Shown here piece by piece: positions 1 to 35,943 of a stretch of DNA of 35,943 nt; within the stretch, counting starts at the first letter, position 1; each line of letters begins with the position of its first letter. The notes below the pieces were generated by a model. It did not search any database. It was not told the origin of the DNA and saw only the letters and a program-made list of their open reading frames with translations. The stretch lies in NCBI GenBank assembly GCA_016932115.1, contig JAFGDM010000093.1:1-35943 (forward strand). The letters are read 5' to 3'. This stretch comes from Deltaproteobacteria bacterium. Its GTDB lineage: Bacteria > Desulfobacterota > DSM-4660 > Desulfatiglandales > HGW-15. The translations under genes were made by a program, and so were the position numbers.

Positions 1-105
1 GAGGGACCCCCATGCCCAACGCCGGAATCGAAGAGTTTCAAAAAGCCGAAGTGTTAACAATTTTCTAAGAGATAATCTCTCAGATTTGATAAGTTAGAAT
101 CAAAA
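1..105 (+). repeat. Right arm of dispersed inverted-repeat element (copy A, truncated by window start)
   Basis: The first ~105 bases match bases ~27255-27355 almost base for base, including the shared blocks CCCCCATGCCCAAC, GAATCGAAGAGTTTCAAAAA and a GTGTTA-type tract, followed by a similar AT-rich tail. The inner part of the element would lie to the left of the window. No protein is encoded here. The match was read by eye, so the exact boundary is uncertain. Confidence 0.8.
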
Positions 106-262
106 GAAAGTTTTATGCCTGTCTTAAAGAGGTCGGACAATTTTTTCTTTATTGGGCTTGATTTCTTGCTGAAAATAGTGTTCTTAAGAGCTCACAGAGC
201 GTTGCGAGAGATCGCTTGCTTTCATCTCATCGCGATACTTAAGTGGTTTATAAGGGGTTTTT
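106..262. other. Intergenic, no recognisable feature
   Basis: AT-rich leader between the repeat arm and the first gene. I see no tRNA, no terminator and no convincing promoter. An AAGGGG Shine-Dalgarno sequence lies just before the ATG at 263. Confidence 0.5.
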
Positions 263-814
263 ATGAAATTTGCGGAAATTCACATTGCAACTGCGGCCAA
301 AACCGATTCGGCCTTCCAGGCCTCTCTTCTTCTCAGCCTCAGGAAAATAAAATGGGTCGGGGCAAGATTAATCTTCATAGGATGCACAGCTTTCGGCGTC
401 ATCACCGGAGTCGGCCTGTATCTTATGGCTCCCTTTTTCAGCTACTGGTTTTTCGGCGATCTACGTTTTTGGAAATACGCGGGCATGGGCCCGAAACTGA
501 TCGGCTACGCTTACACCATGGCTTACCGTTATTTGAAGGGCGAGTTCTCACCCCAGGTTTCTCTAACCGCCCCTCCCATGAGCAAACCTGACCTCCGCCT
601 CGTCCAGATCAACTCGGCATGGAAGAACGGAGATTCTTGCGCGGATTGCGGCAAGTGCTGCACCAAAATCGACTGCCCCCTTCACGAAAAAACGAACGGG
701 CATTGCATGGGTTACGATGCCTTTTACTGGCGCTACTTTAACTGTGGCCGCTATCCTACCAACCAAAAGGAAATTGACTGGTATGCATGCCCGAAATGGA
801 TAATGAAACCTTAG
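263..814 (+). CDS. Membrane-anchored CxCxxCC-type cysteine-cluster protein
   Basis: 183-residue protein of unknown function. Residues ~27-60 are strongly hydrophobic and should form one or two membrane segments. The C-terminal third (~residues 127-165) holds a dense cysteine array, SCADCGKCCTKIDC followed by further cysteines in HCMGYD and FNCGRYP. This resembles the YkgJ/UPF0153 CxCxxCC domain, thought to bind a metal or Fe-S cluster. The ATG at 263 has an AAGGGG ribosome-binding site five bases upstream. The gene is followed by a doubtful small ORF and the CooC-like gene on the same strand, but the ~380-base gap argues against a tight operon. A redox or metal-binding role at the membrane is plausible; the domain assignment rests on the motif alone. 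Confidence 0.75.
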   Translation: MKFAEIHIATAAKTDSAFQASLLLSLRKIKWVGARLIFIGCTAFGVITGVGLYLMAPFFSYWFFGDLRFWKYAGMGPKLIGYAYTMAYRYLKGEFSPQVSLTAPPMSKPDLRLVQINSAWKNGDSCADCGKCCTKIDCPLHEKTNGHCMGYDAFYWRYFNCGRYPTNQKEIDWYACPKWIMKP

Positions 815-864
815 CGATGCGATACCAAATAAGATGTCGCATTCCAAGGTTTCAAATCTGAGAA

Positions 865-1110
865 ATGCCTCAACCATCTCAAAACGAAATCAACGATCAT
901 CGTTTCGCCTTAAAGAACAAAGATAACCGTAACGGAATCAAGCTAATCACGCCACGGATCCTCGGCATTTTTCTTGAAAACACGGATGGAAACGCCTTTA
1001 CCCCAAAAACCATAGACATAGAGTCTCAGAAAATGATTAAACACCCGTGGGATCGGCCAGAGGAAGTCCGCGATTTTCTCCTTGATGAAGTGAGGGCAAG
1101 TAAACTATAA
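865..1110 (+). CDS. Doubtful small hypothetical protein
   Basis: An 81-codon open frame between two better supported genes. The product is hydrophilic, with no motif I recognise, and ends in a charged helical-looking tail (DRPEEVRDFLLDEVRASKL). The ATG has only a weak upstream GAG and no proper ribosome-binding site. It could be a real small gene, a remnant of a longer one, or chance. Nothing else is visible between 815 and 1197. Confidence 0.3.
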   Translation: MPQPSQNEINDHRFALKNKDNRNGIKLITPRILGIFLENTDGNAFTPKTIDIESQKMIKHPWDRPEEVRDFLLDEVRASKL

Positions 1111-1197
1111 AGATTAGCTTGCGCGGGTCCATTGGGATTTTCATGGCCTATTACTTACCCGATACGGATCCCGACAAAAGGAGCAAAGGATATTTTC

Positions 1198-1962
1198 ATG
1201 AAAATTGCTGTAAGCGGCAAGGGGGGGGTGGGTAAAACCACTTTCGCCTCATTCCTGATTAAGGCTCTTTGCGAGGAAGGGAAAAAGGTTCTGGCTATCG
1301 ACGCCGATCCGGATGCAAACTTGGCACAGGCACTAGGGATCAAGGCGGACCGCCGAATTGTACCCATCGCCGAAATGAAGGAGCTCATCGAAGAGCGCAC
1401 GGAAACCAAAATCGGAAGCATGGGCTCCTTTTTCAAGCTGAACCCCAAGGTAGATGACTTACCGGATAGGCTGTCCATCAGGGTAAACGGAATCAAACTC
1501 ATGGTGCTCGGGGGAGTGAAAAAAGGCGGAGGAGGTTGTATCTGCCCGGAGAGCACGCTGTTGAAAAACCTGGTCAGGCACATCGTCTTGGCTCGAAACG
1601 AAGTGATCGTGTTGGACATGGAGGCTGGGCTGGAGCACCTAGGAAGAGGAACGGCGATGGCTGTTGACCGGTTGATCGTAGTGGTGGAACCCGGAAGACG
1701 CAGCATTGAAACAGCCTATCATATTCAAAAACTAGCCGATGACATCAACCTTAAGAAGCTGAGCCTGGTGGGAAATAAAATCCGATCGGACAAGGATCGG
1801 GAGTTTCTTCTCCAAGAGATGTCTGAATTTCATTTTTTGGGTTTCATTCCCTTTGCTCCGGATATTATCGAGGCGGACCTGGAAGGGCTTCCTCCTTTTG
1901 TCAAAGACCTTGCAGGTCTCAAGGCGGTCAAGAATATGATCCGAGAACTGGCGGATCATTAA
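1198..1962 (+). CDS. cooC: CooC-type nickel-insertion ATPase (CODH maturation family)
   Basis: 254-residue MinD/CooC-family P-loop ATPase. CooC proteins use ATP to help insert nickel into carbon monoxide dehydrogenase. The deviant Walker A motif GKGGVGKTT is at residues 7-15 and DADPDAN at ~35-41. A CxC pair (C114, C116, in GGGGCICPES) matches the metal-binding CxC of CooC dimers. An in-frame ATG at 1132 exists, but the ATG at 1198 is preferred. It has AAAGGA seven bases upstream and places the family's conserved N-terminus (MKIAVSGKGGVGKTT) at the start. No CO dehydrogenase gene lies in the window, so the target is inferred. The gene ends in a clear terminator at 2066-2095. Confidence 0.85.
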   Translation: MKIAVSGKGGVGKTTFASFLIKALCEEGKKVLAIDADPDANLAQALGIKADRRIVPIAEMKELIEERTETKIGSMGSFFKLNPKVDDLPDRLSIRVNGIKLMVLGGVKKGGGGCICPESTLLKNLVRHIVLARNEVIVLDMEAGLEHLGRGTAMAVDRLIVVVEPGRRSIETAYHIQKLADDINLKKLSLVGNKIRSDKDREFLLQEMSEFHFLGFIPFAPDIIEADLEGLPPFVKDLAGLKAVKNMIRELADH

Positions 1963-1990
1963 AATATAAAACCGGTGAAACATTTTAGCA

Positions 1991-2042
1991 GCTTTTTGAA
2001 AAATCGCAAGCATCAGGCCGCCGGCTTCAGCGTTTCAAAAAG
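1991..2042. repeat. Small palindromic repeat with GCTTTTTGAAA tips
   Basis: A ~52-base inverted repeat: CTTTTTGAAA at 1992-2001 pairs with TTTCAAAAAG at 2033-2042. The left half (TCGCAAGCATCAGGC) is shared with a second palindrome at 34280-34340. The same tips occur near the ends of the large element at 27015-27355. It looks like a dispersed extragenic palindrome. Confidence 0.7.
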
Positions 2043-2065
2043 TGTCATGAGCTTTCTTTCATGTA

Positions 2066-2095
2066 GGACCCCAAAGCGAAGCACCGGGGTCTTTT
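2066..2095 (+). terminator. Rho-independent terminator after cooC
   Basis: GGACCCC (2066-2072) pairs with GGGGTC (2086-2091) around an A-rich loop, followed directly by TTTT. It probably ends the cooC transcript. Confidence 0.75.
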
Positions 2096-2124
2096 GCTAA
2101 AATATTACAAACATTTAAATGTGA

Positions 2125-2264
2125 TGGTCTCGTAAAAAGTCGAAATGTTCGCATCTGTCATTTCGACCACAGGGAGAAATCTAGTTTTTTCATAGTGTTA
2201 TGCTCTCAAGATTTCGCGCTTCGCACGAAATGACATAAAAATGGGACTTTTTACGAAGCCGTCA
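2125..2264. repeat. MITE-like ~140-bp inverted-repeat element
   Basis: TCGTAAAAAGTC near 2130-2141 is the inverted complement of GACTTTTTACGA at 2245-2256. The interior carries GTCATTTCGACC and CGCACGAAATGACA, another inverted pair. It has no coding capacity. This layout resembles small non-autonomous palindromic elements common in intergenic regions of deltaproteobacteria. It lies directly upstream of serC and may supply or disrupt the leader of that gene. Confidence 0.65.
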
Positions 2265-2287
2265 AATGTGAAAGGAGAAATTCGGTG

Positions 2288-3373
2288 ATGGCAAAAAGAA
2301 TCATTAACTTCAACCCCGGCCCTGCGGCACTGCCCCTCCCTGTTCTTGATGAAATTAGAGAGGAATTCTTGAATTATCGGGGCACCGGCATGTCCATTCT
2401 CGAAATCAGCCACCGCTCCAAGCCCTTTGAAGAAACCCTTAACCAGGCCGTAGAAAGGACCCGGCGGCTTCTCAATCTAGGGGACGAATTCCACGTGGTC
2501 TTCGTCCAAGGAGGGGCAAGCCTACAGTTCTGCATGATTCCCATGAATTTTGCTCTTGAAGGAAACCCGATTGATTATATTAATACCGGCACATGGTCCA
2601 CAAAAGCGATCAAGGAAGCCAAGCATCTCGGAAAGGATGTGCACGTCATCGCTTCTTCCGAAGACAAGAACTTCGCTTACATCCCAAAGACATTTCATGT
2701 GGATGAGGACGCCTCTTACCTTCATTTCACCTCCAACAACACGATCAAGGGAACCCAGTGGGCCGAGTTTCCCAAGTCAGGTCCCGTACCTCTTGTGTGC
2801 GACATGTCTTCGGACATCATGAGCCGTCCCTTTGACCCAAAGCCCTTCGGCCTGATTTATGCCGGAGCCCAGAAAAACATCGGTCCCGCCGGCTCAGCCA
2901 TGGTCATAATTAGAAAAGACATGCTCCAAAGGGTGCCTGAAGGCATTCCCAGCATGCTTAAATACACCACTTTTGCTGCGGAAAACTCTCTATACAACAC
3001 TCCCGCCTGCTTTGTCATCTACACCGTCAGCCTGGTCCTGAAGTGGTTGGAGGAAACCATCGGCGGACTGGAAAAGATGGAAACGATCAACAAGGAAAAA
3101 GCGAACATCCTTTATGGGTTCATAGACAGATCAGGCTTCTACCGGGGCACCACGGAAAAAGACAGCCGTTCCTTGATGAATGTAACCTTTAGGCTTCCCA
3201 CTGAAGAGCTGGAGGCAAAATTCGTCGGCGAGGCTTTAAAAGCCGGACTTGGAGGTCTCAAAGGGCACCGGTCCGTGGGCGGGTGCCGGGCATCCCTCTA
3301 TAACGCCATTGGCGTAAATGATGTGAAAAGCCTGGTCGAGTTTATGGCCGACTTTCAGAAGAAAGAGGGTTAA
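2288..3373 (+). CDS. serC: Phosphoserine aminotransferase
   Basis: 361-residue class V PLP aminotransferase that makes 3-phosphoserine from 3-phosphohydroxypyruvate and glutamate (serine biosynthesis). It may also act in vitamin B6 synthesis, as in other SerC proteins. The N-terminus [11 protein letters not shown], the motif EISHRS and the PLP-lysine region [12 protein letters not shown] (K196) are typical, and the length is normal. A GTG lies one codon before the chosen ATG; both fit the AAAGGAG at 2271-2277, and the ATG gives the usual family start. asnS begins one base after the serC stop, so the pair is probably co-transcribed and translationally coupled. Confidence 0.95.
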
Positions 3374-3374
3374 T

Positions 3375-4766
3375 TTGAAAAGATCCCGAATTGTCAACAT
3401 TCTTGCGAGTCAGGAAGTGGGGGCCACGGTCACGGTAGCGGGTTGGCTCAGAACCAAGCGCGAATCTAAAGGCGGATTCTGTTTTATTGAGCTTAATGAC
3501 GGATCCTGCTTGCGGAATTTACAGGTAATCGCCGAAGAGCGACTATCCAACTACCGTGAAGAGGTGCTTAGGCTTCAGACCGGCAGCGCTCTCCGTGTTT
3601 CAGGAACAGTTCTCGAATCTCCGGGAAGAGGTCAGGCTGTGGAGCTCCGCGCGGAAGTTATTGAGCTTCTCGGGGAGACTGATCCGGAAAGCTACCCCCT
3701 TCAAAAGAAGCGCCACTCTTTTGAATTCCTCCGCACTATTGCCCATCTCAGACCCAGAACAAACACCTTCGGCGCCGTGGCAAGGGTGAGAAACGCCATA
3801 AGCTTTGCCGTCCACCGGTTCTTCCAAGAGCGGGGTTTTATTTACCTCCATACGCCGATCATCACCGGAAGCGATTGCGAAGGGGCCGGAGCCATGTTCA
3901 GGGTGACGACGCTGGAGTTGGATCGTGCCCCTCTGTTGGACGGCCATGTGGACTTCTCAATGGATTTTTTTGGAAGCCCTGCCAATCTGACCGTGAGCGG
4001 TCAACTGGAAGCCGAGGCTTACGCCCTTGCAATGGGTGACGTATATACGTTTGGTCCAACCTTCAGAGCCGAGAATTCCAATACGCCAAGGCATCTTGCA
4101 GAGTTCTGGATGGTTGAGCCTGAGATGGCGTTTTGCGATCTGGACGGCAACGTGGAGCTTGCCACGGATTTTCTGAAGTTCGTCTTTTCTTATGTCCTTG
4201 ATCAATGCCGGGAAGACATGGAGTTCTTTAAACGCTTCATTGATCCAACATGCGTGGACACACTAGAAAAACTTATCTCCCAGGATTTTGAACGACTCAG
4301 CTATACCGAGGCTGTTCAGATTCTGTCCAAGGCTGAAGAATCTTTCGAATTTCCCGTTGACTGGGGTTGCGACATCCAGGCTGAGCACGAGAGGTATCTT
4401 TGTGAAAAGGTGTTTCACAGGCCCCTGGTGCTCACCGATTATCCAAAAACGATAAAGCCCTTTTACATGAAAGTGAACCGGGATAAAAAGACTGTTCGGG
4501 CTATGGATGTTCTCGTTCCTAAAATCGGTGAAATCATCGGTGGAAGCCAGAGAGAGGATGATTATCAGACTCTCTTGGATAGGATGAATGAACTGGAGAT
4601 CAACCCTGATGCCTATCGGTGGTATTTGGAACTACGAAAATTCGGTTCAGCCCCCCATTCCGGGTTCGGCCTTGGCTTTGAACGGCTTGTGCAGTTTGTG
4701 ACTGGTATGTCCAATATCCGCGACGTCATCCCTTTTCCGAGAACCCCCGGAAACATAAGTTTCTAA
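3375..4766 (+). CDS. asnS: Asparagine--tRNA ligase
   Basis: 463-residue class IIb aminoacyl-tRNA synthetase that charges tRNA-Asn. An N-terminal OB-fold anticodon domain (~residues 1-120) precedes the catalytic core. Class II motif 2 is seen in [15 protein letters not shown] and motif 3 in [15 protein letters not shown], and the end [15 protein letters not shown] fits AsnRS rather than AspRS. The chosen start is TTG at 3375, one base after the serC stop. It fits the family N-terminus, and an AGAAAGAGG stretch at the end of serC serves as ribosome-binding site. A TTG start plus coupling to serC may limit expression. No strong terminator follows. Confidence 0.95.
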
Positions 4767-4885
4767 CATACATTACGGAGGATGGTGGGGAGCCCACGGA
4801 AGCGAATCAGGATGGAATGGTTTCCGCCTTGTACCATGAACCGTGCACCCTTCCGGTACTTCGATGAACCTTTCCAAAGCCGATC

Positions 4886-5179
4886 CTAGTGGTAGTCTGT
4901 AACGTTCAGGCCTACAATGCAATGCCCCCTAAAAGGACCGTCACACTCTCGAGTAATGTGACGGATCTGGGTGGACATTGTTCTCGTTGGGCAAAAGGTA
5001 TCCTTCGTGTGGTAGGTCATCCGCATGGTTTCGCCCACCTTGAGTCTCTCCAGAATTTGAGAGGTCTCCTTCACCACAACAAACATGGATTCCGGCTCCG
5101 TATTCCAAATACGAAACTGATGAGCGTGTTCGACCCCCTCGACACAGACTTCGACGCTTACCAGTTGATCATATGTCAT
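4886..5179 (-). CDS. Small PilZ-like hypothetical protein
   Basis: 97-residue soluble protein on the opposite strand, convergent with asnS. The start is set at the ATG preceded by AGAGGGG eight bases upstream, rather than an in-frame codon 17 codons earlier. The sequence reads as a small beta-barrel: LERLKVGETMRMTYHT, then TQIRHITRECDGPFRGHCIVGLNV. That pattern resembles the PilZ fold (strand, basic loop, strand ending in iGl.f). The canonical c-di-GMP RxxxR and DxSxxG motifs are not evident, so nucleotide binding is doubtful. Function unknown. Confidence 0.6.
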   Translation of the reverse strand: MTYDQLVSVEVCVEGVEHAHQFRIWNTEPESMFVVVKETSQILERLKVGETMRMTYHTKDTFCPTRTMSTQIRHITRECDGPFRGHCIVGLNVTDYH

Positions 5180-5604
5180 ATGGGTTTCCCCTCTGCTCAG
5201 GACTGACTTGCCGCTTCGACAAAATTTCAATGGTAGCTTTAATAATCAGCAAAAAACGTGCCAGGCTGGCCGCCGGCTTTTGCAGTTGATCCGAGCATGT
5301 CAACGGCGGCAGGAACTGAAACCATTTTTGAGGCTCTTAAAGATACACTTAGGAAAGATAAACAAAATTCCTGCCTATTTTAATGGATTTTTGGTTCATC
5401 AGTGACCATAGTCACCCTGCAGAACCCCTCCGTTAAAAAAAGACCGCGGGAAGTATCCGAATTAATGAACACGGATTTATGTTTCTTTTACCTTGAGGTA
5501 CGGAGTCAGATGTCTACAAAAAGATATCATTTGCCCTAATCCGTTCACAATCGAGCACACATTATATCATACAAGACATAACTATCTAATATTCCTCTTC
5601 TTTG
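5180..5604. other. Long intergenic region upstream of the first AOR
   Basis: About 420 bases without a credible gene. It contains a nested stem (GCCGCCG 5269-5275 with CGGCGGC 5304-5310, inside it GTTGA 5285-5289 with TCAAC 5300-5304). The rest is AT-rich sequence leading into the AOR promoter. I do not recognise a known riboswitch. Confidence 0.4.
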
Positions 5605-5633
5605 TTGACTTCTCAAAACAGGTGCGCTATCAA
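5605..5633 (+). promoter_or_regulatory. Predicted sigma70 promoter for AOR1
   Basis: TTGACT (5605-5610), 17-base spacer, TATCAA (5628-5633). The predicted transcript would have a leader of ~50 bases before the strong AAGGAGG ribosome-binding site at ~5683-5689. Confidence 0.5.
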
Positions 5634-5694
5634 TATGCTCCGTTGTTCATAAGTCGTCACGTAAAACAATTATACGTCGGAAAGGAGGATAGAT

Positions 5695-7437
5695 ATGGAT
5701 CAATTGCTTCGCATTGATATGGGCGCTCAAGGGGGTCCAAAAGTTACTGTTACAGAACCGGGCGAGTATGAAGGCCTGGGTGGTCGAGCCCTTACCTCCG
5801 CTATCATCTCCAAGGAAGTTCCACCTCTGTGTCATCCACTGGGTGCTGACAATAAACTTGTCATTGCCCCTGGTCTCTTGAGCGGAACTGCAGCCGCCAT
5901 GTCCGGTCGCCTTTCCATTGGCTGCAAGAGCCCGCTTACCGGAGGCATCAAGGAGGCGAATGCAGGCGGCCAGCCTTCCCAGATGATTGCTAGGCTTGGT
6001 TACGCCGCTATCGTGCTTGAAGGGAAACCGGAAGATGGATCACTTTACAAGATCTTTATCAACAAAGACGGCGTTAAAATCATTCCGGACGGTAGCCTCA
6101 AAATGCTTGGCAACTACGATCTCGTGGACAAATTGAAAGGGGAGTATGGAGACAAGATCGGGGTGATCTCCATCGGTCCCGCCGGAGAAATGAAGATGTC
6201 GGCTGCTTCCATCGCCTGCACGGATATGGAAGTCCGTCCAACACGGCACGCTGGCCGTGGAGGTGTGGGCGCCGTCATGGGCGCCAAAGCGGTAAAAGCC
6301 ATTATCATCGATGACGCGGGGATGAAGATGCGCTCACCCAAAGATTCGAAGGCTTTTCAGGAAGCCAACAAAAAGTGGGTTGAGGGAATCCGCAAACATC
6401 CGGTCACTGGACAAGGCCTTCCTACCTATGGAACAAACATCCTCACCAACGTGATCAATGAAGCGGGCGGGTATCCGACCCACAACTTCATGTGGGGTCG
6501 TTTTGAGGGATGTACCAAGATAAGTGGGGAAACCCAGGCTGAACTGGAAAATGCAAGAGGCGGCGAAGGATCGGCAACCCACGGCTGCCATCGAGGGTGC
6601 ATCATTCGATGTTCCGGAACCTTTTACGATAAGGACGGACAATACATCACGAAGCAGCCTGAATATGAAACGGTCTGGTCCCATGGAGGCAATTGCGGCA
6701 TCGATGATCTCGACGCCATTGCCATGCTGGACCGTCTCGACGATGACTTCGGCTTGGACACTATTGAGATGGGCGCCACGGTTGGAGTAGCGATGGAAGC
6801 CGGATTGGCTAAGTTCGGCGACACTCAGGGAGCCATCAATCTGGTTAAAGAAGTTGGGAAAGGAACCCCCTTAGGCCGGATCCTGGGCAACGGAGCCGCG
6901 GTGACCGGCAAGGTTTTCGGCATTGAAAGAGTGCCTGTCGTAAAGGGGCAAGCGATGCCGGCCTATGACCCTCGTACTGTCCAAGGCATCGGCGTGACCT
7001 ATGCTACAAGCACGATGGGCGCAGATCACACCGCCGGATATGCGGTGACCGCCAATATCCTGGGAGTGGGAGGAAAGGTGGATCCCCTCAAACCCGAAGG
7101 CCAGGCTGAACTTTCCAGAAACCTCCAAATTGCAACAGCCGCAGTGGATTCGACAGGCATGTGCCTTTTCGTTGCCTTCGCGGTGCTGGATCAACCCGAG
7201 ACCTTTCAGTCCCTCATCGATATGATAAACAGCTTTTACGGGCTAAAACTTACCGCAGACGATGTCACGGCTCTTGGAAAATCCGTCCTAAAAAATGAGA
7301 AAGACTTCAATCTCAGAGCGGGCTTCACCTCAAAGCATGACCGCTTGCCTGAATTCTTTAAGAAGGAGCCTTTGCCGCCTCACGATATCGTTTTCAACGT
7401 GTCCGACAAGGATCTCGATTCGGTATTCAACTGGTAG
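5695..7437 (+). CDS. Aldehyde ferredoxin oxidoreductase family protein (AOR1)
   Basis: 580-residue member of the tungsten-bispterin AOR family, which oxidises aldehydes to acids with ferredoxin or reduces acids with low-potential electrons. The AOR N-terminal domain spans ~1-200 (GGRALTSAIIS, RLSIGCKSPLTGG, RHAGRGGVGAVMGAKAVKA). The cluster ligands appear as C298-x3-C302-x3-C306 (GCHRGCIIRC), with a fourth Cys at 490 (DSTGMCLF). PEYETVWSHGG and STMGADHTAGY are the expected active-site and pterin regions. The Cys spacing C-x3-C-x3-C differs from the classical C-x2-C-x3-C of AOR2. The gene has a strong AAGGAGG seven bases before the ATG, its own promoter and its own terminator. Neighbouring MoaD- and ThiF-like genes suggest cofactor assembly. 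The substrate cannot be read from sequence. Confidence 0.93.
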   Translation: MDQLLRIDMGAQGGPKVTVTEPGEYEGLGGRALTSAIISKEVPPLCHPLGADNKLVIAPGLLSGTAAAMSGRLSIGCKSPLTGGIKEANAGGQPSQMIARLGYAAIVLEGKPEDGSLYKIFINKDGVKIIPDGSLKMLGNYDLVDKLKGEYGDKIGVISIGPAGEMKMSAASIACTDMEVRPTRHAGRGGVGAVMGAKAVKAIIIDDAGMKMRSPKDSKAFQEANKKWVEGIRKHPVTGQGLPTYGTNILTNVINEAGGYPTHNFMWGRFEGCTKISGETQAELENARGGEGSATHGCHRGCIIRCSGTFYDKDGQYITKQPEYETVWSHGGNCGIDDLDAIAMLDRLDDDFGLDTIEMGATVGVAMEAGLAKFGDTQGAINLVKEVGKGTPLGRILGNGAAVTGKVFGIERVPVVKGQAMPAYDPRTVQGIGVTYATSTMGADHTAGYAVTANILGVGGKVDPLKPEGQAELSRNLQIATAAVDSTGMCLFVAFAVLDQPETFQSLIDMINSFYGLKLTADDVTALGKSVLKNEKDFNLRAGFTSKHDRLPEFFKKEPLPPHDIVFNVSDKDLDSVFNW

Positions 7438-7444
7438 AAAAGAC

Positions 7445-7476
7445 CGGGAGGTCTCCCTGGAGACTTCCCGTTTTTT
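7445..7476 (+). terminator. Rho-independent terminator between AOR1 and the 209-residue gene
   Basis: CGGGAGGTCTCC (7445-7456) pairs with GGAGACTTCCCG (7459-7470), a 12-bp stem with one G-U pair and a tiny loop, then TTTTTT. It should end most transcripts just after AOR1 and let only readthrough reach the downstream gene. Confidence 0.85.
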
Positions 7477-7500
7477 AAACAGGGCTTCAAACCCTTTGCC

Positions 7501-8130
7501 ATGGCTCCCGATATAGCAAAAGATCACACGAGGACCGCTCCTGAACCGCATCTGGTTTTGCATACAAATTCTGACCTGGCGATAATCTTTCATGATTTGT
7601 TCCAGGAAGGGGTTCTCGTTGATGCAAAAGTCGGTACGACCGTTCAGACCTTCCTTTGTGAGGTTCTCGGGCTAACCCCTCAATACGTGGAAGAACGGAT
7701 TCAGACTATCTTCTTAAACGGGAAAGCCGTAGATGACCCACTCTCCGCCGTCATAGCCGATCATGCCGCGATTGCTTTATCGGCAGCCATGCCCGGACTG
7801 CTTGGCGCGACCCTGCGCAAGGGAAGCTACTATGCCGCAATGCGAGGTGAGATCTCCCACGAAGGAGAGAACAATCTTCATCCCCACGAGGGTAAGGTGC
7901 TTCTCAAGTTATTCAACCTTATTCCCGGAGAGATAGGTTCTTTTATACTTGGTAGAGGAGTCTGGCTAAAAGGTGATAGTCTAAAAAAGTTCTTAGAGAA
8001 ACGTTTGCTTCGCCTTTTAGAAGGATGCCTCCGAGCCGACATAGACGGCAAAAGTGTCGATCTAAAAAAGCTCCTTCAACAAGAGTGGCCTGCCGACGCG
8101 GCGGTCTTTCTTAGGGTGTGTTTCCTTTAA
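7501..8130 (+). CDS. AOR-linked hypothetical protein with a beta-grasp-like N-terminal half
   Basis: 209-residue protein I cannot assign to a named family. Residues ~38-102 follow a ThiS/MoaD-like pattern: a TVQTFLCEVLGL helix, then IQTIFLNGKAVDD, then a turn and AIALSAAMPGLLG. It does not end in a diglycine. The next segment, TLRKGSYYAAMRGE, leads into a helical second half (~residues 125-209). The gene follows AOR1 in the same reading frame, 63 bases past its stop and beyond a strong terminator. There is no clear ribosome-binding site at the ATG, so the start is uncertain. It abuts the converging MoaD-like gene with no gap. Position suggests a partner or maturation factor for AOR1; this is inference. 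Confidence 0.7.
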   Translation: MAPDIAKDHTRTAPEPHLVLHTNSDLAIIFHDLFQEGVLVDAKVGTTVQTFLCEVLGLTPQYVEERIQTIFLNGKAVDDPLSAVIADHAAIALSAAMPGLLGATLRKGSYYAAMRGEISHEGENNLHPHEGKVLLKLFNLIPGEIGSFILGRGVWLKGDSLKKFLEKRLLRLLEGCLRADIDGKSVDLKKLLQQEWPADAAVFLRVCFL

Positions 8131-8367
8131 CTACCCGCCCGCCACCGGCGGGAATACTCCTACCCTATCGCCGTCGCCGAGCACCCTGTCTTCCCTTACA
8201 TTAATGCCGTTGACAAAAATCATCTTCACGGCGTCAAGGGGCACCTTTATCGATTCCAGAAGCTCTTCAACACTCATGCCTCCTCTAATTTCCACAGTGG
8301 AAGAATTTTTCCACTGCTCCGGCATGTAGCGGGAAAGGGATGCGTAAAGTCTGAGTTCTATCTTCAT
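8131..8367 (-). CDS. MoaD/ThiS-family sulfur carrier protein
   Basis: 78-residue ubiquitin-like protein ending in the diglycine (VAGG) that is adenylated and thiocarboxylated in MoaD and ThiS. Typical features are the SVEELLESIKVP helix, the MIFVNGINVREDR strand-turn and GDGDRVGVFPPVAGG. In MoaD this tail donates sulfur to molybdopterin; AOR gene clusters often carry such a protein. It lies on the opposite strand to its neighbours, ending exactly where the 209-residue gene ends and starting 120 bases from the divergent ThiF-like gene. Whether it serves pterin, thiamine or another sulfur pathway is not decided by sequence. The AOR context favours tungstopterin. Confidence 0.85.
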   Translation of the reverse strand: MKIELRLYASLSRYMPEQWKNSSTVEIRGGMSVEELLESIKVPLDAVKMIFVNGINVREDRVLGDGDRVGVFPPVAGG

Positions 8368-8487
8368 TCCGTCTGCAAGGATCGGCGATCATTCCCGGGC
8401 AAAGTTATAAAAAGGGCCGACATATGGATGACTTCTTCCAATGAATAGTGTAAATAATGTACTAAATTTTTTATTAAAGGGCAACCC

Positions 8488-9351
8488 ATGGAAGAGGAAG
8501 TTATAAAGAACATCCGGAGCAAGTCGAGAGTGATCAGAGACCCGGCAGGCCGGAATGTCGGTATCCTTGAAGAGCGTCACGCCCTTGAGATAGGGCGAAT
8601 TCACGGCTTGATGCTTCATGAGATCTATATCCTAACTCTCAAACTCGGCATCTGCCCTTACCGTTATGTCAGAAATCGGGAAATACTTTCCCTTGAAGAG
8701 TTATTGAGATTGGCTGAGTCGAGGGTTGCCGTTGTAGGGGCAGGAGGTCTTGGGGGAACGGTCCTTTCAATATTAGGCCGGACAGGAATCGGTCATCTCG
8801 TGGTGATAGATTTCGATGTGTTTGATGAGAGCAACTTAAACCGCCAGGCTTTTTCCCACTGCGAAAATCTGGGAAAACCCAAAGCGGAGGAAGCTCGTTC
8901 CCAGCTTGAACGAATCAACCCCGGAGTGGATGTCTCGGCATACCAAATTCGCCTCAACGCGGAAAACGGGAAGAACCTGCTGAAAGATTGTCAGGTGGTT
9001 GTCGACGCTCTGGACAACGTCGAAAGCCGTATAACTCTGATGGAAGCGGCAAAGGCTCTTGGCGTTCCCCTTGTTCACGGCGCTATTGCAGGCTTTGAGG
9101 GACAGATTATGAGTTTATTTCCCGGAGATGAAGGTCTCAGCCGAATCTATGGAAAGGCAAAGAAGGGGGAAAACGATTTTACAGGGCCCGAGGCGGTCCT
9201 GGGCGTTCCAGGCATTACGGCCGCGGTTATCGCCGCCTTTCAAGCCATGGAAGTGATCAAGATCCTCCTGAAGCGCGGACGTCCTTTTACGAATACCATG
9301 GTTTACCTTGACCTTGAAAGAGGGGAAATAAATCAATTCAGATTTGATTAG
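8488..9351 (+). CDS. ThiF/MoeB-family adenylyltransferase (E1-like)
   Basis: 287-residue E1-like enzyme that adenylates the C-terminal glycine of a MoaD/ThiS-type carrier. After an unusual ~77-residue N-terminal extension comes the nucleotide-binding core GAGGLG (84-89). It is followed by the acidic strand VVIDFDVFDESNLNRQ with its ATP-contacting Arg, then VVVDALDN and HGAIAGFEGQI. The paired CxxC zinc motifs of classical MoeB are absent, and no clear catalytic cysteine is seen, so it is a short HesA/ThiF-like variant. AAAGGG precedes the ATG by seven bases. It is divergent from the MoaD-like gene, its probable substrate, and leads a two-gene operon with the ComB-like gene. Confidence 0.88.
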   Translation: MEEEVIKNIRSKSRVIRDPAGRNVGILEERHALEIGRIHGLMLHEIYILTLKLGICPYRYVRNREILSLEELLRLAESRVAVVGAGGLGGTVLSILGRTGIGHLVVIDFDVFDESNLNRQAFSHCENLGKPKAEEARSQLERINPGVDVSAYQIRLNAENGKNLLKDCQVVVDALDNVESRITLMEAAKALGVPLVHGAIAGFEGQIMSLFPGDEGLSRIYGKAKKGENDFTGPEAVLGVPGITAAVIAAFQAMEVIKILLKRGRPFTNTMVYLDLERGEINQFRFD

Positions 9352-9353
9352 CG

Positions 9354-10070
9354 ATGCAAGTAATCCGAAGATCTTGTGCAAAAGGAGCCAGAGAAGCATC
9401 CGGGCTTGTCGTCATCATTGACGTTTTCAGGGCTTTTTCCTGCGAACCTCTTTTCTTCCATTTCGGCGCGGCCAGGGTCATTTTGGAAGCAGACGCGGCC
9501 AGGGCTCTTGCCACGAAAATAAATCACCCTAAAGTCGTGCTTGTCGGCGAAGTGGATGAAGTCCCCCTAGACGGGGCAGATCTGGGGAATTCTCCATCCG
9601 AAATCATCCTCAAGGGTGAGCGCCTCTTTAAGGATAAGACCGTCATCCACCGGACAACGGCAGGCGTAACCGGAGCAACGGCTGCTCTCGACCGAACCGA
9701 CGAGGTAATCCTCGGCAGCTTCATGACGGCCAAAGCCGTGGTAAACTACATAAAGGGTAAAACCCCCTCTCTTGTCACCCTGGTCGCTATGGGAGACAGG
9801 GCGGAGCACAAGGCCTTCGAGGACGAGGCTTGTGCAGATTATATAGAGCACCTCCTTACCGGCAAGCCTTACGATCCGGTATCCAGCCTCAGTGGCATAG
9901 TGTTCCAGTCAACGGCACAAAAATTTATTACAGGAAGCAAGCCTTACCTTCCGCGAGAAGACCCCATTTTTTGTCTCCAGCGGGATCTTTTTGATTTTGT
10001 TCTCGTAGCAAGAAAAGAAGAGCACCTACTGGTGGTTTTTAAAATTGATCAATGCTCATCCAAACGATAG
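9354..10070 (+). CDS. ComB-like 2-phosphosulfolactate phosphatase family protein
   Basis: 238-residue protein of the ComB family, Mg-dependent phosphatases named for 2-phosphosulfolactate hydrolysis in coenzyme M synthesis. Recognisable blocks are VVIIDVFRAFSCE near residue 20, VGEVDEVPLDGADLGNSPSE, HRTTAGVTGATAAL and the acidic AFEDEACADYIEHLL. Many non-methanogenic bacteria carry this family with unknown substrates. The ATG lies two bases after the ThiF-like stop, so the two are almost certainly co-transcribed. The last 22 bases overlap the end of the convergent response-regulator gene. The usual partner genes of CoM synthesis (comA, comC) are not in the window, so a different phosphate ester is possible. 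Confidence 0.8.
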   Translation: MQVIRRSCAKGAREASGLVVIIDVFRAFSCEPLFFHFGAARVILEADAARALATKINHPKVVLVGEVDEVPLDGADLGNSPSEIILKGERLFKDKTVIHRTTAGVTGATAALDRTDEVILGSFMTAKAVVNYIKGKTPSLVTLVAMGDRAEHKAFEDEACADYIEHLLTGKPYDPVSSLSGIVFQSTAQKFITGSKPYLPREDPIFCLQRDLFDFVLVARKEEHLLVVFKIDQCSSKR

Positions 10071-11428
10071 GCTTTGATCTTGGCGAGAAGTTTGGGCCGG
10101 CTGACCTCCAAAATTTTGGCAGCTCGGGTGCGGTTTCCGCCCGTGACTTCCAGGGCTTTCCCGATCAGATCCCTTTCAAGACGACTAGAAGCTTTTCGAA
10201 TGGAAAGGTTGTCTTCAGGCAAGATGGACGGTAGAAAACTCGATTCCGCCGAAATGCGGGATGGGAGGTCCTCGGGCGTAATCCAGCGTCCCGTGGCAAT
10301 AAGAAGAGCTCTTTCAATGACATTTTCCAGTTCACGGATGTTTCCAGGCCAAGAGTAACCCATGAGAATAGGCATGGATTCGGATGACAGGCCTTCAATA
10401 TTTTTTTGAAGCTTTTTGTTGAACATTTCTATGAAATAGCCGACTAAAAGCGGAATATCACCCCTCCTTTCCCTGAGAGGAGGCAGATGGATGGTCATAA
10501 CGTTGATTCGATAAAAAAGATCCTCCCGAAACCGTCCTTCTTGTGTCTCTCGGTTCAAATCCTTTGAGGTAGCCGCAATCACACGCACATCTATCCGCTT
10601 GGAGCCCACTCCTCCAAGGGGTGAAATCTCCTCCTCCTGGAGCACCCGCAGAAGTTTGACCTGGAGGGGTAGGGGGAGCTCGCCGATTTCATCGAGGAAA
10701 ACCGTCCCCCCCTCCGCTTCTTCAAAGCGGCCGGGTTTATCCTTGACCGCATCCGTGAAGGCGCCCCGCTTGTAACCAAATAATTCACTCTCCAGAAGGT
10801 TCTCCGGTATCCCTCCGCAGTTGATAGAAACCATGGGTTTACTCCCTCTGCGACCGTTGTTATGGATCGCACGGGCTATGAGGTCTTTGCCTGTTCCGCT
10901 TTCTCCTACAATAAGAACTGTGGTCTTGTGATCCGCCACCCTCTTCACAAGCTCGAACACATGACGCATTGCCTCACTTCGGGCGATGATATTCCCAAAG
11001 GAGTACCGCTGTTCAATTTTGTCGATCCTCTTCTGAAGACTGATATTTTCCTTTTTGAGGCGTTCCCTCTCCTCGGCTTTTTTTAAAGTAAGCAACACTT
11101 CATCTGTTTTAAAAGGCTTGGCGATATAATCGTATGCGCCGATTTTCATAGCTTCTACAGCATCGTCAATATTGCCGTAGGCGGACATCATGATAAAGGT
11201 TTTTTCGTGATGCTTTTCCTTGGCTCGTTTAAGAAATGTCATTCCGTCCATTTTCGGCATCTTGAGATCACACAGGACAAAGTCGAATTCACCCAGGTCC
11301 ATCTTTTTGAGGCCTTCCAGACCCTCTCCGGCGGTTTCAGCTTCATACCCGGCCTTGCTCAACATGACTTGAAGCATGTGACGCATATTTTTCTCATCAT
11401 CAATCACTAGGACGCGTTTGCCCGACAT
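10049..11428 (-). CDS. Sigma54-dependent response regulator (NtrC/AtoC/PilR type)
   Basis: 459-residue activator with three domains. The receiver (~1-120) has D10/D11, phosphoacceptor D54 and KPF near 104. The AAA+ core has Walker A GESGTGKD and a VFLDEIGE Walker B, with arginine-finger region LRERRGDIP. A Fis-type helix-turn-helix ends the protein (GGNRTRAAKILEVSR). The sigma54-contact loop reads GAFTDA instead of GAFTGA. The start is placed at ATG 11428, behind AGGGGG. A GTG three codons earlier overlaps the kinase stop and is the alternative. Coupled to the histidine kinase and prepilin peptidase, it probably controls pilus or secretion genes, by analogy with PilSR. Confidence 0.92.
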   Translation of the reverse strand: MSGKRVLVIDDEKNMRHMLQVMLSKAGYEAETAGEGLEGLKKMDLGEFDFVLCDLKMPKMDGMTFLKRAKEKHHEKTFIMMSAYGNIDDAVEAMKIGAYDYIAKPFKTDEVLLTLKKAEERERLKKENISLQKRIDKIEQRYSFGNIIARSEAMRHVFELVKRVADHKTTVLIVGESGTGKDLIARAIHNNGRRGSKPMVSINCGGIPENLLESELFGYKRGAFTDAVKDKPGRFEEAEGGTVFLDEIGELPLPLQVKLLRVLQEEEISPLGGVGSKRIDVRVIAATSKDLNRETQEGRFREDLFYRINVMTIHLPPLRERRGDIPLLVGYFIEMFNKKLQKNIEGLSSESMPILMGYSWPGNIRELENVIERALLIATGRWITPEDLPSRISAESSFLPSILPEDNLSIRKASSRLERDLIGKALEVTGGNRTRAAKILEVSRPKLLAKIKAYRLDEH

Positions 11429-11433
11429 GCTCT

Positions 11434-12987
11434 TCACCCCCTGTTGTCTTTCTCTCTATTTGCAGCAAGAGGGATGCTGACAATGATCTCCGTTCCATGG
11501 TCCAATTCACTTTCAGCGTTCATGCTTCCCCCGAGACTTTCCACAATTCTGTAAGAGACGGAAAGACCGAGACCCAATCCTCTCCCCGGTTCCTTCGTGG
11601 TGTAAAAGGGATCAAAAATGTGTGCCAGCTTGTCCCTCGCAATCCCGGTGCCGTTGTCGGAAAAGGAGATCCGAATGTTTTCGCCCTGGTTTTCGCTTCT
11701 GATTGTAAAGACCTTTTCTTTTTTTTCCGTCATTGCCAGAGCATCGGCGGCATTCAGAAGAATGTTGAGAAAAACCTGCTGCAGCCGGTTCGGGCTCGCA
11801 AAAACCACGTCATCGTTAGCCTTAAGCTCGATCCTCCTTTGAATGCTTTCCATCATAGGCTGCGGAGCCAGTATGCTCAATGTGTTCTGCAGGGCTTCGT
11901 GCACGTTGGTCTTCATCAGTTCCCCTGAAGAAGGCCGCGAGAAATCGAGAAGATCTTTGATGATCTGGCTGATTCTCGTAATTTCCGATTCAATGCGTAA
12001 TAGGAAATCTTTTTTCTCCTCATCCGCAATATCTCCTCTTTTCAGAAGATCCAGGTACCCGAGGACGATCCCGATGGGATTGCCGATTTCATGGGCAATG
12101 CCGGCGGCAAGTCGACCCACGGAAGCCAATTTTTCGGACCGGATGATTTCATCCTGAGCATGTTTTAAATCCTTATTCGCCTTTTCAAGGGACAGGATAT
12201 GATCCCTTAGTTCTTTCTTGTTTTCCTCCAAGTGTCTCAGCATGTTGTGGAGCGATCTGGAAAGCTCTCCGATCTCATTTCTGGAACCTGCCGTCAGAGC
12301 AGGAAGTCTGTCTCCTTCCTTGTAACCCGCCGTGAGATGGAGAAGCTGGTGAATCGGCTTGACTACAATTCTCGACAAAAGCACCAAGCCCACCATCACC
12401 AAGACCAGGGTATCAAGGAAGATATAGAAAAGGACAATCCTCTGGGACTTGCGCAGTGTCTCATAAACGGAAACAAGAGAACAACTTAGGTTTACGCCCC
12501 CCTCAAGTCGACCTTGAAAAGATAAAGGCGATGAAATCCACAAATTCCTTTTGCTTAACCAGATGACCCCCCAGGTGCTTCCGCTGAGGTGATGAGAAAC
12601 GATTCTCGTACCCGCAGCCTCCCTTGCGCCTGAAAGCGCCTCCCCTTGTTGGTCCTCGGCAAAACCAACCGAAAGAAGCTTTTCCCCCTCCCGATTAACG
12701 ATCACCATGTGGGCATAATTTCCCTCGTCCAGCAGGCGAACGAGCGCGGGTTGAAACAGGGGATCCCGGGTTAAATCAGACATTTTGTTTCCAGAGCCGG
12801 AAAGATGCTGTCCGACCATCTGCTCAACGGCCTGAATAAGCAGTCGACCTGTCTGGAGCCTGTAGGCGATCAGCTCTCGTTCCGCAAGCTTGATCGTGAC
12901 CACGTTAATGAGAAGCATGGCCACAAGGATTAAAAAAGTCAGTTGCGCCAGAATTCCGGTTTTTAAGCTGTTCACGGGAATCCTCAC
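11434..12987 (-). CDS. Membrane sensor histidine kinase (NtrB/PilS-like)
   Basis: ~517-residue sensor kinase. A first membrane helix lies at residues ~10-32, a periplasmic sensor region follows, and a second helix at ~184-206. Then come a HAMP-like linker, a coiled coil, and HisKA with the phosphoacceptor His at ~299 (GIAHEIGNP). The HATPase domain has NILLNAADAL, DNGTGIA and GRGLGLGLS. The start is set at GTG 12987, which overlaps the upstream stop as GTGA and has GGAGG six bases before it. A GTG 12 codons upstream is less well placed. It lies between the prepilin peptidase and the response regulator and is presumably the regulator's partner. The signal sensed is unknown. Confidence 0.92.
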   Translation of the reverse strand: MRIPVNSLKTGILAQLTFLILVAMLLINVVTIKLAERELIAYRLQTGRLLIQAVEQMVGQHLSGSGNKMSDLTRDPLFQPALVRLLDEGNYAHMVIVNREGEKLLSVGFAEDQQGEALSGAREAAGTRIVSHHLSGSTWGVIWLSKRNLWISSPLSFQGRLEGGVNLSCSLVSVYETLRKSQRIVLFYIFLDTLVLVMVGLVLLSRIVVKPIHQLLHLTAGYKEGDRLPALTAGSRNEIGELSRSLHNMLRHLEENKKELRDHILSLEKANKDLKHAQDEIIRSEKLASVGRLAAGIAHEIGNPIGIVLGYLDLLKRGDIADEEKKDFLLRIESEITRISQIIKDLLDFSRPSSGELMKTNVHEALQNTLSILAPQPMMESIQRRIELKANDDVVFASPNRLQQVFLNILLNAADALAMTEKKEKVFTIRSENQGENIRISFSDNGTGIARDKLAHIFDPFYTTKEPGRGLGLGLSVSYRIVESLGGSMNAESELDHGTEIIVSIPLAANREKDNRG

Positions 12988-13769
12988 GGCCCGCCTCCGG
13001 GAGCTCCCAACCGAAAGTACCACTGTGTGAGCTCGCTGCCAAAAAACAAATAAAGCAATGTGCCTAGAGTAAGGAAAGGTCCGAAAGGTATCCTCGTCCT
13101 TCCTCCCTGTCGGCTCAGGACAAGCATGGTACCGCCGATGAGACTACCTGCCAGGGAGGAAAGGAGAATGATGAAAAGAAGAGGCTTCCAGCCCATCCAG
13201 GCGCCGATCATGGCTAGCATCTTGACGTCTCCCATGCCCATGCCTTCACGGCCTGTTATTTTTTCAAATCCTATCCCCACGAGGAGGAGAAAACCGCCCC
13301 CGCCGATGGTTCCAATCAAGGAATCAATCCAGGAAAGGGATGAAAATGGAAGAAGGGAAAAAACAAAACCCATAACGATTCCCGGCAGGGAAAGTACATC
13401 GGGAATCATCTTATGATGGAGATCAATGAAAGCGATGCCGAGGAGAGCGGCGCCGAAAAGCAGAAAAAACAAGTATTCCAAGCTTGCCCCGAGCTTTAGA
13501 AACAAGGCCAGGCTGAGGGCGCCTGTAATCGCTTCCACCACAGGATACTGCGGGGAAATAGCGTGACGACAGTACCTGCAGCGGCCCAGGAGAAGAAAAT
13601 AGCTTATCACGGGCAGGTTGTCATAGAATTTGATTCGTTCTCCGCAATTGGGACAGCTTGACGGAGGGTAGACAATCGAGCGGTTAGAAGGAATACGATA
13701 GATGCAAACGTTCAAAAAGCTCCCTAGGGCCAGGCCGAAAAGGCCTGCGAAGATCATTCCCACTACCAT
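12984..13769 (-). CDS. pilD: Prepilin peptidase / N-methyltransferase
   Basis: 261-residue polytopic inner-membrane aspartic protease that cleaves and methylates type IV prepilins and pseudopilins. The methyltransferase domain has the zinc site C39-x2-C42 and C64-x2-C67. Catalytic aspartates are D116 (AFIDLHHKMIPD) and D181 in the GxGD motif (GMGMGDVKM). The ATG at 13769 gives the usual N-terminus (MVVGMIFAGLFGLALGSFLN), with AGAGG upstream; an open extension further upstream lacks family similarity. It is first in a coupled trio with a sensor kinase and a sigma54 activator. No pilin genes are in the window. Confidence 0.93.
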   Translation of the reverse strand: MVVGMIFAGLFGLALGSFLNVCIYRIPSNRSIVYPPSSCPNCGERIKFYDNLPVISYFLLLGRCRYCRHAISPQYPVVEAITGALSLALFLKLGASLEYLFFLLFGAALLGIAFIDLHHKMIPDVLSLPGIVMGFVFSLLPFSSLSWIDSLIGTIGGGGFLLLVGIGFEKITGREGMGMGDVKMLAMIGAWMGWKPLLFIILLSSLAGSLIGGTMLVLSRQGGRTRIPFGPFLTLGTLLYLFFGSELTQWYFRLGAPGGGP

Positions 13770-13770
13770 T

Positions 13771-13878
13771 TCAAAGAGTATTCCTCTCGCAATATTTTCT
13801 CTTTTCCCCACTCCTGAACAGGCACCCTGGGTTAAAGAAGTATTCCAGCTTTTTGAAAGGGACGGAAGCAACCGTCAC
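13771..13878 (-). CDS. Candidate 35-residue leader ORF upstream of pilD
   Basis: A GTG-initiated frame of 35 codons preceded by a near-perfect AAAGGAGG seven bases upstream. Its TGA stop is separated from the pilD ATG by one base (TGA-A-ATG). The product (starting VTVASVPFKKLEYFF) matches nothing I know. The strong ribosome-binding site and the tight junction suggest translational coupling to pilD rather than a functional peptide. It could also be a chance frame with the site serving a longer pilD form starting at TTG 13871. Confidence 0.35.
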   Translation of the reverse strand: MTVASVPFKKLEYFFNPGCLFRSGEKRKYCERNTL

Positions 13879-14024
13879 GGGAAAACCTCCTTTTAGAATC
13901 AAAAGATTCCGGGCTTAAAAAATCATCAGCTTTCGTCGGCATCAAAGCCATGGGTAGGCGTTTTGTGAAGTTTTCGAAGGTGGGTTTCATTCTGTTGTAT
14001 ACTTAATCTCCGATAGGGATTGAC

Positions 14025-14648
14025 ATGAGACCCGAATTCATGGAATATGCAGTTGTCATGATTATTTCCATCAACCCGGAAAACCCCCAAAAACGGCTTA
14101 TCCAGAAGGTCTGTAACACGCTGGAACAGGGCGGGGTCATCGCTTACCCTACAGACACCTTCTATGGAATAGGTTGCGACCTAATAAACAAAAAAGGCAT
14201 TCAGCTTATCCACAAAATAAAAAACCGGCCCCTCAAACAACCCTTCTCTATCCTATGTGACAGCCTCAAGGAGATCAGTCGATACGCTCGCGTTTCCAAC
14301 TATGCTTACAAAACCATGAAAAGGTGCCTGCCCGGCCCTTACACCTTCGTACTGGAAGCAACCCAACTGGTTCCCAAGATCATGCTGACCAAAAGAAGAA
14401 CGATCGGGATTCGAGTTCCGGATAACAGAATTTGTCTTGGTATGGTCAAGACGCTCGGTCGTCCTATAATCAGCACCAGTGCCGGGTATGACGATCCCTC
14501 TACAATCGAAGAAAATTATACCCCTTATCTTGCTTTGGTGGTCGACGGCGGTATTGTTTACCCTGATCCTTCCAGTGTCATCTCCCTGGTAGAAGATACT
14601 CCGGTGGTTATACGCGAGGGAAAAGGCGATGTGAGTCCGTTTCGCTGA
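14025..14648 (+). CDS. Sua5/YciO/YrdC-family threonylcarbamoyl-AMP synthase
   Basis: 207-residue protein of the family that makes threonylcarbamoyl-adenylate for the t6A37 modification of tRNA. Family blocks are GGVIAYPTDTFYGIGCD, KNRPLKQPFSIL, LPGPYTFVLEA, RTIGIRVPDN and RPIISTSAG. The sequence is closer to the YciO branch than to E. coli TsaC, so some doubt remains about full activity. ATG 14025 has TAGGGA before it; an ATG 11 codons later (MIISINPENPQKR) is a reasonable alternative. It is convergent with sppA. Confidence 0.88.
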   Translation: MRPEFMEYAVVMIISINPENPQKRLIQKVCNTLEQGGVIAYPTDTFYGIGCDLINKKGIQLIHKIKNRPLKQPFSILCDSLKEISRYARVSNYAYKTMKRCLPGPYTFVLEATQLVPKIMLTKRRTIGIRVPDNRICLGMVKTLGRPIISTSAGYDDPSTIEENYTPYLALVVDGGIVYPDPSSVISLVEDTPVVIREGKGDVSPFR

Positions 14649-14658
14649 TTTCATCCCA

Positions 14659-15558
14659 CTATTGAAGAGGCCTTTCCCACCGATACGCAATTCGCAAACC
14701 AAGGGCATCTTTCAAGGCCCCATAAACACTCCTGATCGCACCCTCCGCCACAAGATTCCAGAGGCTCACTCTTGCTTTTTTCGGATAGACCAAACTCACT
14801 TCACCCTTCATGCCCGCCATTGATTTTGCCAGGTCCACAGCGTCCTGAAAGTTACCAAGTTGATCCACGAGTCCAAGTTCCAAGCTTTGTGATCCTGAAA
14901 AAATGCGGCCGTCCGCAATCTCACGCACTTTGTCCATAGAAAGATTTCTGCCCTCCGCCACAGCTTCCACAAACTGATTCTGAATGTCAAAAATCAAAGT
15001 CCGGATCATCTCCTGATCCTGCTCCGTCAATTTCCTGTGGGGTGAACCGATATCCTTGAACTGACCGCTTTTGAGGACCTCGATGTCTATACCGATTTTC
15101 TCCATCAGTTCCTCAAGGCGAACAAACTCCATAAGGACCCCGATGCTGCCTGTCAGGGTGCCGGGACTGGCAACAATTCTATCTGCTGCCGATGCAATAT
15201 AATAACCACCGGATGCGGCGACGCTTCCCATAGAGGCGACAATTTTTTTCTTTTCTTTGGTTTTACGGATTTCGCGGTAGATCTCTTGGGAGGGCGCCAC
15301 ACCGCCGCCAGGCGAATTGACTCGCAAGATAATCGCTTTCACGCTACGATCTTTTTTAAACTCGACCAACTGGGAAACCACGACATCCGATTTTGTAATG
15401 GTTCCCTCTATGGGGATGACGCCGATCTTATCTTGCCAAGACAATCCTAAAGGAAGCCCTTTTAGGGCCAAAGCCGCTGTTATCACTATACCCAGCACCA
15501 GCGCCGCTAAGCCCAGGATGACGACAACAACCAAAACAGTATGTTGCTTTTTTTGCAT
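14659..15558 (-). CDS. sppA: Signal peptide peptidase SppA (short, 36K type)
   Basis: 299-residue membrane-bound serine protease that degrades cleaved signal peptides. One N-terminal membrane helix (~8-32) anchors a periplasmic ClpP-like domain. The nucleophile is S116 in MGSVAASGGYY and the general base K168 in SGQFKDIGSP. The oxyanion-side motif RVNSPGGGV is present. The length matches single-domain bacterial SppA rather than the double-length E. coli enzyme. The start is three bases after the rpsA stop, so it is translated from the rpsA transcript. Confidence 0.93.
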   Translation of the reverse strand: MQKKQHTVLVVVVILGLAALVLGIVITAALALKGLPLGLSWQDKIGVIPIEGTITKSDVVVSQLVEFKKDRSVKAIILRVNSPGGGVAPSQEIYREIRKTKEKKKIVASMGSVAASGGYYIASAADRIVASPGTLTGSIGVLMEFVRLEELMEKIGIDIEVLKSGQFKDIGSPHRKLTEQDQEMIRTLIFDIQNQFVEAVAEGRNLSMDKVREIADGRIFSGSQSLELGLVDQLGNFQDAVDLAKSMAGMKGEVSLVYPKKARVSLWNLVAEGAIRSVYGALKDALGLRIAYRWERPLQ

Positions 15559-15561
15559 GGT

Positions 15562-17409
15562 CTACTCGTAAACCGGCTTTTTCTCCCCGGACGAAACGTC
15601 GACAAGGTCTTCCGTCGTCTTATTCTCGGAAGAGCTTTGGGCCTCGCGGCCGAGCATTTCCTTCTTCAGGATCTCTCCCAAATTGGAAGTCGCCCCATTT
15701 CGGCCTTCGAGATAGCTTTTGTATATTTCTCTTTCCTCGGTTTCCTCCAATCTCTTGATTGAAAGACCGATTTTCTTATCCCCCCGCGAAACATTAATAA
15801 CTTTTGCCTGGATCACATCGTCCACATTGAAGCGGCTCAGGGGATTGCCCCCCTTTTCCTTCGAAACCTCAGAGACATGAATCAGGCCCTCAATCCCCTC
15901 CTCAAGTTCAACAAATATTCCAAAATCCGTAATGTTCGTAACCCGCCCAGTCACTCGCGTCCCCGGTTTGTACTTATAGGGCGCCTCGTCCCAGGGATCG
16001 CTTGCCAGTTGTTTAATCCCAAGAGAAAAACGCTCACTTTCTTTATCGATCTTGAGTACCACGGCCTGGACCACCTGCCCCTTCTTGTAAAGTTCCGAGG
16101 GATGTTTGATTCGCCTTGTCCACGAAATATCGGATATGTGCACAAGGCCGTCAATTCCCTCATCAATCCCTATGAAAATACCAAAGTCCGTGATATTCTT
16201 GATCCTGCCTTCAATGGTGGTACCCTCCGGATATCGCTCTCCGATGAGGTCCCAAGGGTTTGTCTGGGCCTGCTTGAGGCCTAGTGAAATCCGTTTGTTG
16301 GCTGTGTCGATATTCATAACCACAGCCTCTACCTCTGCGCCGACCTTGACAACCTGAGAGGGGTGCCGAATTCTCCTGGTCCAGGACATTTCAGACACAT
16401 GAATGAGTCCCTCAATCCCTTCTTCAACCTCCACAAAAGCACCATAGTCCGCGAGACTGACCACCCGACCTCTTACCCGCGTGTCCACCGAATATTTTTC
16501 ATAGGCGTGCAGCCACGGATCCGCTTTAAGCTGCTTTAGACCCAGAGACACCCTCCCAGCGTGCTCATCGTAGTTTAGGACCTTGACCGTGATGGGGTCA
16601 CCCACCTTGTAAAGCTCGGAGGGGTGTCCGACTCGACCCCAAGACATGTCCGTGATGTGCAAAAGGCCGTCAATCCCCCCCAGATCGACAAAAAGCCCGT
16701 ATTCCGTGATATTCTTCACAATTCCATCCATGACTGCGCCCACGCTCAGGTTGGCGAGGGTTTTCTCTCTCATAAAAAGCCGTTCCGACTCGAGAATAGC
16801 TCTTCTGGATAGAACAATGTTTGATCGACGTTTGTTGTATTTGAGGATTTTGAATTCGTGAACCGTGCCAATAAAGGAGTCAAAGTCCTTAATAGGCTTG
16901 AGACTGATCTGGGATCCCGGCAAAAACGCAGGAAGGCCTATGTCTACAGACATTCCCCCCTTGACACGAGCGATGATCTTGCCTTTAATCGAGCCTCCCT
17001 TTTCGTAAATATCCTTGATTTCATCCCATATCCTTATCTTGGCGGCCTTTTCTTTGGAAAGGATGATGATGCCTTCGTCGTCCTCTCTTCTTTCCAGAAG
17101 AACATCCACCTTGTCACCGACTCTGGCAGTAATCACGCCTTCACCATCGATAAATTCCCCAATAGGGATTTGTCCTTCGGATTTGTAGCCGATATCAATA
17201 AGCACGAAATCTTTATCCACATGAACAATTTCACCACGGACCAGGCCGCCTTCCTGGATCGTCTTCAGGCTCTCTTCATAGAGTTCCAGGAAGTTCTTTC
17301 CTTCCTTGCCCTCGCTACCGCTCTCGGCTTCCTCCCCTTTTACCTTATCATCCAGACCTCCCTGATCAAGTGCCATAACATCTTCTGTTTTGTCTGATTG
17401 TTTGTCCAT
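15562..17409 (-). CDS. rpsA: 30S ribosomal protein S1
   Basis: 615-residue protein with six S1 (OB-fold) RNA-binding repeats. The later four have the clear pattern G.V.NITDFGIFV....GIDGLVHISD.SW, and the first two are the divergent ribosome-anchoring copies. S1 brings mRNA to the 30S subunit. The start is the ATG at 17409; a TTG immediately before it is also in frame. A G-rich tract and AAAGG precede it. cmk lies upstream on the same strand, the order usual in proteobacteria, and sppA follows closely. Confidence 0.96.
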   Translation of the reverse strand: MDKQSDKTEDVMALDQGGLDDKVKGEEAESGSEGKEGKNFLELYEESLKTIQEGGLVRGEIVHVDKDFVLIDIGYKSEGQIPIGEFIDGEGVITARVGDKVDVLLERREDDEGIIILSKEKAAKIRIWDEIKDIYEKGGSIKGKIIARVKGGMSVDIGLPAFLPGSQISLKPIKDFDSFIGTVHEFKILKYNKRRSNIVLSRRAILESERLFMREKTLANLSVGAVMDGIVKNITEYGLFVDLGGIDGLLHITDMSWGRVGHPSELYKVGDPITVKVLNYDEHAGRVSLGLKQLKADPWLHAYEKYSVDTRVRGRVVSLADYGAFVEVEEGIEGLIHVSEMSWTRRIRHPSQVVKVGAEVEAVVMNIDTANKRISLGLKQAQTNPWDLIGERYPEGTTIEGRIKNITDFGIFIGIDEGIDGLVHISDISWTRRIKHPSELYKKGQVVQAVVLKIDKESERFSLGIKQLASDPWDEAPYKYKPGTRVTGRVTNITDFGIFVELEEGIEGLIHVSEVSKEKGGNPLSRFNVDDVIQAKVINVSRGDKKIGLSIKRLEETEEREIYKSYLEGRNGATSNLGEILKKEMLGREAQSSSENKTTEDLVDVSSGEKKPVYE

Positions 17410-17475
17410 CAACCTTTAACCCCCCCCTTGTTGTTTTCTCCACCCCCGTCTATCAAGCACCATCCAAATTTTTTA

Positions 17476-17504
17476 TTAATAACAAAAATCGCCCCTAAAT
17501 TCAA
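17476..17504 (-). promoter_or_regulatory. Predicted sigma70 promoter for rpsA
   Basis: Read on the minus strand: TTGAAT (17504-17499), 17-base spacer, TATTAA (17481-17476), about 65 bases before the rpsA start, in the cmk-rpsA gap. Confidence 0.4.
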
Positions 17505-17534
17505 TTCTTAACTCACAAATATTTTGACTTCAGA

Positions 17535-18197
17535 TCATCCCTCCCTGATCATTTTGAGCATGATGTCCACGACCTCGTCGGCGTTGAGATAAGTGCTGTC
17601 AATTGTTACGGCATCCTCAGCAGGACGCAAAGGAGAAAGAACCCTATTCGTGTCCTGCTGATCCCTTTCAATCAAATCCTTTTTCACATTCTCCAGACAA
17701 ACCGACTCTCCTCGGATAGTCCTCTCCAGGTATCTCCGCTGCGCTCTCACTTCAAGATCAGCAGTGAGAAAGAACTTGAATTCGGCCTCCGGGAAAACAA
17801 TGGTGCCCATGTCCCTTCCCTCCGCCACGACCCCTCCCTCACTTCCCAGCCTTCTCTGGATTTTCGTCATGATCTTTCGGACCTCTTTATAGGCGGACAA
17901 GGTTGAAGAAAGCCGGTCCATTTCAGGGCTTCTAATTGCCTCGGAGATGTCTTCTCCCGAGAGAAAGAGGCGGTTTTCGCCGTTTTCCGAGCGAAATTGT
18001 AGATCCAATCCCATGCACAGCCTCCTCAAAGCTCTTCTGTCTGCTAGGGATCTACCTTCGCGGGCTGCCTGAAGCGCCACAGCGCGGTACATTGCTCCGG
18101 TATCAAGATAAAGATACCCAAAACGCTTTGCCAGAATACGGCTTACGGTGCTTTTTCCGGAGCCGGCGGGACCGTCGATTGTGATGATTAATTTCAT
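17535..18197 (-). CDS. cmk: Cytidylate kinase
   Basis: 220-residue P-loop kinase that converts CMP and dCMP to the diphosphates. GPAGSGKST (8-16) is the P-loop, followed by YLDTGAMYRAVA, VAEGRDMGTIVFP and RAQRRYLE. The frame is open far upstream, but the ATG at 18197 gives the canonical start MKLIITIDGPAGSGKST and the normal length. An ATG eight codons earlier has AGGAAGG at a long spacing and is the alternative. It is divergent from the HU gene and upstream of rpsA. Confidence 0.93.
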   Translation of the reverse strand: MKLIITIDGPAGSGKSTVSRILAKRFGYLYLDTGAMYRAVALQAAREGRSLADRRALRRLCMGLDLQFRSENGENRLFLSGEDISEAIRSPEMDRLSSTLSAYKEVRKIMTKIQRRLGSEGGVVAEGRDMGTIVFPEAEFKFFLTADLEVRAQRRYLERTIRGESVCLENVKKDLIERDQQDTNRVLSPLRPAEDAVTIDSTYLNADEVVDIMLKMIREG

Positions 18198-18380
18198 CCC
18201 GGCTTCTTTCTTCGCTTTCATGGATTTACAAAAGCCTTCCTGGGATTCGACGATTCTGCCTTCTATATCAAATTCTTTAAAATTACAAGCATTTCGCTTT
18301 GCGTTCCTCCGAAGAGGAGAATTCTTCCATAATCCATTTTCTAATGGATACCTTCTTCGCCTGGTCATACACTTTAGAGC

Positions 18381-18409
18381 TTGACTTAACACATCGGATT
18401 TACTATGGT
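18381..18409 (+). promoter_or_regulatory. Predicted sigma70 promoter for the HU gene
   Basis: TTGACT (18381-18386), 17-base spacer, TATGGT (18404-18409), about 60 bases before the ATG. It lies inside the open extension upstream of cmk, which supports the shorter cmk start. Confidence 0.5.
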
Positions 18410-18471
18410 CCGTCAAATAATCGTTTTTAACGGTCTTCACGTAAAACCATTACTTCGGGGAGAGAAGGCCC

Positions 18472-18747
18472 ATGAACAAGTCCGAATTAATAGAAACCCT
18501 TGCTAAATCCGAAAATCTTGCCCTCAAGAAAGCGGAGGAAGTGGTTAACACGGTTTTCGGTGACATGGAAAAAGCCTTGATTAGAGGCGAAAGGGTTGAG
18601 ATTAGAGGCTTTGGTAGCTTTAAGGTCAAGAAATACGACGGCTATCAAGGCAGAAATCCCAAAACTGGAGATATCATCAACGTGGCTTCAAAAAAACTCC
18701 CGTTTTTCAAAGTCGGCAAGGAGCTCAAGGACCGGGTAGATATCTAG
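18472..18747 (+). CDS. HU/IHF-family DNA-bending protein
   Basis: 91-residue histone-like protein. The N-terminal helices (MNKSELIETLAKSENL) and the beta-arm region RGFGSFKVKKYDGYQGRNP with GRNPKTGD are diagnostic. The arm inserts into the minor groove and bends DNA. It could be HU or an IHF subunit; the arm sequence KKYDGYQGRNPKTG does not decide. GGAGAGAAGG precedes the ATG. In many proteobacteria ihfB follows rpsA; here the gene is divergent from cmk-rpsA. Confidence 0.93.
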   Translation: MNKSELIETLAKSENLALKKAEEVVNTVFGDMEKALIRGERVEIRGFGSFKVKKYDGYQGRNPKTGDIINVASKKLPFFKVGKELKDRVDI

Positions 18748-18754
18748 GGGTTGA

Positions 18755-19027
18755 CCTTGGTCGTGCTAGGCGGGGAGCTAGCGGTGCCCTGTAACCCGAA
18801 ATCCGCTTAAGCGGGGTTGAAAATCCTTATTGAGAGCCTTGCTCCGGTTCTGCCCCTAGATGCCTATGATGAAAAGGTGGACCTTGCGTGACAGGCGGTT
18901 GTGAACCCCGTCAGGTCCGGGAGGAAGCAGCGGTAAGCAATGCGGTCTGTGTCGTGATGGAAGCTACCTGCTCTCTTGGCGTCAAAGACAGAGTGGTGCG
19001 AATTCGAAGAAGGATGCACGGCCAAGG
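18755..19027 (+). ncRNA. ffs: Signal recognition particle RNA, large bacterial form
   Basis: The universally conserved SRP core AGGTCCGGGAGGAAGCAG lies at 18913-18930, with a GGGA tetraloop, preceded by TGAACCCCGTC and followed by CGGTAAGC. The 5' part (GTGCTAGGCGGGGAGCTAG then CGGTGCCCTGTAACCC) matches the Alu domain of long bacterial SRP RNAs such as the B. subtilis scRNA. The ends pair: CCTTGGTCGTGC (18755-18766) with GCACGGCCAAGG (19016-19027). The total is ~273 bases, the size of the long form. This RNA pairs with Ffh to target nascent membrane proteins. It begins eight bases after the HU stop; I see no T-run terminator. Confidence 0.92.
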
Positions 19028-19070
19028 AACATATCCTTCCCTTCACGCTTTAATCATTTTGCCATGATGG

Positions 19071-19895
19071 GTGAGTCCTCTCCTTATCCCCATGTTAAAA
19101 AGCACCAAAGCCATCCACTCCCTGCAAAACCCTTTTAGACCCTCCAGTGAACTTCCTTTTTTACAGTTTCCCGGGCTTTCTCGGGTGAAAGGGCTGAGAC
19201 ACGCTGTTTACACAAGGCACGGGGGGTTCAGCCTGCCTCCCTATGAAAGTCTCAACATCAGTTCCGTTGTGGGAGACAAGGCGCATCGTGTCGCAGAAAA
19301 TCTGCACACAATTCAACAGTCTTTTGGAGCACCATATGTTCAGGAAATGAATCAGGTTCATGGTGACCACATTCTTGTGCTGGCCCACGAGCAGGGCATA
19401 AATTCAGACACCGGTGCACTTCCTGCAGATGCCTTGGTAACGAATGTTCCCGGAGTCGCTCTCATGGTGAAGCAGGCCGACTGCCAGGCCGTCATTATTG
19501 TGGACCCGGTGAAAAAAGTTGCCGCAATCGTCCATTGCGGCTGGAGAGGAAACACCGCCAATTTGCCGGGTAAGGTAATAGATAGTATGAAATTCTCCTT
19601 TGCTTGCTCTCCTGCAGAAATGAGAGCCGCCATAGGTCCTTCTTTAGGTCCGTGCTGCGCTGAATTTACCTCATATAAAACCTTGTTCCCATCCCACTTC
19701 AACCGTTTCATGGTTCGAAGAAACTACTTTGACTTGTGGGAAGTCAGCCGTAGGCAGCTTCTCGAAGCCGGACTGCAAAATGACAAGATTGAGGTTGCCG
19801 GAATCTGTACCCGTTGCCGCACCGATGTTTTTTTCTCCTATCGCGCGGAAGGCACGACGGGGAGATTTGCCACCCTGGTCATGCTGGAACCATAA
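19071..19895 (+). CDS. pgeF: Peptidoglycan editing factor / YfiH-family purine nucleoside phosphorylase-like protein
   Basis: 274-residue protein of the YfiH/LACC1 family. Members remove wrongly incorporated L-Ser from peptidoglycan precursors or act as purine nucleoside phosphorylases. Conserved blocks are TRHGGFSLPPYESLN, the metal ligands in NQVHG, KQADCQAV and HCGWRGN, then IGPSLGPCCAEF and the end GTTGRFATLVML. GTG 19071 is used as start. No strong ribosome-binding site is visible, and an ATG seven codons later is possible. Confidence 0.88.
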   Translation: MSPLLIPMLKSTKAIHSLQNPFRPSSELPFLQFPGLSRVKGLRHAVYTRHGGFSLPPYESLNISSVVGDKAHRVAENLHTIQQSFGAPYVQEMNQVHGDHILVLAHEQGINSDTGALPADALVTNVPGVALMVKQADCQAVIIVDPVKKVAAIVHCGWRGNTANLPGKVIDSMKFSFACSPAEMRAAIGPSLGPCCAEFTSYKTLFPSHFNRFMVRRNYFDLWEVSRRQLLEAGLQNDKIEVAGICTRCRTDVFFSYRAEGTTGRFATLVMLEP

Positions 19896-19956
19896 AAAAA
19901 ACAGCATCACAAAATGCCGTCCTGGGAGGCAAAACTCTTGAGACATGTTCTAATAG

Positions 19957-19984
19957 TTGACAAAAAAATGAAAAAGCCTATTAT
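19957..19984 (+). promoter_or_regulatory. Strong sigma70 promoter for the FmdB-recJ operon
   Basis: Perfect TTGACA (19957-19962), 16-base A-rich spacer, TATTAT (19979-19984, five of six consensus). A CGGAGG ribosome-binding site follows before the ATG at 20021. Confidence 0.7.
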
Positions 19985-20020
19985 GAGTGCGGGTCCATTT
20001 TTCACCCGGAGGTAACAGCC

Positions 20021-20185
20021 ATGCCTACCTATGAATTTAGGTGTGAGAAATGTAACGAGAGGTTTACTCTTATTCTATCCATTTTAGAGTATGAAAAGAC
20101 CAAATTTCGGTGCCCCAAGTGCAAAAGCATCAGAGTCAAACAGGAAATTAGTCCTTTTCAGGTGAAAACATCCAAGAAAAGCTGA
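20021..20185 (+). CDS. FmdB-family zinc ribbon protein
   Basis: 54-residue protein starting MPTYEFRCEKCNERF, the signature of the FmdB regulatory zinc ribbon family, with a second knuckle CPKC near residue 31. The four cysteines should bind one zinc. CGGAGG precedes the ATG by eight bases, behind a near-consensus promoter. It is the first gene of a five-gene strand run ending with recJ. FmdB is named from a putative regulator at a formamidase locus; the function here is unknown. Confidence 0.85.
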   Translation: MPTYEFRCEKCNERFTLILSILEYEKTKFRCPKCKSIRVKQEISPFQVKTSKKS

Positions 20186-20189
20186 TAAC

Positions 20190-20453
20190 ATGATGGAATG
20201 CCCTCATTGTCGCAAGGAAATTATAGGAAAGCCGTGCTCTGCCTGTGGCGCTAATGTGCCCGTGGAAAGCCGTTATTGCATGAATTGTGGAGCTTATCTC
20301 ACTGAAAAGCAGCGTCCGGATATGGAGCAGGAAGACTCTGTCGAGCTCGAAAATCGAATCCTGTGCCCGGACGGCAACTGCACCGGCATCATTATCGACG
20401 GCAAATGCAGCGAGTGCGGCAAACCCTACGTGGAATCTCAAACTGAGCAGTAG
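20190..20453 (+). CDS. Double zinc ribbon hypothetical protein
   Basis: 87-residue protein with four or more cysteine knuckles: CPHC (near 4), CSAC, CMNC, CPDGNC and CSEC. Together these make two or three zinc ribbons separated by an acidic linker. It starts four bases after the preceding zinc ribbon gene, with an ATGATG; either ATG may be used. It probably serves in protein or nucleic-acid contacts. The gene order FmdB, zinc ribbon, queD suggests co-expression, not a defined function. Confidence 0.8.
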   Translation: MMECPHCRKEIIGKPCSACGANVPVESRYCMNCGAYLTEKQRPDMEQEDSVELENRILCPDGNCTGIIIDGKCSECGKPYVESQTEQ

Positions 20454-20465
20454 GGAGCCGGGCCT

Positions 20466-20837
20466 TTGTACGAACTAAAAGTTGTCACACATATGGCTGC
20501 GGCACACCAACTGAGGGGCTATGAAGGAAAGTGCGAAAACCTTCACGGTCACAACTGGAAGATCGAGGTGCATGTGACAGGGAAAAACCTTGGCCCCAAC
20601 GGTCTTCTCATAGACTTCAAGAAGATCAAGGAAGCGACAGCCAAGTTACTTGCCGATTTGGATCATACCTTCCTGAACGATCTGAAACAATTCAGTATCG
20701 TCAATCCATCATCTGAAAATATCGCCCGTTACATCTATGACTCCCTTAGCCGAGACCTGAACGATGAAACCGTTAAGGTCAGCAAAGTGACTGCTTGGGA
20801 ATCAGAAACAGCTTGTGCAACCTATCTGGAAGCGTAA
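20466..20837 (+). CDS. queD: 6-carboxytetrahydropterin synthase QueD
   Basis: 123-residue enzyme of the PTPS/QueD family that turns dihydroneopterin triphosphate into carboxytetrahydropterin on the path to queuosine. Zinc ligands are H14, H27 and H29 (in AAAHQL and NLHGHNW), the catalytic cysteine is C23, and H67 lies in LDHTFLND. E112 in WESETACATY is the substrate-binding glutamate. The start is a TTG with GGAGCCGGG upstream. The length is typical of bacterial QueD. Other queuosine genes are not in the window. Confidence 0.9.
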   Translation: MYELKVVTHMAAAHQLRGYEGKCENLHGHNWKIEVHVTGKNLGPNGLLIDFKKIKEATAKLLADLDHTFLNDLKQFSIVNPSSENIARYIYDSLSRDLNDETVKVSKVTAWESETACATYLEA

Positions 20838-20864
20838 CACAGGCCGAAACGATTGATCGGACTC

Positions 20865-21620
20865 ATGCGCATCACCGCTTTCATTCCCGCGCGATATAAA
20901 TCCACCCGTTTTCCGGGAAAACCTCTCCTAACTATTGCCGGGAAGTCGATGATCCGGCATGTTTATGAGCGCGCCTCCTCCTGCCGGGAAATCGGTGAAG
21001 TCTATGTGGCTACGGATGATGAGCGAATCTTGCTTGAAGTGCGCAATTTCGGGGGTAAAGCCCTCATGACCGCAAGAGAGCATCATTCGGGATCCGATCG
21101 AATCGCAGAAGCCGCCATCAAAATAGGGCTTAAGGACGACGACTTGATCGTCAATATTCAGGGAGACCAGCCCGTCTTCGACCCCTCCTCTATTGAGAGT
21201 CTCGTGAGCCCTTTTAAGGAAAAGGGCGAAGTCTTCTCTATGAGCACGTTAAGGTATCGCATCAGAGATAGGGAGGAAATTACTAATCCGAACATCGTAA
21301 AGGTCGTGACGGACAAAAACGAATGGGCTCTTTTCTTTTCTCGTTCTCCGATCCCCTACTATCGGGAAGCCGACACTGATCCTGTCTACTATAAACACCT
21401 GGGTTTCTATGCCTATCACCTCAGCTTTCTTAAAGCATTTTCGCACATACGTCCCGGAAATCTCGAGGTCGCTGAAAAGCTCGAGCAGTTGCGCGTTCTT
21501 GAAAGCGGTTACAAAATCAAGGTAGTGGAAACCCTCTGTGACTCAATTGAAATCGATACTCCCCAGGACAGAGAGAAAGTGGAAAGAATGATCGCCCGGC
21601 AGAACACGAAAAATACATGA
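20865..21620 (+). CDS. kdsB: 3-deoxy-manno-octulosonate cytidylyltransferase
   Basis: 251-residue nucleotidyltransferase that activates Kdo as CMP-Kdo for lipid A/LPS core synthesis, marking a Gram-negative outer membrane. Motifs are IPARYKSTRFPGKPL at the N-terminus, EVYVATDDERI, SGSDRIAEA, VNIQGDQP, FFSRSPIPYYR and the end SIEIDTPQD. The ATG at 20865 gives the family start; an in-frame TTG four codons earlier is less likely. Its stop overlaps the recJ start as ATGA. Confidence 0.95.
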   Translation: MRITAFIPARYKSTRFPGKPLLTIAGKSMIRHVYERASSCREIGEVYVATDDERILLEVRNFGGKALMTAREHHSGSDRIAEAAIKIGLKDDDLIVNIQGDQPVFDPSSIESLVSPFKEKGEVFSMSTLRYRIRDREEITNPNIVKVVTDKNEWALFFSRSPIPYYREADTDPVYYKHLGFYAYHLSFLKAFSHIRPGNLEVAEKLEQLRVLESGYKIKVVETLCDSIEIDTPQDREKVERMIARQNTKNT

Positions 21621-23347
21621 AGGCCCTCTGGAAACTCAAACCACCCTCTCCAATTGCCTCTGAACTGGCTCGGACGACGGGGCTGTCAACGGTGGAGGCC
21701 CAAATCCTTGCAAATCGGGGGCTATCAAACTATGAAACCACCATCGCCTTTCTTTCCCCGAAGCTTGCCAATCTGAACGATCCTCTGACGCTGGAAGACA
21801 TGGACAATGCTATTGCCCTTGTACTGGAAGCGTTGGAGTGCCGGGAGATTATCACTGTCTATGGTGATTTCGACGCCGACGGGCTCACAGCCACAGCCCT
21901 TCTTTACAATTTTTTTTCAAGCTTGGGGGTGCCTATCTCTTATTACATCCCTGATCGTCTCACAGAGGGTTACGGCCTTCATCCTATGGCGCTCAAAAAA
22001 ATTGCCGCAAAAGGGCCGGGCCTTTTGATCACTGTGGATTGCGGCACGAGCAATCAGGATACGATAGCCCTAGCCCGCGCTTGGGGCCTAAAAGTCTTGG
22101 TCACCGATCACCATCAGGTGCCTGAGAATTTCATACCTCGTTGCCCTGTGATCAATCCACACCGGCCGGGTTCCACCTTTGCATTCAAATACCTGGCCGG
22201 AGTGGGAGTTGCCTTTTACCTCATTGTTGCCCTGCGGGCCGCCTTGCGGGAAAATGGATGGTTCAAACGGAGATCGGAACCCGACCTGCGAGAGTACCTT
22301 GACTTGGTCGCTCTCGGCACCGTAGCCGACATGGTTCCCCTCCTTGATCAAAACCGCATCCTCGTCAAGTCGGGATTGGAGAGAATCCGACAGTCCCGTT
22401 GGCCGGGTATTCAAGCTCTCGCAGAGCTCACCGACCTGCATGCGGATGCCGTCTCGACTGACGATCTGGCCTACCGCATGGCGCCGCGCCTAAATGCTTC
22501 CGGTAGATTGGGAGAAGCGGAAATCGCCGTCACGGCTCTAACCACCCAGCACCTCGCCTTTGCCAGAGAGCTTGCAGAAAAACTGGAACTTTTGAACGCG
22601 GAGCGCCGCCTCATCGAGCAGAAGATCATGGATGAGATCGAAAGAACCATCTTATCCGATTTGAACCTGAAGACAAAAAAAACACTTGTAGTGGCAGGAA
22701 AAGGCTGGCACCGGGGTGTTTTGGGAATTCTCGCTTCAAAGCTCACCGATCGGTACCACAGGCCGGCGCTGGTTCTAAACATCGATAATGGAATAGCGGC
22801 AGGTTCCGGGAGAAGCATACCCGGATTCAACCTATACAGGGCTCTTACAACTCTGGCGCATCTTTTCGAGAGATATGGCGGCCATGAACACGCAGCCGGC
22901 CTTGCCTTGAAGGCTTGCAAGCTTGAATCCCTTGCATCGGAATTCGAAGATCTGGCCCAAAAAGAGATCAAGGAGGACGATCTACACCCTTCCATCGAGA
23001 TCGACGCGAAGACGTCCCTGCCGGAAATCAATCTTCAAACAACATCCCGGTTGCTCTCCTTTGCCCCCTTCGGTCCGGGAAATCCTGAGCCTCTGTTCTA
23101 TGCAGGGCCTTGCGAAGTTGTGGATTCGACAGTTCTGAAGGAAAGACACCTTAAATTAAAAGTCCGGCAAAACGGGAAAATTCTGGAGGCTATCGGCTTC
23201 GGAATGGCCGGAAATCTGTCTGCTTCCGATACACTGATCAACGTCGTTTTCACTCCTAAAATCGACAGATGGCAGGGCCGCGAGAAGCTTCAGCTCAGGA
23301 TCATCGACATGGAGCCGGCCGGCCGAACTGATGAAAGGGCCTGCTAG
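21617..23347 (+). CDS. recJ: Single-stranded-DNA-specific exonuclease RecJ
   Basis: 576-residue DHH-family 5'-3' exonuclease used in recombination and mismatch repair. Metal-binding motifs are DFDADG (84-89), the DCGTS segment near 141 and DHH (164-166). A DHHA1 domain (RMAPRLNASGRLG, SGRSIPGFNL, GGHEHAAGL) and a C-terminal OB domain follow. The ATG overlaps the kdsB stop by four bases. The 3' end overlaps the convergent ACT gene by four bases. Confidence 0.95.
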   Translation: MKALWKLKPPSPIASELARTTGLSTVEAQILANRGLSNYETTIAFLSPKLANLNDPLTLEDMDNAIALVLEALECREIITVYGDFDADGLTATALLYNFFSSLGVPISYYIPDRLTEGYGLHPMALKKIAAKGPGLLITVDCGTSNQDTIALARAWGLKVLVTDHHQVPENFIPRCPVINPHRPGSTFAFKYLAGVGVAFYLIVALRAALRENGWFKRRSEPDLREYLDLVALGTVADMVPLLDQNRILVKSGLERIRQSRWPGIQALAELTDLHADAVSTDDLAYRMAPRLNASGRLGEAEIAVTALTTQHLAFARELAEKLELLNAERRLIEQKIMDEIERTILSDLNLKTKKTLVVAGKGWHRGVLGILASKLTDRYHRPALVLNIDNGIAAGSGRSIPGFNLYRALTTLAHLFERYGGHEHAAGLALKACKLESLASEFEDLAQKEIKEDDLHPSIEIDAKTSLPEINLQTTSRLLSFAPFGPGNPEPLFYAGPCEVVDSTVLKERHLKLKVRQNGKILEAIGFGMAGNLSASDTLINVVFTPKIDRWQGREKLQLRIIDMEPAGRTDERAC

Positions 23348-23826
23348 TCCTTGAAGATTCGAGCCGCTACTTCAATGTCCTCGGGACAGAAAACAAAGAG
23401 AGATTTTTGATCTCCCGGCATAGCCGATCCGTACACGTAATGGATGTTGATGCCTTCCTTTCCGAACTGTTTCGCCATCTGAGCGAGCATGCCCGGCTTG
23501 TTTTCAATCTCGAGCGCAATTACCGGCATGATATCAAAAATGTAGCCTGACTTTGAAAGCAGATCGATGGCCTTGTCCGTGTGGTCCACAAGAAGGCGAA
23601 TGAGAGCGAAATCGGCTGAATCCTTCTGCATGGAACCGTAAGAGGCGGCAGGGGCGATTCTTTTCAGTGATTTCCCTCGCGCCTTGAAAAGCTCCTTGAC
23701 ATAGGCGGAAGCATCCTGAATGGTCATGGCGTCGATGTTGACGCCCTTTTCCCCCAGGAGAGTCGCCAGTTTGCCGAGTTCGCCCGGTACATTTTCAAGA
23801 AAAAGCTGGATTTCAGTTCGGACCAT
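23344..23826 (-). CDS. Tandem ACT-domain protein
   Basis: 160-residue protein made of two ACT ligand-binding domains, first at ~3-70 (QLFLENVPGELGKLATLLGEKGVNI) and second at ~88-150 (ALEIENKPGMLAQMAKQFGKEGINI). Stand-alone ACT pairs usually sense amino acids and regulate another enzyme or transporter. The ATG at 23826 shares a base with the hflC stop (TGATG), with AGGAG seven bases upstream. Being last in the hflK-hflC operon is odd for an amino-acid sensor. Ligand unknown. Confidence 0.85.
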   Translation of the reverse strand: MVRTEIQLFLENVPGELGKLATLLGEKGVNIDAMTIQDASAYVKELFKARGKSLKRIAPAASYGSMQKDSADFALIRLLVDHTDKAIDLLSKSGYIFDIMPVIALEIENKPGMLAQMAKQFGKEGINIHYVYGSAMPGDQKSLFVFCPEDIEVAARIFKD

Positions 23827-24797
23827 CACTCAACTCCTGCAACATATTTCTCCTTTTTTTGCTTCACTTCGTACCCCTTGAAAAACCTTAGTAACTCCGA
23901 GTCGGTGGAAAGCACCAGGGAGGTGCTCTTGTCCATGGTTTCTTTATAAATGTCGAGGGTCTGGAGAAAAGAGTAAAATTCCGGATCTTTCCCCAACGAT
24001 TGGGCGTAAATGAGGGTGGCCTCGGCATCAGCCTTTCCCTTTATTTCCTGTGCCTTTTTATAGGCGCCGGATTGGATCTCTTTCAAGTCCCGATCCATGT
24101 CGCCCTCGATTTTACGGGCTTCCCCTTGTCCTTCGGAACGAAACTTCTCGGCAATCTGCTTGCGCTCTGCGATCATTCTGCCGTAGACCGTTTTCTGAAC
24201 CTCTTCCACATAATTGAGAAGCTTGAATTTCACATCCACAAGCTCAATGCCGAATTCAAGCAGCTTGGGTTGCGCCTGCTCGAGAATTCCTTTGGTAATA
24301 TTGCTTCTTCCAAATGTCACCTCACCCAATGGGCTCGTATCCCTCACCATATCCACGCCGACCTCGGTAACGTCGAGTTCCCGGTTGGTCATCCTCACGG
24401 TTTCTATGAGGGGATAAGAGGTGACGAAATTGCGCACCGACGAATCGATGATGTCGTCAAGACGGCCCATGGCCCCTGCCATATTGTTCACGGTCTCGAA
24501 AAACTTGAGGGGATCCACGATCTTCCAGCGTGCAAAGGAATCCACTACAATGAAGGTTTTGTCCAAGGTGGGTATCTGCCCCGGATCCCCATCCCATGCC
24601 TGAAGGTTTTTGGGAAAGTAGTTGGCCTGCTGAATCACCGGGAGCTTGAAGTAAAGGCCGGGCGTCGTTTTGGCGCCCCCCACGGCTCTTCCGAATTGGG
24701 TGATGACTACCTGCTCGGTTTCGTCCACCACATAGGCGGCGCTGAAAATCGCAATAGCGAAGATCACGAGAATGATGACCAACCCTCTGGTTTTCAC
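23826..24797 (-). CDS. hflC: Membrane protease modulator HflC
   Basis: 323-residue SPFH/band-7 protein that forms a cage with HflK around FtsH. It has an N-terminal membrane helix (~5-25), then ETEQVVITQFGRAVGG, the band-7 domain, and a coiled-coil region rich in R-S-E-G-Q-G-E-A. The start is GTG 24797, overlapping the hflK stop as GTGA, with AAAGGAGG before it. The C-terminal tail is longer than in E. coli but within the family range. Confidence 0.94.
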   Translation of the reverse strand: MKTRGLVIILVIFAIAIFSAAYVVDETEQVVITQFGRAVGGAKTTPGLYFKLPVIQQANYFPKNLQAWDGDPGQIPTLDKTFIVVDSFARWKIVDPLKFFETVNNMAGAMGRLDDIIDSSVRNFVTSYPLIETVRMTNRELDVTEVGVDMVRDTSPLGEVTFGRSNITKGILEQAQPKLLEFGIELVDVKFKLLNYVEEVQKTVYGRMIAERKQIAEKFRSEGQGEARKIEGDMDRDLKEIQSGAYKKAQEIKGKADAEATLIYAQSLGKDPEFYSFLQTLDIYKETMDKSTSLVLSTDSELLRFFKGYEVKQKKEKYVAGVE

Positions 24798-25834
24798 GGT
24801 TGTCCTCCTTTGGATCCTCCTAGGCTGAGAAGAGGGAGAAGATTTTTCTGCTCTGCGTCCACGATGTACTTTTCTCCCATTTTCGGCAGAATCTCCCGGA
24901 TCGCCTCCAGATATAGGCGCCTCCTGGTAATGTCTTCCGCCTTGGCATATTCTTCATAAAGGGCCAGGAACCGCGAAGCGTCTCCTTGCGCCCTGTTCAC
25001 CCGTTGAAGTCTATACCCTTCCGCCTCACGGATGGTCTTCTCCGCGCTGCCCCTTGCTTGAGGAATCAGTTTGTTGTACGCCTCTCGAGCCTGGTAGATC
25101 ATCTTCTCTTTTTCCTGAACCGCCTGGTTCACCTCGTTAAACGACGGCTGCACCGCCTCGGGCACGTTCGTCCTCTTCATCTCGATCGTACTGACGCTGA
25201 TGCCGGTCTCCGCCAGGTCCAGTTCTTTCTGGAGCAGTTCCTGAGCCTGAGCTGCGAACTCCTCCCTCTTGCTGATGATCTCGTTGATGCTGCGGTCTCC
25301 GACAACCAATCGCATGGTCGCTTCTGAGAGATCCCGCAGCGTGCCCCGGGGGTCCTTCACCTTGAACAGATAATCATAGGGGTCTCGAACGCGATATTGC
25401 ACGATCCACGGCACCACCGCAACGTTGAGGTCTCCGGTAAGCATCAAGGATTCACTGAGATACATATCTCCTGTGGCGAAACGAGATCTCACATCCGCCT
25501 TGACGGTCCGAAAACCAAACTCCTCCTTGAAAACGAATCTCACCTTCACCTTGGTGGCCTTCTCGATGCCGCTTGGAAATTTGAAATTAAGCCCCGGAGA
25601 GGTGGTCCTGTGATAAGCACCGAATCTCTGCACAATGCCGACCTCATCGACTCCTACGGTGTAAAACATGGAAGAACCCAGGTAAAGGAGGATTAAAACG
25701 ACAAAGATCAGTCCCAGCCCCCCAAACTTTCCTTTTACCCCTTTAATCTTATTGATCACCTCGTTGACCTGCGGAGGGGTCCCTCCCCCTGCCGTTCTTC
25801 TCTGCTGCTGGAGTTTATCCCAATCCCATGCCAT
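24794..25834 (-). CDS. hflK: Membrane protease modulator HflK
   Basis: 346-residue SPFH protein, partner of HflC. It starts MAWDWDKLQQQRR as HflK does, followed by a glycine/proline linker and a membrane helix (~40-62). Next come FYTVGVDEVGIVQRFG and the band-7 core. AGGTG precedes the ATG. First gene of the hflK-hflC-ACT operon, which has its own promoter. Confidence 0.94.
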   Translation of the reverse strand: MAWDWDKLQQQRRTAGGGTPPQVNEVINKIKGVKGKFGGLGLIFVVLILLYLGSSMFYTVGVDEVGIVQRFGAYHRTTSPGLNFKFPSGIEKATKVKVRFVFKEEFGFRTVKADVRSRFATGDMYLSESLMLTGDLNVAVVPWIVQYRVRDPYDYLFKVKDPRGTLRDLSEATMRLVVGDRSINEIISKREEFAAQAQELLQKELDLAETGISVSTIEMKRTNVPEAVQPSFNEVNQAVQEKEKMIYQAREAYNKLIPQARGSAEKTIREAEGYRLQRVNRAQGDASRFLALYEEYAKAEDITRRRLYLEAIREILPKMGEKYIVDAEQKNLLPLLSLGGSKGGQP

Positions 25835-25867
25835 AAAATCACCTGTGCATAATTTTCTTTATCTGCT

Positions 25868-25896
25868 AACATATTCGTAAAAAGACCGGCCGTCAA
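25868..25896 (-). promoter_or_regulatory. Predicted sigma70 promoter for hflKC
   Basis: Read on the minus strand: TTGACG (25896-25891), 17-base spacer, TATGTT (25873-25868), about 35 bases before the hflK ATG. Confidence 0.55.
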
Positions 25897-25950
25897 GAAG
25901 TATTGAAGGCGTAAGCATGTCGACTCGCGGCAGAAACCACTTTTTGAGCG

Positions 25951-26256
25951 ATGGCTAAAAATACAAATCTTATCCCATTAAAAGATATTCTTGCCGAGCT
26001 ACTTAAGAGCCCCGATCTTCCCTTCAACCCGGAAGATGGTTTAATTTGGTATGTTTGGGATGAAGTGGTGGGAGAAGCCGCTTCAAGAAACGCTCAGCCT
26101 CTCTGGGTCAAGAAGAAACGACTCAGAGTCAAGGTTTCCGATCCCATCTGGCTCCAGGAGTTGTGTCTCAGGGAGGAGGACATGCGCAAAAAGCTGAATC
26201 ACAAACTAGGCCGAAAGGCGGTTGAGAAAATAGAGTTCAGGTTGAGATCGAGATAG
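25951..26256 (+). CDS. DUF721 / DciA-like protein
   Basis: 101-residue basic protein of the DUF721 family, which includes DciA, a loader of the replicative helicase in bacteria lacking DnaC. The LIWYVWDEVVGEAASRNAQP and LRVKVSDPIWLQEL segments are typical. It is short and lacks the long disordered N-terminus of mycobacterial DciA. Only a weak GAG lies before the ATG. It lies divergent from hflK and its last 20 bases overlap the convergent methyltransferase gene. Confidence 0.75.
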   Translation: MAKNTNLIPLKDILAELLKSPDLPFNPEDGLIWYVWDEVVGEAASRNAQPLWVKKKRLRVKVSDPIWLQELCLREEDMRKKLNHKLGRKAVEKIEFRLRSR

Positions 26257-26965
26257 AGAAATCCCCCTGATTCATCAGTGGAGGAAGAATCTTAAGTCCC
26301 GCTCTCCCGCCAAGAATCGCCTCGAGGAAAATGAGCTTAGCTTCCTTTTCCAAACCGGGGTAAAGGACCCTCATCCTTTTGGGTTCAAGACCAAAACTAC
26401 GCAACCGCACCACAAGGTCGGCCAGGCGCACGGCTGGATACGCCATGGCGATGCAACCCCCCGGCTTCATGATCTTGACGGCCGTAGTGAGAATATCGTT
26501 CAGGGAAGTCAGAATCTCATGTCTGGCAATGGCTCTCTCCTGATGCGGATTGATTCTTCCGCTCCGAGCAGGGCGATAGGGGGGGTTGCAGACCACCACA
26601 TCCGCAATGGAAGCAGGAAGAGGCGGATGCTTGATATCGCCGAGAATCACATTCATTTTTTCTTCGAACCCGTTCAGTGCGGCATTCCTGAGGGCTTGAT
26701 CCGCGAGAGTGGGTTGAATCTCGAGACAAATGACTCGATTAATGGGCCTTGTAAGTAACAACATCAAACCGATGATTCCACATCCTCCACCCAGATCAAC
26801 GACCCAATTGCCCCGCCGGGTGGTCACGAACTGGGAAAGCAAAATCGAATCCACGGAAAATCTGTATCCCTTGCACGATTGGATGAGCCGGAGACGGCCG
26901 TCCATAAAGGCATCCACGGTTTCACAGGCCTTTAAAGGCACGCGATTGGAGTTGCTTGTTTCCAT
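26237..26965 (-). CDS. TrmN6-like SAM-dependent methyltransferase
   Basis: 242-residue class I methyltransferase. The SAM-binding motif is VVDLGGGCGIIGLMLL and the N6-adenine catalytic motif is NPPY (VVCNPPYRPARSG). The start region FMDGRLRLIQSCKGYRFSVDSILL matches the TrmN6/YfiC group, which methylates A37 of tRNA1(Val). The ATG at 26965 is chosen because the longer open frame runs into the repeat element at 27015. Substrate by homology only. Confidence 0.87.
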   Translation of the reverse strand: METSNSNRVPLKACETVDAFMDGRLRLIQSCKGYRFSVDSILLSQFVTTRRGNWVVDLGGGCGIIGLMLLLTRPINRVICLEIQPTLADQALRNAALNGFEEKMNVILGDIKHPPLPASIADVVVCNPPYRPARSGRINPHQERAIARHEILTSLNDILTTAVKIMKPGGCIAMAYPAVRLADLVVRLRSFGLEPKRMRVLYPGLEKEAKLIFLEAILGGRAGLKILPPLMNQGDFSISIST

Positions 26966-27014
26966 ATGCACCAAGGAATTCCGCTTAAGATCTAGCCAAA
27001 CATATTTGAAATTT

Positions 27015-27355
27015 CGTAACACTTTTGCTTTTTGAAAACACCTTAAGCACCAAGCATGGAGGTCCCTCTTAAAACCACAAAACGAAGACGCCACACCACA
27101 CTATGCAGCTTTAGGCAACGGGTGAGGCGGGCGGAGGTCGTCCGAGGTAAGCCCACGAACGCTCAGCCCTCGAAGTTTCCGTGAAGCCCCGCCGCCCGCC
27201 TTTGCCACCCCGTGCTTTCAAAGTCCTCCCCGGTTCTCTTCGTTTTGTAGTTTTGAGAGGAACCCCCATGCCCAACAGTGGAATCGAAGAGTTTCAAAAA
27301 GCCAAAGTGTTACCAATTTTTTAAGAGATAATATCTCAGATTTAGAAAGTTGGAA
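27015..27355. repeat. Complete copy of dispersed inverted-repeat element (copy B)
   Basis: Long imperfect palindrome. The left arm 27015-27087 (from CGTAACACTTTTGCTTTTTG through CATGGAGGTCCCTCTTAAAA to AAAACGAAGA) is the inverted complement of the right arm 27237-27314 (TCTTCGTTTTG, TTTTGAGAGG, CCCCCATG, TTTCAAAAAGCC, GTGTTAC). The ~150-base centre is GC-rich and carries GGCGGGCGG (27126-27134) pairing with CCGCCCGCC (27192-27200). There is no coding capacity. The right side matches the window start (1-105) and extends that match to ~27355; the left arm matches the window end. It looks like a MITE-like mobile element or a structured intergenic repeat. Confidence 0.85.
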
Positions 27356-27496
27356 CCTAAATACCCTAACGGCGCGGTATGTTTTCCCTAGCAGATCGCC
27401 CGATCATGTCAAGAGATAATTGGATATGGAAATCGTGTTCTTGACGCCATCCAGCAGTATTGTACGCGTGAACTTTGAGGGAGGATAATTCCGATC
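27356..27496. other. Leader of the deaminase gene
   Basis: 140 bases between the repeat and the deaminase start. A TTGACG occurs near 27448 but no good -10 box stands at the right distance. GGGAGG lies ~13 bases before the ATG. Confidence 0.35.
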
Positions 27497-28870
27497 ATGG
27501 AACATGTTTCAAGACAGGATGACAAGACGGAAAACCCGGGAGAGCGGCGGAAGGAGAAATGTTATGAGTCGGAGACGGTCATACAAGGTGGAACACTTCT
27601 AACCATGGTGGAAGGGTGCCCGCCCATCCATGACGCGCATCTCATCATCAAAGGAAACAGAATAACCGACATCCGAAGCGGGAACCATCCCGACAACTCG
27701 GGTGCCGAATTCATTGACGCGAGAAACGGCCTTATCATGCCCGGTCTGGTCAACGCTCATGGTCATACAGCTATGACCCTTTTTAGAGGATTTGCAGATG
27801 ATCTTCCTTTGAAGGAATGGCTATTCACAAAAATTTTCCCTGCCGAATCGGCATTCCTCAATCCGAACTCCGTTTATTGGGCTGCGCTTCTCGGGTGTTT
27901 GGAGATGATTCGATCAGGCACTACCACCGTTTCCGACGGTTACTTCTACCAAGACGCGACCGTCGAGGCTTTTGAGAAGGCCGGCCTGAGAGCTCTTGTT
28001 GCACAGGGAATAATTGATTTTCCAGCCCCCGGCGTGCCCGATCCCGCGGAAAACTTGAAAGCCGGCAGACGATTCATCGACCGATGGATCCGCGTATCGG
28101 ATCTCATCAGACCCGGTCTTTTCTGCCACAGTCTCACGACATGCTCTGAAAGAACGCTCCAAGAGGCGATGCAAATCAGCCATGATTTCTCCCTTCCTCT
28201 TCAGATCCACCTCTCTGAAACAAAAGGCGAAGTGGATGAGGTTCTGCGCAGAACCGGTAAAAGACCTGCATTCTATCTGGACAGCCTCGGACTCCTCTCC
28301 GAAAACCTGATCGCCGTCCACGGCGTTCATCTCCAAATTCAAGAAATAGGGCTTATCGGCAGCAGAGGAACAGGAATCGTCCACTGTCCAGAGAGCAATA
28401 TGAAGCTTGCATCAGGGGTTGCGAAAACCTCGCGCATGATCGAGATGGGGCTGCAGATCGGACTCGGTACAGATGGAGCTGCTTCCAACAACGATCTGGA
28501 CCTTTTCCGTGAGATGGACACGGCCGCCAAACTCGCTAAGGTTTACAGCCTTAACCCGCTGAGTATGAGTGCCGGTACGGTTCTCAAAATGGCCACCGTC
28601 TGGGGAGCGAGAATCCTAGGGCTTGAAAAGGAAATCGGTACCCTGGAGATTGGTAAGAAAGCCGATGTGATCGTGATAGACCTGGGAACCCCTCACCTGA
28701 CGCCACTCTACAATCCATATTCCTCGCTCGTGTATGCCGCAAGCGGTGACGATGTAAAAGACGTTATCGTAGACGGGAAAATTCTGATGAAGAACAGACA
28801 ATTGACATGCCTGGATTGTGAGGAGATCATGGCGCGGGTAAAAGAAATCAGCGCCAACATAAGCCTCTAG
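27497..28870 (+). CDS. 5'-methylthioadenosine/S-adenosylhomocysteine deaminase-family amidohydrolase
   Basis: 457-residue metal-dependent hydrolase of the TrzN/MtaD/SsnA-like group, which deaminates adenosine-type rings (MTA, SAH, guanine or related). Metal ligands are in NAHGHTAMTLFRG, HLSETKGEV and HGVHL. The catalytic Asp is in GLGTDGAASNNDLDLF. The C-terminal small domain ends with GTLEIGKKADVIVIDL. The N-terminal ~25 residues are hydrophilic and poorly conserved-looking, so the true start may be further in, but no in-frame ATG with a better site was found. It follows the repeat element and has no partner genes. Confidence 0.88.
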   Translation: MEHVSRQDDKTENPGERRKEKCYESETVIQGGTLLTMVEGCPPIHDAHLIIKGNRITDIRSGNHPDNSGAEFIDARNGLIMPGLVNAHGHTAMTLFRGFADDLPLKEWLFTKIFPAESAFLNPNSVYWAALLGCLEMIRSGTTTVSDGYFYQDATVEAFEKAGLRALVAQGIIDFPAPGVPDPAENLKAGRRFIDRWIRVSDLIRPGLFCHSLTTCSERTLQEAMQISHDFSLPLQIHLSETKGEVDEVLRRTGKRPAFYLDSLGLLSENLIAVHGVHLQIQEIGLIGSRGTGIVHCPESNMKLASGVAKTSRMIEMGLQIGLGTDGAASNNDLDLFREMDTAAKLAKVYSLNPLSMSAGTVLKMATVWGARILGLEKEIGTLEIGKKADVIVIDLGTPHLTPLYNPYSSLVYAASGDDVKDVIVDGKILMKNRQLTCLDCEEIMARVKEISANISL

Positions 28871-29029
28871 CTCGCCATCTTGTAGAGTACGGCAGTGAAT
28901 TGAGCGCTTCACAAGGGGTAGACAAGGGCATTATGATGCTGTATAGGAATAAAAACATTCGGAAGAGCAGCGGCAAGGCATCGTATCTGCTGCGGCCGAA
29001 TGATCCGCGTTAGCACCAAGGAAAAGATC
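28871..29029. other. Intergenic, no recognisable feature
   Basis: About 160 bases between the deaminase and the M23 peptidase. AAGGA at 29018-29022 serves the chosen GTG start. No terminator is seen. Confidence 0.4.
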
Positions 29030-30394
29030 GTGAAAGCAAAAAAACTTTTCTATATGACGGCGCTTGTACCCCTTCTGATCATTTTCGGCTTCTTTGCATG
29101 GTTCTTGACCATCATGTTTGAAGGGGAATCACCTTCACTAATTCTTGAACCAAAGCCGGAGTTTCTCTCGCAGCCTCAGGAATTTAGCCTCAAAATCAGC
29201 GATGAGAAAAGAGGATTAAGATTAATCATTGTTTCGGTCAAGCAAAACGGAATGGACATGATCCTTACCCAGGAGGTCTTCCCGTTTGAAGGTCTCCTGA
29301 ACGCCAAAGGGGTGCACCTATATGAGAAAAAATTCATTCTTGATCCGGCGTCTCTGAAGCTTGCGCAAGGTAGCTTGGATCTCCATGTGCAAGCCCGGGA
29401 TTACTCAAGAAGAGGCGGAGGAGACGGTAACCTCTCGATGCTGCGCCACACAATTATTCTTGACTCCATTCCTCCCTCCATACGAGCCGTGAGCCGCATG
29501 CACAATATCAATGTGGGCGGCAGCGGATTGGTCATATATCAGACCTCTTCAGATACCGCATCGAGCGGTCTTTTTGTAGACGACGTCTTTTATCCCGGTT
29601 TCCCCGATTCGAATAACTCCCCGAAAGGCATTCATCATTGTTATTTCGCACTTCCTCACAACACTAATACTCACCCCAAAATCAGACTCTGGGCCAGAGA
29701 TAAAGCAGGAAATTGCATTGAGACATCCTTTTACTACCACATTCGCAAAAAAACCTTTCGACGTGACAAGATGGAGATTTCGGACCGATTTATTGAAAGC
29801 ATGCTCCCATACTTCAGCTCTTTCCATCCCATCGATCCCGATGAAAGCAATATCAAAAACTTTATGAAGATCAACAATGTACTTCGCGAGGAGAACGACA
29901 AGATCCTTTACGGTCTGAGGCAGAACACCTGTGCCGAAAGGCTATGGGAGGGACCATGGCTGAGGCAGAAGAATTCCGCCACCAGGGCTCAATTCGCAGA
30001 TCATCGCCTCTACTATTACAAAGGCGAAAAGGTGGATGAAAAATTCCACCTTGGCGTAGACTTGGCTTCCCTTGCCAACTCCATCGTGGAAGCATCCAAC
30101 CACGGCCGCGTGATTTATGCCGATCGCCTTGGAATTTACGGTTTGACCGTCGTTCTCGACCACGGCCAAGGGCTCAGTTCCGTTTACGGGCATTTAAGCA
30201 GAATCGATGTAACCTTGGGCCAGGAGGTTAAAAAAGGCGCACCCCTGGGTTTAACAGGTCAAACAGGCCTTGCAGGAGGCGACCACCTCCATTTTTCCAT
30301 CATGGTCAACGGTGTTTACGTGAACCCGATCGAATGGTGGGACAATAACTGGATCGAGGACAATATAAACAAGAAATTCGCGCTCGTTAAATAA
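29030..30394 (+). CDS. Membrane-anchored M23-family peptidase
   Basis: ~454-residue envelope protein. A single N-terminal membrane helix (~8-32) leads into a large beta-rich periplasmic region, with an Ig-like pattern ending in LWARDKAGN. The C-terminal M23 (LytM) domain has HLGVDLAS, VVLDHGQGLSSVYGHLS and GDHLHFSIMVNG. The zinc ligands H, D and HxH are all present, so it could be an active endopeptidase rather than a degenerate activator. GTG 29030 has AAGGA seven bases upstream; ATG 29000, ten codons earlier, has no such site. It is convergent with the IclR gene. A role in peptidoglycan remodelling is likely. Confidence 0.9.
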   Translation: MKAKKLFYMTALVPLLIIFGFFAWFLTIMFEGESPSLILEPKPEFLSQPQEFSLKISDEKRGLRLIIVSVKQNGMDMILTQEVFPFEGLLNAKGVHLYEKKFILDPASLKLAQGSLDLHVQARDYSRRGGGDGNLSMLRHTIILDSIPPSIRAVSRMHNINVGGSGLVIYQTSSDTASSGLFVDDVFYPGFPDSNNSPKGIHHCYFALPHNTNTHPKIRLWARDKAGNCIETSFYYHIRKKTFRRDKMEISDRFIESMLPYFSSFHPIDPDESNIKNFMKINNVLREENDKILYGLRQNTCAERLWEGPWLRQKNSATRAQFADHRLYYYKGEKVDEKFHLGVDLASLANSIVEASNHGRVIYADRLGIYGLTVVLDHGQGLSSVYGHLSRIDVTLGQEVKKGAPLGLTGQTGLAGGDHLHFSIMVNGVYVNPIEWWDNNWIEDNINKKFALVK

Positions 30395-30401
30395 TGACAA
30401 A

Positions 30402-31178
30402 TTAAGCTAAGATCGGGGGCTGTCTCTCCACCTTTCGCCGAATGGCCTCAGCCGTCTCCTTGGTGAAGGCAGCAAGAGCTTTCATTTTGTCCTCATCAAG
30501 GCTTGTCTTGAATCCCACGGCCCAGATCGCCGACATGGCGTGTCCAACCCCTAAAATGGGGGCGGCTACGGCCCTTACGCCGAGGATGTACTCTTCATCG
30601 TCCGTAGCAAACCCTTTAGCTTTTACCGATCCTATTTCTTCAATATACCGATCTACATCGGTGATCGAGTTTTCCGTATACCTGGTAAGTCCTTTTGAAC
30701 CAATGACTCTTAAGGCTTGATTTTCATCCATCATGGCCAAAAAGACTTTGCCCGCAGCTCCAGCAAAAAGGGGAATCGTTGTGCCGATCGGTGACGTGAT
30801 TTTCAGTTCCGTTCTCGGTTCGACAATTTCAAGTATGGTTACATGATCCGAATTCAGGAGGCCTAAAAATACGGAAGTCTGTGTCCTTTCCATCAATTCT
30901 TCCATGAAAGGCCTGGCAAGATCCTTGAGTTCAATCTGGGAATAGGCCGTCTTGCCCAGCTCGAACAAGGTGAAACCCAGGGTATATCGTTTTGTTAGAG
31001 GATCCCGACCCACAGCGCCGACCTCCTCAAGCGCAGAGGTCATACCGTGTACAGTGCTTTTTGCAATACCCAGCTCACGGGCAATTTCACTGATTCCGAT
31101 ACCCTCTTTAATTGAAGCGATCAGTTTCAGAATCTCAAAGGCTTTGATCACAGAAGGTGCATAATATCCCTTTGCCAT
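30402..31178 (-). CDS. IclR-family transcriptional regulator
   Basis: 258-residue regulator. A winged helix-turn-helix (~8-70, GISEIARELGIAKSTVHGMTSAL) is followed by the IclR effector domain (~80-250; ITSPIGTTIPLFAGAAGKVFLA, RGVRAVAAPILG-type region). The effector is unknown. It is divergent from the operon of zinc ribbon, AOR2 and ferredoxin. The palindrome GTTCA-N6-TGAAC lies directly upstream of its own ATG, and another lies just after the AOR2 promoter. It therefore probably represses both itself and the enzyme operon until an effector is present. Confidence 0.92.
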   Translation of the reverse strand: MAKGYYAPSVIKAFEILKLIASIKEGIGISEIARELGIAKSTVHGMTSALEEVGAVGRDPLTKRYTLGFTLFELGKTAYSQIELKDLARPFMEELMERTQTSVFLGLLNSDHVTILEIVEPRTELKITSPIGTTIPLFAGAAGKVFLAMMDENQALRVIGSKGLTRYTENSITDVDRYIEEIGSVKAKGFATDDEEYILGVRAVAAPILGVGHAMSAIWAVGFKTSLDEDKMKALAAFTKETAEAIRRKVERQPPILA

Positions 31179-31179
31179 T

Positions 31180-31195
31180 GTTCACCATACTGAAC
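31180..31195. promoter_or_regulatory. Putative IclR operator, site B (own gene)
   Basis: Perfect inverted repeat GTTCA-CCATAC-TGAAC, ending one base upstream of the iclR start codon and nine bases downstream of the minus-strand -10 box. Same half-sites and same N6 spacing as site A at 31365-31380. Confidence 0.7.
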
Positions 31196-31204
31196 TTTTG
31201 ATTT

Positions 31205-31234
31205 AATGTACAGCTTCTTTACATCCTTTGTCAA
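31205..31234 (-). promoter_or_regulatory. Predicted sigma70 promoter for iclR
   Basis: Minus strand: perfect TTGACA (31234-31229), 18-base spacer, TACATT (31210-31205). Confidence 0.55.
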
Positions 31235-31326
31235 GAACCATATTTTCATAGTCAGCAATTTCTAACATCCAAGTTTAACACACTTTATCCATAAAATAAA
31301 TTCTTCGACATCTCCTGCTTTTCTCC

Positions 31327-31354
31327 TTGACAAACCCATAGTTTCTGATATTAT
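31327..31354 (+). promoter_or_regulatory. Predicted sigma70 promoter for the AOR2 operon
   Basis: Perfect TTGACA (31327-31332), 16-base spacer, TATTAT (31349-31354). It has the same architecture as the promoter at 19957-19984. The leader to the ATG at 31477 is about 115 bases. Confidence 0.7.
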
Positions 31355-31364
31355 CATAAATTAT

Positions 31365-31380
31365 GTTCATCGGAATGAAC
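31365..31380. promoter_or_regulatory. Putative IclR operator, site A (AOR2 operon)
   Basis: Perfect inverted repeat GTTCA-TCGGAA-TGAAC (in fact GTTCAT-CGGA-ATGAAC). It begins ten bases after the -10 box, so it covers the start of transcription. It matches site B upstream of iclR. Confidence 0.75.
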
Positions 31381-31476
31381 TATCGTACTAAAGATTAATC
31401 GATCAGTGAATAGGGTTCTATTGCCCGGTCAACTTCGAATCTCTGGGTCCCCCCAGGAATAAGAAAGGAGATGCTT

Positions 31477-31749
31477 ATGACACCTGAAAAAGACGGCATT
31501 TCAACCGCAGAAAGCCTACGCTCAACCAGGACATACGGCAAGATCCGGTGTCACAATCCCACATGCATGGAAAGGCTTGAGCCCAAAAAGGGCGATAAAA
31601 CGATTAAATGTCCGACCTGCGGAATGGAATTTCGCCTGGCATGGGTCAAGGATGGATTCCCCAGAATCCGCGGTCCGGTCTGGGAAACAAACCGAAAAAT
31701 CGCTGAAGAGGAACTTTCCAGAAAGCTCAAGCAGAAGGAGGGGAAATAA
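31477..31749 (+). CDS. Small zinc ribbon protein preceding AOR2
   Basis: 90-residue protein with a likely zinc ribbon: CHNPTC, then ~15 residues, then CPTCG (GKIRCHNPTCMERLEP ... TIKCPTCGMEF). A basic-acidic helical tail follows. An in-frame ATG at 31471 touches the AAAGGAG, so the ATG at 31477, six bases from it, is chosen. The AOR2 start lies two bases after its stop codon, and AGGAGG in its last codons serves AOR2. It is first in the IclR-controlled operon. I do not recognise the family; a regulatory or maturation role for AOR2 is inferred from position only. Confidence 0.8.
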   Translation: MTPEKDGISTAESLRSTRTYGKIRCHNPTCMERLEPKKGDKTIKCPTCGMEFRLAWVKDGFPRIRGPVWETNRKIAEEELSRKLKQKEGK

Positions 31750-31750
31750 C

Positions 31751-33691
31751 ATGTCTTTAGACAGAAAGATTGCTTACATTGATCTCAGTACAGGAGACAT
31801 CCAGACGAAAGCCATCCCTCTCGAGGTTCGAAGGAAATTCCTCGGAGGCAGAGGGCTGGATGCGTACCTTCTTTACAATCACACCACGCAGGGATGCGAT
31901 CCCATCGGCCCGGATAACGCCCTCATGGTGAGCGGTGGGTTTCTTTGCGCCACATGCGCTTCGGCCACCTCCAGAACCCATGTGATGGCCAAATCCCCTC
32001 TAACAGGTTTATTGGGAAGCGCCAACATGGGCGGGTTCTTTTCCCCTGAAATGGCTTGGGCGGGATTTCATCACCTGGTGATTAAAGGCAAGGCCGAACA
32101 CCCCGTTTACATTTATATCCACAACGGGGAAATCGAAATACGAGATGCCCGCGACCTGTGGGGCCTGAGCGTTACCGAAGCTCAGTGGGCCATCCGCGAC
32201 AAGCTCGGCGACCAGGAAGTCAAAAGCATGGTTTGCGGACCGGCCGGTGAGAACCTTGTCCGATACGCCAACGTCATGACGGGAATTAAAAATGCAGGTG
32301 GAAGAACGGGTATGGGTTGCGTAATGGGCTCTAAGAACCTCAAAGCTGTGGCCGTGAGAGGAACCATGGATATTCCCATTGCACACCCCAAAGAAGCCCT
32401 GGAATTCAACAAGCGATTCATCGACCAGATCGTGAGCGCGAAGGTGAACCAAACCCAGGGAACCCTTGGAACCCCTTTTATCTGGGGCGCAACCAATTCC
32501 TGGGGTGGAATCAGAACCAGGAATTTCCAGTACAACCAGTGCGAGTATGCGGACGATATCGAACCGGAGCGCCTCGACGAAATCGCAACGGAGACTATGG
32601 GCCCCTACCATATGACCGGCTGTTTCGGTTGCCAGGTGCACTGCCGTGCCCAATACAAGATCCCTGATGGCCCCTATGCCGGGAGGTATGACGAAGGACC
32701 GGAGTACACCTCCCAGGGCGCCTTCTGCGGAGAGACTGACACGCCGAGAGCCACTACCCTTCTTACGGCAAACCATCTGGTGGATCAGTACGGGGTGGAC
32801 AACCTTGAAATCGGAAGCCTTATTTCCTGGGCTATGGAACTCTATGAGCTGGGAATTATCACAAGCAAAGACACCGACGGCGTAGACCTCAGGTTCGGTA
32901 ATGACGAAGCGGTCATTGAGATGATCGACCGCATCTGCCAAAGAAAGGGATGGCTTGCCGACGCGCTGGCCGACGGCGGCGTTGCGGCGTCCAAAAAAAT
33001 CGGCAAGGACTCCTTCAGCTATCTGATCCAGGTCAAAGGCATGAGCAACCTTCACTCCGATGAGCGGGCCACGCCGGCCCTTGCGCTTAACATCGCTACA
33101 TCCTCAAGAGGATCAGACCATCTGCGAAGCCGGCCTGCGATCGACCTGTACCACCTCCCTGAACCGGTCATGCGAAGGATTTACAGCAGCCCGGTCCCCT
33201 ACGACGGCCCCCTGAGTTCCGAGCACACGGAATACATCGGTAAAGCATGGCAAGTTTTCTGGCATGAAAATTGTTACATGGCTGTGGACTGTCTGGGCAT
33301 TTGCAAATACCACACCACTTTTCTGGGCGCCACCCTCCCCAACTTTGAAGATTGGGCCAAGGTGATTTACTACAATACGGGCCTCGAATTCACTCCTCAG
33401 GAAATCTGGGGGGTCGCCGAAAGATGCAACAACCTGGAACGACTTTTCAACCTGAGGGAAGGTCTAACAAAAGATGATCCTGAAAAGGGTGATGTGCTCA
33501 ACCACCGTTATCACGACGAACCCGCAAGGCGCGGGGCGTTGGACGTTATCGGTCGAGTCATCGAAAAGGACAAGTTCATAAAGATGCGATCTGAACTGTA
33601 CGAGCACAAGGGCTGGAATGAGGACGGTCTCCCCACACCCGAAACCCTTAAGAGACTGGGCATCGACGCTGAACCGTCCCACCTGGTGTAA
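31751..33691 (+). CDS. Aldehyde ferredoxin oxidoreductase family protein (AOR2)
   Basis: 646-residue tungsten-bispterin oxidoreductase. N-terminal AOR domain: KIAYIDLSTGDI, FLGGRGLDAYLLYNH, MAKSPLTGLLGSANMGG and NAGGRTGMGCVMGSKNLKAVAV. The [4Fe-4S] ligands are C291-x2-C294-x3-C298 (CFGCQVHC) and C518 (DCLGICKY). GPEYTSQGAFCG, and ATSSRGSDHLRSR with its pterin-binding DHLR, match true AOR/FOR enzymes more than the BamB branch of benzoyl-CoA reductase. The frame is open upstream across the zinc ribbon gene, but ATG 31751 with AGGAGGGG is clearly right. The co-transcribed ferredoxin 23 bases downstream is the probable electron-transfer subunit. Substrate unknown. Confidence 0.94.
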   Translation: MSLDRKIAYIDLSTGDIQTKAIPLEVRRKFLGGRGLDAYLLYNHTTQGCDPIGPDNALMVSGGFLCATCASATSRTHVMAKSPLTGLLGSANMGGFFSPEMAWAGFHHLVIKGKAEHPVYIYIHNGEIEIRDARDLWGLSVTEAQWAIRDKLGDQEVKSMVCGPAGENLVRYANVMTGIKNAGGRTGMGCVMGSKNLKAVAVRGTMDIPIAHPKEALEFNKRFIDQIVSAKVNQTQGTLGTPFIWGATNSWGGIRTRNFQYNQCEYADDIEPERLDEIATETMGPYHMTGCFGCQVHCRAQYKIPDGPYAGRYDEGPEYTSQGAFCGETDTPRATTLLTANHLVDQYGVDNLEIGSLISWAMELYELGIITSKDTDGVDLRFGNDEAVIEMIDRICQRKGWLADALADGGVAASKKIGKDSFSYLIQVKGMSNLHSDERATPALALNIATSSRGSDHLRSRPAIDLYHLPEPVMRRIYSSPVPYDGPLSSEHTEYIGKAWQVFWHENCYMAVDCLGICKYHTTFLGATLPNFEDWAKVIYYNTGLEFTPQEIWGVAERCNNLERLFNLREGLTKDDPEKGDVLNHRYHDEPARRGALDVIGRVIEKDKFIKMRSELYEHKGWNEDGLPTPETLKRLGIDAEPSHLV

Positions 33692-33714
33692 TTTTCGGAT
33701 GAGGAGGAAACGTA

Positions 33715-34212
33715 ATGGCTAAAGCGCTTTATATCGATTATCAGAAATGTACGGGCTGCAGACTTTGTGAGCTTGTTTGCTCCGTATTCCACGACGGCAT
33801 TTCCAATCCGGCAAGAAGCCGGATCCGGGTTATAAAATGGGAGGCCGAAGGGCTTTATATACCCATGTCGTGTCAGCAATGCCAGGATGCACCATGCATG
33901 AATGTGTGCCCGGTTAAGGCGATCTACATGGATCATGATCTGGAAAGAATCGTGGTCGACTACGACAAGTGCATCGGCTGCCGCTCCTGCGTGGCCGTGT
34001 GCCCCTTCGGTGCTATGAACTTCAACGTTTATGACAGGAAAGTCTTCAAGTGCGACTTCTGCGACGGTGAGCCTCAGTGCGTTCGTTTTTGCGACGAAAA
34101 GGCCGTGGATTATGTGGAAGTCGACGATGTAAGCATCCTGAAGAAGAGGAATGCGGCCCTGAGGGTATCCCGTGCCGGCAAAGAGGCTTCCACCCTCATG
34201 GCGCAGATCTAG
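33715..34212 (+). CDS. Four-cluster ferredoxin-type electron-transfer subunit
   Basis: 165-residue protein of the HycB/DmsB/AorA-like type with four cysteine groups for four [4Fe-4S] clusters: CTGCRLCELVC, CQQCQDAPCMNVCP, CIGCRSCVAVCP and CDFCDGEPQCVRFC. It starts 23 bases after AOR2 with AGGAGGAAACGTA before the ATG, and a strong terminator follows. In related enzymes such a subunit passes electrons between the W-pterin large subunit and an external carrier. No FAD-binding third subunit (as AorC) is present, so electrons may go to free ferredoxin or another complex. Probably cytoplasmic, since no signal peptide is seen. Confidence 0.93.
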   Translation: MAKALYIDYQKCTGCRLCELVCSVFHDGISNPARSRIRVIKWEAEGLYIPMSCQQCQDAPCMNVCPVKAIYMDHDLERIVVDYDKCIGCRSCVAVCPFGAMNFNVYDRKVFKCDFCDGEPQCVRFCDEKAVDYVEVDDVSILKKRNAALRVSRAGKEASTLMAQI

Positions 34213-34234
34213 CGCCTGATCACCCTTTCAGCAG

Positions 34235-34265
34235 AGGTTTCCGGTAGCAGCCGGAAACCTTTTTT
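34235..34265 (+). terminator. Rho-independent terminator after the AOR2 operon
   Basis: AGGTTTCCGG (34235-34244) pairs perfectly with CCGGAAACCT (34251-34260), loop TAGCAG, then TTTTT. It ends the zinc ribbon-AOR2-ferredoxin transcript and separates eutA. Confidence 0.95.
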
Positions 34266-34279
34266 CTTATCCCATATCG

Positions 34280-34340
34280 GCTTTTTGAAACTGTCGCAAA
34301 CATCAAGCATTAAGGTCGAAAACTACGGTTTTCAAAAAGC
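34280..34340. repeat. Small palindromic repeat with GCTTTTTGAAA tips
   Basis: GCTTTTTGAAA (34280-34290) and TTTCAAAAAGC (34330-34340) form an 11-bp inverted pair. The left interior (TCGCAAACATCAAGC) matches that of 1991-2042. Same family as that element. Confidence 0.7.
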
Positions 34341-34370
34341 TTAAATGTTTTCTTTTGTTGGGTTGATGCA

Positions 34371-35801
34371 ATGGAGATCAGCAAGGTCGAACTTCTTTCC
34401 GTAGGTATTGATGTGGGCAGTGCGACCAGCCATCTGGTGTTCTCCAATCTGGTCCTCGTAAGAGACCAGTTGTCTCCTACACTGCGCTTCAATATCCAGG
34501 AAAGAAAAATCATCTATAAAGGAATGATCATCCCCACGCCTTTTTTGGGAGACAAGACCATCGACATTAACGCACTGACCGAATTTTTCAAAAGCGAATA
34601 CAAGCGAGCCGGCATCGACCCCGACCGTATTCAAACAGGCGCAGTGATCATTACCGGAGAGTCGGCCAAGAAACAGAACGCAGCCCAAATAGCAGAAGCC
34701 CTCTCCAAGGAGGCTGGAAAATTCGTTGCCTCCACGGCAGGGCCAAACTTCGAAAGTCTTCTTGCCGCCATGGGCTCGGGAGCAACAGCCAGATCCAAGG
34801 ATTTTGGCAAAACCGTATTGTCCTGCGACATCGGGGGCGGAACATCCAATCTGGCCGTCTCAAAAAACGGGCAGGTTCTCTCAACAAGTTGTATCGCCGT
34901 GGGCGGAAGATTGCTTGGCCTGGATTCCGAGATAAGGATCCGGCAGCTTGCCGACCCCGCTCTAAAAGTCATGCGCCATATCGGTCTGGATTACCGACTT
35001 GGAGATCAAATCCCCAAAGACGATATTGGAAAAATAGCTTCCAAAATGGCGGAAGTGCTCATTGAGGTAATGATGGGGCCTGCAAGGTCTTCCTTGGCCA
35101 AGCAGCTCATGGTTACCGGTGATCTGGATTTTTCTGTCCCCATCGATGAATATATGTTTTCAGGAGGAGTGGCAGAGATTATCTACGATCAAAAAGGCCG
35201 TTACAATGATATCGGAAGCATTCTTGCAAAAAAGATCCGCTTTTTGATTCCTCAACTCAAGTCTCCAGTCGTCGAGCCGGCCAACAAAATCAGAGCCACA
35301 GTTATCGGCGCAGGGGCTTACTCCCTTTCCGTTTCAGGCTCATCGGGATTTATGGATGAGAAGCTCATCCTTCCCCTCAGGAATATCCCTGTTCTAAGGG
35401 TAGATGTGGAACATGCCAAACTGAGTTTGGAGCATGTAATTTCAAAGACGAGACTAGCTTTTCAAAGACACGATTTGGTGGAAGGTCAAGAAATAGTCGC
35501 TTTGTACTTCAAGGACCCCGTTCGGATCAATTATCCTGTGCTGGAGTTGTTCGCCAAGGCCGTGGAAACCGCCCTCCCAAACTCAATCGCGAAGGGTATG
35601 CCGATTATCCTCATTTTTGAAAAGGACGTCGCTTGTAGTGTAGGGAATGTTATCCGGCGGGAAACAGCCCTTCAAACCAACCTCTTGTCCCTTGATGAGT
35701 TGTCCCTGAATGATGGGGATTGGATTGACATCAGTGAGCCGTTGCTCCATAGACAGGTCTTTCCGGTTACGGTGAAGTCCCTCGTTTTCCCGGCGAATTG
35801 A
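34371..35801 (+). CDS. eutA: EutA-like ethanolamine ammonia-lyase reactivating factor
   Basis: 476-residue ASKHA-fold protein. The N-terminal VGIDVGSATSHLVFS and central SCDIGGGTSNLAV phosphate-binding loops are typical of EutA. EutA releases damaged cobalamin from ethanolamine ammonia-lyase in an ATP-dependent way. The body (KGMIIPTPF, GAVIITGESAKKQNA, FVASTAGPNFESLLAA) is close to EutA as I know it. The ATG lacks a good ribosome-binding site, so the start is uncertain. It follows the AOR2 operon but is split from it by a terminator and a palindrome. eutB and eutC are not present, and the window ends 140 bases later. Confidence 0.9.
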   Translation: MEISKVELLSVGIDVGSATSHLVFSNLVLVRDQLSPTLRFNIQERKIIYKGMIIPTPFLGDKTIDINALTEFFKSEYKRAGIDPDRIQTGAVIITGESAKKQNAAQIAEALSKEAGKFVASTAGPNFESLLAAMGSGATARSKDFGKTVLSCDIGGGTSNLAVSKNGQVLSTSCIAVGGRLLGLDSEIRIRQLADPALKVMRHIGLDYRLGDQIPKDDIGKIASKMAEVLIEVMMGPARSSLAKQLMVTGDLDFSVPIDEYMFSGGVAEIIYDQKGRYNDIGSILAKKIRFLIPQLKSPVVEPANKIRATVIGAGAYSLSVSGSSGFMDEKLILPLRNIPVLRVDVEHAKLSLEHVISKTRLAFQRHDLVEGQEIVALYFKDPVRINYPVLELFAKAVETALPNSIAKGMPIILIFEKDVACSVGNVIRRETALQTNLLSLDELSLNDGDWIDISEPLLHRQVFPVTVKSLVFPAN

Positions 35802-35855
35802 ACCTCTCTCCAAAGCATTTTGAAATATTTTACTATTGTGCGATACAGGAAAAAA

Positions 35856-35943
35856 CGTAACAATTTAGCTGTTTGAAATGCTGAAGTCGGCAGCTGTGAG
35901 CATGGGGGTCCCTCTTAAAACTCAAAAACGAAGAAGCCACATC
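35856..35943 (-). repeat. Left arm of dispersed inverted-repeat element (copy C, truncated by window end)
   Basis: CGTAACAATTT, then GCATGGGGGTCCCTCTTAAA and AAAACGAAGAAGCCACA match the left arm of copy B (27015-27095). The rest lies outside the window. Confidence 0.8.

What the first reader, a model, noticed from the sequence alone, without database searches (positions are those of the whole stretch)
31477..34212. AOR operon with an uncharacterised zinc ribbon protein and a four-cluster ferredoxin
The operon of zinc ribbon, tungsten enzyme and polyferredoxin is compact (2- and 23-base gaps), has one promoter, one operator and one terminator, and lacks the FAD subunit known from AorABC. The zinc ribbon as first gene is not a known AOR component, so it may be a maturation factor, subunit or regulator of a new AOR complex.
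Basis: partly seen in the sequence, partly recalled or inferred. Interest (0 to 1): 0.6.

Follow-up and report, generated by a model that had tools for sequence, protein, structure and literature searches.

The report
Zinc-ribbon partner of a tungsten oxidoreductase
In anaerobic, mostly sulfate-reducing-type bacteria, one family of tungsten enzymes always travels with its own tiny, previously undescribed zinc-ribbon-like protein made from the same operon, which suggests that these enzymes need an extra dedicated partner that current classifications of tungsten enzymes leave out.

Summary
The operon is real: a divergent IclR-type regulator; a sigma70-like promoter; a palindromic operator; then a 90-aa zinc-ribbon-like protein (ZR), a tungsten-oxidoreductase large subunit (AOR, 646 aa), a 16-Cys AorA/WorS-type ferredoxin, and a terminator. 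The ZR-AOR gap is 1 base, not 2. The association is far more than chance. In 58 loci fetched with ZR, every genuine ZR not cut by a contig end (56 of 57) precedes this AOR. In 395 Desulfobacterota genomes no clean exception appeared either way; 48 of 54 ZR places lie in the AOR operon, the other six being cut by contig or scaffold ends or an AOR deletion. The 12 other AORs of this genome have no ZR. The operator GTTCAT-N4-ATGAAC recurs with 0-1 mismatches in 23 of 25 regulator-ZR gaps. In a sister branch ZR coexists with an FAD subunit, so it does not replace it. The AOR keeps the cluster cysteines and His448 but has Thr, Ser and Arg at P. furiosus Glu313, Tyr427 and Tyr452, so "aldehyde" oxidoreductase is unproven. 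Best reading: a Class II WOR with a dedicated zinc-ribbon component, more likely subunit than chaperone. Contact was not shown; the only structural test was inconclusive.

The parts
30402..31178 (-). IclR-type regulator, divergent
   Evidence: PF09339 1.6e-13, PF01614 8e-34; orthologues cluster with this operon in 41 loci
31327..31354 (+). sigma70-like promoter TTGACA-16-TATTAT
   Evidence: 11 of 12 consensus positions; region total not above shuffles, so a consensus match only
31365..31380 (.). operator GTTCAT-CGGA-ATGAAC, just downstream of the -10 box
   Evidence: 0-1 mismatch in 23 of 25 IclR-ZR intergenic regions; only perfect copy in the held genome
31477..31749 (+). ZR, zinc-ribbon-like protein (90 aa): R-C-x4-C ... 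C-P-x-C-G-x-E-(F/Y/W)-R ... P-R-I-R-G-P-V-W
   Evidence: no Pfam/NCBIfam family above cut-off
31735..31743 (+). AAGGAGGGG ribosome-binding site of AOR inside the end of the ZR gene
   Evidence: sequence; gap of exactly 1 base in 47 of 55 relatives, SD-like stretch at the ZR end in 47 of 55
31751..33691 (+). tungsten oxidoreductase large subunit (AOR/WorL, 646 aa)
   Evidence: PF02730 + PF01314; nearest solved chains 1aor and 9mqx
33715..34212 (+). four-[4Fe-4S] small subunit (AorA/WorS type, 165 aa, 16 Cys)
   Evidence: best PDB match 8c0z_C (A. aromaticum AOR small subunit) 6.8e-41
34233..34262 (+). intrinsic terminator, 13-pair stem followed by T run
34371..35801 (+). EutA-family protein after the terminator; recurrent neighbour, probably a separate transcription unit
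   Evidence: PF06277 4.4e-133; near the operon in 22 loci; below EutA equivalog cut-offs

Best explanation
The operon encodes a Class II-type tungsten oxidoreductase (WorL + WorS) with a dedicated small zinc-ribbon-like partner. ZR is made first and is translationally coupled to the large subunit. It most likely binds that large subunit as a small accessory subunit: two Cys pairs hold a structural metal ion and the invariant strand K/R-I-R-G-P-V-W forms or braces the contact. Electrons from the substrate would go from W-pterin to the AOR [4Fe-4S] cluster, then the four clusters of the small subunit, then ferredoxin or a neighbouring Hdr-type carrier. A divergent IclR regulator represses the operon from one operator over the start region until an unknown effector appears. 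Shown: gene order, conservation, obligate linkage, clade specificity, operator. Inferred: metal, binding, subunit role, repression, electron path. Substrate unknown; several proposed AOR catalytic residues are replaced.
For: ZR precedes AOR in 56 of 57 genuine ZR loci; the one exception is cut by a contig end. In 395 Desulfobacterota genomes all ZR and clade-AOR places that contigs allow to be judged are linked. ZR tracks one AOR branch (100/99 support), and 12 paralogous AORs in the same genome lack it, so it is client-specific, not a general W-cofactor factor. Linkage survives gene rearrangement to the far end of an AOR-ferredoxin-MoaD-like-FAD operon. Gap of 1 base in 47 of 55, with an SD-like stretch inside ZR. 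Invariant Cys pairs, W and GPVW across branches. ZR-AOR distances correlate at 0.90. ZR-branch AORs share a C-terminal EPSHL-type tail that nearly all other AORs examined lack.
Against: No physical contact shown. The frame-joined ZR-AOR model was poor overall (mean pLDDT 62.9) and ZR was no more confident than alone. The same genetics would fit a client-specific chaperone. Metal binding is inferred from Cys spacing only. Linked genes share history, so the 0.90 correlation is weak evidence for binding (AOR-ferredoxin is 0.84).
Confidence: 0.5

Rival explanations
1. ZR is a client-specific maturation chaperone (working like the TorD/NarJ chaperones of molybdoenzymes) that inserts W-pterin or an Fe-S cluster into this AOR and is absent from the finished enzyme.
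For: Operons of this branch and of AorABC carry MoaD-like maturation genes (aorD and aorE in PMC6365974 are not in the purified enzyme). ZR is small, has a charged C-terminal tail in many members, and is made just before its client.
Against: Twelve other AORs in the same genome manage without it. The conserved 1-base coupling is more typical of stoichiometric partners, but does not exclude a chaperone.
Confidence: 0.3
2. ZR is a redox subunit: a rubredoxin-like Fe(Cys)4 site that passes electrons between the enzyme and an external carrier.
For: Four Cys with a CPxCG knuckle resembling rubredoxin; neighbours are electron-transfer proteins such as Hdr-type subunits and a membrane polyferredoxin.
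Against: The first Cys pair is C-x4-C in the window branch; no rubredoxin or other family passes cut-off; four clusters in the small subunit already provide the path.
Confidence: 0.1
3. ZR is a regulator (RNA- or DNA-binding, or a co-repressor of IclR).
For: First gene of the operon; many small zinc ribbons bind nucleic acids (general knowledge; weak profile matches to such proteins).
Against: Orthologues sit last in other AOR operons; a divergent IclR with a conserved operator is already present.
Confidence: 0.05

Closest known systems
Class II WOR (WorL + WorS), e.g. P. furiosus ASOR/WOR5 (6x1o/6x6u) and C. bescii GOR
   [quoted passage not shown] PMC13328260)
   Different: Obligate ZR gene; order ZR-large-small; second-shell residues of AOR replaced
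Class III WOR AorABC of Aromatoleum aromaticum (8c0z)
   Same: Its small subunit is the best PDB match of the ferredoxin; the ZR sister branch has FAD and MoaD-like genes as in aorABC + aorD/aorE
   Different: No FAD subunit in the window operon; no zinc protein is mentioned for AorABC in PMC6365974 or PMC10413684; A. aromaticum Glu331 is replaced here
LysW / RING2-IBR-type zinc ribbons
   Same: Weak fold resemblance to the ZR model
   Different: No significant sequence or structure match
AOR-linked MoaD/MoeB neighbourhoods (PMC1779556)
   Same: AOR operons with dedicated W-cofactor genes; MoaD-like genes near 13 ZR loci
   Different: ZR does not match the ThiS/MoaD family and is not mentioned in the passages found there

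Membership tests
Class II WOR | Large subunit with both AFOR domains (IPR013983, IPR001203) | tested here: met
   PF02730 and PF01314 over almost the full length
Class II WOR | Adjacent small subunit with four [4Fe-4S] clusters | tested here: met
   165 aa, 16 Cys, matches 8c0z_C and 6x1o_B
Class II WOR | Ferredoxin as electron carrier | not testable with these tools
   needs enzyme assay
Class III WOR (AorABC) | FAD subunit WorN/AorC in the operon | tested here: not met
   absent in the window; present with ZR in the sister branch
AOR sensu stricto | [4Fe-4S] ligands Cys288, 291, 295, 494 (P. furiosus numbering) | tested here: met
   Cys291, 294, 298, 518, invariant
AOR sensu stricto | Second-shell residues Thr243, Glu313, Tyr427, His448 (PMC12096430) | tested here: not met
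   Thr241 and His457 kept; Thr320 and Ser436 replace Glu313 and Tyr427, Arg461 replaces Tyr452; 82 of 85 scored ZR-tagged rows have Thr at Glu313
Zinc ribbon | Two Cys pairs on knuckles | tested here: met
   C25, C30, C45, C48 invariant; first pair CxxC in Chloroflexota and sister branch, C-x4-C in the window branch
Zinc ribbon | Bound zinc | not testable with these tools
   metal analysis needed
Any named Pfam/NCBIfam family (for ZR) | Score above the curated cut-off | tested here: not met
   best IBR 18.6 bits against cut-off 24.3; HypA 13.2 against 28.9
EutA (downstream gene) | EutA equivalog score and a partner EutB | tested here: not met
   380.8 bits against cut-off 598; no EutB in the held genome

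The most novel reading that the evidence does not exclude
A new class of tungsten oxidoreductase whose minimal unit is ZR + large subunit + four-cluster subunit. ZR is an obligate structural or gating subunit, and the altered second-shell residues mean that the enzyme acts on something other than simple aldehydes.
Probability: 0.35. Interest if true: 0.7.

Novelty: new variant of a known kind. Interest (0 to 1): 0.52.

Why it matters
Tungsten oxidoreductases are split into 92 clades and few have a known role (PMC13328260). A small protein that is strictly tied to one branch, and that I could not find in the published descriptions held here, gives that branch a genetic marker and a testable missing component. 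It could matter for anyone who tries to produce these enzymes from large plus small subunit alone. The loss of residues proposed as catalytic in AOR warns that annotation as aldehyde oxidoreductase may be wrong for a group found in many Desulfobacterota, here with a local IclR switch that could be used to find the substrate.

Tried and rejected
ZR as replacement of the FAD subunit: rejected, both coexist in the sister branch. ZR as general W-cofactor factor: rejected, 12 other AORs in the genome have none. Apparent ZR without AOR in G393: an AOR start follows ZR, then a scaffold gap of N. Apparent AOR without ZR in G350: a transposase-like end and a contig end replace the upstream region (transposase is my reading, not HMM-tested); G200 ends before the ZR position; G319 is split over contigs. 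Ethanolamine-derived acetaldehyde as substrate (EutA next door): not supported, no EutB in the held genome. Regulon search with the operator: only one perfect site, and one-mismatch sites are no clearer than the control pattern. ZR structure (pLDDT 71.5, pTM 0.48) and PDB fold search: no significant match. Frame-joined ZR-AOR model: inconclusive. Benzene-activation cluster paper PMC13101534: no AOR or zinc mention.

Full report
Observation. ZR runs 31477-31749, AOR 31751-33691, the ferredoxin 33715-34212, all on the + strand. The ZR stop TAA and the AOR ATG are separated by one C, not two bases. The promoter TTGACA-16-TATTAT (31327-31354) is followed by the palindrome GTTCATCGGAATGAAC (31365-31380), and a 13-pair terminator lies at 34233-34262. 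The number of promoter-like matches in the region is not above shuffled expectation; the position of this one fits.

ZR. No Pfam or NCBIfam model passes its cut-off. Across 33 orthologues the Cys pairs and P-R-x-R-G-P-V-W are invariant; in the wider set of 30 from both branches and Chloroflexota the core R-C..C..R, C-P-x-C-G-x-E, W and G-P-V-W remains (a few positions only nearly invariant), and several members are only about 62 aa. AlphaFold gives a modest model (pLDDT 71.5, pTM 0.48): a small beta sheet that includes the RGPVW strand, then a helix. Foldseek against the PDB found nothing at E <= 0.001; the best were RING2/IBR domains, with LysW further down.

Is ZR tied to AOR? A scan of 11.3 million genome contigs with the window ZR gave 58 loci; one (L074) is a chance match. 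In 56 of the other 57 an orthologue of this AOR follows, mostly with the ferredoxin next; the remaining one, L057, ends inside ZR. A profile search of 395 Desulfobacterota genomes gave 54 ZR places of 38 bits or more in 51 genomes: 42 are directly upstream of the AOR, 6 are in the same operon but last, and 6 are G094 (an AOR fragment at a contig end, same operon), G393 (AOR start, then a scaffold gap), G253 (AOR internally deleted, ferredoxin kept) and three contig ends. Conversely, of 49 AOR places scoring 785 bits or more, 46 are linked to ZR; the other three are contig-limited or have a transposase-like sequence upstream. Lower-scoring AORs have no ZR except fragments of this same branch (such as G217 and G319) and a divergent ZR beside the 560-bit AOR of G355. 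The window's genome has 13 AOR genes and one ZR. In 301 Chloroflexota genomes two have a strong ZR, both next to such an AOR; the weak G472 match has none of this branch nearby. Only these two phyla were screened by profile.

Phylogeny. In a 64-row tree the ZR-linked AORs form one branch (100/99; 34 with ZR and 4 without: one contig end, one with a transposase-like upstream region, and two long-branch neighbours L062_5290 and L063_5169 whose place is unsure). L157 with its divergent ZR falls outside it. The label needs five changes on the tree against 21.4 in shuffles, so it is clustered but not shown to have a single origin.

Two operon types. Type 1, as in the window: ZR-AOR-ferredoxin, usually with IclR, and with EutA-family, MoaD/ThiF, radical-SAM, Hdr-type, MTHFR-C-terminal or membrane polyferredoxin genes nearby. 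Type 2: AOR-ferredoxin-MoaD-like-FAD/NAD oxidoreductase-ZR, i.e. a Class III layout. ZR is thus a companion of the large subunit in both, not a stand-in for FAD.

Coupling and control. The ZR-AOR gap is exactly 1 base in 47 of 55 and the AOR ribosome-binding site is written into the end of ZR; I read the frequent GGK ending of ZR as a by-product of that. The operator is found with 0-1 mismatches in 23 of 25 divergent IclR-ZR regions. The window's genome holds one perfect copy, which fits a local regulator. Its place just downstream of the -10 box suggests repression (inference).

The enzyme. Cluster ligands and His448 of P. furiosus AOR are kept (Cys291, 294, 298, 518; His457), as are Thr243 (Thr241) and Tyr312 (Tyr319). 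Glu313, proposed as the acid-base residue (PMC12096430; Glu331 in PMC10413684), is Thr320; Tyr427 is Ser436; Tyr452 is Arg461. Thr is found at the Glu313 place in 82 of 85 scored rows tagged as ZR-linked, while several paralogous rows have Glu. Nearby branches without ZR have also lost this Glu, so the loss does not go with ZR alone. The reaction may therefore not be ordinary aldehyde oxidation; this is inference from alignment. The small subunit is closest to the AOR small subunit of A. aromaticum (8c0z_C, 6.8e-41).

Contact test. I could only fold single chains. In L067 the ZR stop is directly followed by the AOR start, so reading that stop as Gly joins them. That is a device and not a claim that the fusion exists. 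The model was poor (pLDDT 62.9; much of AOR below 50) and ZR did not gain confidence. Nothing can be concluded from it.

Literature. The class scheme PMC13328260 defines Class II (large + four-cluster small subunit) and Class III (+ FAD); the word zinc does not occur in it. PMC6365974 describes aorD/aorE as MoaD-like and has no zinc either. Searches of the open-access library for AOR/WOR with zinc ribbon, zinc finger or zinc-binding terms gave no description of this protein. Subscription papers and supplementary files were not searchable, so 'undescribed' is limited to that.

Verdict. A real, conserved, branch-defining extra component of a known enzyme kind. Role: dedicated accessory subunit (0.5), client-specific chaperone (0.3), redox subunit (0.1), regulator (0.05).

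Noticed in passing
window 5695-7437: A second AOR gene (580 aa) with a 209-aa ORF without Pfam match and a ThiF-family gene (8488-9351) downstream: a likely separate tungsten-enzyme cluster.
   Followed up: partly
window 34371-35801: EutA-family protein without EutB in the held genome, recurrent next to this AOR operon in 22 loci; it may serve another partner enzyme.
   Followed up: partly
L018:4040-5805, also L023, L056, L060-L063: Recurrent ferredoxin + MTHFR C-terminal domain (PF12225) genes near the operon, in several loci beside a second, divergent AOR.
   Followed up: partly
L046, L048, L051-L053 upstream of ZR: FAD/Fer4 (HdrA-like) and Fer4_8 (HdrC-like) genes directly upstream of ZR, a possible electron-bifurcating link; in L127-L130 a different pair that looks HdrC/HdrB-like sits there.
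   Followed up: partly
L019 and L124:7436-8467: ZR and ferredoxin kept while AOR is reduced to an N-terminal stub joined to the ferredoxin: assembly error or true deletion.
   Followed up: no
L028:6471-7499 and orthologues in 10 loci: Membrane polyferredoxin (about 337 aa) between or near the IclR and ZR genes, possibly a membrane electron acceptor for the enzyme.
   Followed up: no
G000: Thirteen AOR-family genes in one 3.7-Mb genome, a large set of tungsten oxidoreductases.
   Followed up: no
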